Positions 1 to 64,000 of a stretch of DNA of 64,000 nt are shown in pieces. The translations under genes and the position numbers were made by a program. This DNA comes from Siphonodentalium dalli. Its lineage: Eukaryota > Mollusca > Scaphopoda > Gadilida > Siphonodentaliidae. The stretch lies in NCBI GenBank assembly GCA_032622095.1, contig CP136062.1, forward strand, positions 133,815,282 through 133,879,281, read 5' to 3'. The notes beneath the pieces are model-generated. The model worked only from the letters and a program-made list of their open reading frames with translations. It ran no database searches and was not told where the DNA came from. Positions within the stretch are counted from its first letter, which is position 1, and each line of letters opens with the position of its first letter.

Positions 1-17
1 ACCTGTGAATGACCACA

Positions 18-255
18 TTGAAGGTCAAGGTCATGCAGATGTTACGATTTGACCCATTCAAAACACTCCCCGGACAAAAGTATCCCTAGGTATCAAATTT
101 CGCCGAAATTTGTCCGTTTTACCCAAATTGACCTTGCATTGACAGTTTTAAAGGTCAAGGTCATGTCGGGGTCACGATTTGACCCGTCCAAAACACTTCC
201 CGGACACAATTTATACCCATAAGTATCAAATTACGTTGAAATCTATAGAAAGCCG
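18..255. repeat. Two units of a ~127-bp tandem repeat
   Basis: The segment AAGGTCAAGGTCATG followed by a GATTTGACCC / AAAACACT.CCCGGACA block occurs twice, beginning near 18 and near 146. The units are diverged. The array may continue off the left edge. It is non-coding and resembles dispersed satellite-like repeats of bivalves (inference). Confidence 0.7.
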
Positions 256-447
256 AAGAGGACATGTTAGTTGCTAATTGCTAGATATACGACGCACGAC
301 TTGTCGCGGTATTTTAAAGGTGTTTCAAACTAGGAGATAGAAGTATTCTGCGTTTCAAATGGTGATGAATTATAGTATTTTATTCAAATTTTATGGCATA
401 AATTGTTATTAAAACTGTATATACTATAAAAAAATGAATGACTCGAA

Positions 448-940
448 AATTAAGTGGGCCTTTAAAGGTACTCAACCCGATAAAACTCCTCTCAATTACT
501 ATTTCAATGGCTTTGGGGGTCAAAAATATTTGATTCGAGTCGAGGAAGTCACCCATCAAAGCTCAGATTTGTTAGATATCGATTTTATAAATCTATTATT
601 TTTCATTATCGGGAATATTATCTGGCCCAGAACTCATTAAAAATTGCGTTAAAATTACCACTTGATTTTAGAGTTATTCATCCTTGTCTGTTTGAATAGA
701 TTTGAGGTACACATCCAGAGCAGATTACGGCAGTTATTGGTACTCATCTCGAGAACATAACAAATTTGAAAAATCAATATCTAATAACTCTGAGCTTTGT
801 TTGATGGGTTCCTCGACTCGAATCAAATATTTTTTACCCCCAAAGCCAAAGAAATAGTAATATAGGACCCTCTGATCGGATTGTTGTTGTTGGAATCTGT
901 TGAGATGGGGACCCTCTTTACGGGTTGAGTACCTTTAAAC
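448..940. repeat. Inverted-repeat MITE-like element
   Basis: The left arm (about 455-615) and right arm (about 755-938) are inverted copies. Shared blocks include CCTTTAAAGGTACTCAACCC, the ATTCGAGTCGAGGAA stretch, and AGCTCAGA near the loop. A 68-residue open frame at 434-640 lies in the left arm and shows no protein features, so it is treated as chance. A related fragment lies at about 14860-15000. Target duplication was not resolved. Confidence 0.7.
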
Positions 941-1235
941 AAAGTCACAATTGCAGTTAGGCTCATCTCATACTCGTCTATTCAGCGATATTCTGCTGCG
1001 CAGTTTGTTATAGCCTCCAGTATTCATTGAGCGTTATAGCCCCACTGTTATAATTCGCCTTTAGCAGGCGTACTCTTGCCTCAGATTATTGAGATATTAG
1101 GTCACACGTAATGACATTTTAAAAAAATCGCATGGAAACATAGCAATTGTGTGGGCTGCTTGGCGTGAATATGTAATGAGAAATAAGGTACGTAATGACA
1201 TTAAACTCAAGAAAACCTGCGAAAACAAAACAAAA

Positions 1236-1935
1236 TCACATTTAATGTTTTAAGTTATATCCTTCATAAAAAGAATCTTCGTGATAATGAGCCCTCTCAA
1301 TACTTTAGAATATAGAATTAACCTTAAAATAACAAAAACCTTCGGAATATAGAACCTTCGGAATAACGAACCTTCGGAATAGCGAACATTCAGAGAAATT
1401 TCGGAATAGTGGACCTTCGGGATAGTGAACCTTCGCAATAGATACATGCCCCCCAATATTGATATTATATGCCCAGAGTTCAAAGGTATGGGTCCATACA
1501 ATTCTAAATTTGGCCCTTAAAATATTGAACTCCAAATTGGAGCCCACACAGAACATCACTTAAGTCAACTGTACCTGTATCATGTCCCAATGCGGGAGGG
1601 TCCATATATACTACAACATTAATATTATATGCCAAGAATTCAAAGGTATGCGCCCACGTAATGACATTAAATCTCAAGAAAACCCGCGAAAACAAAATCA
1701 CATTTAATGTTCTAAGTTAAGTTATTTCCTCCAGTATCTGTATCGGTATGTGCGCTGGATCAGTTCGGATGTGAGTGCACACTCCATAAAAAGAATCTTT
1801 GTGATAATGAACCCTCTCAAATTAGTTTCAATACTTTAGAATATAGAATTAACCTAAAAATAACAAAAACCTTCGGAATAGAGAACCTTCGGAATAGCGG
1901 ACCTTCGTGATAGCGAACCTTCATAATATAAACAT
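1236..1935. repeat. Local direct duplication with ACCTTCGGAATAG repeats
   Basis: Two direct copies (about 1236-1450 and 1685-1935) share AATCACATTTAATGTT, CTTCATAAAAAGAATCTT, CTTTAGAATATAGAATTAACC and a run of short ACCTTCGGAATAGNGA repeats. Between them lies a second pair of similar blocks containing TTCAAAGGTATG. The overlapping short open frames on the minus strand (1250-1701) are products of this repeat and not genes. Confidence 0.7.
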
Positions 1936-2341
1936 GTCCCCACAATTACACCGGTGACGTAAACACATGTGCTAATCTTTGTCGTACTACCGTGACTCTA
2001 TCGGTACGGTTTACTCAAGTACGAAATAACCATAATACAATCGCCCAGTGGATTATCGATCGACCGCATAATATGAAAAACTCTACACCAGCTTACACCA
2101 CTGTGTGGCGTAAATAGGTAACATATGTATATGTGTTATATGAGGTTGCAAATGGAATAATAATCGCGTTGGCTGTCAGTATCTGGAAGATCTATGGGTA
2201 GATTAAGAGAGCCAGCTAGCTGGTATAACTGGATATTAACTGTTGATAGTACAGCCAATATTTAGAGACAAATCTCGAGTAAATGGGTAATATATATAGA
2301 CTTTAAATTACGGTACCTACATATGGGTATAAGCTGGTACA

Positions 2342-4040
2342 TGCAGTTGCCGGTCCCACTATATACCAAGCAATACCGAGCAATACCAAGCAGTAGACAA
2401 ATAATATATGCACAATATGTGCACAACTGCACATGCTGTATGGGGAATAAGGACAATAACGATGTAAATAAACATGGACATGGCCATGGCCGGGTGCAGA
2501 CCCACTGAAATCATATCCACAAAGCCAACGGCATACTATAATATTTTGACTCGAGGAATTGTATATAACTATAAGATAAATACTAGTAAATACATGATGT
2601 ACATACCATAGAAATAATCCATTAGTCTATTGTTGACAGATTCAAGTTATTAATTTACCGGCGCTAGCCTCAGCTCCACTGTCACGCTGTGACTGTCTCC
2701 AGTCCAGTGAAAAGAAAAGAAAATCTAATTATCTACTAGTACACTTCCAGTCACACAATTTCGAGAAATTTGCAAATTGCAGGTCATCACAATTGAATAA
2801 ACACTGAGCCAGACATAGACAATTGTAACCCTAAAACATAAGAATTAAAAACACGTAAGAAATTGTTACCAAATAATGTCCTTATGGCAGTGCTATTTCG
2901 TAGTGTTAACGTAGAGGGCGCTGTATGGAGTTTCGGCGTCGCCGTGTTAACAAGAAAACCATAGTCAGAAATGGTAACGCCACCAAGATCATATTATTAG
3001 CCATAAATATAAATTATAATATAATTATAATATAAACTAGCTTTCAAATTCCATTTCAAATAACACTGTTATGCAAATTCCGAATTAGTAACCATAAGTT
3101 ACCAATAGAAACGGGACGGTGGAACAATACCGAACGTAATGACCGCACTTGCGTGTTATGCGATACAGGGTTAATTGGTGACTAATTTCATTACCTTCTC
3201 GTATGTACAAAAATGACCCAATGCCCGGCGCAGATTGTTACCAATGTTAACTGGCCGACGACCTAATACAATATTGATGAGTGATTTACTCAACGACGAC
3301 AATGTAACACATCTCCGCATTAAGTACAAATAACAACTGTGAGAGTCTCAATAACATAATACAATTAGAGAACGAATGGAAATAATAAAGTTACAAGACT
3401 TGACTGACAGACTACAAGACATTGTGATATATGGACCAGCACAGAGATGTTAGAAGTGCTTTCTACGGTGCTGGCAGCTTCATGCTTGCACCAACTGCAA
3501 AGTCACTTTGTGTTCGCCATGAGACATGGGCACATTTAACAACTGACCGAACTCTAATGTACTGTGCAGATAGCTTATACTGTCTATTAGGTTCAAAACA
3601 GGAGAAACACAAGGAACCTCAAGGAAATGTTAAATACTTGTGATGAATAATTCGATGATGTGTCTTTATTTGAATGGCAAAACAAAAACATATCTTTAAA
3701 TCCGCCTGACTTATAGTCTGCTGGTCAAAAGCCTGGATAAAGTATGGTGGCAGTTAGTGTTTACGAGATATTGTTTCTAATTGGATTTTACAGCCCGTCG
3801 CCTTACTGCTTGGTATTTACGCTATATACCAAGCAGCAATTACCAAGCAGTAATATTGGTCGGCTTAGTTGTTAGTGGTTTATAGGTCGAATATACATAT
3901 AATATTAAATAAAACAACCCTTAGACTGTCCATGCATACAACCTTCTATGACCTTCTACGATCTTCTATTTTCATTATTTGTCTACTGCTTGGTATTGCT
4001 CGGTATTGCTTGGTATATTATAGTGGGACCCTGCAGTTGC
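2342..4040. mobile_element. Non-autonomous DNA transposon, 9-bp target duplication
   Basis: The element body is 2351-4031 (1681 bp). Terminal inverted repeats of about 60 bp start GGTCCCACTATA and contain three ACCAAGCA motifs; the right arm is about 3970-4031. Directly outside both ends is TGCAGTTGC (2342-2350 and 4032-4040), a perfect 9-bp duplication. An extra inverted cluster of CCAAGCAG motifs sits near 3806-3860. No transposase is visible: the longest inner frame, 3431-3643, has no recognisable features. Nine bases fits Mutator-like elements, while 8 bp with hAT is possible if one base is coincidental. Confidence 0.85.
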
Positions 4041-4079
4041 ATGTAGTTTTCAAAATAACATGGTAGCCTTAATAACCCA

Positions 4080-5520
4080 GCTCACATCTCTGTAGACCCC
4101 GAAGCCACGACAAATAGTTTTCATGGCTGGCTAAACCGATTTTCGTGGCTGGTTAGCTAGCTAAGCCGGCTCAGTCACGACGTTCGTGGCTGACGAAATA
4201 TGGCGGCTCAGTCGGCTGAGATGTTATCATTCAGCGTATTTTCGTTTCCGAAATGTTCCTAATCCCCTGTTACCGGTTATAGACGCCGTTTTTTTAGCGT
4301 TTGTGGTGAACCCGTAGAATTCCAGACCACACGTAATCTTTTGATGTTGGGCTTTCCCATTATGGCGAAAATTCATGAAGGACTGGCATGGATATACTAT
4401 GTAGTTTCCCATCTAATCAGTATAAGTAGTTACATTGGGACTTCTGTCGACTTCAGACTGCTATCATCACTGCCATCTTGCGATATATGCATGCATCATT
4501 GAATGATGAACCCGATAGTAATGATATATAATATTTCAAACTATTTTCTATTCTTATGTGTATATATTGACAAATGCCAGTGGTGTCTGAGACTGGGTGT
4601 TGTCGATATAAACAATTTATATTTTAACCCTTTCAATACCGAATGGATGCGCCCATTCAGCAATATGAAAGCATGCATTGGGATAGTCTATTCCACATTA
4701 AGGGGCCAGGTGTTCGGATAATATAACAACCATGCTGTGTCCATGCGAGTATGCCAATATTAGGCAATGTTGTTTAGTTCTTTGCGATTCACAGTACAGT
4801 TGTGCTTGACATATAAGCCCATGTACACGGCTCAGCCATTTTACAATTCCGGCGGCGGATATTTTTAATGTGGCTGGCATTAGAAATAATATGGCAGGCG
4901 GCGGCTTGTGGCCAATATGGCTGGCGGCGTACGATGGCGGCTTCGGGCTCTACATCTCTGTCTGATAAATATCCAACCTCCGTCTCATTTCTATCAACTA
5001 TGTCTGATGACTCTGGAACTTGAACTGATTTCAGAAATGAAGGGGGAATCCCCATTTTCTGAAAACTTGTTAAGGAGGAGGTCAAGTGACCAATTTTGAA
5101 TGGGCATATCTTCTTCGTGTGACAGCTCGCTGTCATTTACTGACATTTATGAGCCGCCTGGAGGAGATTTTAGATTCCAAGACAATGTGCGTACGACTCA
5201 ATGGTGTTAGTTTGAGTCGAAAGATGTGGTGGTGGTAACATTCATTTTTGAGCGCCTAAATTTTGGTGGTCGATATATTATTATTATTTTTTTTATTTTA
5301 TTTTTTGTCGTTTCATGATATTAAAAGAAAAAAATTATTTACAGCTGTCAGTGTCTATTTCTCAGTATTGTTGCGACGTTTTCTTTTGGCCATTATGGAC
5401 TGCATCAATGATGATGAGAGCTGTGACTTGAATGTTTTGTTGTCTTCAATTATGCTTGTGGAGGGTGGTAACAGGTTAAATTCTGCTATGGTACGAGGAT
5501 AGAATGAATAGAAATAGGAA
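4080..5520. other. Intergenic stretch, no gene recognised
   Basis: 4080-4215 holds several copies of GTGGCTG / GGCTGG in both orientations, possibly a decayed inverted repeat. 4850-4960 is locally GC-rich with repeated GGCGGC and GGCTGGC motifs. A 115-residue minus-strand frame (4789-5136) has an acidic middle section but no domain, convincing splice sites or start context. Nothing else can be supported. Confidence 0.4.
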
Positions 5521-5524
5521 TCTT

Positions 5525-7485
5525 TATTAGCTCTGCGGGTGTGGAATGTTAGTTTATTTTTCTTGCTGTATCTGCATGGTACGGACAGTTTTGTATTTTA
5601 ATATGTCAGCTGGGTATATAGATAGTTGCCATTAGTTGGTGATGTACAATTTTATGGAAGACTGTTAGCCTGGTTTGTAGGCGGCGTTCTTGTAATGGTT
5701 GCCAATTTAGGGTCTGTAGCATATCAGTTACTGAGCTGGTGTTATGGAAGCTGTTCATGACATACCTTGCAGCTCTCCTTTGGACTGCCTCAATTTGTTT
5801 AATTTCTTTATCTGTATGTGGGTCCCAGATTGATTTACAGTAATCTAGGATGGGTCTTACGAGAGATTGATATGCCCTCTCTTTGATTGTTCGGTTGGTG
5901 ACCATTAAGTTTCGCTTGAGGAAGCCAAGAATTCGGTTTGCTTTGCCCGTGATGTTATCGATATGTTCGTCCCACTTGAGATCATGCTGGATTGTTATAC
6001 CCAAATATTTGGCAGAATTTACTTTTTCAAGTGGATGGCTATTTAGATTGTAGTTGTTTCGTATTGGTTACTTCTTTTCTGCTAATGGTAAGTAGGTTAT
6101 ATTTACTTGGGTGGCATGCCATTAGCCAATCTCTCTCCCAACGTGCTGAATTATTGAGATTGTGTTGCAATTTAACTGTGTCAGAGTGGTCATGAATCCT
6201 ACGGTAAATAATGCTGTCGTCAGCAAACAGTCTTAGAGAGCTATGTTTCAGATAAGTGTGGAAGTCGTTGATATCGAGCAGGAAGAGTATAGGGCCAAGG
6301 ACAGAGACCTGGGGAACCCCAGAGGTTACTGGAATATGACAGGAAGAGTGTCCTTCGAGAACTACAGATTGGGTCGTACCATGTAGGAAACTGGAGATCC
6401 AATTACAGACTTGAGAGTTAATGCCGTAATAATTTAACTTGTAGATGAGGCGTGGGTGATGAACATTGTCAAATGCTTTTGCAAAGTCCATTATGATTAT
6501 GTCGGTTTGTATGGATTTATTATCATTTTCAGAGATTTCTTGTAGAAAGTCAATAAGTTGGGTTTTGCAGGAACATTTTCGTCAGGAGCCATGTTGTTTA
6601 TTGTAGAGAATATTATTTGTTTCAAGGAAAGTCATTGTTTTGCTACTGATGATGTGTTCAAGGATTTTGCATGAGATGCAGGTGAGGGATATTGGGCGGT
6701 AGTTAATGGGGTCATGTTTGTTGCCCTTTTTGAAGATGGGGCTGACATTTGTGGTCTTCCAGTCTAGGGGGACTGTTCCAGTTGTCAGAGAAAGATTATA
6801 TATGTGGGTCAGAATTAGGGCTATTGTGTTACTGAGATATTTTAAAATGTGACCGTGTATATACCATCGGGTCCCATAGCTTTCAAGTTGTGGGGGTCTA
6901 TGTCGGCAAGAAGTTTCTCAACCCCGTTTTCAGTGATGGATATATCGTTCATGGTCAGGTAAGGACTTGTGCCTTTATCTGGGATGATGGTTGAGTCTAA
7001 TTCTGTAGAGAAGGCCTTTTGAAACTGCTTGTTGAGTAACTCTGCTTTTTGGATTGGGTCGTACACCATTGTCCCAATTTTTTCGAGTGGTGGGATGTTT
7101 TGTGAGTCTGCCCTCTGGGATTTGATGTAAGAAAACAGTTTCTTGGGGTTTGACTTCTTTGTGTGTTCAAATGGTGTTTCTGGGCTTGGAACTGGGAGGT
7201 CGAGGATTTAGTTGTTTATATAGTCCCAATATAATTTCCTGGTTTCTCTCTGTACTTCTGATCTTAGTTTGTTGTACCGAGCTGTGTGTTTCTGATGTTT
7301 GAAAATTTTCTTAAGTTTTATCATCTTGCTTCTCAACTTTTGGTTGACCCAGGGCAATTTATGTTGTTTCTTGATTGTTTTGCATGGGACATGTTTCTCG
7401 CATGATTTTAATAGATGCTCTTTAAAGGAGGACCAGATTTCATTGACATCTTTGTTTGTTTTTGATGCAAATCTCCACAGCAAAA
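5525..7485 (-). mobile_element. 5'-truncated non-LTR retrotransposon (LINE) relic
   Basis: Read on the minus strand from 7485 down, fragments in several frames follow the order of a Jockey/CR1-group reverse transcriptase. A basic linker contains LPWVNQKLRSK (7208-7483). The RT entry segment has MGPDG (6842-7069). RT core pieces show DFAKAFDNVHH, GVPQVSVLGP and LRLFADDSIIYR (6039-6491), and the thumb/C-terminal part has IEAVQRRAARYV (5606-6004). The catalytic FADD is present, but the canonical GVPQG is GVPQV. The endonuclease is missing, so this is a 5'-truncated insertion that has since picked up frameshifts. It lies upstream of, and antisense to, the oxidoreductase gene. Subfamily is not certain from sequence alone. 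Confidence 0.88.
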
Positions 7486-7929
7486 GTTACAGAGTTGCAA
7501 ATATTTATGGGCATGACTTTTTGCGGTATTGAAAACAATACATATTTATCTGGCACGTCGGCTTGGAATATATTCCATTAGAAAGTTGGTTTATTTTTTA
7601 TTTTATATCAATTTTTTTAAACTAGGTCAAGGTGACTCAACTCTATTTTGATTTTTTAAAACTAGGTCAAGTATACTCTACTCTATGTTTAGCTGGTTCA
7701 AGCAGGTCCGAAAAAAAAAAAAAATCGGTATGAAATTAAATGTTTTTAAACTTATTTTCATGGCTGTTCATGTATTCTGCAAGATTGAGATATGATGAAT
7801 TTTGATTTTATCTGTACCAGTATAAACTGTAATAAATACAATATGTTGACAGAAATAACCCATGCTGAGACATTGAAAAGATTTTTGTTTTGTATTTTTA
7901 TAAACGATGAACAAAACTTTAGGTAAGGG

Positions 7930-8460
7930 GTTTAAACCTTTCATTACATGTACTAAATGAATTTGAACAGTCTATTATTCAACTTGAGTGTTTTCAGGAA
8001 ATATAAGCAGACAACAGATAATACAAGTGCAGAAGGATTCCTATTATTTGGTGGGAAATGTTCAGATAAGTTATTGAGGACTTAGTAGTTGAATATTTCC
8101 TAAGGAGTCTATGCATCAATGAGTATTTAGTATAGCTGAAGGGGTGATTGTCACTACATTTTGGTGTTTTGGTTACCCAGCTTTGGGAATAGGTGTTTTG
8201 GGTACCCAACTTAATGACCTTTGCAGTTTTGTGTGATATATGTTGTCATAAATAATAACAAAAAGCAATTATTAGTCAGAAATATCAATTTTTAATGTTA
8301 GTAATCAAGTGCCAATTGATAGCATGCAACATTTATTGGACAATTGTGTGCTCAAAACAATGCAAAGGTCAATTTCTTAAAGCTGGGTACCCAACACACC
8401 AAAATGTGGCGACATTGACCCCTTCAGCTTTAGTATACATGTCAAGGACCAGTAACACTG
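7930..8460. mobile_element. Degraded TTAA-type MITE interrupted by another MITE
   Basis: The left part (about 7935-8134) resembles the better copy at 27640-27892: CAGTCTATTATTCAACTTG, ATACAAGTGCAGA.GGATTC, and ATCAATGAGTATTTAGT. It is interrupted at 8134/8135 by a cleanly inserted 294-bp element. The right remnant is short and poorly conserved, and the outer ends are approximate. Confidence 0.55.
8126..8437. mobile_element. 294-bp MITE with 9-bp target duplication
   Basis: The body is 8135-8428, starting GCTGAAGGGGT and ending with its complement ACCCCTTCAGC (with small differences inside). The inverted repeat continues through CATTTTGGTGT and GGTACCCAGCTTT. TTTAGTATA flanks it directly on both sides (8126-8134 and 8429-8437). 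There is no coding capacity. The 9-bp duplication suggests mobilisation by a Mutator-like transposase (inference). Confidence 0.88.
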
Positions 8461-8792
8461 AATTGGTTAAGTTAATCAAGTTCATTTGATTAGGGTACCC
8501 ATGATCTCCAAATCATTGACTATTGTACCCATCATTTCCAAAACATTGACTAGCTAGAGTACCAAGGAACTCCATATCTCACCCAATCGGCATGTGACTT
8601 CTAAGGGCTCTATCAAATAGACATGCAATAAACAAGTAAGATGGCTGCGATTTTGGAATATATAATAATATAAGAACAGTTTTAATTATTCGGGCAGATT
8701 TATTATTGAAACATTTGATAAGATTTTTTATTTTATATCAGACTAGTGACACGTATACATTAGAAACATTTTTTTTAAGTGTTTTGTTTCAG

Positions 8793-8905
8793 GCAACAAG
8801 ATGTCAGCATCAAAGGAGAAATGCATAACAGCGGTGATAATAGGAGCAGGAAATCGAGGTCAGAGGTATGGCTCATTTGCAACGGCATATCCATCAAAAA
8901 TGAAG
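8793..8905 (+). CDS. Oxidoreductase coding exon 1 (residues 1-35)
   Basis: The exon begins after TTTTGTTTCAG with 8 nt of 5' UTR (GCAACAAG), then ATG at 8801. It encodes the first beta strand and glycine-rich dinucleotide loop, [13 protein letters not shown], and ends AAG|GTATTT in phase 0. The next in-frame codons run into intron sequence, and family homology stops exactly at the donor. Confidence 0.93.
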
Positions 8906-11900
8906 GTATTTTATAGTTATTATTCCACACTTAAAGACATGGTGTCTGCTAATTTCAGTGAACAAAATAACAGGGGCATGCCATTGAAAACGAGCCATTT
9001 GTATAAATATATATCTAAATTCAGGGTTTCCGCCAGGCCGGCTGCGGGTCCGTCGCCCGGACCCATTCCCCCTGCCGACCTTTGCCATGAAATCCCACTC
9101 ATACACAAATAAATGACGTTATTAAAAACTTATTCAGTATTGTCTGTCTCAGCAGGCTATATATGATATTTAACCTTATTTTCATTAATAATGCATGACC
9201 AAATGGAATCGACACAGTCCATCTTCAGAAGAAAAAAAATAACAGCATGAACAAGCCATAAATAGTGACACCCCACAAATAGTTTGATCCACGGGATTCC
9301 CCCATCATGGCCATGTGATTGGTGGGGAATTTCCTATCAAGGGAGATATCATTGGTTCAATTTACTTCAGAGTATGGGAACGTGGATCATAAAAACTGCC
9401 TCATTTATTATCTTGACGTGATTATTGATGAGGCATTTGAACTAATTTATTTATCATTTTTCAAACTTGTATAAAACATGTGAATAATTTGAGGCATGAG
9501 GAAACACACAAATATCGTATCATTTATAGTAATATAAAATTGTGACTTTGCTTATTGTCGCGAACTGAAGCATGAAAACGCTTGGGCTAATGGCAATCAT
9601 CATAAAAGAATCTTTGTGCAACATACACAAGTTCGCGGCTTCGCGTTAATGCCCCATTAAAGGATAACACACTGACCATGCATGCCCTTATTAGCTCAAC
9701 TTACTTTTGTAAGTTTGAGCTATTGCCATGGTTTGGCGTCCGTCGTCTGTGTGTGCGTGTGTCCGTCAACAATTTCCTTTGGTCTGATCTTTATGTCATG
9801 AATGTTGACATTGACATGTAGATGGGAACGAGTCATTTTGGGGTCATTCGGCCAAAAAACATGGCCGCTGGCAGCCATCTTGGATTTCAAGATTCTATCC
9901 ATTGGCGCGGGCTACAGGTCGTACTGTTCGTCTGATCATCATGAAATTTGTCATTGATGTTAATAATGACATGTAGATGGGAACGAGTGATTTTGGGGTC
10001 GTTCGGCCAAAAAACATGGCTGCCAGCAGCCATCTTGGATTTTACTCTTTGCATGACTAAATCCTTTGGCGCGGGCTACAGGTGGTTGCGTTGGTCGGAA
10101 GTTTATGAAATTTGTTATGGATGTTAACACTGACATGTAGATGGGAATGAGTGATTTTGGAGTCGTTCGGCCAAAAAACATGGCCGCCAGCAGCCATCTT
10201 GGAATTTACTCTTTGCATGACTAAATCCTTTGGCGCGGGCTACAGGTCGTAGCTTTGATCGGAAGATCATGAAATTTGTCATGGATGTTAACAATGACAT
10301 ATAGATGAGAACGAGTCATTTTGGGGTCGTTCGGCCAAATAACATGGCTGCCAGCAGCCATCTTGGATTTTTCTATTTGCATGACTAAATCCTTTGGCGC
10401 AGGCTACATGTCGTTGCGTTGGTCGGAAGTTTATGAAATTTGTCATGGATGTTAACACTGAAATGTAGATGGGAACGAGTGATTTTGGAGTCGTTCAGCC
10501 AAAAAACATGGCCGCCAGCAGCCATCTTGGATTTTACTCTTTGCATGACTAAATCCTTTTGCGCGGGCTACAGGTTGTACCTTGGTCTAATCTTTATGAA
10601 ATTTGTCATGTATGTTGACATTGACATGTAGATGGGAATGAGTCATTTTGGGGTCATTCGGCCAAAAAACATGGCCGCTGGCAGCCATCTTGAATTTCAA
10701 GATTCAATCCATTGGCGCGGCCTACAGGTCGTACTGTTCGTCTGATCATCATGAAATTTGTCATGGATGTTAATAATGACATGTAGATGGGAACGAGTTA
10801 TTTTGGGGTCACCAGCAGCTATCTTGGATTTTACTCTTTGCATGACTAAATCCTTTGGTGCGGGCTACAGGTCATAACTTTGGTCAGATGGTCATGAAAT
10901 TTGTCATGGATGATAACAATGACATGTAGATGGGAACGAGTCGTTTTGGGGTCGTTCGGCCAAAAAACATGGCCGCCAGCAGCCATCTTGTATTTTACTC
11001 TTTGCATCACTAAATCCTTTGGCGCAGGTTAGACATTTCAATTAGCACCTTTCCTATTCCTCCATTTACTGTCAACCATTAAATTATTCCCCTACCTAAG
11101 TTGAGCTACAGTGTCATTGACACTTTCATTAAGAGTAAGAGTTTGTCTAATGCTTAGATAATCATTCCGATGTGACGTCATCCAGTAGAAATTTGCAGAC
11201 ACGTGCAGTTAACTGTGTCCCAATAATAAAGATAATCAAAGCTATTATACTGCTGTCATTGAATATCATGCACATGTCCACAATTATTAGGCAGGTCAAG
11301 GACGACCAATGTTTTGCTGCTCTTTTGCAGTTGAATTATCAGATACTAATACATATAATTTGATATAAATGTGTGAGACAGGAAATAAAATAAAGACACA
11401 CAGACACAGTGAGAATGGGTTTGTTTATTCTTTATTTTTTATATCGGATTGATCATCTTTTTAGATTTAGTTTGCGCTGGAAGTTTGTCTTGTTGCTTAC
11501 CAGTGATCGCCGTATGTTTCTCAAAATCCTGATGAAAAATACCCCTCATGACATACCGATCCATAAGTCGCAGGAAGTTTTTAATAAGGGAAATTGAAAT
11601 GGCGAAATTACAGATAAATCGGTCTTCATTTATTTAATTACTAGTATTTACTGGGTTTCCCAGCAACCGGACCCATCCCCCGACCCCTAGCGGAAACCCT
11701 GCTAAATTAAAAACCAGCACGCCACTTTAACAAATGCATTGCTAAACGTGAACTCCCTTGTTAAGTATTATACCAATAGCGATGCATTTGTTAAAGTGGC
11801 GCACTCATTTTTAATTAAGATATTTTTTATTTATATTTTTACTCGTTTTTAACGACACTCCCCTGTGAACCAAAATATATGAATACCCAGCACATTTCCC

Positions 11901-14900
11901 CCTAAAAAATTGTAGCATTCAACTGATATCACCAAAATTGTCAGCTGCTCCAATCATACCATTTCAGAAAACGCAACGTCTAATCTCCGCACAATTGTAA
12001 ACACTTATAGGACATCAAGGGGACATTGATCCAAATTAATTTAAACATGCCACATATCCATTGACATGTCACATGTCATGCAACCCACATTTCTAACCTA
12101 ATGATTAGGGCCCTGCAAATCGATTCGATTTCGAAATCGGCTACCATGATTCGGAGTTTGTCGAATCTTTGGTGACAGGTGCATTTCCATGATTTCTACG
12201 GGCCACAATGCTCTTACCAGAAAAGAAAATTCACTATAAGAACATAGTAAACGTCTTAAACGTACGCACATACCGTTATGTCCGATGGCAGGACATGCAA
12301 TGTTATCGCCAAATAATTTAATCATACGCGGTCATTCCACAGAATATTATAAAACCACTGGTTGTCACACATTTAGCCATTGAAGTTACTTCTCGATAAC
12401 CTAAATTTCTTGATTACTTCTGCTATTGATATTACAGCACTCATAGCAGCATCGTGCCAAATGACCACGCCTATATATTGCGTGCCTAAAATGTACACGG
12501 AAACTATTCAATACTTTTTGCGATATAAAAGGGGATTCCGATGGTGCATACACATTCCTTCAGCTAGTATTGCTCTGCCATTACATTTACTGCTCATAAC
12601 CATCAGTATTTAGGTGCATAAGTACCTAGAAACATCAACAAGACTCGATCAAGCTAACATTTGCAAAGATATGTAGTTTCAGAAACTTAACAACTCATGT
12701 CACAGTACATGCAAAATATTTCTGGAACACCTGCTGTGGCAGTTAATTGATCAGTTGATCAATGTGTGTACACTGTTCACTAGCCAATCAAAAGCGATGA
12801 ATTCATGACACCACTTGATCACTGGTATTGATGTTTGATTGACAGCACTCATATCAATTTTAACTTTTGCGTGCGTCTTTTTGATGGCAATAATCTCAAA
12901 GTTTTACACTTCTGGTGATTATGGTGGTTCTCTTGTGAAATGGTGGATTAAATGATAAGAAATAACTCTTGTTTCGATTAAGGTTATGAGTTATAACCGA
13001 AAGGTTTGAAGATAAATTTACTATAAAGTATGACAGCGCTACGCACGTTATAGAATTTATCTTCAAACTTTTGTCCTGAGTGTTTTTGTAAACATTGTAA
13101 GTCTGTCTGTTCAAGTGACAGACATCACAATCATCGCAAGTGTACATGTAGCGAAAAATACTGCGCTATTCAACAAAATGAAACAGGCATCACATATTTA
13201 CATCAACATTGATTCTCTCATGCATGTATGCTCTTTATATCTGTACTCAACATTTGCTTAGCACAGAAAATGCATAGAGGTGTGTAGACAAACGCATAAT
13301 CTGCAAATATTGCACTACATCGACGATCGCCAGGCAATTTTATTTGTTTCTTCGAAGTTCTATGTATTAGCACTTGATTGGCTCAGTAACAATGATTCGA
13401 TTCGAGATTCTATTTGATTTTGAATCGTTTGCCTGATTCGATTCGAGATTCGATTCTAAATGAAAACACCCAATTCGCAGGGCCCTACTAATGATGACAC
13501 TGCTTCACAGATTTCTTCGTGGTGACATCTGGATGATTTTTAATCTCAATATAATACAATCACGAGATAACATATTCACCTTTGTGCCTTTGAATTAACC
13601 TACATGTAGGTGTACATGTAGTGCTGATCGGAATGGTGACTCAGTTGGTAAGGTACATAGCACATTATGCCAACGAAGTTAAGTCATCCTGATCAGCACA
13701 GATTTAGTATCTACACTCAGGGAAGATACTCTCAGGTTCTTAATAATGTGTGAGGATTTAGTCTGAAAGTATTAATAGCAATGCCAAATAATAGTGATCA
13801 TTGGGAATTTTCTCCAAAATTTATAATTGGGCTGACACTATTATTAGGCACCTGAGAGTAACTTGATTCGTGTACCTGGGCAAGTTTGTTAGTTACTTGC
13901 CATGGGTTGGTGCTTTCTATATGCAATGGAATGATTTCCCATGAAATTAACCCTCTGCATGTTCTTTTATACACCCATAAAACTGACAATGTCATGATAT
14001 GACATACAGTAATACTCTAAATAATCGACTCCTTAACCACCGCAGAATTATGGGTAATTTTTCAGGATTTAGTCGGAAATATGAGAGCGAGAGCTTTCCG
14101 ATGAATGGCAACAAGCCATATTTCCGACTAAATCCTGAAAAATTACCTATAATTCTGCTGTGGTTAAGGAGTCGATTATTTAGGGCATTACTGTATAGTG
14201 CTGTTATTTTGGTCATTTTTATATCCTTTCCAGTGAAATTGTTTTTCTGAATAGTTTCTGATGTTTTTAATTAAAGGTGGTTGGGGTAGCAGAACCCAGA
14301 GAATTTCTGAGGAACAGAGAAAAAGATCTTCATGAAATACCAAAAGAGAATGTTTTCACAGGTGATTTTATCTCTCCCTCAATATTTCCTTCTATGTGAC
14401 CATGTCTTTGTGGGCTTCGGGTGAAGGATATTTGATTTGATTCGAGGAACTAACCTTTCAATGCTCAGGCTATTTTAATTTTAAAAATTTATTATATTTT
14501 CTGCACTTCAAATTCCTTATATGGTGACGCCTGGTTCAAAATGGAATTCCCCAGCATGTGTCATCACAAAAAGTAAACAAACATCTTCTTTCACATGTGA
14601 TTGGCATGGTATTGTAACTTGTATATTTTCATGAATAAAACATGATTACTGAATGGGGAATAAGTATACCTATGTATCCGCATGCCATCTATAACAAGAT
14701 ACTATCAAATTTGTTTCTGGCAATAATTTTCGGTGTATTTCACTTACAAAATAATATCGGATCTGCCAATGTCATCGCCAACAGTGACTCCCAAACTCTG
14801 GTTACGGTGTCTGCGTATGTCCATGGTAGAATTTTTGCTAGGCTGGATAATAAGATATATAGATTTCAAAAATTTAAATCTAATATCTCTGAGCTTTGAA

Positions 14901-17900
14901 GGGTGGGTTCCTCGACTCAAATAAAATAATTCTTACCCCCGAAGCTAGAGAAATAGTAAATTAGCCCTGTTAAATCGGACATGGTATCTTTAATAAATCT
15001 ATGACTGTCAAAAACTTCAGACCATGTTGATTTCTTGGCTTCATATATTCTTGTGACGATAGGGGCTCACATTTTGCTCTTTTTCAGACTGGCGTGATCT
15101 TGTGCAAAGAGAGAAGTTTGCTGACAGTGCAATACTGACAACTATCGATCAATATCATAAGGTTAGACACTGCACATGGACATTTTGTGATATCAAATGC
15201 ATACTGACTTGGAGATGGTAGTTATGTGTAACATTTTGGTTACTTCGACACATTGGATGTATTGCTTAGTGTGTACTTAGCTGGATTAAATAAACTGCAT
15301 GATTATTCGTATATACTATAAAGCAATTAGTTGCAAGCGGGGTAGAAATAGTATCAGTTTGTCAAACGAGGTGATTTTTTCATCAATGTGGAAGAAAATA
15401 ATATACATGCAGCCACCATGGTACGCCACAAAAAACTTACGGATAATCATCCATTCTGCCTTACATTATATTGTTTCCACGTATCAAATGATTTTATCTT
15501 ATTGGCCCTGAAACAACAAGTTTAAAGGCCCACTTAATTTTGCAATACCCAGATCACATTATACACAACAAATTCCATATTATATACCATTTGGAAGAGG
15601 AACCAAAAATATATATGTTCAACCAGAAAACAGAACAGCTGTGGCCTAGGAGTGTCCACGAAGTGATAGAAATATTGTCAGATATTACGAGATAGAGTTA
15701 TTCCCCTTCTATTGAGAATAATAAACTGGCAGTATAAACCAGGTTAAAATTAAGCACAGATGTACCTTGACAAAAACAACATGTTCAAAGTTTATTCGGC
15801 CAGATAAGTTGATAATACAATGTTTTGGAGGAAGACACATTGTTGAGACTAATAAATAAAAAATTGGAATCTGATCATATAAAGTCAGTGGAAATCCAGA
15901 GAATAAAAAGAGCAGGATTGTAACCACTGATTAACCTCTGTACATTTGTATTTTGTAGGAGCCTGCTGTGGCACTTGCTAATCTGGGATACCACATACTT
16001 CTGGAGAAACCCATGGCGGTGCGTTATTATTGCATTCTGTGGGTCTTTATTTTTATTTTTCTGTTGTCATGATGATTACTATGGCTTCAATAAGTCTTCC
16101 AGGGTATAAGTTCATGATATTTGTATAAAATATTTCCCAAATTGATCCCCAAAACATGAGCATTACTAGGTTTAATTTGATCATGCTTATGCCTTTCTAC
16201 ACTAAATTGATTATCCACTCAGTTATAAAAGTATATCAATTGGAGTGGTCTATTATTTTGGAGGGGTATTTGGGGAATTTGATCAGATAAAAGACTAAAA
16301 AGCTAATAGCAATTCATTTGATAAAAGAATCTCGATTAAGATGCGCATGTATTTTCCCAATCTCTACCAGAGCGCACCAGTCATACTTCCTTTCTGACTC
16401 TGTCACCGGCTGGGTACTAGTCTGCAGTTTCTATATTTAGCACGGGGTTTTCCAACCAAAATGGCGAAAATCGATTGCCCCAAAGTCAAATTTCGTATGT
16501 GCTTTGAGAACAATTCCCACTCTAAAAACATAATGACAGAATGGAGGATCAGAGCGGTAGTTTTAATAATTGTTGACGATTTTCGCAAGCAACTTGTCAA
16601 AATTGCAGCAAATTATAACTCTTTGTTTGACTAGCCATGCGTGTTGTCGGGACATTGTCGTCCATGTGCGTTCAGACTTTTGTGTTGATAAAATAATCAG
16701 AGAACCAAATCACACCCTTTTGCAATATAGTTCTTTGGTTCTAGTGGGACTTTCCAAACTTAAGGTATGAAATCAAACAATTTTTTTTTATATTTTGTGT
16801 GCTTAACAAGGGCAGCATTTTGCTCTGCTTGCTTAGTATATATCTTATTATCGCGGAAGTCCACCAAATGTGGGTAAAATGTCGCCGGTATCAGCGGTCT
16901 TACCGAATCATCAAGGGAGGTAAACCCTGCATGGAGTTTGGTATTTTTCCTTCGGCTGATTCCTGTAAACACTGTTTATCTGTAATCTCTTGCATTATGC
17001 ACTATTTCTGATCAACTGATGAAGTATATATCTTTTATTTAGACAACAGCTGCTGACTGCAAGGAGATTGTTGCAGCTTGTAAGAAGAATAACATTATAT
17101 TTGCTGTGGCTCATGTGTTGCGGTATACACCATGGGTCAAAAAGGTTAAAGAGGTCATAGAAAGTGGAAAAATTGGAAAGGTGACACACATAAGCCACAC
17201 TGAACCAGTAAGATTTTATCATTAATATGCAATATCATGAATTTAAAAGCACTTTGTCTGAGATAGTGAACATGAATGCATGAAAGAATACTATTACTTC
17301 CCTTTTGTTAGTCTTTCTTCAATAAAAAACAAAAGAAAAAGAATTTAAAAAGCGATGACCCCCCCCCCTAGAAATTGCCATTACCTGGTAATGTGAAAAC
17401 TGATTGAATTTATAACCCCCCCCCCCCCCACCTGCCAAAAGCCAAAATATTGAGTATATACCGTATCCCCAATTACTACAATTAAATACATAACTCGAGC
17501 TATCTCTCCAATGTACAGTAATTAATCATTTCTCAACTCGAACATCAATCAGTCGAACTTGAATTGAAATGTGTCAAACTAAAATCTTATATCTGAACAT
17601 CTTTCTTTAAAAACATGAGTGTTATGTTACCTAATCGCCAGCGGAATAACAGTCTACTTATTTCCTAAAAATAATTATGGCAGATTTAATATAAGCTATG
17701 CTTTCCTTAATGTCGCCAGTGAGATGGTGGCTAAAGTGGGATTATACATCTTAGATTTCTGTATTTGTATTTTTGGCCAATCCTATTCAATTATTTGATG
17801 AAGTTTCTGCATCTTTGCCAGCCAGTCAAGATAGATTCTTAGTGATCAGATATACACATTTTATTAACTAAGCATTTCAATTACTATTGTTCATGTTTTA

Positions 17901-20900
17901 TGTTATAACAGAATAAATTATGAAATTTCTCAAAATATATGAATATGATCACATAAGGTCTGCTGATGTTGGGTGTTCAGATCAAGTTTCATATGGAATT
18001 GTTTATGTTGTTTGTTGTTTTTTTTTCAGTCATTGCAGTTGTTTTTACCTTTTGAATCACATTGTCTTGCCTGTTAGTTTCTAATTGATAGGGCTTAGTC
18101 ACAAGCCAAGGTTTTTGTAAGCCGGGCTGCAGAGGTTCCTAATAATACATATATAAACCCTTATATTATTTGCAGATTGGTTTTTGGCGCTTCGCCCACT
18201 CGTTTGTCAGAGGGAACTGGAGGAATGAGAAGGAGAGTTCAAATATCTTGCTGGCGAAATGCTGCCATGACGTCGATCTGATCAAATACTGGATGGATGC
18301 CAAGTGTACTCAGGTGTCGTCATTCGGCAACCTCTTGCACTTTACTCCTGAAAATAAGGTTTGATTTCAGCACTATTTGCACAATATGCTCAACTTAAGC
18401 AACTTTCTCATCTACATTTCAGTATATCTAAATGTCTGACCACAGTGTTACAATTTTCTAGTAATCAAGGGGGATACATGTACATCGGTTGATAAAGCCC
18501 ATTTCCAGAGGCGGGATTTTTGGCTAAAATACCCCTAAATTCTTCGCATCGAATTATAATGGGTCATCGTTCATTCATTCCTGTGACTACGGTCACAATT
18601 TATCACTGCCTCCAGAAATGGCATGTCCAAATCTAACAATGAACGCCATTCCCAGAAATATGTTGGTATCCATCTTGTATTTTACTCTTTGCATGACTAA
18701 ATCCTTTAGCACGCTCTAACACTAACATTTACCAAACAATTGATCCTAAACTTCATAGGGATCTTTGGAGTGACCTTTAGATGAGAGATATCAAACTTTC
18801 AATTTCAATCAAAAACATGGCCGTCGGCAGCCATCTTGGATATCACTCTTCGCCCTACAAACAACATTTTTTATCTGATTCATCCCAAACTTCTTGTGAA
18901 TCTTCAGGGTGACCTATAGATGGGAGCTATACAAGTTTTCTTAATTTCGTTGAAAAATATGGCTGTGAGTGGTCATCGTGTATTTCATATCTAAATCCAC
19001 TGGCACACCCTGCAGCCAATATTTATTGGAGAAATGTTTTGAAAGTTTATAAACATGTTTAGGATCACCTATAGATGGCAGCTATTGAATTTGAATGATT
19101 TCTGATTTAAAACGTGGCTGCTGACGGCCATCTTAGATTTTGCTCTTTGCATGACTATAAATCCTTCGTCACACCCTATAATCATTGCCTATAATCCGAT
19201 TGATCACAAACTTCATATTGGTCTCCGGTGACTCTAATATTACTTAAATATTTAAACTTTCCACATTCTTTATTGCTCCATTGACTGTAATGTATGAAAT
19301 TATCCCCTCTCCATGTTGACTACAGTGTCATTATACAAACCCTACTAAGGCCAACATAAAATAATTGCCATGTTTTCATCCACACTCACCTCTATTTTTT
19401 AGTTCTGCCTGGAAAAAAATTATTTCATTTAAAATGGCAATCAGACATGAAAATGCTTTCACATTCCCTCTTGAAGGAAGTAATTTATTCACATTGTTAA
19501 CAACAACTTTGTAATGTTATAAACAAATAGGATGGTTTCTGCTACATTACATTCTGTCACTTACAGCCAACAGGAGCAGCATCTCGGTGCCTTGATTGTC
19601 CACAGAGTGTGGAAAGGAGATGTCCATATTCTGCCAAAAAAATCTACCTAGAACGTGCCAAAATGGTAACTCATTGAATTATTTGTTATAAACTATAGAT
19701 GTTTTGTTATCTCCTTTTTCGTCCAAATCAAAATTAGTTTTTTTTATCAGTTTAAAATCTACATTTTGTTTAACCAAAATTTGTTTGAGATCCACTTTTG
19801 GCACTCTGAGACCATGAATGAATAAACAATACAAGGCCCAACTTGTACTTTAGCCAGAGCACTGGCCAGCACTCGTTCATGTTCATGTTGTAAACATGTC
19901 GTATAATTCATGAAATCAAAATATTCATCAGAAATATATATATTTTAATTTTCCCTTGCTTTATATATGTTACAGTATATTTATTATGCCCCTGACCCAC
20001 GGAGGAGTTCAGGGCATATATTCGAGGGTCCCATCTGTCCGTATGAACACATCTTTAAACGTGTGAATTATTGTATTCCATTGTCCTTTGGTATCATCAT
20101 GGACTTGACTAGATATATATATATACATTGCTGGTATGGTGATAGTCTAGTTTGGTTTAGAACTTTTAAACAAGACTATCTAATTCGGTGGAGTTTGTTA
20201 TTGTCTGTCCAACTTCCGAGTACTGCCGAAGATTTTCTGTAAATTGTTAGCTGTTTTGTTCCAATTTTGTTGTTCCATGCAGGAAGTGTTGTTTATTTAA
20301 AGGATTTTAACAAACAAAGAGGTCAACATTTTACTTTGGTTCTCAGAGACAGCAGAGCTGGTGGTGTGTGTGTGTGTGGGGGGGGGGGGTGAGTCTGTCT
20401 GCATAAATGCATAATTTATCTTGGGAAAAGTGCCCTTCTGAATATTGTGCCCCCTTGCTTTCTTTTAATTCTAGTATATACAAGTTTTATATAAAATATA
20501 TGATCTAGATAGATGATTTTGAGGTGTTAAATGAACTAACGGTACTACGTTTGTGACTCGGCCATGATAACAGTCTACATACATGTATATATATTCTAAT
20601 TGATTGATGAACGGAGAGAAGTGTTTTCTCTCAATTTGAATCTATTCTAGCCCAAGCCTTGAGATAGGGTGTCTGTCATTTGCAGAATGAGGTCCCCAGA
20701 GGGTGAATTTAGTGATGCTACCCCGCATAGCAGGCTAGCATCACCAAATTCACCCTCTGGGGACCTCATTCTGCTTACACCTCAGCAGAATGAGGTTCCC
20801 AGAGGGTGAATTTGGTGATGCTAGCCCGCTATGCGGGGTGGCATCACTAAATTCACCCTCTGGGGACCTCATTCTGCAAATGACAGACATCCAATTTCAA

Positions 20901-23900
20901 GGCTTATTCTAGTCGAAGGTACTGCTTCCTCAATAATATCATCATCTTCTCATGATGGCTTATATTAAAGCCACTTGGCAGTTTGCACTCAAAATACACA
21001 TAGTATTATTCCCATTTGAACTTTTCCTGATATAAAGGTAGGTTGTTAAATCCTTGATAAACCTTTATTAGCTCAACTTACTTTGTAAGTTTGAGCTATT
21101 GCCATGGGTTGGCGTCCGTCGTCTGTGTGTCCGTCAACAATTTTCTTTGGCGCGGGCTGCTGCAGGTCGTACCTTTGGTCTGATCTTTATGAAATTTGTC
21201 ATAAATGTTGACATTGACATGTAGATGGGAACGAGTCATTTTGGGGTCATTCGGCCAGAAAACATGGCTGCTGGTGGCCATCTTGGATTTCAAAATTAAA
21301 TCCATTGGCGCGGTCAACAGGTAGTACTGTTCGTCTGATCATCATGAAATTTGTCATGGATGTTAATATTGACATGTAGATGGGAACGAGTCATTTTGGG
21401 GTCGTTCGGCCAAAAAACATGGCCGCCAGCAGCCATCTTGGATTTTACTCTTTACCTGACTAAATCCTTTGGCGCGGGCTGCAGGTCGTAGCTTTAGTCG
21501 GATCTTCATGAAATTTGTCATGGATGTTAACAATGACATGTAGATTGGAACGAGTCATTTTGGGGTAGTTCGGCGAAAAAACATGGCCGCCAGCAGCGAT
21601 CTTGGATTTTACTCTTCGCATGACTAAATCCTTTGGTGTGGGCTACAGGTCGTAGCTTTGGTCTGATCTTCATGAAATTTGTCATGGATGTTAACAATGA
21701 CATGTAGATGGGAAGAGTCATTTTGGGGTCATTCGGCCAAAAAACATGGCCGCTGGTGGCCATCTTGGATTTCAAAATTGAATCCATTGGCGCGTTCTAC
21801 AGGTCGTACTGTTCGTCTGATCATCATGAAATTTGTCATGGATGTTAATATTGACATGTAGGTCGGAACGAGTGATTTTGGGGTCGTTCGGCCAAAAAAC
21901 ATGGCCGCCAGCAGCCATCTTGGATTTTATTCTTTGCATGACTAAATCCTTTGGCGCGGGCTACAGGTCGTAGCTTTGGTCGGATCTTCATAAAATATGT
22001 CATTGATGTTAACAATGACATGTAGACGGGAACGAGTCATTTTGGGGTCATTTGGCCAAAAAACATGGCCGCTGGTGGCCATCTTGGATTTTAAAATTCA
22101 ATTCATTGGCGCGGGCTACAGGTCGTACTGTTCGGCTGATCATCATGAAATTTGTCATGGATGTTAATATTGACATGTAGGTCGGAACGAGTGATCTTGG
22201 GGTCGTTCGGCCAAAAAACATGGCCGCCAGCAGCCATCTTGGATTTTACTCTTTACATGACTAAATCCTTTGGCGCGGGCTGCAGGTCGTAGCTTTAGTC
22301 GGATCTTCATGAAATTTGTCATGGATGTTAACAATGACATGTAGACGGGAACGAGTCCTTTTGAGGTTATTCAGCCAAAAAACATGGCCACTGGAGGCCA
22401 TCTTGGATTTCAAATTTAAATCCAGTTGTGCGGGCTACAGGTCGTACTATTCGACTGATAATCATGAAATTTGTCATAGATGTTAATATTGAAATGTAGA
22501 TGGGAACGAGTGATTTTGGGGTCGTTCGGCCAAAAAACATGGCCGCCAGCAGACATCTTGGATTTTACTCTTTACATGACTAAATCCTTTGGCGCGGGCT
22601 GAAGGTCGTAGCTTTAGTCGGATCTTCATGAAATTTGTCATGTATGTTAACAATGACATGTAGATGGGAACGAGTCATTTTGAGGTCATTCAGCCAAAAA
22701 ACATGGCCACCAGCAGCCATTTTGGATTTTACTCTTTGCATGACTAAATCCTTTGGCACAGCTACATCACTGTCGGATACCCGTTTAGGTTCGGACATTC
22801 CAAGATGGCGGCGCCAACTAAATCAGATAAACGGTAAGTGTATATATTGTCTCCAAGCAGCAATCAACGACATCTTTCGGTGATACACCTTGAAACAGTT
22901 ATGTAGGAATTTGTATGCCCAACACATACGTAATACGCCTTTCGCATAACAGGCATGTGAATTGTTGTATTTGGCGTGTCAAGTCGTCATAATTTTTCAA
23001 AAATGTTATCGAGGCGGCGAAATGTTTGCTTTTTCATATTTTTCTGGTCCTGGGCTCATGCATCCGCAAATTTATGTATTGTTGTGGATAGATTAGGTCA
23101 CCACACATCTTCGGAATGCAAAACCGGCGATATTTTTATTGTCTAACTCCGAAAAACGACCTTTGAAAATTTCAAAATGTTCAGGTTCGGATTCGCAACA
23201 TTCGCGATGATTTTGTGCAGGTTCAGACACAATTTTCGTTCAGGGTGGACAAATTTGGTTCAGGTTCGGACAATTTTAGTTCAGGTTCGGACGCATCAAA
23301 ACCTGACCTATAAATGACATGCCGAGGTGCAGTCTCGATCTTATTGTGCGTGTTATTGACGAACATGCACTGTTAATTTGTTATATCTAAATATGGCAGC
23401 TGAAATTTCCAAATATAGATGGTAAATTCTCCGAATTAATGGGATAAAAGCCACAGTTGAATATTCTTGAGCAATGTCTACTATAAACCAGCTAGTGGGA
23501 ATTATTACATTTTACATATGAGCAACAGTGGTATTATACTTATCTTCTGAAATATCAGGGATACATGGATATTTAATACCTGGTTCTCGATTTTGAACCC
23601 CGAGGCGGAGCCAAGAGGTTTCAAAAAGAGACATCCGGGTATTAAATCTCCTAGTATCCCACGATGTTGGCGGAGCTAACGATTTTGTCCCACATCAATA
23701 GCTACCATGTGGTGTGCTTTTTATAGGTTATCAGATAAATTCACACCAATCAGCACCAATAAGAATAATTCAGTAGCAGACCTATCGATCCTGTTTTAGG
23801 TGACGTCAATTAAGCTCAGCGCGCTAGAACAATGTCACGATTGGTGAAACTGCTAGTTCAAGGGTAATTCATAACCACGATGTTTTACGTACTTTTATAT

Positions 23901-26900
23901 GCCCACTGTCAAGAGTTACGGGACATGGTGCATGACTTAAACGTGACGTTGTTGTCAGTCAGATTGTCAGTTACAACAAAGCGCTGTTTGTTATATGTTT
24001 CCCTATGAAATAGCTGTAATTTTAAATGACATACGATGCGCTCTCTTTCGTCATGACCTTCGCATGGATAATAATTTTCAAACTTTATCTCACTGTAGAT
24101 ACTTCTGTTTAAAAAAGGGTACACAATTATTGACGCGTGTATTATCAATGGAACTACGCGAAATTCCGCGGAAGACTGAAAATAGTTTATTACTGCGATA
24201 AGTTCTAAAGAAAAAAAATGATCCCGTTTTATTACGTATTCAGTTATTTGTTAATTGGGTTTCTGTGTGTAATATTTAACCATTGGGTAGGCACTATTCT
24301 CTTAAGCGCATGAGGGAAATTTCCACCAAAATTTAGAGATGCTTAATTTGCCAACGGAACAGCTGATATTGTTTGCATAAGTTTCGCTACTTCGGCGTCT
24401 AAATTCTTGTTTCGATAAATAAATACTTGTAGTTTTGCATAATTGCTCACCATAAGCATAACATAAAGAGAACACATATGGTTTCTCGAATAATATATTC
24501 CTGAAATATCGCCGCTCGTGAAGATTCGATATTGCAGGTATTATTCGGCAAACCATATATATAGGTATTCTCTATGTTCGCATAGTGTTGAATAGAACGC
24601 AACATGTTCGGGCTCTAATTAATAGTGGATGTGGAGGGGAATCACGTGATCGCATACATCTCACACGCATAAAATAAGAAAGTCCGCCCAAATTATTCAC
24701 GAGTGGGCTAAAACCATGCCTCGTGTTCCCCATTTATCGTTTCTTTTACGCATGGAAGAAAATCAAATGCACAAAAACGCAATAAGAACGCGAATGTACC
24801 TCGGCGTGTCATTTTTATGCGAAGTTTTTGATGCGTCCGAACCTGAACCAAATTTGTCCGAACCTGAACGAAAATTGTGTCTGAACCTGAACAAAATCAT
24901 CGCGAATGTTGCGAATCCGAACCTGAACATTTTGAAATTTTCAAAGGTCGTTTTTCGGAGTTAGACAATAAAAATATCGCCGGTTTTGCATTCCGAAGAT
25001 GTGTGGTGACCTAATCTACCCACAACAATGCATAAATTTGTGGATGCATGAGCCCAGGGCCAGAAAAAAACGAAAAAGCGAATATTTCGCCGCCTCGATA
25101 AAATTTAGAAAAATTATGACGAATTGACACGCCAAATACAACAATTCACATGCCTGTTATGCAAAAGGCGTATTACGTATGTGTTGGGCATACAAATTCC
25201 TACATAACTGTTTCAAGGTGTATCACCGAAAGATGTCGTTGATTGCTGCTTGGAGACAATATATACACTTACCGTTTATCTGATTTAGTTGGCGCCGCCA
25301 TCTTGGAATGTCCGAACCTAAACGGGTATCCGACAGTGTACATGTAGGTTAGACATTTCAATTAGCACCTTTCCTATTCCTCCATTTACTGTCAACCATT
25401 AAATTATTCCCTTACCTAAGTTGAGCTACAGTGTTATTGACACTTTCATATGAGTATTTCAACACTTCAAACACAAATATCTGGAGCCAAAATCTTAGTG
25501 TACAGTAATTCCCTAAATAATTGACTCCTTAACCACAGCAGAATTATGGGTAATTTTTCAGGATTTAGTCGGAAATATGGCTTGTTGCCATTCATCGGAA
25601 AGCTCTCACTATTTAGGGCATTACTTTACCATTCCAATTTATTCAGGTTGTGGAAATGGAATCAGACGAATTGTGAAACTGTCCAGAAAAAGTATATTGC
25701 ATTATCTAATAATATCTTATAACAGCCCAATCAGCCATCGACCAATAAAAGTTATCCAATGAAGTCCGGTGACTGACCTATATAACTATAAAGACCTTTA
25801 AGTCATCACCTGCGCTGTTAAATGGTCTGTCGTGATTACAATGGGCCTTTGCAATGTATTAGCGCCACACTCCTTTATTGAACAAGTATGCACTCCCGAT
25901 CATTCAAACAAAAGATTTGTTCAACGAGGTGAGCGTTACTATTATGGGCTTTCTTACAACAAGCAAATGCAGGAAAGTAGCGACATGGATATTGACGGAA
26001 GGCAGGGAGGCGACACATCATGCCAAATATTTCAATGTTGAGAATCTAAATCAGAACAGTTTGTGATGCCGAGTATATATGCCATACTCAAATTCAGTTG
26101 AATGGAATTTGTTAGAATTTGAAGAATTGGTTTGCAAGTGGAATGCGATAATTGCCAATCTTTTGACATTTTACAGTGCAGGTAACGACAAAAAGATATT
26201 TACATTAAATAAATGTCAGCAACCGGACCTCATTGGATAACTTACATTGGTCGAGAGCTGCTTGCCATATTATAAATCTGGCTTTGAATTCATGGAATAA
26301 ATGAATCTGATAACCAGGTATAATGCACAAAAGAAAAAGTCCCATCGGAAGAATTGATATTATCTTTTAATCCAATATTCATGGAAAATTTAGACGGATC
26401 AGTGGTCAGATCATCATTTATATTCGTTAACTGTAACCACATGTAATTGGATTCACACAAGTTTCCTAGTAGAATCTTGGACAATGCCTGTGTACAATGA
26501 CTTGATATTACTCCCTTGGTGCAATTCTCGGCATTGTCACTGCAACAATACTTAATTGGTAGTCAAAACTCATCACTGATTGTAATTTTCCTTGGGATTG
26601 AATGGTTGTTATAAATATGTATTAAGCGTGGCATCTGTTTTATCCACAGTATAAACACCACACCACTTGTGATCTTTATTTCATGTATAAAACGGATACC
26701 ATGCATATAACATATACAATATTGTATTTAATGGAAATTATTTTGACCTCATGCGCCAGTTTCTCTTCAGTATAATAATCACAGTTATTACAAAGGTTTC
26801 AGAGCAATGATATTTCTGGATTTTCATTCCATACTCTCCAAGTGAAATTTTCACAGTACTCATAAGGTTAGCTGATTTCAAAATTTTAACTGGCACAAAG

Positions 26901-29900
26901 GGAAGAAACTCCAATTAACGGGGGAAAAAATAAGAAGCAAAACACTTTTTTCAGCACTATATTGACAAGTTATTTTTTAAATCTTCTGTGTAGGTATCTT
27001 TTGAAATATCTTTTTTACCAAATTATATATACATAATTTTGGGTTTCGAAACAAGCCATGTCTGTTTAATGAAGTCTGGCTGCTCAATTACACACTTACT
27101 TTTTTGTTAGGGTCACCGTGGATGGCCATTGGATGTGGTTACCCCAGTGCCAGATATAGAGAATATCACTGAAGCTCTGAGGACTGGACCTTATGGACGA
27201 TGTGTTTACGAAAGTGATAATGATGTTGTCTCAAATCAGGTATGATATGACCAAATATTAACTACCATTATGTAGAATTTGGATTTTCAAATTTCAGAAG
27301 TTTTAGTATACTTATAGTACTCACAATCAAGTGAGATTCCATCCACAGGTGCAAATTACCAGTAATCTATATCATGTTCACATGTCCGTCTCATAACCTT
27401 CATAGCAAAGTATTTTTAATGGGAAAAGCAACCATCTTAGTAAAATTGACTGCTATTCAGTTCTATTTTGACTAATCAATGTTGGAATTTATATATACAA
27501 AATACAAAAATAATACCTCCCTTCCTGACTGATTTTGAATAAAAAAAACTGTCTGTGAAACAAAATAAATATTTTGCAGGCTTAGCATCTTCTTTCTTTA
27601 AGAGGGAAATAATATTAAGGGCCTTTAACTGGACATTAACCCTTTCTATACTAAATGGATTCTCCAATACAGTTATAAAATTATGTAATGAAATGGTCTA
27701 TTATTCATTTGAAGGGATGTTCTCGTAACAAAAGAAGATGACAGGCAGACAAAAAAATAATACAAGTACAGATGGATTCATTGGTGCGAAATGTTCAAAT
27801 AATAAGTTCAATAAAACCTTGAACTTATTATCTGATCATTCCTAAGGGAGCTACTCATCAATGAGTATTTAGTGTAGAAAGGTTAAATTTGGGATCAACC
27901 CATCTGTTCGTCTTTGATGGATGTCGGTTTACATAAATTCCTACCTGCAGAAATTTGGTCTCAACTAATTGTTACGATATTAATTATACCCCCCGCAACG
28001 AAGTTAGGGGGGGTATACTGGAGTCAGCTTGTCCGTCCGTCCATCGTCCATCTGTCCGTCCGTCCGTGGACACAAATTTGTCCGGAGTTTTTCTCAGCTG
28101 TTTTTTTTATCAATTTCTGTGAAACTTGGCACAGGCATTAACCACCATGGGAAACTGTGCACCTGCGATTATGACGTCTGTCGGACTCTTTTTGTTGGAG
28201 TTATTCCCCCTTTTTCGACTTAGAAAATTTTTGCAACATGTATAATTTTGTCCGAGCTTTTATTCCTACATTTCTAGGTCAATTTTTTTTTAACTTGGCA
28301 CTTGGCACAGACATTTAGTACCATGGGAACCTGTGCACCTGCAATTATGACGTCTGTCTGGCATTTTTTGGTGGAGTTATTTCCATTTTTTGACTTAGAC
28401 ATTTTTTTGCAACATGCCTAATTTTGTCCGAGCTTTTATTTCTACATTTTTAGGTCAATGTTTTTTAATCTTGGCACTGATATTTAGTACCATGAGAACC
28501 TGTGCACCTGCGATTATGATGTCTGTCCGACTTTTTTTGTGGAGTTATTCCCCTTTTTCGACTTAGAACATTTTTGCAAAATGCATAATTTTGTCCGAGC
28601 TTTTATTCCTACATTTTTCGGTCAATAGGTTTAAGATTATGGATAGGTTTGTGCACCTGCAATGGGAACTGTTATTTTATTATTTTAACTAAATGTTTAC
28701 TGACATGTGAAACATCTTAGTATTTTAAAAACATGGGGGTATCCTTAGTCCCATTGGGACAGTCACACCTCTTGTTCTTTCTATAGTAAATACGCATTGA
28801 CGAATAGTTCCATAACAAATTATCATAGGCCATTTATTGAACTTATTTTCTGAAACTTTCCCACCAATGAATAGGAATTCTTCTGCACTTGTATTAGCTG
28901 TTTAACTGTTTGTCGTCTGCTTATAATTCCTGAGCATCCTTTCTGATGAATAATAGACCATTCCAATGTAGTCTTTTGTAACTGATGAGAAAATCCATTT
29001 GCTGAAGAAAGGGTTAAGTGATGGCTATTATATATTTATACAAATCTGATATATATAAATAAGGGCTATACTATTGTCACGGCATTAAATAAAATAGCAT
29101 AAATTAAATTTAAATGTTTGTTATTGTAATCATGTGATGTGGAACTCTTTAACATGAGAGATCTATTAAAATCAGCCCCACTTGTACAATGGGCAATGTT
29201 GGGCGATGAGAACCTTTTCAGATTCTTTCATCATTTTATTTTGAACAGGTAGTCAACTTCCAATTCGCTGGTGGAAAAACTGCTTCACTGACAATGATAG
29301 CATTCACAGAACAAATGTGCTCAAGACAAGTCAAAGTGTATGGCACAATGGTAAGAATGCTTAAACTATTTCATGATTTGTACCCTTCAGTTATGCCCTA
29401 AATAATCGACTCCTTAACCACAACAGAATTATGGGTAACTTGTCAGGATTTAGTTGGAAATATGGCTTGCTGCCATTCATCGGAAAGCTCTCACAGAACT
29501 TTCTGATGAATGGTAACAAGCCATATTTCTGACTAAATCCTGAAAAGTTACCCATAGTTCTGCTGAGGTTAAGGAGTCGATTATTTAAGGCATCACTGTG
29601 TATGTAGAATTTGGGTTTTCAAATTGCAAAGGTCTTAGTAGTACAGTATTAGTACAAAGTTGTCAGTTAGAGGACCATGCTTTGATATCAACATCATTAG
29701 TATGGAATATAATCAGTGGGGGAAACAAGCAATTTTTTACATGCTTGATCAGTAAGTAAGTAAGTAAATATTTGATTATGGCATATCATCATAAAATGTG
29801 TTACACATATATAATTAAATAATAAACAATAATATGTCATATGGTGGTGGCATGACCATAGGGTCGTCTTCCTGCCGCCACCATTTGGAAACGGAAAATA

Positions 29901-32900
29901 TGGACAAAAATATGGAAGATATACAAAATTGGCATTTATGCAAAATTGACATACTGGGTGGGGTTCAAACCATATAATATAATGAAATAATAATGACACA
30001 TTTGTGTGTGTCTGCGTTGTTTACAATTTGATTAAATTTTTTTAATCTTTAGCTATAAAGTTCAAAAATAAATCTGTTCAAACAAGACAATGTTCTAATC
30101 AGTTTGCACCAAATAGTTAATATTTGCACTGAATATAGGCACTCAACAACACAGAAGATTGAAAAAAAAAAAATAATATCTACATGCATATATACACATC
30201 AGCGCATACATACATGCATTTACATATATATATATATTCATCAGGCACATCTTCTCATTTTTTTAAATTCATTTTACTAATGAGAGAAGGTCGTTTTATA
30301 GTTATAATTTCTTTCCTTATTGGAAGTTCAATTCCAAAAGTTAGAGTTAATTCTATCTTTTTAGTACAATCTGGACAAAACTTGTTTTTGCACTTAATAT
30401 TCGAAGAATAATTGTCAATAATTGATTTGGTAAATTTGTTCTTAAAGCCTGGCTTCGATTGGATATTCTGTAGAGTAACGTCAAGAGTGTTCCAAATTTT
30501 TGGAAATACATGGAGGGGTAGTTTTTCAGTGAATTTAATGCGAGCCCTTGTTTCCTGTATTTTTCCTGAGGACCTAGTACTCATACTCGGATGTTTATAT
30601 ATTCTAAAACTATTAACAAATGATTTGGGAACATTTACATATTTCCAGTCGTGCATAAATAGACATATCCGATGCATATACTCATCCTGCAGCTTCAAAA
30701 TGTTATTAGATTTAAATAATGGTTCGGTGTGACTATTGTAGCGTTTTTTATTAATAGCTCGAATTTCCTTTTTCTGAAGTACAATAACTTGATTTTGAGT
30801 ACTTGCATTTCCCCATAACTCAATTCCATAAAGAATGTGAGAATGTACTAAGGTAAGATATAGCATTCTAAGACAATCGAAAGAAAGGAAATTTTTTACT
30901 CGATTTATAGCATAAAGAGAATTAGAAATTTTCGCACAAACAGCTTTCACATGGTATTCAAATGTCAGATGTTCATCTATGTGAATACCTAAAAATTTGA
31001 AAGATTTTTCTTGACAATCGGATCCTATCCTTTCAATCGGCTGTTTATTTATATTCAACATTCTATTTGCAACTAAATACGGGCCATTTATTGGTTGTAT
31101 CACCATATATTTAGTCTTATTTGTATTTAATGATAGTTTGTTTGCTCTACACCAAGTACTCAATTTTTTCAAGCTCTTTTTTGAAGTAGTCATACAAATA
31201 ATCAAGGTTGTGATGTGAAGAATACACAGTTGTGTCATCAGCAAAGGATAAAAGTGATAGGTTATTAGATCTGTGCATATCATTAACATAGACCAGAAAA
31301 AGAATCGGACCTGCAACAGATCCCTGGGGGACTCCACATGTAATTGGAAGTTTAGAAGAAACCATACCTTCCAGTTCCACACATTGGTATCTATTTGTCA
31401 GATAATTTCTAAACCACTCATTGGCTTTGCCTCTTATTCCATAAGAATCAAGTTTATTTAGCAAAATTTCATGATTTATTGTGTCAAAAGCTTTGGAAAA
31501 ATCAATAAATACAGATAGCGTACAATCTTTATCCTTCTTATCATTATTCAAACCCACATCATAGAGTAGCTTCAAAATTGGATGAATTGTTGAATGATCT
31601 TTTCTAAACCCATATTGATTATGATAGAGAGTATCATGTTTTATTTAAAAAAACAACTAGTCTGTGACATACAATTTTTTCTAAGATTTTAGAAAAAATG
31701 GGCAGAATACTTATTGGGCGATAATTTCCCATTATCTTTTGGTCGCCTGATTTGAAGAGGGGTATAACTTTTGCTATCTTCATGTCTTCTGGAACAATTC
31801 CTGTTTCCATTGAGAGATTGAAAATATGACATAAGGGTTGTGAAATTTCCGAGATAACTTTCTTCATAATGAAAGAGCTAAGACCATCTTTGTCAATGCT
31901 GTGCTTCCCTTTACTTAAGGAAACCGTTGTATGAATTTCTTCCGGTGTAGTGGGATGAAAAAAGATTGTTTCACTACAAGGTGTAGGTAAGTATGAAGAG
32001 TATTTGTTACAAGTTTGTGATATTTTCTCAGCCGCAGTAGCGCCAATGGTAGAAAAATATTCATTAAAGGCGTCAGCAGCTTCTTTCCTATTTCTACTTT
32101 CGACACTCCCAATAATGAATGACATGGGATATTCTAATTTTTTAGATCTTTGTTGCATTATCTCACCAATCAGTTTCCATGTTTTTTTCATATTATGTTT
32201 ATATTCATTTATCATATTTTTATAGTACAAGGTCTTACTTGCTCGTTTTATTTTATTAAAAAGTTTACAAAATTCTTTGTATTCTGTTACATTACTTTCG
32301 GAAGGGTTCTTAAGCTTTGTGGTAAAAAGTTTAGCTTTATGTTCAGATGAAATCATCATTCCCTTGGTAATCCATGGTTTCTGTTTGGTGGATTTTGATC
32401 GTGATCGTTTTAATGGAAAAGCTATTTCAAAGGCATTTAAATAAATTTCCATAAATGATTTATATGACTCCTGTGGACACGTTCGTCCTACAACACTATT
32501 ATAATTAGCCGTTCCTAGTAGTCTTTTAAAGCATGATATATTTTCATCATTATAGTTCCGCCAGTATTCTATTTTAGCTTTTGGGCAAGATTTATTTTTG
32601 TTACTCTTATAACAGAGGAAAGTACCGAAGTGGTCAGATATCTCACTTAGTATAATACCCGTTTCATAATCAATAGTTGGATCATTTATTAAAATCTGAT
32701 CTATCAGAGTAGCAGTGAAGTTTGACACTCTAGTTGGTTTTGTTATTGTTGGGAGGAAACTAGAAGGAAAGACATAATTAAGAAAATTGTTAGTTTTATC
32801 ATGTCTACCGTATTTCAATAAGTCAATGTTGAAATCTCCCATAAAAACTATTTTTTTATGTTCTCTATTGGTTTGGTCCATTTTCTCATTCATAAGGTTG

Positions 32901-35900
32901 ATAAATTTATCTAGGTCCGCTTTTGGTGCTGTATTAGGCCTATAAATTGTTCCAATTATATACGTTTTATTTTTATTTGTCAACACTTCAACAAAAAGTG
33001 ACTCAAATACATGAGGAATAAATGTTGTTAAATCTGCTCTGATTTTATAAGATAAGTCTTTTCGAATGTACATGCCAACACCGCTGTGAGAGTCATCTCC
33101 ATCCGGACGGCACCGTTTAATTAATGGATGGTATCCATTAAGTGGAAAATCAATACTATCCGGAGTCCTGAAGATTTCAGTTAGGCCAATAACTCCAAAT
33201 TTTGATTTATTATTTTGTAATTCAAACATTAGAGTATTAAAATCATCCCAGTGCGAATTAAGACTTTGACAGTTCAGGTGAAAAACAGATAGACAGTCAT
33301 CACTTGTAGATACGTTATCATGAAACGATTTTGGAGAAAAATACTGACAATTGGGTATTTGTAAGATATTCTCATCTTCTTGTTCACCAAAGTCTAGTCC
33401 CCCTGGACCAGAGATAAGTTTTTTCAGGTTATAATTGGGATCTTCATCCAGCGTGCCGAGTGCCACAGTGCTTTCTGAATTAGTCTCAGCCATTGTCAAG
33501 AATATAACAATTACAGTCTATTGTTATAGTGAACTTGTAGTGAAATATTGAATGTCTAGAACTAAATGAATAAAAATCAAATATAGTAATTGAGGTACAA
33601 AACATGATGCATGGTATTTGCAGAATGAGATCCCCAGAGGGCAAGTTCAGTGACGCTATCCCACAAAGCAGGCTAGCATGACAAAATCCACCCTCCAGGT
33701 ACCCCACTCGATATTGCCTATAATCCGAAGATGTCGCATTATCTGCAAAAATCAAGATAATAGTAGTAATCAGAGACCCAGTTATCTCATAATGAGATTC
33801 TCATTCAAGGAACAACTTGACTATTGCATCTTTGACAGGAATTTCCAGCATGACATTTACTAATACCAGAACTAACAGCCCAAATATGTCTTATTCTTTG
33901 TTTATTTGATATTTTATTTTTGCTTCAGGGTGAATTAGAGATCTCTGATGGCTATAGTGTGAAGGTTACAGATTTCAGAGATGGAGATATTGGTTAGTAT
34001 TGCTACCAATGAGGTCTGGGAGGTTGCTAGAGGGTCTCAGCTGCACCAGCCCCCCCCCCCCCCCCCCCCCCCCACACTTGAATCATACAAAAAATTCCAA
34101 ATCTGGGAAATTTGCATCCCTGCAGCTTGGGATGGAATCTCCACCTGGTATCTCAAGCTCTCCAACTGTTGTAAATTTTCACCCTTTTGGCCCCCTATGG
34201 TTGGAATGGCCATTTCATAAAAAAAAATTGACAGAAAGTACTGGCAAGTAGGGAAATATTCAAATTTTGGTCTAAAAACAACAGATATCCCACTAAATTC
34301 TGGTTAGGATATCAAACTACAAGAACAATTTCAATGTATCTTGGTCTGAAATATCAAACTGATTCTGTGTCAGGCATGAACATTCTAGCTGTTGAAAATT
34401 TTGTTCAAAGAGGTGGTGTCAACACTATTATCCCCCCCCCCCCCACACACCCCCACACCAGCCATGAATGGGGGGGTGGACTGTCAAAAGAGCTGTGTAA
34501 ACCATTTATCATTGCTTTTGAAATTCTTAATATTAGTTGGCGTATACTATAAATAACACAAACATTTGCTATAACTTTATAACAATGGAAGCTTGAATGG
34601 ACACAGCTGTCAATCATGTAATTATTAGCAGATATTTTATAGAATTCAGCGACTGAGCCTGTTGCTTGTGACAATAAAAATTCTTTGTTCCATCTAATTT
34701 TGATATCTGCTCATATTTTCAGTGTAAAATTGTCTTTATTGTCCCCGACATTCTGTCGGAGGACTATAGTATTGACCCTCATCCATGTGTGTGCGTCCGT
34801 CCGTCCATCCATCAATCCTGTCCGTCCATCAACAATTCTTTAAACATCTTCTCCAGAATCATAAGACTGAATGGGTTCATATTTGATGTGGCTGTTCCCT
34901 AGGCGACTCACATTAAGAAATTGTTCAAATGAGGTCACTGGGTCAAATAGTTGCAAAGCCAGGGCCATAACTCTTTCCCTCCATAGTAATTCTTAAAACA
35001 ACTTATTCTCAAGCACCATTTTTTTTTTAAATGTGAATAATTTTTGTTTTTTTAATTAAATTTTGACCTAATCTACTCACAACAATACATAAATTTGCGG
35101 ATGCATGAGCCCAGGGCCATCTTGGAATGTCCGAACATAAATGACAGTGAGTATGTGCTCCAGTGTATTAGGCTATGGCCATGGGTTTAGAGTTATTACT
35201 CTTACATAGACCATGCTGCTACCAGCCCACAATGCAACAGTAGCATCTGATACCTTTATTTACAAATTACATGTGACCAGAACAATGTTACTGACTGTTC
35301 TTGGATATGCAGGAATAAACATGTTTTGTTCCAATCTTCCCCTGAATATCTCTGGTATAGATTGGGCCTGAGGTTACACATTTTATGCCATTCTATGCAT
35401 CACTGCCGACGCAATTTTCCAGGTGTTGGGTGTTGAAAGAGAGATCGTTTTATGGAATAAATACTTGTCATTTCAAACACTCAAACCTATTGTATTTTCA
35501 TCCCCTGTTATTTCTCTTCATAGATGATCATTATTTTTCAGTGACAACTTGTCCATATTACTAAATCACTAACTTGTATTGTGGTTTAAAGTCACCTATT
35601 TCCGACTTATTTGTTTCAATCCCGGAAAGTTTTAAATAGCAGAATTGATTACCTGCCAACTTTCAGTTTAATTAACAGCAAGTTATCAAATAATCCTTAC
35701 AGTACATGTATGCACATCAGATGATCAGAAATGTGTGTTTAATACTTGCATACAGTGTTATCAGTGGTATCTGCTACTTGGTCGGAAAACATCAAAGAGA
35801 GTCTGTCGTAAATAGTTACACGGAGTTTATTCATGTGACCCACTGATGCGTTTGGTTGGTGACACAGTGACCCAGTTGTGTCATTCATAATTAACAGACA

Positions 35901-38900
35901 GTTGTTTATTTAAAGTGGGTTAAAATCGGGTTTATGTTAATATTCAAGGATGCCAATGCATTTTAATCTTTGATGACGATTTCGTCTTGTCAATGGGGAT
36001 GGTGATTTCGGCTTTTGACGACGCTAATTTCCAGGACTGATAACGTAATACGGACTGTCATTTTCCCGCCAAAAACGCACATACTTTTCACTGTTTAATT
36101 TTGTCGCGACAGATGGTCTTTCAGGCAAGTTTTGCCCCCAATTAGGCCAGGTTAGGCGAAGGAATTTAAGGGCGCTACCGGTATAATTAATACATTGTAC
36201 TTTTTAAAATACACAGCAGTGTACACAGCCCACAAAAGACGGAGGGATTTCCGTAGTGACTCGTCAGGGTAGAGTTTGATTTACGCCACGGTATTCACTG
36301 CGTAGCATGGCCGACTGCATGTGTTGTCTTATTTATATCAAGAATGCGTGATCGTGTAAATGGCCTACACATGCGTCAGGTATGTATGCGATTGGTGGTT
36401 AGTTCTGCTGTTGGTATTGGGAAAACCATAGCCATTAACTCAGACAGACAGGTTACTATGGACTTCGTGAAAATAAAAAAAAAAATTGAGGCCGATAAGA
36501 ATATCTCAGCCAGGCCAGGTACCGGAAACAGAGACGTTTTTTTTTGGGCCTAATTACAGATGTTATCTGACAGTTTGACAAACAAATACCAGAAATTGGG
36601 GGGGGGATGGTTATCTGTGTTATTCACTTCAATTCCCATGTGTTTGTTCTATGCAGTTGTATACCTGACAGATCTTACAATATTATTTATATAAGCCATT
36701 AACTCTTTTTCATCTATGCTGATGATATGTCTTATTTATTATGTTGATAATTTCAAGGATCAATTATCAGTGGTGAAATGCTGATAACTAATAATTTTGT
36801 AACTACTTTTGAGGAAATGAATTCACTTCAGCTCCTAAAATATTCCATTTGAATTACTTGATCAATGGATCTGATAGATTGGGTTTTAAATTTGGTTCAA
36901 ATAGGGGCAGATATAGGAGATTTACCCCAGATATATGGACTTCATGGGTTGATTTATAAGCTGAGTTTAGAACCACTTAATTGGGGTGGGGTTCTGGTTT
37001 TTACCCCAACTTTGGTATTCAGTGGCAAATATGCTGTAATTAGACCAACAAATGGCCACATTTAGAATATTTCTAACTTTATGAGGGATGTCATGTTGGA
37101 AATTTCCAACAGTTGGAGAGCTTGAAGTTGCAGTAGTAAAATCTGTTGAAGTTCCAGTAGTAAAATATTATTTATTTTGTATCCCAGATTTATACAATAA
37201 TTTACAAGATGATGTCCATATATATACTTAAGTATGGTAAGTCTGAGAGAGAAAAGGATTTTACATCAAGCACTATGCACTTATATGGATACATATAATT
37301 TGATCCAGTTGGGAGTCGACTGGCTTTAAGTAAGGGGTTTGTCATTGGAAATTTTAAGTTGAACACCCTTTGCCTCCAGCCTGACAAAAAAGACCCTCAA
37401 GCTATGTCCCTGTTTATAACTACTTGTCTTAAAGTGATTTGACAAATACTGACTATTGTAGTCTTCAGAGTCCCAGTCATTAGCCTAACCTTGACCATGT
37501 AAGCCAGTGCATTCTTTTAGATATGCGAGGCTCCCATATACGAGGCTCCCTGGGAGACTCACATATATAAGAGAATGTACTGCAACAGGATCTATAATGC
37601 TGCACCAGCGTGGCTCCCATCATGAAAGGGTTAAGATTAGATCATGGCATTGTGCTCGACTAATTTCTGGGAGTCAGGTGTGTTTCTGAACTCTTTAACA
37701 CTGAACCATTTGGGAAATTGCAGATTTTTTGTCTTTCTGATTCTATTTGCACATATGCTCTCATTTCAGAAGTACACAACTGTCCAGGAAATACTAGTAA
37801 TGCGCCTCCATCCCTAAGTGGACATGGCGGTGCAGATTATCATACAATCAGCGCATTTGTTGCTGCAGTACAGGTAATGTGCCTTATCTGTTACTTCTCA
37901 CAATAATCTCTATATATAAAACCCAATATATGTCTGTAACTGTCGACATATCTGTAAGACATTAGATATGCCGCTTATATTGCTAAAACAGTAGACAAAT
38001 GAAATCACACGAACAGGACGGTGAAGACAAAACGTTGGTGCTTCAACAATAAGACTAATTTTCGTGGCCAGAATGTTCATTGTTTTTTTGCTGGTCTTTA
38101 ATTACAGACACATCGCAATTACCACTACAATCCAATGCATTGCAAAGGGGCAGGGGGATAGAGAAAATCCTGAAAAGTTTTTTTTTATTTTTTTATGCCC
38201 CCCCCACCCCTGTAATGAAGTTATTGGAGGTATACTGGAATCAGTTTGTCTGTCCGTCTGTCTGTCTGGTGGTCCAACTGTCCATGAACGCAACTGTGTC
38301 TGATCTTGTATTCCTTCATTTTTCAGTCAATTATTTTGAATCGTGGCACATATATTCAGTACCAAGGGAACATTATGGGGTCTGTCTGATTTTTTTTCAA
38401 CTTAGAAATATTTGCAACCTTTTAATTCTGTTCGAGCTTGTGTTGGTCATATTCGAGCGTGCAGGCTGTAGCCAGCTATAGCCAGCTAGGCATTCACAGT
38501 AGAAAGCTGTAGGCCATCCACGGCTACAGCCAGCTAGTCACGCACAGTAGAAAGTTACAGCAAGCCACAGCTGGTGGTCACAAAATATCATACCAGTAGG
38601 CTGTAACCCCCAGCTTGGAATGTGGTTGATAGATATATCGACAGAATGCCATATCTATCCACCAATAGTCATGCTCACTGAAGCAATCACGTTTGAAGCA
38701 ATGAATTTTCATTAAGCAACCTTTGGCAATATTTTGGGTCAGGTCAGGTACCCTGGCCATTTTATATGGACACTATAAAGATGTGTCATGGTATAAAGAT
38801 GAGAAGCGTTTGTATCATATAAGTTTGATTATATTGCGGATCTGTGTACATAGACAAGCGTGTGACGTAGAATATATATCAATGGTAAACTAGTTCAAGG

Positions 38901-41900
38901 TCCAATATATTAACTACGGTAGTCCAGATTGATCATAGGCACAATATGTTAGACACTTGCATTGTCAAATTGTTTACCATTTGCGAAAAGGGTCATATAT
39001 ATGGTCACGTATACTACTCTTTTATATCTCAGATTTATGGAGGCATGAACTCAGTACGAATGTTCATTGCTTCAAATGTGCTTGCTTCAGTGAGCTTGAC
39101 CATTGGTGGATAGATATTACATTATCAACCACATTCCAAGATCGGGGTAGCAGTAAGATATTTAGTGACCACCAGCTGTAGCTTTCTACTGCACATGCCA
39201 AGCTGGCTGTAGACGATGCCAGCATACAGCTTTCTACTGCGCATGTCTAGCTGGCTACAGCCTGCGCGCTCAAATATGTCCATTACTTGAATTATTAGTC
39301 ATAGTTTTTTTAATCTTGGCACAATTATTGACGATCCTAGGAACCTGTGCACCGGCAATTATGAGATCCATCCAAGCTTTTTATATGTAATCAGCCTGTC
39401 CCACCATCCTTCTGGACGTCTGTCCACCATCAGTTAACACTTTTGGTTTTCGACTGATAACTCCAGTTTGGATTATTTGAGTCGTGATTTGTATTTCTCA
39501 GCCAAAAATACAGACCAAGTTCAAATTTGGGTTCCGTCCAATTATTATACGGCCTTTTTAGCTCACCTGAGACGAAGTCTCCGGTGGAGCTATAGTCATC
39601 ACTCCTCGTCCGTCCGTCCGTCTGTCCGTGAAGAATCATCTTCTCGTCCCGAACCGTAAGACGGAATGTGTTCATATTTGGTGTGGATGTTCCCTAGGTG
39701 ACTCTTATTCAGATTTGTTCAAATGAGGTCACCAAGTCAAATAGTTTTGATGTCAGGACCATAACTATTTTTCCACATAGTAATTCTTAAAACGACTTCT
39801 TTTCTGAAGTTGTCAGGCGGAATGGGTTCATATTTGGTATGAGGGTACCTTGTGTGACTGTGGTTCAGATTTGTTCAAATGAGGTCACCAAGGGCCATAA
39901 CTCTATTCCTCCATAGTAATTCTTAAAATGACTTCTTTTCAGAAAACATTGGGTCGATTTAGCTTATATTTGGTACGGAGGGACATTGGGTGACTGGGGT
40001 TCAGATTTGTTCAAATTGGGTCACTGGGTCAAATAGGGGCAGAGCCAGGTACATAACTCTAAAAACAAAAATCCACACATAGGCATGAGCTATCCAATGC
40101 TGTAACCTAAGTATGTCTTGTCCGATTGTGTTCATATTTGATATGTAGGTTTATAATGACACACCCCTCACCTGTATAGTTTTTGGTATCGATTGGTTGA
40201 TCAGTTTAGAAAATAATTAACCCTGCACACAAATGCTATCTGATGCATCTAAGTCTAAACATTTTCTTCTGATCTGCCTCATATTTCTTACCTAGGTCTT
40301 TCTAGCACGTTCTTCATCTGTATGGATTTTGGTATTGTTTATTTAACCCTTTCCACTCTTTTTTTTAAATATAATTCATCCAAGCCAGGATGACTCAAAC
40401 ATTTTTCATCTGATCGACACCAAATTTGGTATATGAATTTCTGACCCCTAAATACAGATCAAGTTCGAATATGGGTTTGATCCGATATATTTTAACAGAG
40501 TTATGACCCTTTATAACTCATCTGTTTGTCATGTGCTATGAAAGTCTTTAAAGGAATATGATCCTGAAAAAAAATTAGTATTTTCTTTCAATATACCGAT
40601 AATATATACATAAAATGTCCATTATGCGCATGTAATCTAATATTCGGCAGCTAATCGTTATTTTTATAACGATTAAAAAAAATTCCGAAGTTAGCGGAAG
40701 ATTTTGTGTTGTAGACGAGTCACGTGATCATCGGCCACATCACATGATTGTCACGTGTAACACAGAAGCATAGTCACATGATCGACCACGTGGTAACTCA
40801 TTGAGAACGCATAGATATTCAACGATACCATAAGTTTGCACGCGCAAAGCGATCATGAATTACATCGCGGTTTTTTACGTTTGTCGCATAATGGGAGAAC
40901 ACTGCGAATGCAAATACATGGTGTTCTCACAATTAAACGTCTTTAGCGTGTTATTATTATATGTATCGCGATGTGTTGTTATTATAAAGCCATGCCGCAT
41001 TTTACGTAGGATCTGGACACTGGAATGTTTACGATATGATAATTGTCTATTAGTATTAACAGTGCAAGTCTTCGCATATATGCAATCTTTATATGAATAT
41101 ATAATATAATTTGACTATTCCGGTAACGAAAAAAAGAGAAACACGAGCACATGTTTATATAGATAACTGACCGTAAAACCGAAATAATATACGATAATTT
41201 ATTTATACATCGTGGTAGAATATACTTATTAATATATCAAAGTCTTCATCTGTGATTTATTTTACAGTGAACGCTCTTTATTTAGTCATGGTAAAGGAAA
41301 ATTGGGACTCGACTAGAACAGTTGTCATAGTGATTATTTACTGTTTACACCAATACACGTAAATACATGCACACGAACTTGCGATATACATGCTTTATAT
41401 ATCCGTCAAAGTCGTAGCAATTTCCGGTTTATTAAACTCTTTTTATTCGCACCATATAAGGAATACTCTTAACATGGAACGCTCTTTATTGAGTCATAGT
41501 GAAGGAAAATGGGGACTCGAGTTGTCATCGTGAATACTTTACTAAATTATTCATCAATATACTCCCCACTTTAACTGCAATGGTATGTATTCGTAACCAT
41601 GACTGACTCGTCAAATGAATCGCTCTTTATTTGGTATATGTATTGGCTTTTTAGCGATAGGTTCGATTGGATATACTCATGACTGGAAGCTCCGGCAAAT
41701 TTATATTCTTTACGGGAGTTGACGTTTTTCTTGGGATGGCATTCTCGTCGGTGGTCCATTTGTTTAACGTGGGGGTTGCATTTCCTCTGAGTTGTCGTCG
41801 GTAGCCACTGTCCGGGCCAAGTGTATTCGCGTTGTGCTCAAAACACATTTTTTCGAAGTGGACGGAACAAATTCAGGACTATTTCGTTGGCAACTACTTC

Positions 41901-44900
41901 AATAGTTTCTGATTTTGAGTAACGGGTTTCCCACAGAAATCCCACCAAATGTCACGCAAACGAACGTCGTTTGGAAATGAATGCAGGATTATACCTAATT
42001 GAGAGTCACTATACCGGCCACAGCCGAAAACACTGCATTCATATGGCATTGTCACGAATGAATTGTAAATACGGGACAATCGGGGCATATATATGGAAAA
42101 TTAAAACAACATCGTGAACACGCACCCGAATAGAGTTCACATGTCGGCTCGTGTTTTTATAAGCTTTATTTTTGACACGAAAGTGTTAACTACCCCGCTT
42201 AATCGGCCTTCTATATTTCTTGTCAAAACAATAACTTTCCAAGCAGCATTTATGACAAATCACAAGTGAAGATAACTCACCGGGCGTTGAAAATTCACCA
42301 CGTGTACACAATGTTATTGACATGCCATGCCTCGCAGTAATTCCATTACACTCACGCGCTCGATTCCGCATTTTCCATCGTCACTCATATGACGTCATAT
42401 AGGTAGACACAATTAACTCCGATTCCGTGTTTTTAATTAGTTTACTCATTTGACGTCATATGAGGATTTGCGACGGAGATAGCCGACAACCGGTAGGGGT
42501 ATTATTTATTTATTTCTAGGCTTATTTATTACGCGATTGTTATGGGACTTGGATCATTGTGATCACAATAGGGGTGGCTTTCCGATAGTGTTTTGTTGTT
42601 TCATCAGGATAGCAATCCTTTAAGAGAAGATTTCTCCATTGAGCACCCACTGTGTTATTGAATGAGATCATATAGCTACCTGACACCTGATTCTAAGGCC
42701 ACAATGTTTTCTCAAGCTTGTCTGCCTGCCATCAGAGACAATATATACTGCATGGCCATGCTATAATGTCTACTGTGTATGAAATGGGACCTTATCTTAG
42801 CTGACAGCTGTTGATAAACACATCACAGATAATGTTTATTTGTTTCATTCATTTCAATTTAAATTATATTAATTCCCATGTGCTGTATTCTAGGCAAGTG
42901 TTATATTATGTTTATCTAGGCTATTAACTTCTTTTCATCTGTGATAATGATGTGTGATATTTATGATTTCAAGGAACAATTATCAGAGATCAATGAATCT
43001 CATAGATTGGCATTTACATTTGGTTCAAATAGGGGCAGAGATAGGAGATTTGAAACTCCTGCACCCACCCTGTCTATGCTATGAATTCATGTTTGGTACT
43101 CATAATTTTGATATAAACTGGTATTATCAGTAAGGTTTTGATAAATTTCCAACAGTTGATGATCTTTTGTTCAGATAGGGTCAACTAGGGGAAAGGCCAG
43201 GGGCATACTTTCCCTCTATAGTAACCCTTGAAAAGTTTTCTTTGAAAGAATCGCCAGGTTTATTTTGATAGCTCACATTTAATATTGAGGCTCCTTTGGT
43301 AATTCATGATATGTCTTGGCAAGAACCAAATGGCCTACATGTCTTTTGCTTATATTTGGTATGAAATTATCTTGGGTGACAGGAATTCAGATTTGTGAAA
43401 ATGGGATCACAGAATCAATTAAGGGCAGATTAAGGGACATAACTCTCATAGTAATTCTTAAAACGTGTTTGCAAGAATTAGTTGGCATATTTAGCATGGA
43501 ATGTTCTTGTTTGATTGAAATTCAGATTTGTTAAAATGGGGTCACCAGGTCAAGTAAGGCCCAAGCGAAAGTCTGTTTCCCTTCATAATAATTCTTAATA
43601 TGCTTCCTTCACAAGAACCATCAGGTCTATTTTACTGATAATTAGTATGAAGGGTTCTTTGGTGACTGGGATTCAAATTTTGATATAAACTGGTATTATC
43701 AGTAAGGTTTTGATAAATTTCCATAGTTGGATATCTTTTGTTCAGATAGGGTCAAATAGAGGAAAGGCCAGGGGAATACTTTCCCTCTATAGTAATTACC
43801 CTTGAAAAGTCTTCTTTGAAAGAATCGCCAGGTCTATTTTAATAGCTCACATTTAATATTGAGGCTCCTTTGGTAATTCATGATATGTCTTTGCAAGAAC
43901 CAAATGGCCTACATGTCTTTTGCTTATATTTGGTATGAAATGACCTTGGGTGACACAAATTCAGATTTGTGAAAATGGGATCACAGAATCAAATAAGGGC
44001 AGAGTAAGGGACATATCTCTCCATAGTAATTCTTAAAACGTGTTTGCAAGAATTAGTTGGCTTATTTAGCATGGAATGTTCTTGTTTGATTGGAATTCAG
44101 ATTGGTTAAAATTGGGTCACCAGGTCAAGTAAGGGCCAAGCGAAAGACTGTTTCCCTTCATAATAATTCTTAATATGCTTCCTTCACAAGAACCATCAGG
44201 TCTATTTTACTGATAATTAGTATGAAGGGTTCTTTGGTGACTGGGATTCAAGTTTATTCAGATTGGGTCACCAGGTTAAAACGGGCAGGCCATGGACATA
44301 ACTATTTGTCTCTGCAGTAATTCTTAAAATTTCTTCTCGAGAGGTTGGACTATTTAGCTTACATATAGTATGGAAGGTCCTTTGGTGACTGAGATACATA
44401 TTTGTTAAAATGAGGTCAACCTGTCAAGAAATGACGGGGCTATGGGGACTTAACACTTCTGTGTCTAATAAAATCATTAAAATATAAAATTAATTAAAAC
44501 ATCTACCTTGGAACTACCTGACTGATTAATCTGACAGACATATATGGTGTTTTTGGGTCCATGGATATTTGGGCTTCAAACATGTCTAAATAGTTTTATA
44601 AAAAGGCACTTTTTTTAGGCCAATGCATTCTCTTATATATGCGAGACGACCTATGGTCAACTCGCATATATAAGAGAATGCATTGGCACAGGGCATAACT
44701 GTAACTATCACAATGTGGTCAAGGAGCCGGTTCCAATGATATCCATATTTGTATGGTTCTATTGAGACAGACCGAAGATATTTTAGGCTGTTGAAACTTT
44801 ATTTGGCCGGTTTTGGCCGGTTTGTTGGGTAAAGGGTTAAAGTGATTATGAAAAGTTCTGACTGTTATGGTCTCCAGAGTCCCAGTCTTATCAGTCTTTG

Positions 44901-46486
44901 CAGTCTGGTGAGCGACCCCACAGTCTTTGACTGTCTTGTTAAAAATGGGACATATTAAATTTTGCTTCTGTTGGTCCATCCGTTCATAATTCGTTTCTTG
45001 GCGATAACTTTACTTCTACTGAATTAATCGAATGAAATTTGATATGTATGTTCACTATTTCAAATACTTTCAGTTCTAACATAGCTCTATCAGGTGGAAG
45101 AAGTTTATTTACAGACATTGACTCTGTCATGGTCCGTCTTTGTATTGAAAATGGTCAATTTGAGTTAAAAATTTGGTAAATTAAGCGTTTTATGTGTGCA
45201 AACCAAGGGGCATAACTCAGTAAAAATTTTACGAAGAAGCTAAAGTACAGACATTTGATTACACCTACAATATCAAATAGAGCATGCTTGATGGTACCTA
45301 GGCCAAAGATAATGGTTCAACATAGATTTGAAGTACAGTGTTGACCAAAATTGCTGGAAATTATGTGTTGCTGCCTTAAAGGGACTTTCAACCTCGATTA
45401 GTAAAAATCTACTGAAATGTGTTATCTTTCCTATCTTCGTGTGTGAGTTACACAGTTTTGTATTGATAAGTTTTGAGCTCTGAATTAGTACCATTTGCTA
45501 GTACACTAATGCCCAAAGTAATTGACCACTTAACCACAGCAGAATTATGGGTAATTTTTCAGGATTTAGTCGGAAATATGGCTTGTTGCCATTCATCGGA
45601 AAGTTCTCGCCAAGAGCTTTCCGACTAAATCCTGAAAAATTACCCATAATTCTGCTGTGGTTAAGTAGTCAATTACTTTGGGCATTACTGTACAGTATTT
45701 GTTTGAAGATATAAATACTATGGATTTCAGCTTGGGGAGGGGGGAGGTGATGTGATTATATATGCATCAGTTACTCCCTACGATTCGGTTGAAGTTTTGT
45801 TTTATTGTCTGTTACATAAAAATTACCTTCATTTAACGAAACGTGTTTCCACGCAAACATTACCACAATGAAATTCCTTGGATACCTGGTACGAAAATCC
45901 ATATTGGTTATTATTTGGTTGTGTTTCCGAATGACCGAGTAATGTCAAAACAAATACTGGAGAGGGGGGACAATCGGCTACTGGTGTATTATGAACAGCG
46001 CATGTGTACCAGCACAATAAAGATATACTATAAATAATTATATAGTGTGGATTTCAACTTGACAAGCCATTGAATGCACACCGATAGGGCAAAATTCAAA
46101 TTCAAGGTAGTACGTTAAAAACATGGTTTACCTTGGGGGTTGGGGGGGGATTATATTTGCATGAGTTATTTCCTATGATTCATTTGGAGTTATATGAGTT
46201 ATTCTCCATCGTTTAAAAAAAAATTGGGTACCATGTTTCCATTTGCCACGGTGTGGGTAGCACCGCTGCAGAACATGTGGTGCAACATCTTGTTTGTATG
46301 ACAAGACCTGTGATTATCCTCGGCAAGGGTTTCCATCTCTTGTGACTCATTTATCTTTTTCATATACAGTCCAACAACCCAGATTTGGTGCTGACGGGAC
46401 CCGATGATACACTTAGCAGCCACCTCCTAGTGTTTGAAGCAGAGAAGTCAAGAGTGGAAAATCGAGTGGTTGATGTTAATCTCTGA
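8801..46486 (+). CDS. Gfo/Idh/MocA-family NAD(P)-dependent oxidoreductase, 12 coding exons
   Basis: Joining 8801-8905, 14277-14361, 15088-15161, 15959-16018, 17043-17207, 18176-18358, 19567-19665, 27111-27239, 29249-29350, 33929-33992, 37770-37873 and 46370-46486 gives one open frame of 428 residues. Every exon is bounded by AG and GT; introns 2 and 10 are phase 1, the others phase 0. The N-terminal Rossmann half has GAGNRG (15-20), AEP (40-42) and EKPMA (104-108). The C-terminal half has [10 protein letters not shown] (171-180), CCHDVD (192-197), a Cys cluster (C232, C235, C243), [15 protein letters not shown] (373-379) and a final SHLLVFEAE helix. This matches cytosolic bacterial-type MocA-like dehydrogenases acting on sugar or cyclitol substrates; the actual substrate cannot be read. 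Introns total about 36 kb and are full of transposons. The start is preceded by an acceptor at 8791-8792, so an upstream non-coding exon exists. Confidence 0.93.
9691..11110. repeat. Array of eight ~160-bp units bounded by TAGCTCAACTTA inverted ends
   Basis: Eight units, recognised by AGCCATCTTGGAT at about 9871, 10027, 10190, 10355, 10519, 10682, 10815 (altered) and 10981, are spaced 133-166 bp apart. Each has a TGACATGTAGATGGGAACGA block, TTCGGCCAAAAAACATGGCC, and TTTGCATGACTAAATCCTTT. The left end reads TTAGCTCAACTTAC followed by its own inverted copy; the right end is TAAGTTGAGCTA. It lies in intron 1. Small open frames in it are repeat by-products. Confidence 0.88.
11115..12097. other. 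Intron 1 sequence without recognised features
   Basis: AT-rich intron. A short inverted pair (AACAAATGCATTGCTAA near 11730 and TAGCGATGCATTTGTT near 11780) forms a weak hairpin. No coding exon of the oxidoreductase is missing here, since residues 35 and 36 join directly. Confidence 0.4.
12098..13495. mobile_element. hAT-like non-autonomous transposon, 8-bp duplication
   Basis: The body is 12106-13487 (1382 bp). The ends are TAGGGCCCTGC and GCAGGGCCCTA, followed inward by clusters of GATTCGA motifs at both ends. CTAATGAT flanks both sides exactly (12098-12105 and 13488-13495). TIR type and duplication length fit the hAT superfamily. No transposase frame is visible. An inner block (about 12330-13080) is shared with 55298-56160 in inverted orientation, including a palindromic AAGAAATAACTCTTGTTTCG segment. 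Confidence 0.9.
13621..13699 (+). repeat. tRNA-like hairpin, probable SINE or tRNA-pseudogene relic
   Basis: GTGCTGATC at the 5' end pairs with GATCAGCAC at the 3' end (79 nt). Between them, TGACTCAGTTGGTAAGG resembles a tRNA A box and D loop. A B box is only weakly matched (GTTAAGTCATCC), and no clear anticodon arm can be drawn. It is not a functional tRNA gene by eye. Confidence 0.35.
14005..14195. mobile_element. Fold-back MITE, TA target duplication
   Basis: 14007-14193 is almost a perfect inverted repeat: CAGTAATACTCTAAATAATC ... complementary end GGGCATTACTG. Arms of about 80 bp include TTAACCAC.GCAGAATTATGG and TCAGGATTTAGTCGGAAATA. TA sits on both sides, consistent with Tc1/mariner-type mobilisation. 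Four related copies lie at 25503, 29388, 45504 and 55586. It is in intron 1, 80 bp before exon 2. Confidence 0.88.
14277..14361 (+). CDS. Oxidoreductase coding exon 2 (residues 36-63)
   Basis: The acceptor is TTTTTAATTAAAG, with a modest pyrimidine tract. It encodes [10 protein letters not shown], the second beta strand with the acidic residue that normally contacts the NAD ribose, then a helix and ENVFT. The donor G|GTGATT is in phase 1. Confidence 0.9.
14860..15000. repeat. Fragment related to the inverted repeat at 448-940
   Basis: It shares AATCTAATATCTCTGAGCTTTG, GGGTTCCTCGACTC and TACCCCCGAAGC with the right arm at 760-850. It lies in intron 2, and only one arm is present. Confidence 0.55.
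15088..15161 (+). CDS. Oxidoreductase coding exon 3 (residues 64-88)
   Basis: The acceptor CTCTTTTTCAG is strong. The split codon completes Asp64, giving [19 protein letters not shown] then IDQYHK. This is the third alternating beta-alpha unit of the Rossmann fold. It ends AAG|GTTAGA in phase 0. Confidence 0.92.
15959..16018 (+). CDS. Oxidoreductase coding exon 4 (residues 89-108)
   Basis: This small 60-nt exon follows TATTTTGTAG. It encodes [12 protein letters not shown] then [11 protein letters not shown] is the hallmark motif of Gfo/Idh/MocA enzymes, where the lysine takes part in catalysis. The donor is GCG|GTGCGT, phase 0. Confidence 0.94.
16435..16905. repeat. Truncated copy of the interior of the 52836-54200 transposon
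   Basis: This plus-strand stretch in intron 4 aligns closely over about 450 bp with the complement of about 53383-53825. Shared blocks are TATGTGCTTTGAGAACAATT, AATGGAGGATCAGA and GAAGTCCACCAAATGTGGG. The terminal inverted repeats of that element are absent here. Divergence looks like roughly 15 percent by eye. Confidence 0.75.
17043..17207 (+). CDS. Oxidoreductase coding exon 5 (residues 109-163)
   Basis: It follows TCTTTTATTTAG. It encodes a helix ([17 protein letters not shown]), the strand [14 protein letters not shown] and a second helix ending [15 protein letters not shown]. This is the end of the nucleotide-binding domain and the crossover into the C-terminal beta sheet. The donor is CCA|GTAAGA, phase 0. 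Confidence 0.94.
18176..18358 (+). CDS. Oxidoreductase coding exon 6 (residues 164-224)
   Basis: It follows TATTATTTGCAG. It contains [10 protein letters not shown], then [13 protein letters not shown], which holds the His/Asp pair expected at the active site, then SSFGNLLHF. The match to bacterial family members known to me is strongest here. The donor is AAG|GTTTGA, phase 0. Confidence 0.94.
18660..19330. repeat. Diverged array related to the ~160-bp unit family
   Basis: It lies in intron 6. Degenerate units contain CATCTTGTATTTTACTCTTTG, AAAACATGGCCGTCGGCAGC and TGACCTATAGATGGGAGCTA. The right end, CTCCATGTTGACTACAGTGTCA, is the counterpart of the TAAGTTGAGCTACAGTGTCA end of the younger arrays. 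This is an old member. Confidence 0.7.
19567..19665 (+). CDS. Oxidoreductase coding exon 7 (residues 225-257)
   Basis: It follows TCACTTACAG. It carries RCLDCP and [12 protein letters not shown], a Cys-x2-Cys plus a third Cys eight residues later. Bacterial relatives have a similar small Cys-rich insertion, so a structural metal is possible but not shown. The donor is ATG|GTAACT, phase 0. Confidence 0.92.
19967..20250. repeat. Relic of a dispersed GCCCCTGACCCACGGAGG repeat
   Basis: ATGCCCCTGACCCACGGAGG, GGTCCCATCTGTCCG and the following text resemble the left end of a bivalve dispersed repeat (recollection, not verified). The 91-residue frame here has no protein features. The surrounding intron 7 stretch up to 20650 has only a GT microsatellite and a G tract at about 20368-20389. 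Confidence 0.35.
20650..20915. mobile_element. Nested double-palindrome MITE
   Basis: Two hairpins, each pairing GAATGAGGTCCCCAGAGGG with its complement, stand side by side. The pair is itself enclosed in a larger inverted repeat: GCCTTGAGATAGGGTGTCTG and TGTCATTTGCAG on the left, their complements on the right. The whole segment can fold as a cruciform with two inner stems. Relatives lie at 51049-51653 and 33615-33712. Confidence 0.8.
21068..25430. repeat. Second ~160-bp unit array, split by a transposon
   Basis: The left end TTAGCTCAACTTACTTTGTA is at 21068. Units run to about 22762 and alternate two subtypes: AGCAGCCATCTTGGATTTTA and GGTGGCCATCTTGGATTTCA. The array is interrupted at 22763-25343, then resumes with GGTTAGACATTTCAATTAGC and the right end CCTAAGTTGAGCTA at about 25418-25429. 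The resumed part is nearly identical to the end of the first array (11028-11110), which shows the uninterrupted layout. Confidence 0.88.
22763..25343. mobile_element. 2.57-kb DNA transposon with ~530-bp inverted repeats, 5-bp duplication
   Basis: The body is 22768-25338. The ends are CACTGTCGGATACCCGTTTA and its complement. The left arm reaches about 23301 and the right arm begins about 24826. TACAT flanks both sides (22763-22767, 25339-25343). Subterminal AGGTTCGGAC motifs are repeated four to five times per arm. Near each tip, AAGATGGCGG gives an ATG and nine codons to a GTAAGTG donor. The 1.5-kb centre has only short frames without recognisable domains, so it is non-autonomous. CACTG-type ends occur in CMC/EnSpm-like elements, but their duplications are shorter. 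5 bp with CAC ends is seen in Transib/RAG-like elements. Superfamily is undecided. Confidence 0.9.
25501..25628. mobile_element. Internally deleted copy of the CAGTAAT fold-back MITE
   Basis: One full left arm (CAGTAATTCCCTAAATAATT to ATCGGAAAGCTCTC) is followed directly by the last bases of the right arm (ATTTAGGGCATTACT). The second arm is otherwise lost. It lies in intron 7. Confidence 0.75.
25630..27100. other. Intron 7 distal part, nothing recognised
   Basis: AT-rich intron. Two overlapping frames of 61-69 residues near 25832-26066 show no domain and no splice context. Exon 8 begins at 27111 after a T-rich tract. Confidence 0.4.
27111..27239 (+). CDS. Oxidoreductase coding exon 8 (residues 258-300)
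   Basis: The acceptor is CTTTTTTGTTAG. It encodes [10 protein letters not shown], a linker, then [20 protein letters not shown] and [14 protein letters not shown] is a family signature near the substrate pocket. The donor is CAG|GTATGA, phase 0. The preceding intron is 7.4 kb because of transposon insertions. Confidence 0.93.
27636..27896. mobile_element. TTAA-flanked MITE (CCCTTTCTA ends)
   Basis: The body is 27640-27892. The left end is CCCTTTCTATACTAAATGG and the right end complements it (TTTAGTGTAGAAAGG). TTAA lies at 27636-27639 and 27893-27896. An inner hairpin AATAAGTTCAA..TTGAACTTATT is present. TTAA targeting suggests mobilisation by a piggyBac-like transposase. It is in intron 8. 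Confidence 0.8.
27988..28775. repeat. Dispersed repeat with ~178-bp tandem units
   Basis: It begins ACCCCCCGCAACGAAGTTAG, followed by GTCCGTCCGTC runs. About three tandem blocks with TTTTGTCCGAGCTTTTATTC and TTAGTACCATGGGAACCTGT follow. It ends GGGGGTATCCTTAGTCCCATT. A diverged, interrupted copy is at 38195-39395. The layout matches a repeat type common in bivalve introns (recollection). Confidence 0.7.
28776..29017. mobile_element. Second, diverged TTAA MITE of the CCCTTTCTA family
   Basis: It is in inverted orientation to 27640-27892, with matching GAATAATAGACCATT, TTCTGCACTTGTATTA and GAAAGGGTTAA end. TTAA is clear at 29014-29017, but the other end is eroded. The two copies bracket the dispersed repeat at 27988-28775. 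Confidence 0.6.
29249..29350 (+). CDS. Oxidoreductase coding exon 9 (residues 301-334)
   Basis: It follows TTTATTTTGAACAG. It encodes two beta strands of the C-terminal sheet, [19 protein letters not shown] then [15 protein letters not shown]. The donor is ATG|GTAAGA, phase 0. An antisense LINE occupies the following intron. Confidence 0.93.
29388..29598. mobile_element. CAGTTATGCCC fold-back MITE, 40 bp after exon 9
   Basis: Full-length arms: GCCCTAAATAATCGACTCCT at the left, complement ending GGCATCACTG at the right. The arms still pair over about 95 bp. The flanking TA is lost or mutated. Confidence 0.8.
30255..31630 (-). pseudogene. LINE reverse transcriptase core and C-terminus, frameshifted
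   Basis: It continues the 31634-33499 frame after a one-base shift. 31147-31575 has [38 protein letters not shown] and [10 protein letters not shown], the intact catalytic FADD. A second shift near 31180 moves reading into the frame 30255-31200, which holds [27 protein letters not shown] and a terminal CPDC knuckle-like motif ([11 protein letters not shown]). Together these make a full RT palm, thumb and tail. Without the shifts the element would code for about 1,070 residues; as it stands it is inactive. Confidence 0.88.
31634..33499 (-). CDS. LINE endonuclease and start of reverse transcriptase (621 residues)
   Basis: Residues ~70-295 form an apurinic/apyrimidinic-type endonuclease: [10 protein letters not shown] (73-82), GLTE with the metal-binding Glu108, [15 protein letters not shown] (220-226) and ISDHFGTF (287-294). 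A basic linker with [10 protein letters not shown] (373-382) follows, then the RT fingers with [12 protein letters not shown] and NYRPISILP (592-600). The frame stops at LNKT because of an extra base in an A run; the rest of the RT continues in another frame. This frame alone is long and undamaged, which suggests a young insertion. It would act in target-primed reverse transcription. Start at MTMAE is the first Met of the frame. Confidence 0.9.
   Translation of the reverse strand: MTMAETNSESTVALGTLDEDPNYNLKKLISGPGGLDFGEQEDENILQIPNCQYFSPKSFHDNVSTSDDCLSVFHLNCQSLNSHWDDFNTLMFELQNNKSKFGVIGLTEIFRTPDSIDFPLNGYHPLIKRCRPDGDDSHSGVGMYIRKDLSYKIRADLTTFIPHVFESLFVEVLTNKNKTYIIGTIYRPNTAPKADLDKFINLMNEKMDQTNREHKKIVFMGDFNIDLLKYGRHDKTNNFLNYVFPSSFLPTITKPTRVSNFTATLIDQILINDPTIDYETGIILSEISDHFGTFLCYKSNKNKSCPKAKIEYWRNYNDENISCFKRLLGTANYNSVVGRTCPQESYKSFMEIYLNAFEIAFPLKRSRSKSTKQKPWITKGMMISSEHKAKLFTTKLKNPSESNVTEYKEFCKLFNKIKRASKTLYYKNMINEYKHNMKKTWKLIGEIMQQRSKKLEYPMSFIIGSVESRNRKEAADAFNEYFSTIGATAAEKISQTCNKYSSYLPTPCSETIFFHPTTPEEIHTTVSLSKGKHSIDKDGLSSFIMKKVISEISQPLCHIFNLSMETGIVPEDMKIAKVIPLFKSGDQKIMGNYRPISILPIFSKILEKIVCHRLVVFLNKT
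33615..33712. repeat. Diverged copy of the GAGGTCCCCAGAGGG palindrome
   Basis: TTTGCAGAATGAGATCCCCA, GTTCAGTGACGCTATCCC and GGCTAGCATGACAAAATCCA match the double-palindrome family at 20650 and 51049, with many substitutions. It lies just beyond the 5' end of the LINE. Confidence 0.65.
33929..33992 (+). CDS. Oxidoreductase coding exon 10 (residues 335-355)
   Basis: It follows TTTTTGCTTCAG. It encodes [16 protein letters not shown] then RDGDI. GTMGELE across the junction is the usual strand-turn of this family. It ends in phase 1 at G|GTTAGT. Confidence 0.9.
34000..34735. other. Intron 10 proximal part with C and G tracts
   Basis: A run of about 23 C at 34050-34073, another C tract near 34432-34445 and a short G tract near 34469-34476. 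The proline-rich frames through them are artefacts of the tract. No gene was recognised. Confidence 0.5.
34736..35010. repeat. Dispersed repeat, GTCCCCGACATTCTGTCGGAGG type
   Basis: It starts with a hairpin CCCCGACATTCTGTCGGAGG, then GTCCGTCCGTCC, then a unit with GAATGGGTTCATATTTGATG, GTTCAAATGAGGTCACTGGG and AGCCAGGGCCATAACTCT. The same unit is repeated in tandem at 39555-40080. It lies in intron 10. Confidence 0.65.
35066..35152. repeat. Deleted fragment of the long-TIR transposon
   Basis: GACCTAATCTACTCACAACA, GGATGCATGAGCCCAGGGCC, then CATCTTGGAATGTCCGAAC and GACAGTG match the right arm of 22768-25338 (25010-25060 and 25300-25338). An internal deletion removes the ATG mini-exon and its surroundings. 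It shows the family has other copies. Confidence 0.75.
35153..36620. other. Intron 10 middle part, nothing recognised
   Basis: No open frame with recognisable features and no clear repeat ends. A 69-residue frame at 36344-36553 is rich in Lys and Arg but has no domain. Sequence composition is ordinary intron. Confidence 0.35.
36625..37025. repeat. Dispersed direct repeat shared with 42868-43055
   Basis: TTCCCATGTG, AAGCCATTAACTC.TTTTCATC, GATTTCAAGGA.CAATTATCAG and GGTTCAAATAGGGGCAGA are shared in the same order and orientation with 42868-43055. Both copies are in introns of the oxidoreductase (10 and 11), and both run into TTCAAATAGGGGCAGA-type repeats. Confidence 0.65.
37440..37635. mobile_element. 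TTAA-type MITE with conserved inner palindrome (inverted copy)
   Basis: It contains GCCAGTGCATTCTTTTAGATATG and ACATATATAAGAGAATGTACTG around a GGCTCCC loop, then ATAATGCTGCACCAGCG and the end CTCCCATCATGAAAGGGTTAA (about 37612-37632). The left end is eroded. It lies 135 bp before exon 11. Confidence 0.7.
37770..37873 (+). CDS. Oxidoreductase coding exon 11 (residues 356-390)
   Basis: It follows TCTCATTTCAG. The split codon makes Glu356. It then encodes [20 protein letters not shown] and [21 protein letters not shown] and the helix after it are typical of the C-terminus. The donor is CAG|GTAATG, phase 0. Confidence 0.92.
38195..39395. repeat. Diverged ACCCC..GAAGTTA repeat interrupted by a transposon
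   Basis: The left part (38195-38440) has CCCCACCCCTGTAATGAAGTT, GTATACTGGA and GTCTGTCCGTCTGTCTGTC. The right part (39284-39395) has TTTTTTTAATCTTGGCACA and GGAACCTGTGCACCGGCAAT. They match 27988-28600 on either side of a ~840-bp insertion. Confidence 0.65.
38446..39283. mobile_element. Fold-back transposon with ~270-bp inverted repeats
   Basis: Outer motif CATATTCGAGCGTGCAGGCT on the left, complement GCCTGCGCGCTCAAATATG on the right. Arms share several AGCTGGCTGTAG / CACAGTAGAAAGCTGTAG motifs, GGAATGTGGTTGATA and TGCTTCAAA..AATG blocks (38461-38715 and 39045-39283). No coding capacity. The exact target duplication was not determined because the surrounding repeat is diverged. Confidence 0.8.
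39555..40330. repeat. TTAGCTCACCTGAGACGAAG repeat with ~180-bp tandem units
   Basis: It begins TTTTAGCTCACCTGAGACGA and GTCCGTCCGTCCGTCTGTCC. Tandem units with TGTTCATATTTGGTGTGGAT, AGATTTGTTCAAATGAGGTC and CATAGTAATTCTTAAAA follow, decaying rightward. This start sequence is familiar from bivalve genomic repeats (recollection). Related, older units fill 43050-44450. Confidence 0.7.
40331..41640. other. Intron 11 stretch with a ~210-bp internal duplication
   Basis: GAACGCTCTTTATT.AGTCAT and GGAAAAT.GGGACTCGA occur at about 41270-41310 and 41478-41522 as direct copies. 40700-40790 has several CACGTGATC / TCACATGATC E-box-like motifs. No gene was recognised except the THAP fragment that follows. 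Confidence 0.45.
41648..42088 (-). pseudogene. THAP zinc-finger domain pseudogene
   Basis: Minus strand from 42049: [15 protein letters not shown] has the N-terminal Cys-x4-Cys, then [19 protein letters not shown] with the conserved FP and Trp. After three in-frame stops in about eight codons (near 41865-41896) the same frame continues [15 protein letters not shown], giving the Cys-x2-His half. NATPTLNK follows, the counterpart of the AVPTIF box. All four zinc ligands and the frame survive; only the short middle is broken. THAP domains bind DNA and are found in host regulators and in P-element-like transposases, so the source may be either. The tail after PRKTSTPV shows nothing recognisable. 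It lies antisense in intron 11. Confidence 0.72.
42385..42465. promoter_or_regulatory. Two palindromic TGACGTCA (CRE/ATF-like) sites
   Basis: CTCATATGACGTCATATAGG (42385-42404) and CTCATTTGACGTCATATGAG (about 42446-42465) lie 60 bp apart, each nearly self-complementary over 16 bp or more. They sit 300-380 bp upstream of the THAP pseudogene in its orientation. They could be relics of its promoter, or ends of an unrecognised element. Confidence 0.4.
43107..44250. repeat. Tandem duplication with ~573-bp period
   Basis: TTTGATATAAACTGGTATTA occurs at 43107 and 43679, and TATGAAGGGTTCTTTGGTGA at 43646 and 44221. The two copies stay similar throughout and are built of older TTCAGATTTGTTAAAATGGG-type units. 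The duplication is recent relative to the units. It is in intron 11. Confidence 0.8.
44618..44692. repeat. Conserved palindrome GCCAATGCATTCTCTTATAT
   Basis: The left arm GGCCAATGCATTCTCTTATA continues TATGCGAG; the right arm is its exact complement ending AATGCATTGGC, with a 15-nt centre. CACAGGG follows, as in the full MITE copies at 46662 and 63745. The MITE ends are not clear here. Confidence 0.8.
44700..45500. other. Intron 11 stretch, nothing recognised
   Basis: It contains scattered short matches to 37400-37470 (GTCTCCAGAGTCCCAGTCTTA) but no coding exon and no delimited repeat. Confidence 0.35.
45502..45692. mobile_element. Fold-back MITE, TA duplication
   Basis: 45504-45690 begins CACTAATGCCCAAAGTAATT and ends with GGCATTACTG. 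The arms (AACCACAGCAGAATTATGGG, TCAGGATTTAGTCGGAAATA) match the other four copies. TA flanks both sides. It is in intron 11. Confidence 0.87.
46370..46486 (+). CDS. Oxidoreductase coding exon 12 and stop (residues 391-428)
   Basis: It follows TTTTCATATACAG after an 8.5-kb intron. It encodes [20 protein letters not shown] then [18 protein letters not shown] and TGA at 46484-46486. The alanine- and glutamate-rich helix before VVDVNL is the usual end of the family. The 3' UTR starts at 46487 and meets a MITE 30 bp later. Confidence 0.92.
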   Translation, partial: SNNPDLVLTGPDDTLSSHLLVFEAEKSRVENRVVDVNL

Positions 46487-46515
46487 ATACCTATCAGGTG
46501 GTTGCCTGGTTGCTT

Positions 46516-46778
46516 TTAACTGTTTCATGACGGGAGCTGCGCTGGTGCACCATTAAAGATCCTATGCCAGTGCATTCTCTGATATATGCGAGTTTCCCAT
46601 AGGGAGCCTCGCATATATGAGAGAATTCACTGGCTTACAAGGTCAAGGTAAATATTGTTAGGCCAATGCATTCTCTTATATATTTGAGGTTCCCTATGGG
46701 AGACTCACATATATAAGAGAATGCATTGGCACAGGGTGTTCGCAAAATATCAGGAAGCTCCAGTCATGGAAGGGCTAA
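46516..46778. mobile_element. TTAA-type MITE holding two conserved palindromes
   Basis: It begins after TTAA (46516-46519) with CTGTTTCATGACGGGAGCTG and ends with the complement AGCTCCAGTCATGGAAGGG then CTAA (46775-46778, one change from TTAA). Inside are two palindromes: about 46565-46636 (GCCAGTGCATTCTCTGATAT) and 46662-46733 (GGCCAATGCATTCTCTTATA), each with a TCCCATAGGGAG-like centre. It starts 30 bp after the oxidoreductase stop. Confidence 0.82.
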
Positions 46779-46806
46779 ACTCTGAATGCCTATCGAGTGG
46801 TTGATT

Positions 46807-46886
46807 TTAACACATTGAGTGCCAACTATGAGTTATCTCGTACTTTTTGCATGTAATTAAATGTGAGCCGGCACTCAATGTGTCAA
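46807..46886. mobile_element. Short TTAACACATTGAGTGCC hairpin MITE
   Basis: TTAACACATTGAGTGCC at the left, GGCACTCAATGTGTCAA at the right; 13-bp perfect arms and a 45-bp loop. TTAA is intact on the left and TCAA on the right. Too short to carry genes. Confidence 0.7.
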
Positions 46887-47606
46887 ACTCTGAATATCTT
46901 TGTGCATTACAACTTACACACTCAGGAATTAATCTCGGACATTGTTGTCGATCTTACTGGTGCATGTTATTCTGAAATAGTTGCCTTGAGTAATGTATAA
47001 ACTTTATGGGGCTTTGAATGAGTTTCGACATTATTCTTTAATTGAACCAAATAGTAGTTATATAAATATTCTCAAATTTTTAAATCCTATGTACTGTAAT
47101 CAATATTTCCGAGATCCTGGATACGGGATCAAAGCCATGAAAACTTGAGCAATTCAGCCTGTGTTAAATCAATATATTTCAGTGCACATCTCTATTCAAT
47201 TTCCTGTTTCTCATGCCAAAATATTTTGAAATATCTTATTTTTTATATCTGGTGCACACACCAACAGATGTGTCAGTAAAAAGTTCATTGATCGATCGAT
47301 TCTGTGTAATTTAATTTGTCAAAAATTACCCAATCAAGTTTAACTAAAACACATTTTTGAAAAATTTGACTGAGATTGCAGGCACCATTCTTCACATTTA
47401 CAACACATGTTTGAATGCAGTTACCAATTACAGTCATAATTTATAAGAAAATATGAACCAGGAACGGGTCTATTTGATCTCACTTCAGTGGATGTTTGCA
47501 TTAAATATGAACCACAATTATTTCATACAGATTTTCAACGAATAAAAAATGCAGAGTTTCGCGACCATGTACAGGCCTGATACATGGGAAATTTACTTTT
47601 TGTGGC

Positions 47607-47935
47607 TTAACCTCTTCGCTGCTATGACGTCCGTAACTATTACGGACGTAAAAGTGCACGCCGTGTGCTATATGGTCCTTAGGTACTACGGACCTACTTC
47701 AGCACACTAGAAGTAGGCCATTATACATAACTGGAACTGAGAGATTGTTCCATCGGAATAACTGTATCTCAACGTTTCAAACATTGTATGATGTTCAACG
47801 ATTGTGAACGATAATAGCCTTTCAACTGAGTCAGTTTTATGGTTCTTGTGATATTCCCGTTATATTTTCCCACTGGAAAATGACAACGTCAACAGCACAC
47901 GACGTCATAACGTCATTTAGCAGCGAAGAGTTTAA
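47607..47935. mobile_element. 321-bp TTAA-flanked (piggyBac-like) MITE
   Basis: The body 47611-47931 has ends CCTCTTCGCTGCTATGACGT and the complement of AGCAGCGAAGAGT. TTAA flanks both ends exactly. GTCCGTAACTATTACGGAC near the left forms an inner hairpin, and a matching GTACTACGGAC lies near 47690. End sequence and TTAA point to the piggyBac superfamily (inference). Confidence 0.85.
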
Positions 47936-48300
47936 CAAACTGCAACATTTACTTCCTTTACGAACTTGATAATAAATTATCTGCTATTGCCAGCTTTTGC
48001 TGGAATTATTGTTATCTCTGCAGCTGGTATTAAACCTATGTACACATCATACAACAATATATCTATACATGTACTTCTTTCACTATAATGATATTTTTAT
48101 ATTTGTCTGATTTTATTCCATTCAGCATATTTGTTATCATCTTGTATTGTTAAATATATTGCTAATATGGAAATGTATAACTCTCATTTAAGTGTAGCTG
48201 TACTTTGAAAATCATGTTTGGTCAAGAAATTCATTTATTGGAACATTTTCATTTCATACTCTTCATTTATTTGGGCAACTTTAAATAAAGGACAATTTTT

Positions 48301-50090
48301 CAGCCACACATCGTATTCAACTATACAGGCGAGAGGTGCATCATCATAATCCTCCACATAAAACATGAACACAACGCTTTAAAATATACTCAAGTTATCG
48401 TATCATATCGCATATGTGTCTACGGACAAACAGACAAACCCGATGGTTGATCCAAAAATTGGTATTATGGGTGCCATACATGGTGTAGGTACATATAACG
48501 AGAGGCCGATCACGATCGGCAGATGTTTAACCCATCCCTTGGTGATAGTAAATTTCTAGGATCGAAATCATAATCTAGAATTTTGATGTGGAATTATAAG
48601 TATACTCTTATGTACTAAAGTAGTACACACAAATGTACATAATAACACAACTTATTTGAATTTATGGGTCAAATAAGAAAGGTTAATAGGAATTTATGAT
48701 CAAAAGAGAAGGGTTAATGTAACATCTATCACCACTATCATATTGTAAGCAGTTCTATTTATGTTGTTGTATCACTACAGGCTAGAGTAGAGCTCCATTG
48801 TTCTAGTTAAATAAATTCACCTGGCTCAGAAGTGGAGGTGCACCCTTAGACAAACAATAGTATCCATGCTCTGTGGAACCTTTGTTTATTCAATTGTCAG
48901 ATAAGATAAAATCTGACATATCATTTGGTCAGGTAATTAATTGTGGGTATTGTTCTCAAAGCAATAAGAATGTATAACTTTCACAAGAATTTGTGGTAGC
49001 GGTAGGAGGACGGATAAGGGTAGGGAAGAGGAGGGGATGGTATGGGAGGGTAATTATTATTTTTTTTTTTTAAGACTTTAATTTTTTTTTAATTGAATAA
49101 GAAGTTCAATCTAAATTTTTTTTAATTTTTCTAATTTTTTTTGTCGAAAAAGGGCCATAAATCCTTTAAAATAAATTGGATCAAGCCCATATTCGAACTC
49201 GATCTGTATTTCGGGCTGAGAAACCCATATACAAAATTTGGTTCCAATCGAATAGAAAATGTTTGAGTTATCGCATTATGCGTAAAATGTCTATGGACAA
49301 ATAGACAGACGACCGAACGACGAGTAGTCAATCCGGACATTGACACTATGTGTACCATACTATGGTATGGGTACAAATTAAATCGCATATGTCAACAAAA
49401 TTCACACTTATATATGGCCTACAGGTGTTTACTAACTTATAGAAATATCATGATAGAACAAAGTGGATCCCTGTATTTTTACATTCCTCATTCCATGAAT
49501 GCTATAGGTGGCTTTAAAATTGTTCGGTCAGTTCATTTACTGGGGCAATTCCATTTAATAATCACGACTAATTTGGGTAACCTTGGATCATTTTAAAGTT
49601 ATGTATACATTATATTCAGGTTCATTTTTGGTCAGTCTAATATTGTTATACATGTATAGGTACATCATACAAATCTATGAATTTACCTCAATGTTTAATA
49701 AAGTATATCTTTGGATAAAGTTGACTTATTGGTGTATTGTCTCAATTAGACAAAGAGCGCACAACATACATGGGCAGTAAGGTGGAAATAGCTGCCCTTC
49801 AGAAAATATTGACAGTCCTCCACCCTATTAGTGACAATGTGATGTTTGGCTGTTAATAATTTCTGTTGGGCTGCAAATAAACCTCGAAATTAATATGGGA
49901 ACTAAATTGTTGAAGTGACATGTGGGTGTGTTCCTATAAGGCACCTAAATATTTCAGTGCAAGTATTTTGAAAGAAAATAACATCACATGTGCGATTCGC
50001 TTCCTGTACAATCTATATACATTCTGGTCAAGTTAAAGTAATTGTTTCAGATTATGTTTATGCGGAAACAAGTATTCAATTTTGCCCAAA
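48301..50090. repeat. Intergenic region with two old dispersed-repeat fragments
   Basis: About 48395-48510 and 49140-49385 share the motif order TTATCGTATCAT / TTATCGCATTATG, CTACGGACAAACAGACAAAC / CTATGGACAAATAGACAGAC and GTGCCATAC / GTGTACCATAC, so they are copies of one repeat. 49050-49140 is rich in T runs. No gene was recognised elsewhere in the stretch. Confidence 0.5.
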
Positions 50091-50099
50091 CTTTTCTAT

Positions 50100-50640
50100 A
50101 ATAAATGTGGACTGGTGGCCCCATTTTCCAAAAAAATTGGGGAAAATTCAATAGCTCCTATCAAGATGTCATCCCGAAGATCCATATGAAGTTTGGTGAT
50201 GATCGGATAACGGATGTATATAGGGCATGCAGAAGGATTTAGTCATGCAAAGAGTAAATTTAAAATATTTTTATAACTCCGATCTAGAGGTCACTCGTGT
50301 GAAGTTTTGGATCAAGCGGATGAAAATGTTAGCTGTCGGATGTGACGAAGGATTGAGTTCCCATCTAGAGGTGATTCTAAACATGCCTGTAAATTCTTAA
50401 AACATTTCTCCAATAAATGGGCTGCAAGGTGTGCTAATGAATTTGAATGTGAAATTCAAAAAGTCTGCTGGCAGCCATGTTTATCCATTTTTGAAAAAAA
50501 AAGGATGGCTCCCATTTAGAGGTCACCCCGATGATCCACATGAAGTTTGGTGATGATCGGATAAGGGATGTGGCCTGTATGGTGTGCTGAAGGAACTTGA
50601 AGGTAATAGCTCAAACTTGACTGTAAAGTCGAGCTAAAAA
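50100..50640. repeat. Old, inverted member of the ~160-bp unit array family
   Basis: Minus-strand text contains TTTGCATGACTAAATCCTTC and a GGCTGCCAGCAGACTTTTT stretch. It ends AGTCAAGTTTGAGCTATTAC near 50600-50625, the left end of the family. Units are strongly diverged. Confidence 0.6.
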
Positions 50641-51048
50641 AGGTTTTACAAGCAGTGGTACTAGGTTGTTTGATACTTGTCAAAGATGATATTGAGAACT
50701 ACTGGACAATGGATATAAAATCTTGATCTGATTCCTAAAATCCTTTTAATTATCAATAAAATAATATATCATTGCAAATAACATGATTATCTGCAGTCAA
50801 CTTAAAGTGAAGATGCAATCCAGTCATTCACATTATAAGGGTGCAGAAGACAGGTATACTCTCAGCTGTATGCATGATTATTTAATTTCAGTCAAAAATA
50901 CAACCCTGCACTTTTAGGCAAGAGACATATAGTGAAATTGCCTGCACTATTATTAATTTCAGCCGAAAATACAGACCTGCACTATAATTCGGCCTGCACT
51001 ATTATTCGGCAGGTGAGAGTACCGAGAAGATTCTTTTGACAAGAGCAA

Positions 51049-51653
51049 GCCTGGAAATAGTGTGCCTGTCATTTGTAGAATGAGGTCCCCAGAGGGTGAA
51101 TGAGTGATGCTATCCCGCAGTGGGCTAGCATCACTAAATTCACCCTCTGAGGACCTCATTCTGCTGAGGCCTCAACTGCTATGGGAAACCTAGGATCAGA
51201 TTGAAGTTCCTCAGTTGAAATTGATGTTCACTCATTTATAGTCACCTCAATTATGCAGAAGGGAAAAAGTAACTAAAAACAATTTGAGACTATAGATACT
51301 TCCCAGAAGATGAGGCCTAAGCAGAATGATGCCCCCCAGAGGGTGAATTTGGTGATGCTAACCTGCTATGCGAGATAGTGTCACTAAATTCACTCTCTGG
51401 GGACCTCATTCTGCAAATGACAGACACACTATTTGCAGGCTTGGACAAGAGTTGGAGCTTAATACCACCAAGGAAGTGAAACCAACTGCTAAAATGCTTT
51501 CACCTTGTGTACTGAAAAAAATCCCAAGATGCAAGCCTGTAAATAGTGTGTCTGTCATTTTAAGAATAAGGTCCCAAAAGGGTGAATTTAGTGATGCTGT
51601 CCTGCACAGTGGGCTAGCATCACCAAATTCACCATCTGGGGACCTCATTATGC
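51049..51653. mobile_element. Cluster of double-palindrome MITEs
   Basis: One full element spans about 51049-51447: outer arms AAGCCTGGAAATAGTGTG and its complement CACACTATTTGCAGGCTT enclose two hairpins made of GAATGAGGTCCCCAGAGGG and its complement, separated by ~140 bp of unique sequence. A second, single-hairpin copy follows at 51534-51653. Recurring peptide-like frames across them are a by-product of the palindromes. Confidence 0.78.
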
Positions 51654-51659
51654 TTGGTT

Positions 51660-52820
51660 TCTACATGAACGATAGTAGTGAACCAGAAATGGAACCCACA
51701 TGAGTGAACCATAGCAGAGAACCAAAACTAATCCTCACTCAGTGAATCACATTAGTGAATCATACACACAACCCCTTGACCCTAAAGGTTTCAACCAATC
51801 AAATGGAAGGATGCCGCACCAGGGACTATATAAACAGTCAGCAAGCTACATTTCTCACAGAGGGGTTAAGGGGAGTTACCATTCGGTGCTTCCGATAATC
51901 CCGGGGCTGCCACCCCAAACCACCCACTCTAATTTCTCACACCCACAGGTACTGAAGAAGGATAATAAAAATCCGAAATGAGTTGACCATTTATAGCAAA
52001 GGATTATTTGTTGATGGTCATCTTCCCTGGTGATTAACCTCTCACCTCTCCTAATAAAAGAACAGTATAGCAGAGTTCTCGCTGCCACTTACCAATGGCA
52101 AAAATAATTCACATTTGGCAAAAACAAATTTCATTTGGCAAAAGTATTGGCAAGTCACTTTTTAATTCCTCAAGAAAGTTGAAAAATATTGGTTAATCAA
52201 TACCATTCATTTCAAGAAATTCTTACAAATAATTATATTAGTTGTGTTTTATAATGATTAGGAAAAGTTAACACCTATACTAAGATGCAGTTAATCTGAT
52301 AGCATTAGTATGAATGGGTGGAGGGATTACCCATATTTAGTGTGGCGGTGTTTAGATAGCTAATCCTCTTGTGATGTGCCCTTCTGACGAAGAAACTCTT
52401 CTACCATGTTATTGTGCGGTGATTGGTTTATTATTGTATGACAAACCACAATAGAGATGCGAATACAATTATTAACTAACTGCTTACCTATCGATATCAA
52501 AAGTCATCCAAACTGCGAGTGTCAAAACATAAGGTTTTAGAAAATGATACTATCAGGGATTGCATGTGGTAAATGCCAACAAAATTTGGCAAAAACTATT
52601 TCATTTGGAAAATTATTTGGCAAAAATAAATTTCGGACCCTGCAGTTTAGTCATATACAGACATCATATGCTCTGAAAGATTTGCTGAGATAACCTCAAG
52701 AAGTTTCCACAGGTTGCGCAGATTCCATAGGACAGATACGTCAAGATGGTTTCTCGTTAAATTTTCATTTTTTGCCCTTGAGAGTTCAGATTACTTCTGC
52801 ATGGAGATTTTATTAACTAT
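51660..52820. other. Intergenic stretch, nothing recognised
   Basis: Repeats of TTGGCAAAAA occur at about 52095-52150 and 52570-52630 (TTTCATTTGG, AATTTCGGACC). A short GTGAACCA / AGTGAATCA series lies at 51670-51770. No gene features. Confidence 0.4.
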
Positions 52821-52827
52821 TTTCATC

Positions 52828-54208
52828 TTATATCTTAGTCCAAGTCTTCTCGTACTAAAACTAACTAAGATTTTGGGATGGAGAGATGCTAGTGTTTAGT
52901 CCGAGATCGCGCGCATAGCCTTCTTATGACACGAGTTAAGCGTTAATGACCCGCTCAAATAAAACCACAATTATATGAAATAAAATATCACAATTGCGAC
53001 AATAAAAGATATTTTCCGCAGAAGACATGCTATTTGATCTGAACCCCACATCAGTTGTGAATTGAAAGCGGTAATTTAATGCGAAAAGAGACATTTACCG
53101 CAATGTTTACAAATTTTTAAAAGTATGCGAACTCAGTTGACCTCGCGAACTGTGTTCGGCATTTTCCGTTGAAAATATTCCGTAGATTTTCGACTGACAA
53201 CGCAAATTACGATGAATTCTCCATTGTAATCGTAATTATGTGTGTCAATAAATAAAAAATAAATAGATTAATTAAACATTGAAGATATAAATGTAATACA
53301 TTAAATTACGGGGAATTACAACCCTCTCAAAGTTTAAAACAGTGTAAACACAACGAGCATTAGAATAAATAATATGGTGCTACATTTCCCACATTTGGTG
53401 GACTTCAGCGAAATTAAGATATATACTAAGCGAACAGAGCAATATACTGCTCTTGTTAAGCACACAAAAAATCAAACAAAATTTGTATAAATTTTTAACC
53501 TTAAGTTTGAAAAGTCCCACTAAAACTGAAGAACTATATTTCGAAACTGTGTGATTCGGTTCTCCGATTATTTTATCAACACAAAAGTCAAAATGCACAT
53601 GGATGAAAATCACACGCATGGCAAGTCAGACACAAGAGTTCTAATTTGCTCCAATTTTGACAAGTTACTTGCGAAAATTGTCAACAAAACTACCGTTCTG
53701 ATCCTCCATTATGTCATTAAGTTTTTAGTGCGGGAATTGTTCTCAAAGCACATAGGAAACTGGACTTTGGGGCTACCGTTTTTCGACATTTTGTTCGGAA
53801 AACCCCGCGCTATATATAGAAACGGAAACTAGAATATCCAGAACAAACTCCGGATTATGCCGAAGTTATTCGGACCAGTTCGGCTTTCAGTTAAAACGTA
53901 AACAAACAGAGAAAAAAAGCGATGTTTGTGGCAATCAACCGGTATATTCTATGTGTAATTTAACATTAAAGTTAGATTATTAAACACCATTCTGACCATA
54001 AGATGTCACTCTTTCCGACGTATATAGCATCATGTATTGCTTTGTTAGGTAAATTGAGTAAAATACACCACAGATTCTCGCCACAGATCCTGGGCGTAAC
54101 TCGTGTCATAAGAAGGCTATGCGCGCGATCTCGGACTAAACACTAGCATCTCTCCATCCCAAAATCTTAGCTAGTTTTAGTACGAGAAGACTTGGACTAC
54201 TTATATCT
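52828..54208. mobile_element. 1365-bp DNA transposon, 8-bp duplication
   Basis: The body 52836-54200 has ~110-bp inverted repeats starting TAGTCCAAGTCTTCTCGTAC and continuing AGGATTTTGGGATGG-type and CCGAGATCGCGCGCATAGCC blocks (right arm about 54087-54200). TTATATCT flanks it exactly on both sides (52828-52835, 54201-54208). No transposase frame; the interior is shared with 16435-16905. Duplication length suggests hAT or P-type mobilisation, undecided. Confidence 0.9.
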
Positions 54209-55290
54209 ATGCTTTTGGAGTGCCATTTTTCAATTGGACATTATATATGTATACCTACTTTTGGCATTAACATTGTAGGCTACTCTAAATTGCCTCTAAT
54301 AATCAGGTGCCATTAATAATCCAACACCGCTAAATTCGCTCAAGTTACATTGTGAACAAAAATGCTCAGCCAAATTTAAAATATACAAAAACATAAAGGT
54401 CTTTATAAAAAAAAAGGATGGATAAAGAAAGCAGAAAGCTAGAAAATCTCTCAAAAATTGTGTTTTTCATGCCATCTGCAGATGAATCTTGAAAATCCGA
54501 ACAATTTTGCCTTGAGCTAAAATTCTGTCTACATTATTCTTTGTCAAGGGTAATTTGGAATGTCATGCATTTAAAGTTGCCTTTTTTGTTTGACGAAAAT
54601 ATTTCCAGTAATAAAGCAAGAAGTTATTTCTCTGAAGAAATAAAGAATGGTGAAAGATTTTCACCTACACATGTAATAAAAGTCATGTTTCTGTCTGTCT
54701 GAAAATGATTTTTTTAGATTGTCAATTAATTGGATAAATTAACATTATTTGACTGCATTTTCCAAAGACGTTTCAGTAATTTCCTTGAAAACCTTACCTG
54801 GACTTAAAAACATGAATCAAAGAATTAGTTTCCATTTTCATAATGGATATCTTTGGTATAAGCTAACTATTTTGTAAGGGGAGGGGGCAAGAATGACCTA
54901 ACAGAAGACTGTAAAAGACTTAGGCATAATTTTACAATTCTCAAATATATCAGCAGTCACTGATGTAGGCAATTAAAATGAAATTTGTATATTCAACAGG
55001 CTAAATGTCACGCAGGCTAAAAAAAATATCAAGTGTGTAAGTTTAGATGAATATGTAGATTGTTCAATGAATGACTGCTTGCCAGGTCCTGTTACAGGTT
55101 ATGCTATAAATTAAGATATATGTCCCATTTTTTTTTTTATAATTTCTATCAACGAAAATAATAATTCTTAGTCAACATCCTACCGGGTATATAAAATTAT
55201 CTATTGTTTGGCCATTATACATTTCTTGTCCATAAAGAGCATATTTCGATTAATGATGTATAACTAAGAATAAATATATGGCATTCGGCA
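54209..55290. other. Intergenic stretch, nothing recognised
   Basis: AT-rich, without delimited repeats or convincing coding frames. Confidence 0.35.
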
Positions 55291-55297
55291 TGTATTT

Positions 55298-56160
55298 AAG
55301 AAATAACTCTTATTTCGATTAGGTCATGCAGTTATAAACGAAAAGTTTAAATACAAAAATTCTATAACGTGCGAATATATAAATTTGTCTTCAAACTTTT
55401 TGGTTATGACTCATAACCTTAATTGAAACAAGAGTTATTTCTTATAATCCGTATTTCGCAAGAGAACCACCATAAGTAGAAGGTAGAAGGAAAATGAGCG
55501 AAGAACTCAGATTATTTCTGAAGAAAAAGACACAAAAAGTTGAAACTAACAGGCTGTGACTCAGACCTCCAATTATCGATTGATCACTTAGTAATGCTCT
55601 AAGTAATCGACTCTTTAACCACAGCAGAATTATGGGTAACTTTTCAGGATTTAGTCGGAAATATGGCTTGTTGCCATTCACCGGAAAGCTCTCCATAATT
55701 CTCCTGTAGTTAAAGAGTTGATTACTTAGGGCATTACTGATAATTTTTTATTTGCTAGTGGCAAGTTATCATGCAATGGCACGCTGTGCACATGTGTTCC
55801 TGATATATTTTGGATGTGACACTGAGTTGTTAGTTTCAATTTCATTTCTTTGGAAATGTTAGCACGAGCCTTGTTGATTTCTCTAGGTACTTTTGCACTG
55901 AGGGTTAGCTTTACGGTTATTGGCAGGGCAGTCCCACCAGAAGGAATTGTGATGCAACATTGAAATTCCCTTTTAAATCGTAGAAAGTATTGAATAGTTT
56001 TCATGTACATTTTTAGGCACGCAGTACATACGCGTGGTCATATCACTCGATGTTTGCTGTCATTTCTATTGTGAATAGTTATCAAGAAATATAGGTTATC
56101 GAGAAATAATCTTAATGACTAAATGTGTGACAATCAAATGTTTTATATATTCTGTGGATT
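55298..56160. mobile_element. Partial inverted copy of the hAT-like element interior
   Basis: 55298-55444 is a palindrome: TAAGAAATAACTCTTATTTCG pairs with GAAACAAGAGTTATTTCTTA. 55740-56160 matches the complement of about 12330-12640: GACCACGCGTATGTACTGCG, GAAAACTATTCAATACTTTC and CGATAACCTATATTTCTTG. The hAT termini with TAGGGCCCTGC were not found. The CAGTAAT fold-back MITE at 55586 is inserted in it. Confidence 0.7.
55586..55740. mobile_element. Shortened CAGTAAT-family fold-back MITE
   Basis: The left arm AGTAATGCTCTAAGTAATCG through TCACCGGAAAGCTCTC is followed by a short right arm CATAATTCTCCTGTAGTTAA and GGGCATTACT. About 50 bp of the inner part is deleted relative to 45504-45690. Confidence 0.75.
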
Positions 56161-56430
56161 AACAGATGATTAGTAAATTATTGTAGAATACCAGAATTTG
56201 ACCACAAAGAAACTGGTTGTAGGACAACGTGAGTCCTATAATCAGTCTCTGTAGTCAAATTTGACCGTTCACGCCGAAGCATCATGTATTTATTGATTTT
56301 AATTAGACTACCAATAATTTTTGTTGGAATTATACCTACCGACATTTGGTTTCAGAAACCCACTATACTCGTCCAGTTTTTGTGGTATTGTAACATAACG
56401 AGAGAGAGAAGTGCAGGAGTTGCACCGAAA

Positions 56431-56547
56431 GTTGGCAGCACCCGGAATCCCAAGCCGGTCACCCATCCAAGTGCTAACCGGGCTCGACGTTGCTTAACTT
56501 TGGTGATCACACAAAGCGTCTAACGACCGTGACCAAGAGATCTAGAC
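56431..56547 (-). rRNA. 5S rRNA-like segment (pseudogene) inside the LTR
   Basis: The minus strand from about 56508 reads GATCACCAAAGTTAAGCAAC, then GTCGAGCCCGGTTAGCACTT, GGATGGGTGACCGGCTTGGG and ATTCCGGGTGCTGCC. These match the 3' two thirds of metazoan 5S rRNA, including box A (AGTTAAGCAACG) and box C (ACTTGGATGGGTGACC). The first ~40 nt are not 5S-like except for GTCTA at the start. Length (117 nt) is close to 120. No T-run terminator follows. Function as rRNA is unlikely; the internal RNA polymerase III promoter could still work. Confidence 0.8.
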
Positions 56548-56803
56548 CCCTCGAGCAGAGAAGTCATCGGCCTTCTATATTTACAACGCGACCGTTTCAC
56601 TTTTTTACATGATGATACAAGCTTTCCAACGATGTGATGCACGATGGAAAATGATACAACGTGCAAATGCGTTCCCTTAGTTCATAAAGGTGTGAATAAT
56701 TTAAGAGGTGAAAAAGTTAATTAAATTTACTATAAGTTTTGGAACTTGACAGCTTCGCGAGTTTTCATTGGTCAATTAGCTGTCACGCTCCCGTCAAGTC
56801 CGC

Positions 56804-56917
56804 TATAAAATGGATGCTCTCCTGAGCATCAGGGTCTTTAGTCTCTAGTCAATAGTCAGTTTTCGATCACTAATTGAAACTTCCTAAATATTAATCACTC
56901 CTTACTTTAACTAAGGG
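56804..56917 (+). promoter_or_regulatory. TATA promoter, initiator and splice donor of the LTR
   Basis: CTATAAAATGG with the TATA at 56804-56810; the expected start is near 56831 at GCATCAGGGTC. An exon of about 86 nt would end at 56916 before GTAAGTGAAG. Inverted CCAAT is 37 bp upstream of the TATA box. All elements face the plus strand. Confidence 0.5.
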
Positions 56918-57210
56918 TAAGTGAAGCATGGGTATTGTAGGCAAATTATACTAATTGGTAGCAGTTGCATTGGAGACCAGTCCCCGATATTCATGCTAAT
57001 AGTATTGTTTGACTCAATGTGATTTGATGACTTCTGTGATTGTGTGATTAAATAAATGATGAGAAACTGAAAGTGATATTTTATGGTTTAATTGCCAATT
57101 TATCTGGAAAGAGCTATGTGCCGCCTCCGCATCTTTGGTGAGCCCCATGACCCATAGTAAGACTGTTCAGACTCGTCCGGGACCACTCAGCCACCATCCT
57201 GTTACAGTAT

Positions 57211-58060
57211 AATTTTCCACCATAAAGCTTGTCTCTTCCAACTCTTAACGTAAACAAAAGTACTTCACTAATAAAGCACAACAACTTTCCTCTGTCTCTT
57301 CACTAAGTTTTTGGAACCACAAAATGACGTCAACATTTCCATGGGAACACAGACTACTGTCCAATCAGGACGAGCCTTGTAAGCAGTTTTAGGCGAGCTT
57401 ACTAAATTTTAATAAATAATATAAATGTTGCTTTTATCAAAGGTCTGGAATCCAGTCTCTTTAAAAAGCCGATGGTAATCTCATCAGATTATCACCTCTA
57501 CAATTCCTATTAAAATCCAATTTCTCTATTAATGGTATCCCATGTAACCATTGTTCATGTCAGCTACTATCGCCATTTCATTGGTTGTGACGTAATAGAA
57601 CATTGTCAGGCGGAATCGAGTCTCTTTAAAAAGCAGATTACAATTACAAACAAAGCTTCATGATTAGCTATATTTAAATTGAATGCAATAACGATTAAAC
57701 ATTGCAATCTGGGAGACATTATTTTTTAGTTTTGATCAGTCAACGATATATATTACTTTATATTATTTGTTCACATCCTGATGTTTTTATAACTACTACC
57801 AAATACTATGGTTCTCATAAACATTTACCACAGCAGGTATGCACTCCATATATGGAAACAATTTATTACGTTGTCTTTGGAAAGGCCCATCGACCTAGAA
57901 ATATGATCTGCACAGGATTTCTAGTGATAAAATCTGACAAGATTAACGTCTGATTTTTAAAGATACTGTCTGGAATCTTGAACACATCTTCAATTGGTCA
58001 TGTGACATCCAGTCTGAGAGCACTGAGGAAGTGCAATGATTGCCAGCGGATTGAGGTTTG
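57211..58060. other. 3' flank of the minus-strand gene
   Basis: A minus-strand AATAAA (plus TTTATT at 57862-57867) lies about 200 bp after the stop codon at 58068 and may be its polyadenylation signal. GAATC.AGTCTCTTTAAAAAGC occurs twice (about 57449 and 57613). Nothing else was recognised. Confidence 0.4.
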
Positions 58061-58067
58061 ATGTATC

Positions 58068-58209
58068 TCAAACGTCAGTTGAAGGTCGATCACAGTTAGG
58101 TTTGCCTGATTTACTGTCATCTCCACTGGCAGTATCCTCCTTAATTTTATCAATAGTTGACAGTACCTGTGACAGAAGTCGCAGATTTTCAACACCGGAC
58201 AACAGTTGC
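58068..58209 (-). CDS. Last coding exon of an unrecognised minus-strand gene
   Basis: On the minus strand the acceptor TATTTTCAG precedes GCAACTG. The split codon with the upstream exon gives Arg, then QLLSGVENLRLLSQVLSTID, KIKEDTASGDDSKSGKP, NCDRPSTDV and a TGA at 58068-58070. The first half has leucines spaced for a helix or coiled coil; the tail is polar and probably disordered. The frame is continuous with 63140-63276, and both splice sites are good, which is the reason for calling it. Protein family not recognised. Confidence 0.7.
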
Positions 58210-58527
58210 CTGAAAATACACAGAGACTTGGTTCAGTAAAGGGCCAATAAAGGTAAAAAGAAAAGGTACAAGGAATAACATACATTGTCAGCCGAAGCAA
58301 CCAGCATCTCAAGTTAAATGGTGGGCCTGTCAAATATATTCTTAGTTCCACAGAGTTCCATATAATTTTGAAGACGTGAGGTTAAATTGCACACTTATTA
58401 TATACAAAAGGTGATTCCATTCTATCTGGTAAAGTTGATTTTATCTCTAAATGAATTGTTGGACATAACTTATAACAATTTTACAACAAGTATTGTCATC
58501 TACTATTATGTGTGATCCCCATTATGC

Positions 58528-58869
58528 AAAAATATTATTTTTAAAAGTATAATACATTTTTCCGTAAAGAAAGCCTGAACACTGAACTATATGGATATAT
58601 GTCCTGCTTTTGTAAACCATAGTAGGAAAGGGGTTAACTTTTTGGTCGCCTACGAACGCTCATTGGCTTGCTCGGAATCAGTCACGCATGCGCAGTCCCA
58701 ATATAACTCACTGTACAGATTGAATTCGTCAGTTTATTTTCAACTCAATCAGAAGATTGGCGAGTTGCGGGGTTGGGAATGGCACCACCATGGGAGGGCC
58801 CTATGATAGTTCAGTGTTCAGGCTTTCTTTAAGGAAAAATGTATTATACTTTTAAAAATAATATTTTTC
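58528..58869. mobile_element. Fold-back element A with TTTTTCCG ends
   Basis: The arms run from AAAAATATTATTTTTAAAAG inward through ATACATTTTTCCGTAAAGAA, AGCCTGAACACTGAACTAT and pair with the complement at 58806-58869. The centre holds a GGACTGCGCATGCGTGACTG-containing stretch (read on the minus strand), shared with the right end of the neighbour element at 61440-61577. No coding evidence. Confidence 0.7.
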
Positions 58870-60180
58870 CGCCAAAGGAAGCCTTCACACTGAACTATAT
58901 GGATTAGAATGCAAGCCCAGGAGGAGGCACGAGCAATAAAGTTAATAGCCAAATTTTGAGTAAAGGTACTCTTCTAAAACAGATTGTACCATATATGAAC
59001 TCTTTAATGAATCTGTTAGGATTATTTACGTGAAATAACTCATATAGTTAGAGTGCTATATTGCTCAAATGTGTACTGTCCCCCTTGTTTTGAAACAAAC
59101 ATCCCATGAGGTGCCATCCAATTCATAGTTGCGAGCGAACCGAGCAAGTATAACGGAAGAAGAAACTCTTCGTTCTTCTCTGTGTCGTCTTCATCATCTG
59201 TCGGTTCTAAGGTCCCACCCGTCAAGGTCCCATGATGCAGGATCATGAAGGAAGGAGACTAACTCACTCTCCGCCTTAGCGACAGAACGACCTGCACAGG
59301 AGGAGGCCCACTCCGAAGATGGCGAGACAACCAACATTAAGAGTTAACTAACTGATGTTCGCCAAAGAAAAAGGCAGAGAACCTGATGCCAAATTTGTGG
59401 CACAGGGATCGAGTTGAGAACCCAATAGGCCAAACGGGTTGTACAACGATAATGGAGACAAGCCATCGGAACAGAGTGCTCCCCCCACCACCGCATCTTG
59501 CAAGGTGGTCATGCCCCCTATCGTTCTTCTTAGAACAGCTTCCTTGTTTTTCTTTTACTGATCACATATCTCTGAGGTACCTATGCATCACAAGATATCA
59601 GACAGAAACCCTGTGATACAAATCTTACGCGTATATAAATATATAAAATGATATAAAATATATATCAAAGTGATATATAAGTCAGCAATGAGATCATGTC
59701 AGACGGCCCTACCAAAGCTGCGTCCACGTTCCCAGTGGAATACCCACCGCGATCTGAATTTAAGAAATTAAGGTGCGCAGACCGTGTCGATATACGAAAT
59801 AGTCAAATAGTTGTCTCTTCGACAACTGAAATCAGTTCAAATGATGTACAATGTAATCAGATGATAAACACGGGTAAATTGTCACCATACGGAATATTCA
59901 GTTCTGAGCCTCTGCCCAGAACATCATGTCACTTTCCCCCCCAAACATGCAGCAGAACGACCTAGGTGTGTGATAGGTAGGTTAGTGTGAGGCATGCAGC
60001 AAACTAGAGGAAGACCCTCTCTAAAATGGCTCGCTGATGAAGGAAACAAATGAAATTATCATCCTCCTAGTAAAGGACACACATCCCTTTATAATGTTAC
60101 TTATTGAATTTTAAGAGCCATGATAGAGAGGAGCTCCCCTGACCTAAGTGGTCCTGTTGAAGGCATGTTTAAGGAAAATA

Positions 60181-60640
60181 GGACAAATCCAGCATAGACC
60201 GAAGCGAGCAGAGTTGTCAGCATGGTTTCAGGCCCTTATGATTGGGCGGCTGGTGCCATGTGGTTGGGATCCACTCATATGGGTTGGTCCCTGCCTGCAA
60301 GGAAAGGTCTGCAATGCTAGTCAATGAGCTTCCTCGAAAGCTGAGATGGACAGCGCAAACGTCTTTGCCTGTTTTATTGTCGAATGTTGATAGGATAAAT
60401 CCGGCATATACCGAAGCGCGCAGAGTTGGCAGCATGGTTTCATGCCCTTATGATCGGGCGTCTGGTGCCATGGGGTTGGGATCCACTCGGACTGGGTGGT
60501 CTCCTGCCTGCAAGGAAAGGTCTATAACGCTAGTCAATGAGCTTCCTCGAAAGCTGAGCTGGACAGTGCAAACGTCTTTGCCCGTGTTATTGTCTATTGT
60601 CTATAGGACAAATCCAGCATAGACCGAAGCGCGCAGTGCC
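60181..60640. repeat. ~212-bp tandem repeat, just over two units
   Basis: GGACAAATCCAGCATAGACC recurs at 60181, 60393 (GGATAAATCCGGCATATACC) and 60606. The units share CCTGCAAGGAAAGGTCT and GAGCTTCCTCGAAAGCTGAG. Both copies lie in one open frame on the plus strand (60242-60622), without domain features. Confidence 0.8.
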
Positions 60641-60860
60641 CTCCTGTTAATTTTATTACTATGTGCCAGATAATCAAATTGATATTGGTAATAGGAGTAT
60701 GAAGAGCCATGAGATGTACTCTGTCGGCAAGGTCATTGGCAGTGTCGTTGTGGCACGTGACAAGAGAAATGCTTTCCATGTAGATGTGCTTCATTCATGT
60801 GTGAAGTCTATTGACCAGTGCGTCAGTCGCGGGTCGTGTACCTTACCTATGAAATGTATA

Positions 60861-61487
60861 TCACAGGTAAGATAGATCGTGTTCTCGATGCATTTTGAAG
60901 ACGGTGGTACGAGTGCGCAGGGCGAGCCAGGCGAGCTTGAGAGTACATAGTTCAGTAGGAAGAAGCATATAGATGAGATAAACCTTGGATAGGAAATCAC
61001 GATCCGCAGCTTCTGCCTTACCGATGCCAGACTGTGACGACCGAAAAGACCCACAGTCTGACGTATTGTGCGCAGACGGGTCGTCATCGAAAGCCTCAGA
61101 CGCCTTGGGGTGTAAGGATAGCATGTCGCTCCCTGCCCTAGCATCGGAACGACCTGCAATGTCCATAATGGATGACAAAACACTAGAGGGAGGCCCATTC
61201 CGGCGATGGCTCAATCGAGGTGTAAATACCTCCCATGGAATTTCAAGCTGATCGAAAACACGGAACAAATGTATGTCGGAAGCGAAACGGTCCGTGAATT
61301 CGAAACGATAATTATAAAAACGAACGCGTAGGCGACCAGTAATTATTGTATCGATAAATTGAATTTGTTGTCTAGTTGTTAAACGACAAATTCGGAAAAA
61401 TACTCCCTTAGATTTCCGTTCGGTTCCGTAGCAGAATATAAACTGACAAATTAAATCTGTACAGTGAGTTATATTGGGACTGCACAT
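60861..61487 (-). CDS. 208-residue open frame in element B, unrecognised
   Basis: The longest frame of element B starts at 61487 inside the right-end block shared with element A and runs inward. It has an Arg/Phe/Tyr-rich first half (TGRLRVRFYNYRFEFTDRF), a Ser/Asp-rich middle (SDARAGSDMLSLHPKASE) and a leucine-rich end. No known domain could be assigned. A competing 88-residue plus-strand frame at 60985-61251 overlaps it, and one of the two may be chance. If real, it would be a transposon protein or captured sequence. The evidence is length and position only. Confidence 0.3.
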   Translation of the reverse strand: MCSPNITHCTDLICQFIFCYGTERKSKGVFFRICRLTTRQQIQFIDTIITGRLRVRFYNYRFEFTDRFASDIHLFRVFDQLEIPWEVFTPRLSHRRNGPPSSVLSSIMDIAGRSDARAGSDMLSLHPKASEAFDDDPSAHNTSDCGSFRSSQSGIGKAEAADRDFLSKVYLIYMLLPTELCTLKLAWLALRTRTTVFKMHREHDLSYL

Positions 61488-61621
61488 GCGTGACTGATTC
61501 CAAGCAAGCCAATGAGCGTTCGTAGGCGACCAAAAAGTTAACCCCTTTCCTACTATGGTTTACAAAAGCAGGACATATATCCATATAGTTCAGTGTGAAG
61601 GCTTCCTTTGGCGGAAAAATA

Positions 61622-62118
61622 GTAAATAACACAGACTATGTTTTCGCCTGTCAATCATTGCTGATTTTTGTTATCTATATAAAAAATTTGTTATGTTTTC
61701 GGAGAAGCCCCAATGTGATGTTATTCCTTCAGATAAATGACAAGTCAATGATGTACATGTATGATAGATTCAGTATTTCAGTATATTTTAAAGATGGTTT
61801 ATCTCTTCCGGGTCACAATTACAACAACATAATTTTTTATAAATCCCATTTTCAAGACTACAAATAGTTTGTGATAAAAATGAAGATTGGGTATATTATT
61901 TGCCTATAGAGGCACAATAAAGTGGTTTCTTTCAATCGTAAGATCATGGTATAATCTATAGTTGAAATGCAATCTGTGGCTGCTACCATATGTAGAGTTG
62001 TCCCTCCTGGTACTCTTTTTGGTATGCATTGTACAATTTAACGCATATTTATGTTCTAAAAATAGCCCCTAAAACTGTCCCGCAGATACGATAAGAAATT
62101 CTAAATAAAATTTTGTAT
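61622..62118. other. Intron of the minus-strand gene, nothing recognised
   Basis: A short run of plus-strand open frame (61595-61867) crosses the end of element B and is not supported. No repeats could be delimited. Confidence 0.35.
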
Positions 62119-63019
62119 TAAGGCCAAACAAAAAAAGTGTTTAGATTCTCGGGCATAGCCGAGTCTGGAAAAAAGGCCTGCGTTGAACCATTTTATTACG
62201 ATTTTCAATTTGACCGAAGCTGTCAAATGATAACACGAAAATAGGAAACTAGAAAACAGAAATTAGTTATGTTTCAAACATCGAATATGATAGACATACA
62301 ATGGTGTATGTGTTGGTATTCAAAAACAGACACTAGGCAACGATAACTACCAGGTATATTGTCACCACAAGCTGCCCAAACCCCAAGTTTTTTAAGTCAA
62401 ATGTGTTCAAATATTTCGGCATTTTATCAATTCGAAAAGGTAGATAACCCACTTTTCGTGCGGTAAACAATTCTGAGATTTCCAATTTCGGGAACGCAAA
62501 ACGGAAAGAAATATGGTGCGTATTGGCGATGTGTATGCTGGTTTAATATAATAGTATTTGAAGTTTTTATGGCTAGTATGTATAGTTACTATAGTATAGA
62601 TGGAAAAATATTAAAGTATATATATAGATATAAATAGATATATACTATAAAAGGTACATACATATATCAAATATATCAACAACAGTAAATTGAAATATAC
62701 ATTGTATATATATATATCATTCTGGTAAATCCCTATATGATGTACGGATAGTACAATGTCATATATTTATGTCATTCTTTATTTCAGATTTGATGTACGG
62801 GTAGTACAATGTGATAATTTGTCATTCTTTATAGTGGAATACATTAGTTTATATCAAAACAATGTTCTCCTTACATTTTCTTAACCTGGGAAGGTATAAT
62901 AACCCATGCTAACTATGGGCATTATCCCCATAACAACAATAAAAATAAAACCCTCGCTCCATCATCGATTCTCAAAAAAAATTGCCTGAGAATCAAAACA
63001 CTTTTTTTGTTTGGCCTAA
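62119..63019. mobile_element. PIF/Harbinger-like non-autonomous element, TAA duplication
   Basis: The body 62122-63016 (895 bp) has ends GGCCAAACAAAAAAAGTGTT and the complement of AACACTTTTTTTGTTTGGCC; the repeat continues through GATTCTC.GGCA. TAA flanks both sides (62119-62121, 63017-63019), the 3-bp TWA target of PIF/Harbinger. The interior is AT-rich with ATATAT microsatellite (62620-62720) and a duplicated TGATGTACGGATAGTACAAT block (62738, 62791). No coding capacity. Confidence 0.87.
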
Positions 63020-63139
63020 TTGATAGAAATTATTCCGGACAGGTGTCCTCGATTCATATCTATTATTTTATATCCCGGAATCTATATAAAACTTTCTGGG
63101 AAGAGATAGACCATCTTTAACACACTCATAACTCTTTAC

Positions 63140-63276
63140 CTGAGGTTGTGCTCAGCAGTATCGGCTGCTACTGAGAGTTGATTGGAAGTGTATAAGGTTC
63201 TCTCGCGGATATCCGACAGTCCCTTGTCTCCAGACAGTAGCACCTCATTCTCGGTCTTGGCTGCAAGCAGTTGTTT
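63140..63276 (-). CDS. Penultimate coding exon of the same minus-strand gene
   Basis: On the minus strand the acceptor ATTTATTTTTGAAG precedes AAACAACTG. It encodes KQLLAAKTENEVLLSGDKGL, SDIRERTLYTSNQLSVAADT, AEHNL and the first two bases of an Arg codon, then CAG|GTAAAG. Leu, Val and Ile spacing suggests an amphipathic helix. Phase 0 at the start and phase 2 at the end agree with the next exon. Earlier exons lie to the right, possibly beyond 64000. The 4.9-kb intron is filled by the elements at 58528-61621 and 62122-63016. Confidence 0.7.
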
Positions 63277-63653
63277 CTTCAAAAATAAATTAATTGAATT
63301 AATTGAGCAAGTGTAAAGACATTCTTTAGCTGCGTAGTTCTATTATATTTTTTCAAAGGTGTTTTCTTAGAGCATTACTTGTAGGGTTTTCCTTGTACAT
63401 CTACTAGGTTGAAATCCAATTGAAATATTCTCTCACTACACTTTTTAGTTGCTGGAGAATATGGCCGCTATTTTTTTCAGCCCATTGATCCTCAAAAGCA
63501 CAAACCATAATTGACAAGATAAGCATTTATGCACAATGACTTATGATTATCATGGGAAATCCCACAGGCTACTGCCTGCCAAGTATACAAGATCAAGGAC
63601 CAACACAAACCTTATTTTTTAATAATCTCTGTTTCCTAATGTAATTACGCAAT

Positions 63654-63860
63654 TTAACCCTTTCATGATGGGAGTTGCGCTGGTGCAGCATTAAAGTCTG
63701 CCATCGGAGAATGCACTGGCTGACAAGTTCAAAGTAAATATTGTTAGACCAATGTATTCTTTTATATATATGACGCTCCCTATGGAAGACACACAAATAT
63801 AAGAGAATGCATTGGCACAGGGTTTTCCCAAAATTTCAGAAAGCTCCAGTCATGGGTTAA
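63654..63860. mobile_element. 199-bp TTAA-flanked MITE with conserved palindrome
   Basis: TTAA at 63654-63657 and 63857-63860. Ends are CCCTTTCATGATGGGAGTTG and the complement of GCTCCAGTCATGGG. The inner palindrome (about 63748-63822) is GACCAATGTATTCTTTTATA with TATAAGAGAATGCATTGGC. GCTGGTGCAGCATTAAAG and GTAAATATTGTTAG are shared with 46516-46778. This is the cleanest copy for defining the family. Confidence 0.87.
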
Positions 63861-64000
63861 AGCATCATGCCAAATCACAAACTTATAAATCTCAATGTGA
63901 TTTATGAACAGTTTGTTATTCAGAATGATGCCTTTAAACTGTGTAATTATACTAGGAAACCAAGACCAAGGTTATTATACCTCTCAGTGAACAAGAAATG
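63861..64000. other. Right edge, nothing certain
   Basis: On the minus strand a possible donor-like GAGAG|GTATAA lies near 63980, which could mark a further upstream exon of the minus-strand gene, but no frame supports it. Confidence 0.2.

Follow-up and report, generated by a model that had tools for sequence, protein, structure and literature searches.

In plants, TRIM elements of the Cassandra family carry a 5S rRNA promoter within their LTRs in the sense of the element, and according to the published accounts they also form tandem LTR-INT arrays, keep their promoter boxes conserved while tolerating changes between the boxes, and possess conserved Pol III terminators (PMC7215508, PMC10853983). 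The partner that mobilizes Cassandra is given as unknown in the published survey of Kojima 2024 (PMC10886601). As described there, a comparable animal system is Ajax, a TRIM of the TRIMp3 group found in two nemerteans, with 5S sequence in its LTR, a primer-binding site (PBS) for tRNA-Leu, a 5-bp target duplication (TSD), a length of 421–434 bp, and 1114 LTRs in Lineus (PMC10886601). The same description includes Helenus, an animal TRIM whose LTR is tRNA-like and thus has a small-RNA promoter, with a 4-bp TSD and an inferred Gypsy partner, and reports a bivalve Gypsy with a tRNA-Pro primer (PMC10886601). Solo and tandem forms are also known from the animal biv-TRIM, for which no canonical PBS is identified in the report and the main text mentions "5S rRNA" 0 times (PMC6934838). 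A literature search, with subscription papers mostly outside its scope, yielded no further animal 5S TRIM. Here we describe a family in the scaphopod mollusk Siphonodentalium dalli that is a well-supported new 5S TRIM of this already published kind. An earlier note on the same DNA, made from its sequence alone, had regarded an animal LTR with a 5S module as an independent case; it is not the first in an animal, as Ajax was described before (PMC10886601).

The window, i.e., the whole stretch of 64,000 nucleotides that was analyzed, lies on contig C2 of a 2.23-Gb assembly of 9 contigs (G000). Within it the interval 56389–57206 had been read as a single LTR with an antisense 5S segment. The motifs behind that reading are all in place: TGTAACA at 56389, TGTTACA ending at 57206, GTAT at 56385–56388 and again at 57207–57210, and, in the order expected of promoter and processing signals, ATTGG (reverse CCAAT) at 56767–56771, TATAAAA at 56804–56810, the donor-like GGTAAGT at 56916–56922, and AATAAA at 57051–57056. 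The interval is nevertheless not one LTR; it is a patchwork of a 5S-TRIM solo LTR and rearranged remains of an LTR element that is unrelated to it. Very probably 56389–56599 is a solo LTR of a TRIM with a sense 5S-derived Pol III promoter, and the remainder is a rearranged fragment of the unrelated LTR. The features are as follows.

56389–56599, minus strand (element sense): solo LTR of about 211 bp, 5S-bearing TRIM subfamily A; 93.8% identical by BLAST to the L020 LTR across 208 bp (56389–56594)
56430–56553, minus strand: 5S rRNA-like segment, about nt 41–113 recognizable and the 5′ part diverged; Rfam RF00001, 28.9 bits, E 0.0012
56456–56506, minus strand: core promoter, 5S nt 43–93; 49 of 51 positions equal to the genomic 5S, and 51 of 51 alike between the majority sequences of subfamilies A and B
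56485–56499, 56477–56482, and 56452–56469, minus strand: box A, IE, and box C, respectively, with limits following the Xenopus 5S numbering
56575–56583, minus strand: TATA-like TAAATATAG within the conserved head of U3, some 28–36 nt before the inferred +1 of the 5S
56600–56738, minus strand: piece of the other LTR element that runs opposite to the piece following it; similarity from 56602, 93.4% to the LTR of L011 in opposite orientation
56733–57206, plus strand: 3′ part of the unrelated LTR with the end TGTTACA; about 75–76% to L021–L028 and L011
57207–57210, plus strand: GTAT as read in the sequence, equal to 56385–56388

The composite nature of the interval emerges from several genome searches. 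With the entire 818 bp as query (best 40 of 1950 first-look candidates scored) 64 matches were obtained, among which the window alone was matched at full length and the rest ended at or before query position 225. When the query was begun to the left of 56389 (best 40 of 1748 candidates scored), the alignments started mostly at 56389 and in some cases up to 13 bases further left. The right-hand part, 56601–57206, gave 46 genome matches that belong to another family (27 of 27 candidates scored), and in eight of eight copies of this neighbor family (L021–L028) the piece 56602–56738 lies about 90 bp upstream of the rest in inverted orientation. The 5S part, 56389–56599, is without match in these eight copies and, by BLAST, in the complete neighbor LTR of L011. 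This LTR, complete in the L011/L012 pair, is about 1.57 kb long, starts with TGTAATGACC, and ends with TGTTACA; the element has the TSD ATAC and the primer site TTGGTGTCAGAA, and its putative label as Gypsy-type is taken from the 4-bp TSD alone. The TATA, donor, AATAAA, and CCAAT-like signals are all found within the neighbor-LTR piece 56733–57206.

Thus the matching TG...CA ends and the GTAT on both sides, which speak for a single working LTR whose two promoters face away from each other in direction, are outweighed: there is no second collinear copy among the scored candidates, the left part has the end of a TRIM LTR, the right part comes from a different family whose 1.57-kb LTR has no 5S match, and the inner segment is inverted. 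We consider that reading ruled out for practical purposes: these searches revealed no element bounded by two LTRs with the ends of the 818 bp, and the true LTR is 56389–56599. The two promoters face opposite ways in the window only because the TRIM LTR adjoins an oppositely directed piece of another LTR; within the TRIM itself the 5S is in sense, following the direction LTR-PBS-internal-PPT-LTR (PPT, polypurine tract), and not antisense as had been proposed.

Since the left and right parts come from separate families, the GTAT pair joins the ends of two different elements. When flanks are shuffled, about 2.7% of the pairs agree over 4 bp (1.29 of 47), and chance is most likely the explanation here; possibly the pair is a relic of a joint insertion. 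A single integration of joined cDNA from the TRIM and the LTR element would place GTAT directly outside the U5 ends of both, as observed, with the same 2.7% as the chance expectation, and the locus L144 described below illustrates that TRIM hybrids are able to integrate. However, the neighbor has a different PBS (TTGGTGTCAGAA) and is not of the L116 type found in that hybrid, an additional inversion would be needed, and the two neighbor pieces differ in divergence (93% vs. 76%), so that we hold a joint integration to be improbable.

The preferred reading leaves the window feature itself ordinary, namely a solo LTR beside LTR debris. Probes for the LTRs and internal regions of both TRIM subfamilies matched the 64-kb window solely at 56389–56599, the last 5 bp beyond the BLAST match being assigned by eye. 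In sense direction the LTR starts with TGAAACGG, vs. TGTAGCGG as usual in the family, with two altered bases at the U3 end; it ends with TGTTACA, and has no TSD of its own (5′ flank AAAG, 3′ flank ATAC). The 5S-like segment on the minus strand, already recognized in the earlier note, is genuine and degenerate: the window had 0 5S matches in Rfam at the gathering threshold, and because its bit score falls under the gathering score of 38, the segment is hardly a working 5S. A promoter role for the TATA-like TAAATATAG is conceivable from its position.

In the genome, the LTR of this type belongs to a family whose two-LTR copies possess a PBS, a PPT, and TSDs, so an LTR family with a 5S module does exist as the earlier note had supposed, and the direct-orientation LTR pairs around a PBS and PPT that it had proposed to look for are present for an LTR of 211–213 bp. 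We read 84 loci (L017–L020 and L036–L115), comprising 40 of 40 places with full copies and 44 of 47 other places (three omitted); the copies are the top of the ranked genome matches rather than a whole-genome census. Units of subfamily A have an LTR of 211–213 bp and an INT of 101 bp, and those of subfamily B an LTR of 213 bp and an INT of 110 bp. LTR-INT-LTR, solo LTR, and tandem LTR-INT-LTR-INT-LTR forms were seen among the 84 loci, and short inverted fragments of LTR ends were found beside full copies (L019 140–169; L081 1212–1248). Complete LTR-INT-LTR copies measure 447–540 bp in A (27 copies) and 524–536 bp in B (18 copies), all below 1 kb. The family has no coding capacity, to judge from one A and one B copy in which no overlapping ORF is longer than 91 codons.

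The PBS begins after a 1-nt spacer inside the 5′ LTR in both subfamilies, and is TGGGGGCTCGTCCG in A, with 14 nt complementary to the 3′ end of tRNA-Pro plus CCA, and TGGGGGCTCGTCCGGGA in B, with at least 17 nt complementary to the same end; the comparison was made by eye with the tRNA-Pro genes of this genome, as found by ARAGORN. A PPT-like tract, also identified by eye, directly precedes the 3′ LTR (AAAAAGAACGGGGGAGTAG in A; GAGGAAGGGAGGAA in B). Separately, tRNA-Pro sequence recurs in other contexts in this genome: the pattern with up to 3 mismatches has 292 genome matches, and at L033–L035 (G000:C3, about 244.76–245.64 Mb) there are tandem arrays of units of about 1413 bp, with two tRNA-Pro and two tRNA-Gly genes each in the two loci scanned. 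The PBS region of L120 (G000:C2:216065127) at about 1444–1518 shows a palindrome of the tRNA-Pro 3′ part including CCA, which adjoins an LTR-like end common to L147 and resembles a reverse-transcribed primer tRNA or a fold-back.

Target duplications were evaluated from 96 chains in the subfamily A set, of which 53 had both ends and 47 remained after removal of identical flank pairs, a few near-identical duplicates still being among them (e.g., L112 beside L075). An exact 4-bp TSD is found in 29 of the 47, compared to a mean of 1.29 and a maximum of 6 in 2000 trials with shuffled flanks; the 3-bp and 5-bp registers each gave 0 of 47, and 11 of the 18 copies without an exact TSD are one base off. 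The 47 include 27 LTR-INT-LTR chains and 16 single LTRs, 8 of the latter with TSD, though a few of the 16 are not true solos (L094 continues into an internal region, and L081 is counted twice). For subfamily B the sample comprised 20 of about 40 listed loci together with L118, L119, and L121 (23 in total; 18 two-ended; 16 deduplicated), and 14 of 16 copies have an exact 4-bp TSD (shuffled mean 0.99, maximum 5; 5-bp register 1 of 16).

These ends bear on the suggestion that the 5S segment entered an LTR on its own, as a SINE3-like insertion. A partial 5S with a diverged 5′ part does recall the heads of SINE3, and a SINE3 insertion is proposed as the origin of Ajax in the published description (Kojima 2024, PMC10886601). 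SINE3 elements have no LTRs and their copies end at the 5S head, whereas the copies read here extend beyond the 5S by about 41 and 46 bp, as far as the TG...CA ends of the LTR; many of them have a 4-bp TSD, and they have a PBS and PPT. An independent SINE insertion is therefore very unlikely to account for the copies read, and a SINE3 insertion may still be the remote origin of the 5S in the TRIM LTR.

The head-to-tail spacing of 312 bp and the arrays of three LTRs could also suggest 5S rDNA pseudogene arrays or a satellite. Against this stand the preponderance of LTR-INT-LTR chains and single LTRs among the complete A chains, the TSDs flanking 29 of the 47, and the location of the genuine 5S genes elsewhere: the best 47 of 95478 candidates scored reach 104–118 bits with Rfam, at loci separate from the TRIM units. 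We regard such an array as scarcely credible. The 5S of this genome presumably resembles lophotrochozoan 5S. A search with the molluscan haemocyanin domain PF14830, lacking a positive control, gave 0 matches. In genomes of this sort, a sequence that resembles 5S may prove to be the LTR of a retrotransposon.

To return to the TRIM reading, we determined the majority base at each column of the LTR and compared the subfamilies, A being represented by 105 distinct LTRs of nearly full length that are more than 80% identical to the L020 probe, and B by 41 LTRs. The U3 head agrees in 34 of 34 columns, the remaining U3 before the 5S in 32 of 60, 5S nt 43–93 (box A, IE, and box C) in 51 of 51 with both equal to the genomic 5S, nt 94–110 in 14 of 20, the stretch after nt 110 in 34 of 43, and the last seven columns in 6 of 7. 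Two subfamilies thus hold the core promoter exactly while the adjacent U3 changed, as expected for a putatively selected Pol III promoter. Mean column agreement within A is flat at 0.93–0.98 by segment and lowest in the 5S core, hence there is no mutational cold spot; inserted copies decay evenly, and the conservation took place in the source elements. Two observations speak against a perfect constraint: the intermediate locus L117 agrees with A in only 42 of 51 core columns (L118 in 51 of 51), and the 5S of one B copy reaches only 17.5 bits (E 0.79) against Rfam.

The elements are also poor in sense T4 runs, which are present in 8 of 27 A elements (mean 0.41 vs. 2.45 shuffled) and 4 of 18 B elements (mean 0.22 vs. 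1.63 shuffled), while A-runs (antisense T4) show no depletion (found in 26 of 27 A and 17 of 18 B elements); the support from this deficit is modest as the copies are related and hence provide few independent observations. No conserved Pol III terminator was found in the A and B elements examined. As to a possible nested tRNA-5S promoter in the LTR, a B-box-like GGTGCGACTCC with 1 mismatch occurs in 47 of the 78 LTRs of A and in 28 of the 34 of B (shuffled about 0.5%), and the A-box score stays within the shuffled range. ARAGORN detected 0 tRNAs in 210 test sequences, and the exact tRNA-type pattern had 0 genome matches.

A further question is what mobilizes a TRIM of this kind. A search for the LTR end together with the tRNA-Pro PBS gave 38 places, from which 6 loci and 11 further regions were read, together with L158, a place found in a separate search. 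At L116 an LTR of about 930 bp shares 8 bases with the TRIM A LTR at its start (TGTAGCGG) and 8 at its end (CTGTTACA), and the one-base spacer and PBS are identical to those of TRIM A; it is accompanied by a gag-like ORF (Retrotrans_gag E 0.006, under cut-off). The same family includes a solo LTR at L142 with the TSD CGTG, and an LTR preceded by a purine tract at L143. Upstream of L143 (L146) one of four scanned ORFs is Integrase_p58_C (E 2.7e-8), another is hAT-like, and two are without match, with no reverse transcriptase among the four; downstream of L116 (L145) no retroviral domain was found in the three of four listed ORFs that were scanned. A tRNA-Pro PBS alone does not prove an L116 partner: the same or a one-base-different PBS occurs with an LTR unlike that of L116 at L147, L149, L150, L151, L155, and L157 (12 loci compared). 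The LTR element adjoining the window LTR is likewise unsupported as a partner, since its PBS (TTGGTGTCAGAA) differs.

Because other tRNA-Pro loci exist and the PBS is undecisive, what singles out L116 is a hybrid at a single locus, L144 (G000:C9:118842000–118844800). There an L116-type Gypsy LTR (845–1775; 96%) is followed by a TRIM internal region (95%) and a TRIM LTR with 5S ending at 2090 (91%), and the entire hybrid (845–2090) has AATA on both sides, i.e., one 4-bp TSD, which like that of L142 was read at the TGTAGCGG start. If two elements recombined after their integration, the product would not be expected to have the same 4 bp on both sides (by chance about 2.7%), which argues that the hybrid formed before integration. 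L144 therefore points to an L116-type Gypsy as the candidate autonomous partner of the TRIM, and makes the question of what mobilizes Pol III-driven TRIMs testable.

From these features a possible life cycle can be outlined. TFIIIA and TFIIIC would bind the 5S boxes of the 5′ LTR, and Pol III would transcribe through the T4-poor element; a reverse transcriptase of Gypsy (Ty3-type), supplied in trans, would prime on tRNA-Pro, and the Gypsy integrase would insert the cDNA, duplicating 4 bp of the target. Solo LTRs and tandem arrays may afterwards arise when LTRs recombine with each other. Pol III transcription and trans-mobilization by this partner are both predictions from sequence features. 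In its fullest form the proposal is that of a third independent capture of a 5S promoter, after plant Cassandra and nemertean Ajax, in which the Pol III RNA shares particles with the Pol II RNA of a Gypsy family that can be identified, and the L144 hybrid DNA stems from such a mixed particle. We advance this combined scenario tentatively, judging it a serious possibility that falls somewhat short of an even call. If true, it would be direct genomic evidence identifying the autonomous element that drives a Pol III TRIM.

The resemblance to Ajax, as far as its published description goes, covers an animal TRIM, an LTR with partial 5S (box A, IE, and box C), diverged upstream sequence, a PBS, LTRs that exceed the internal parts, and LTR numbers of similar magnitude (1114 for Lineus vs. 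1012 U3 heads here). The same description sets the two apart, as the tRNA-Leu PBS, 5-bp TSD, and 421–434 bp of Ajax contrast with tRNA-Pro, 4 bp, and about 524/535 bp here (PMC10886601). Perhaps the origin of the present family is independent from that of Ajax. From plant Cassandra it almost surely is independent. The two share the sense orientation of the promoter, the tandem arrays, and the conserved boxes, yet the reported Cassandra PBS is TGGTATCAGAGC (PMC7215508) as opposed to TGGGGGCTCGTCCG(GGA) for tRNA-Pro here, and the conserved terminators reported for Cassandra have no counterpart in the elements examined. Helenus is similar in its small-RNA promoter within the LTR, its 4-bp TSD, and its inferred Gypsy partner; its LTR is tRNA-like, and in the present family ARAGORN recovered no tRNA while a B-box-like motif is seen.

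The count of 1012 refers to genome occurrences of the U3 head, a pattern of 31 bases in which as many as 3 mismatches were allowed (509 + 503; reversed-pattern control 0), that is, LTR heads by pattern and not verified whole LTRs. LTR-LTR identity ranges over 0.925–0.986 in A (19 pairs) and 0.915–1.0 in B (22 pairs, some over partial LTRs), and the B copy L123 with an identical LTR pair indicates some recent activity. A large and partly young family thereby joins the very short list of LTR elements with a captured 5S promoter.

Other repeats were observed in the same window. At 30255–33517 on the minus strand there is a LINE-like sequence with an endonuclease (PF03372, E 4.9e-10) and a weak reverse transcriptase match in separate frames. 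At 58557–61618 a pair of inverted repeats of 185 nt, 94% complementary and 2.7 kb apart, is a possible DNA transposon, whose 232-aa ORF has no Pfam match. Within this stretch, at 60178–60636, there are approximately two copies of a tandem repeat with a period of about 212 bp.
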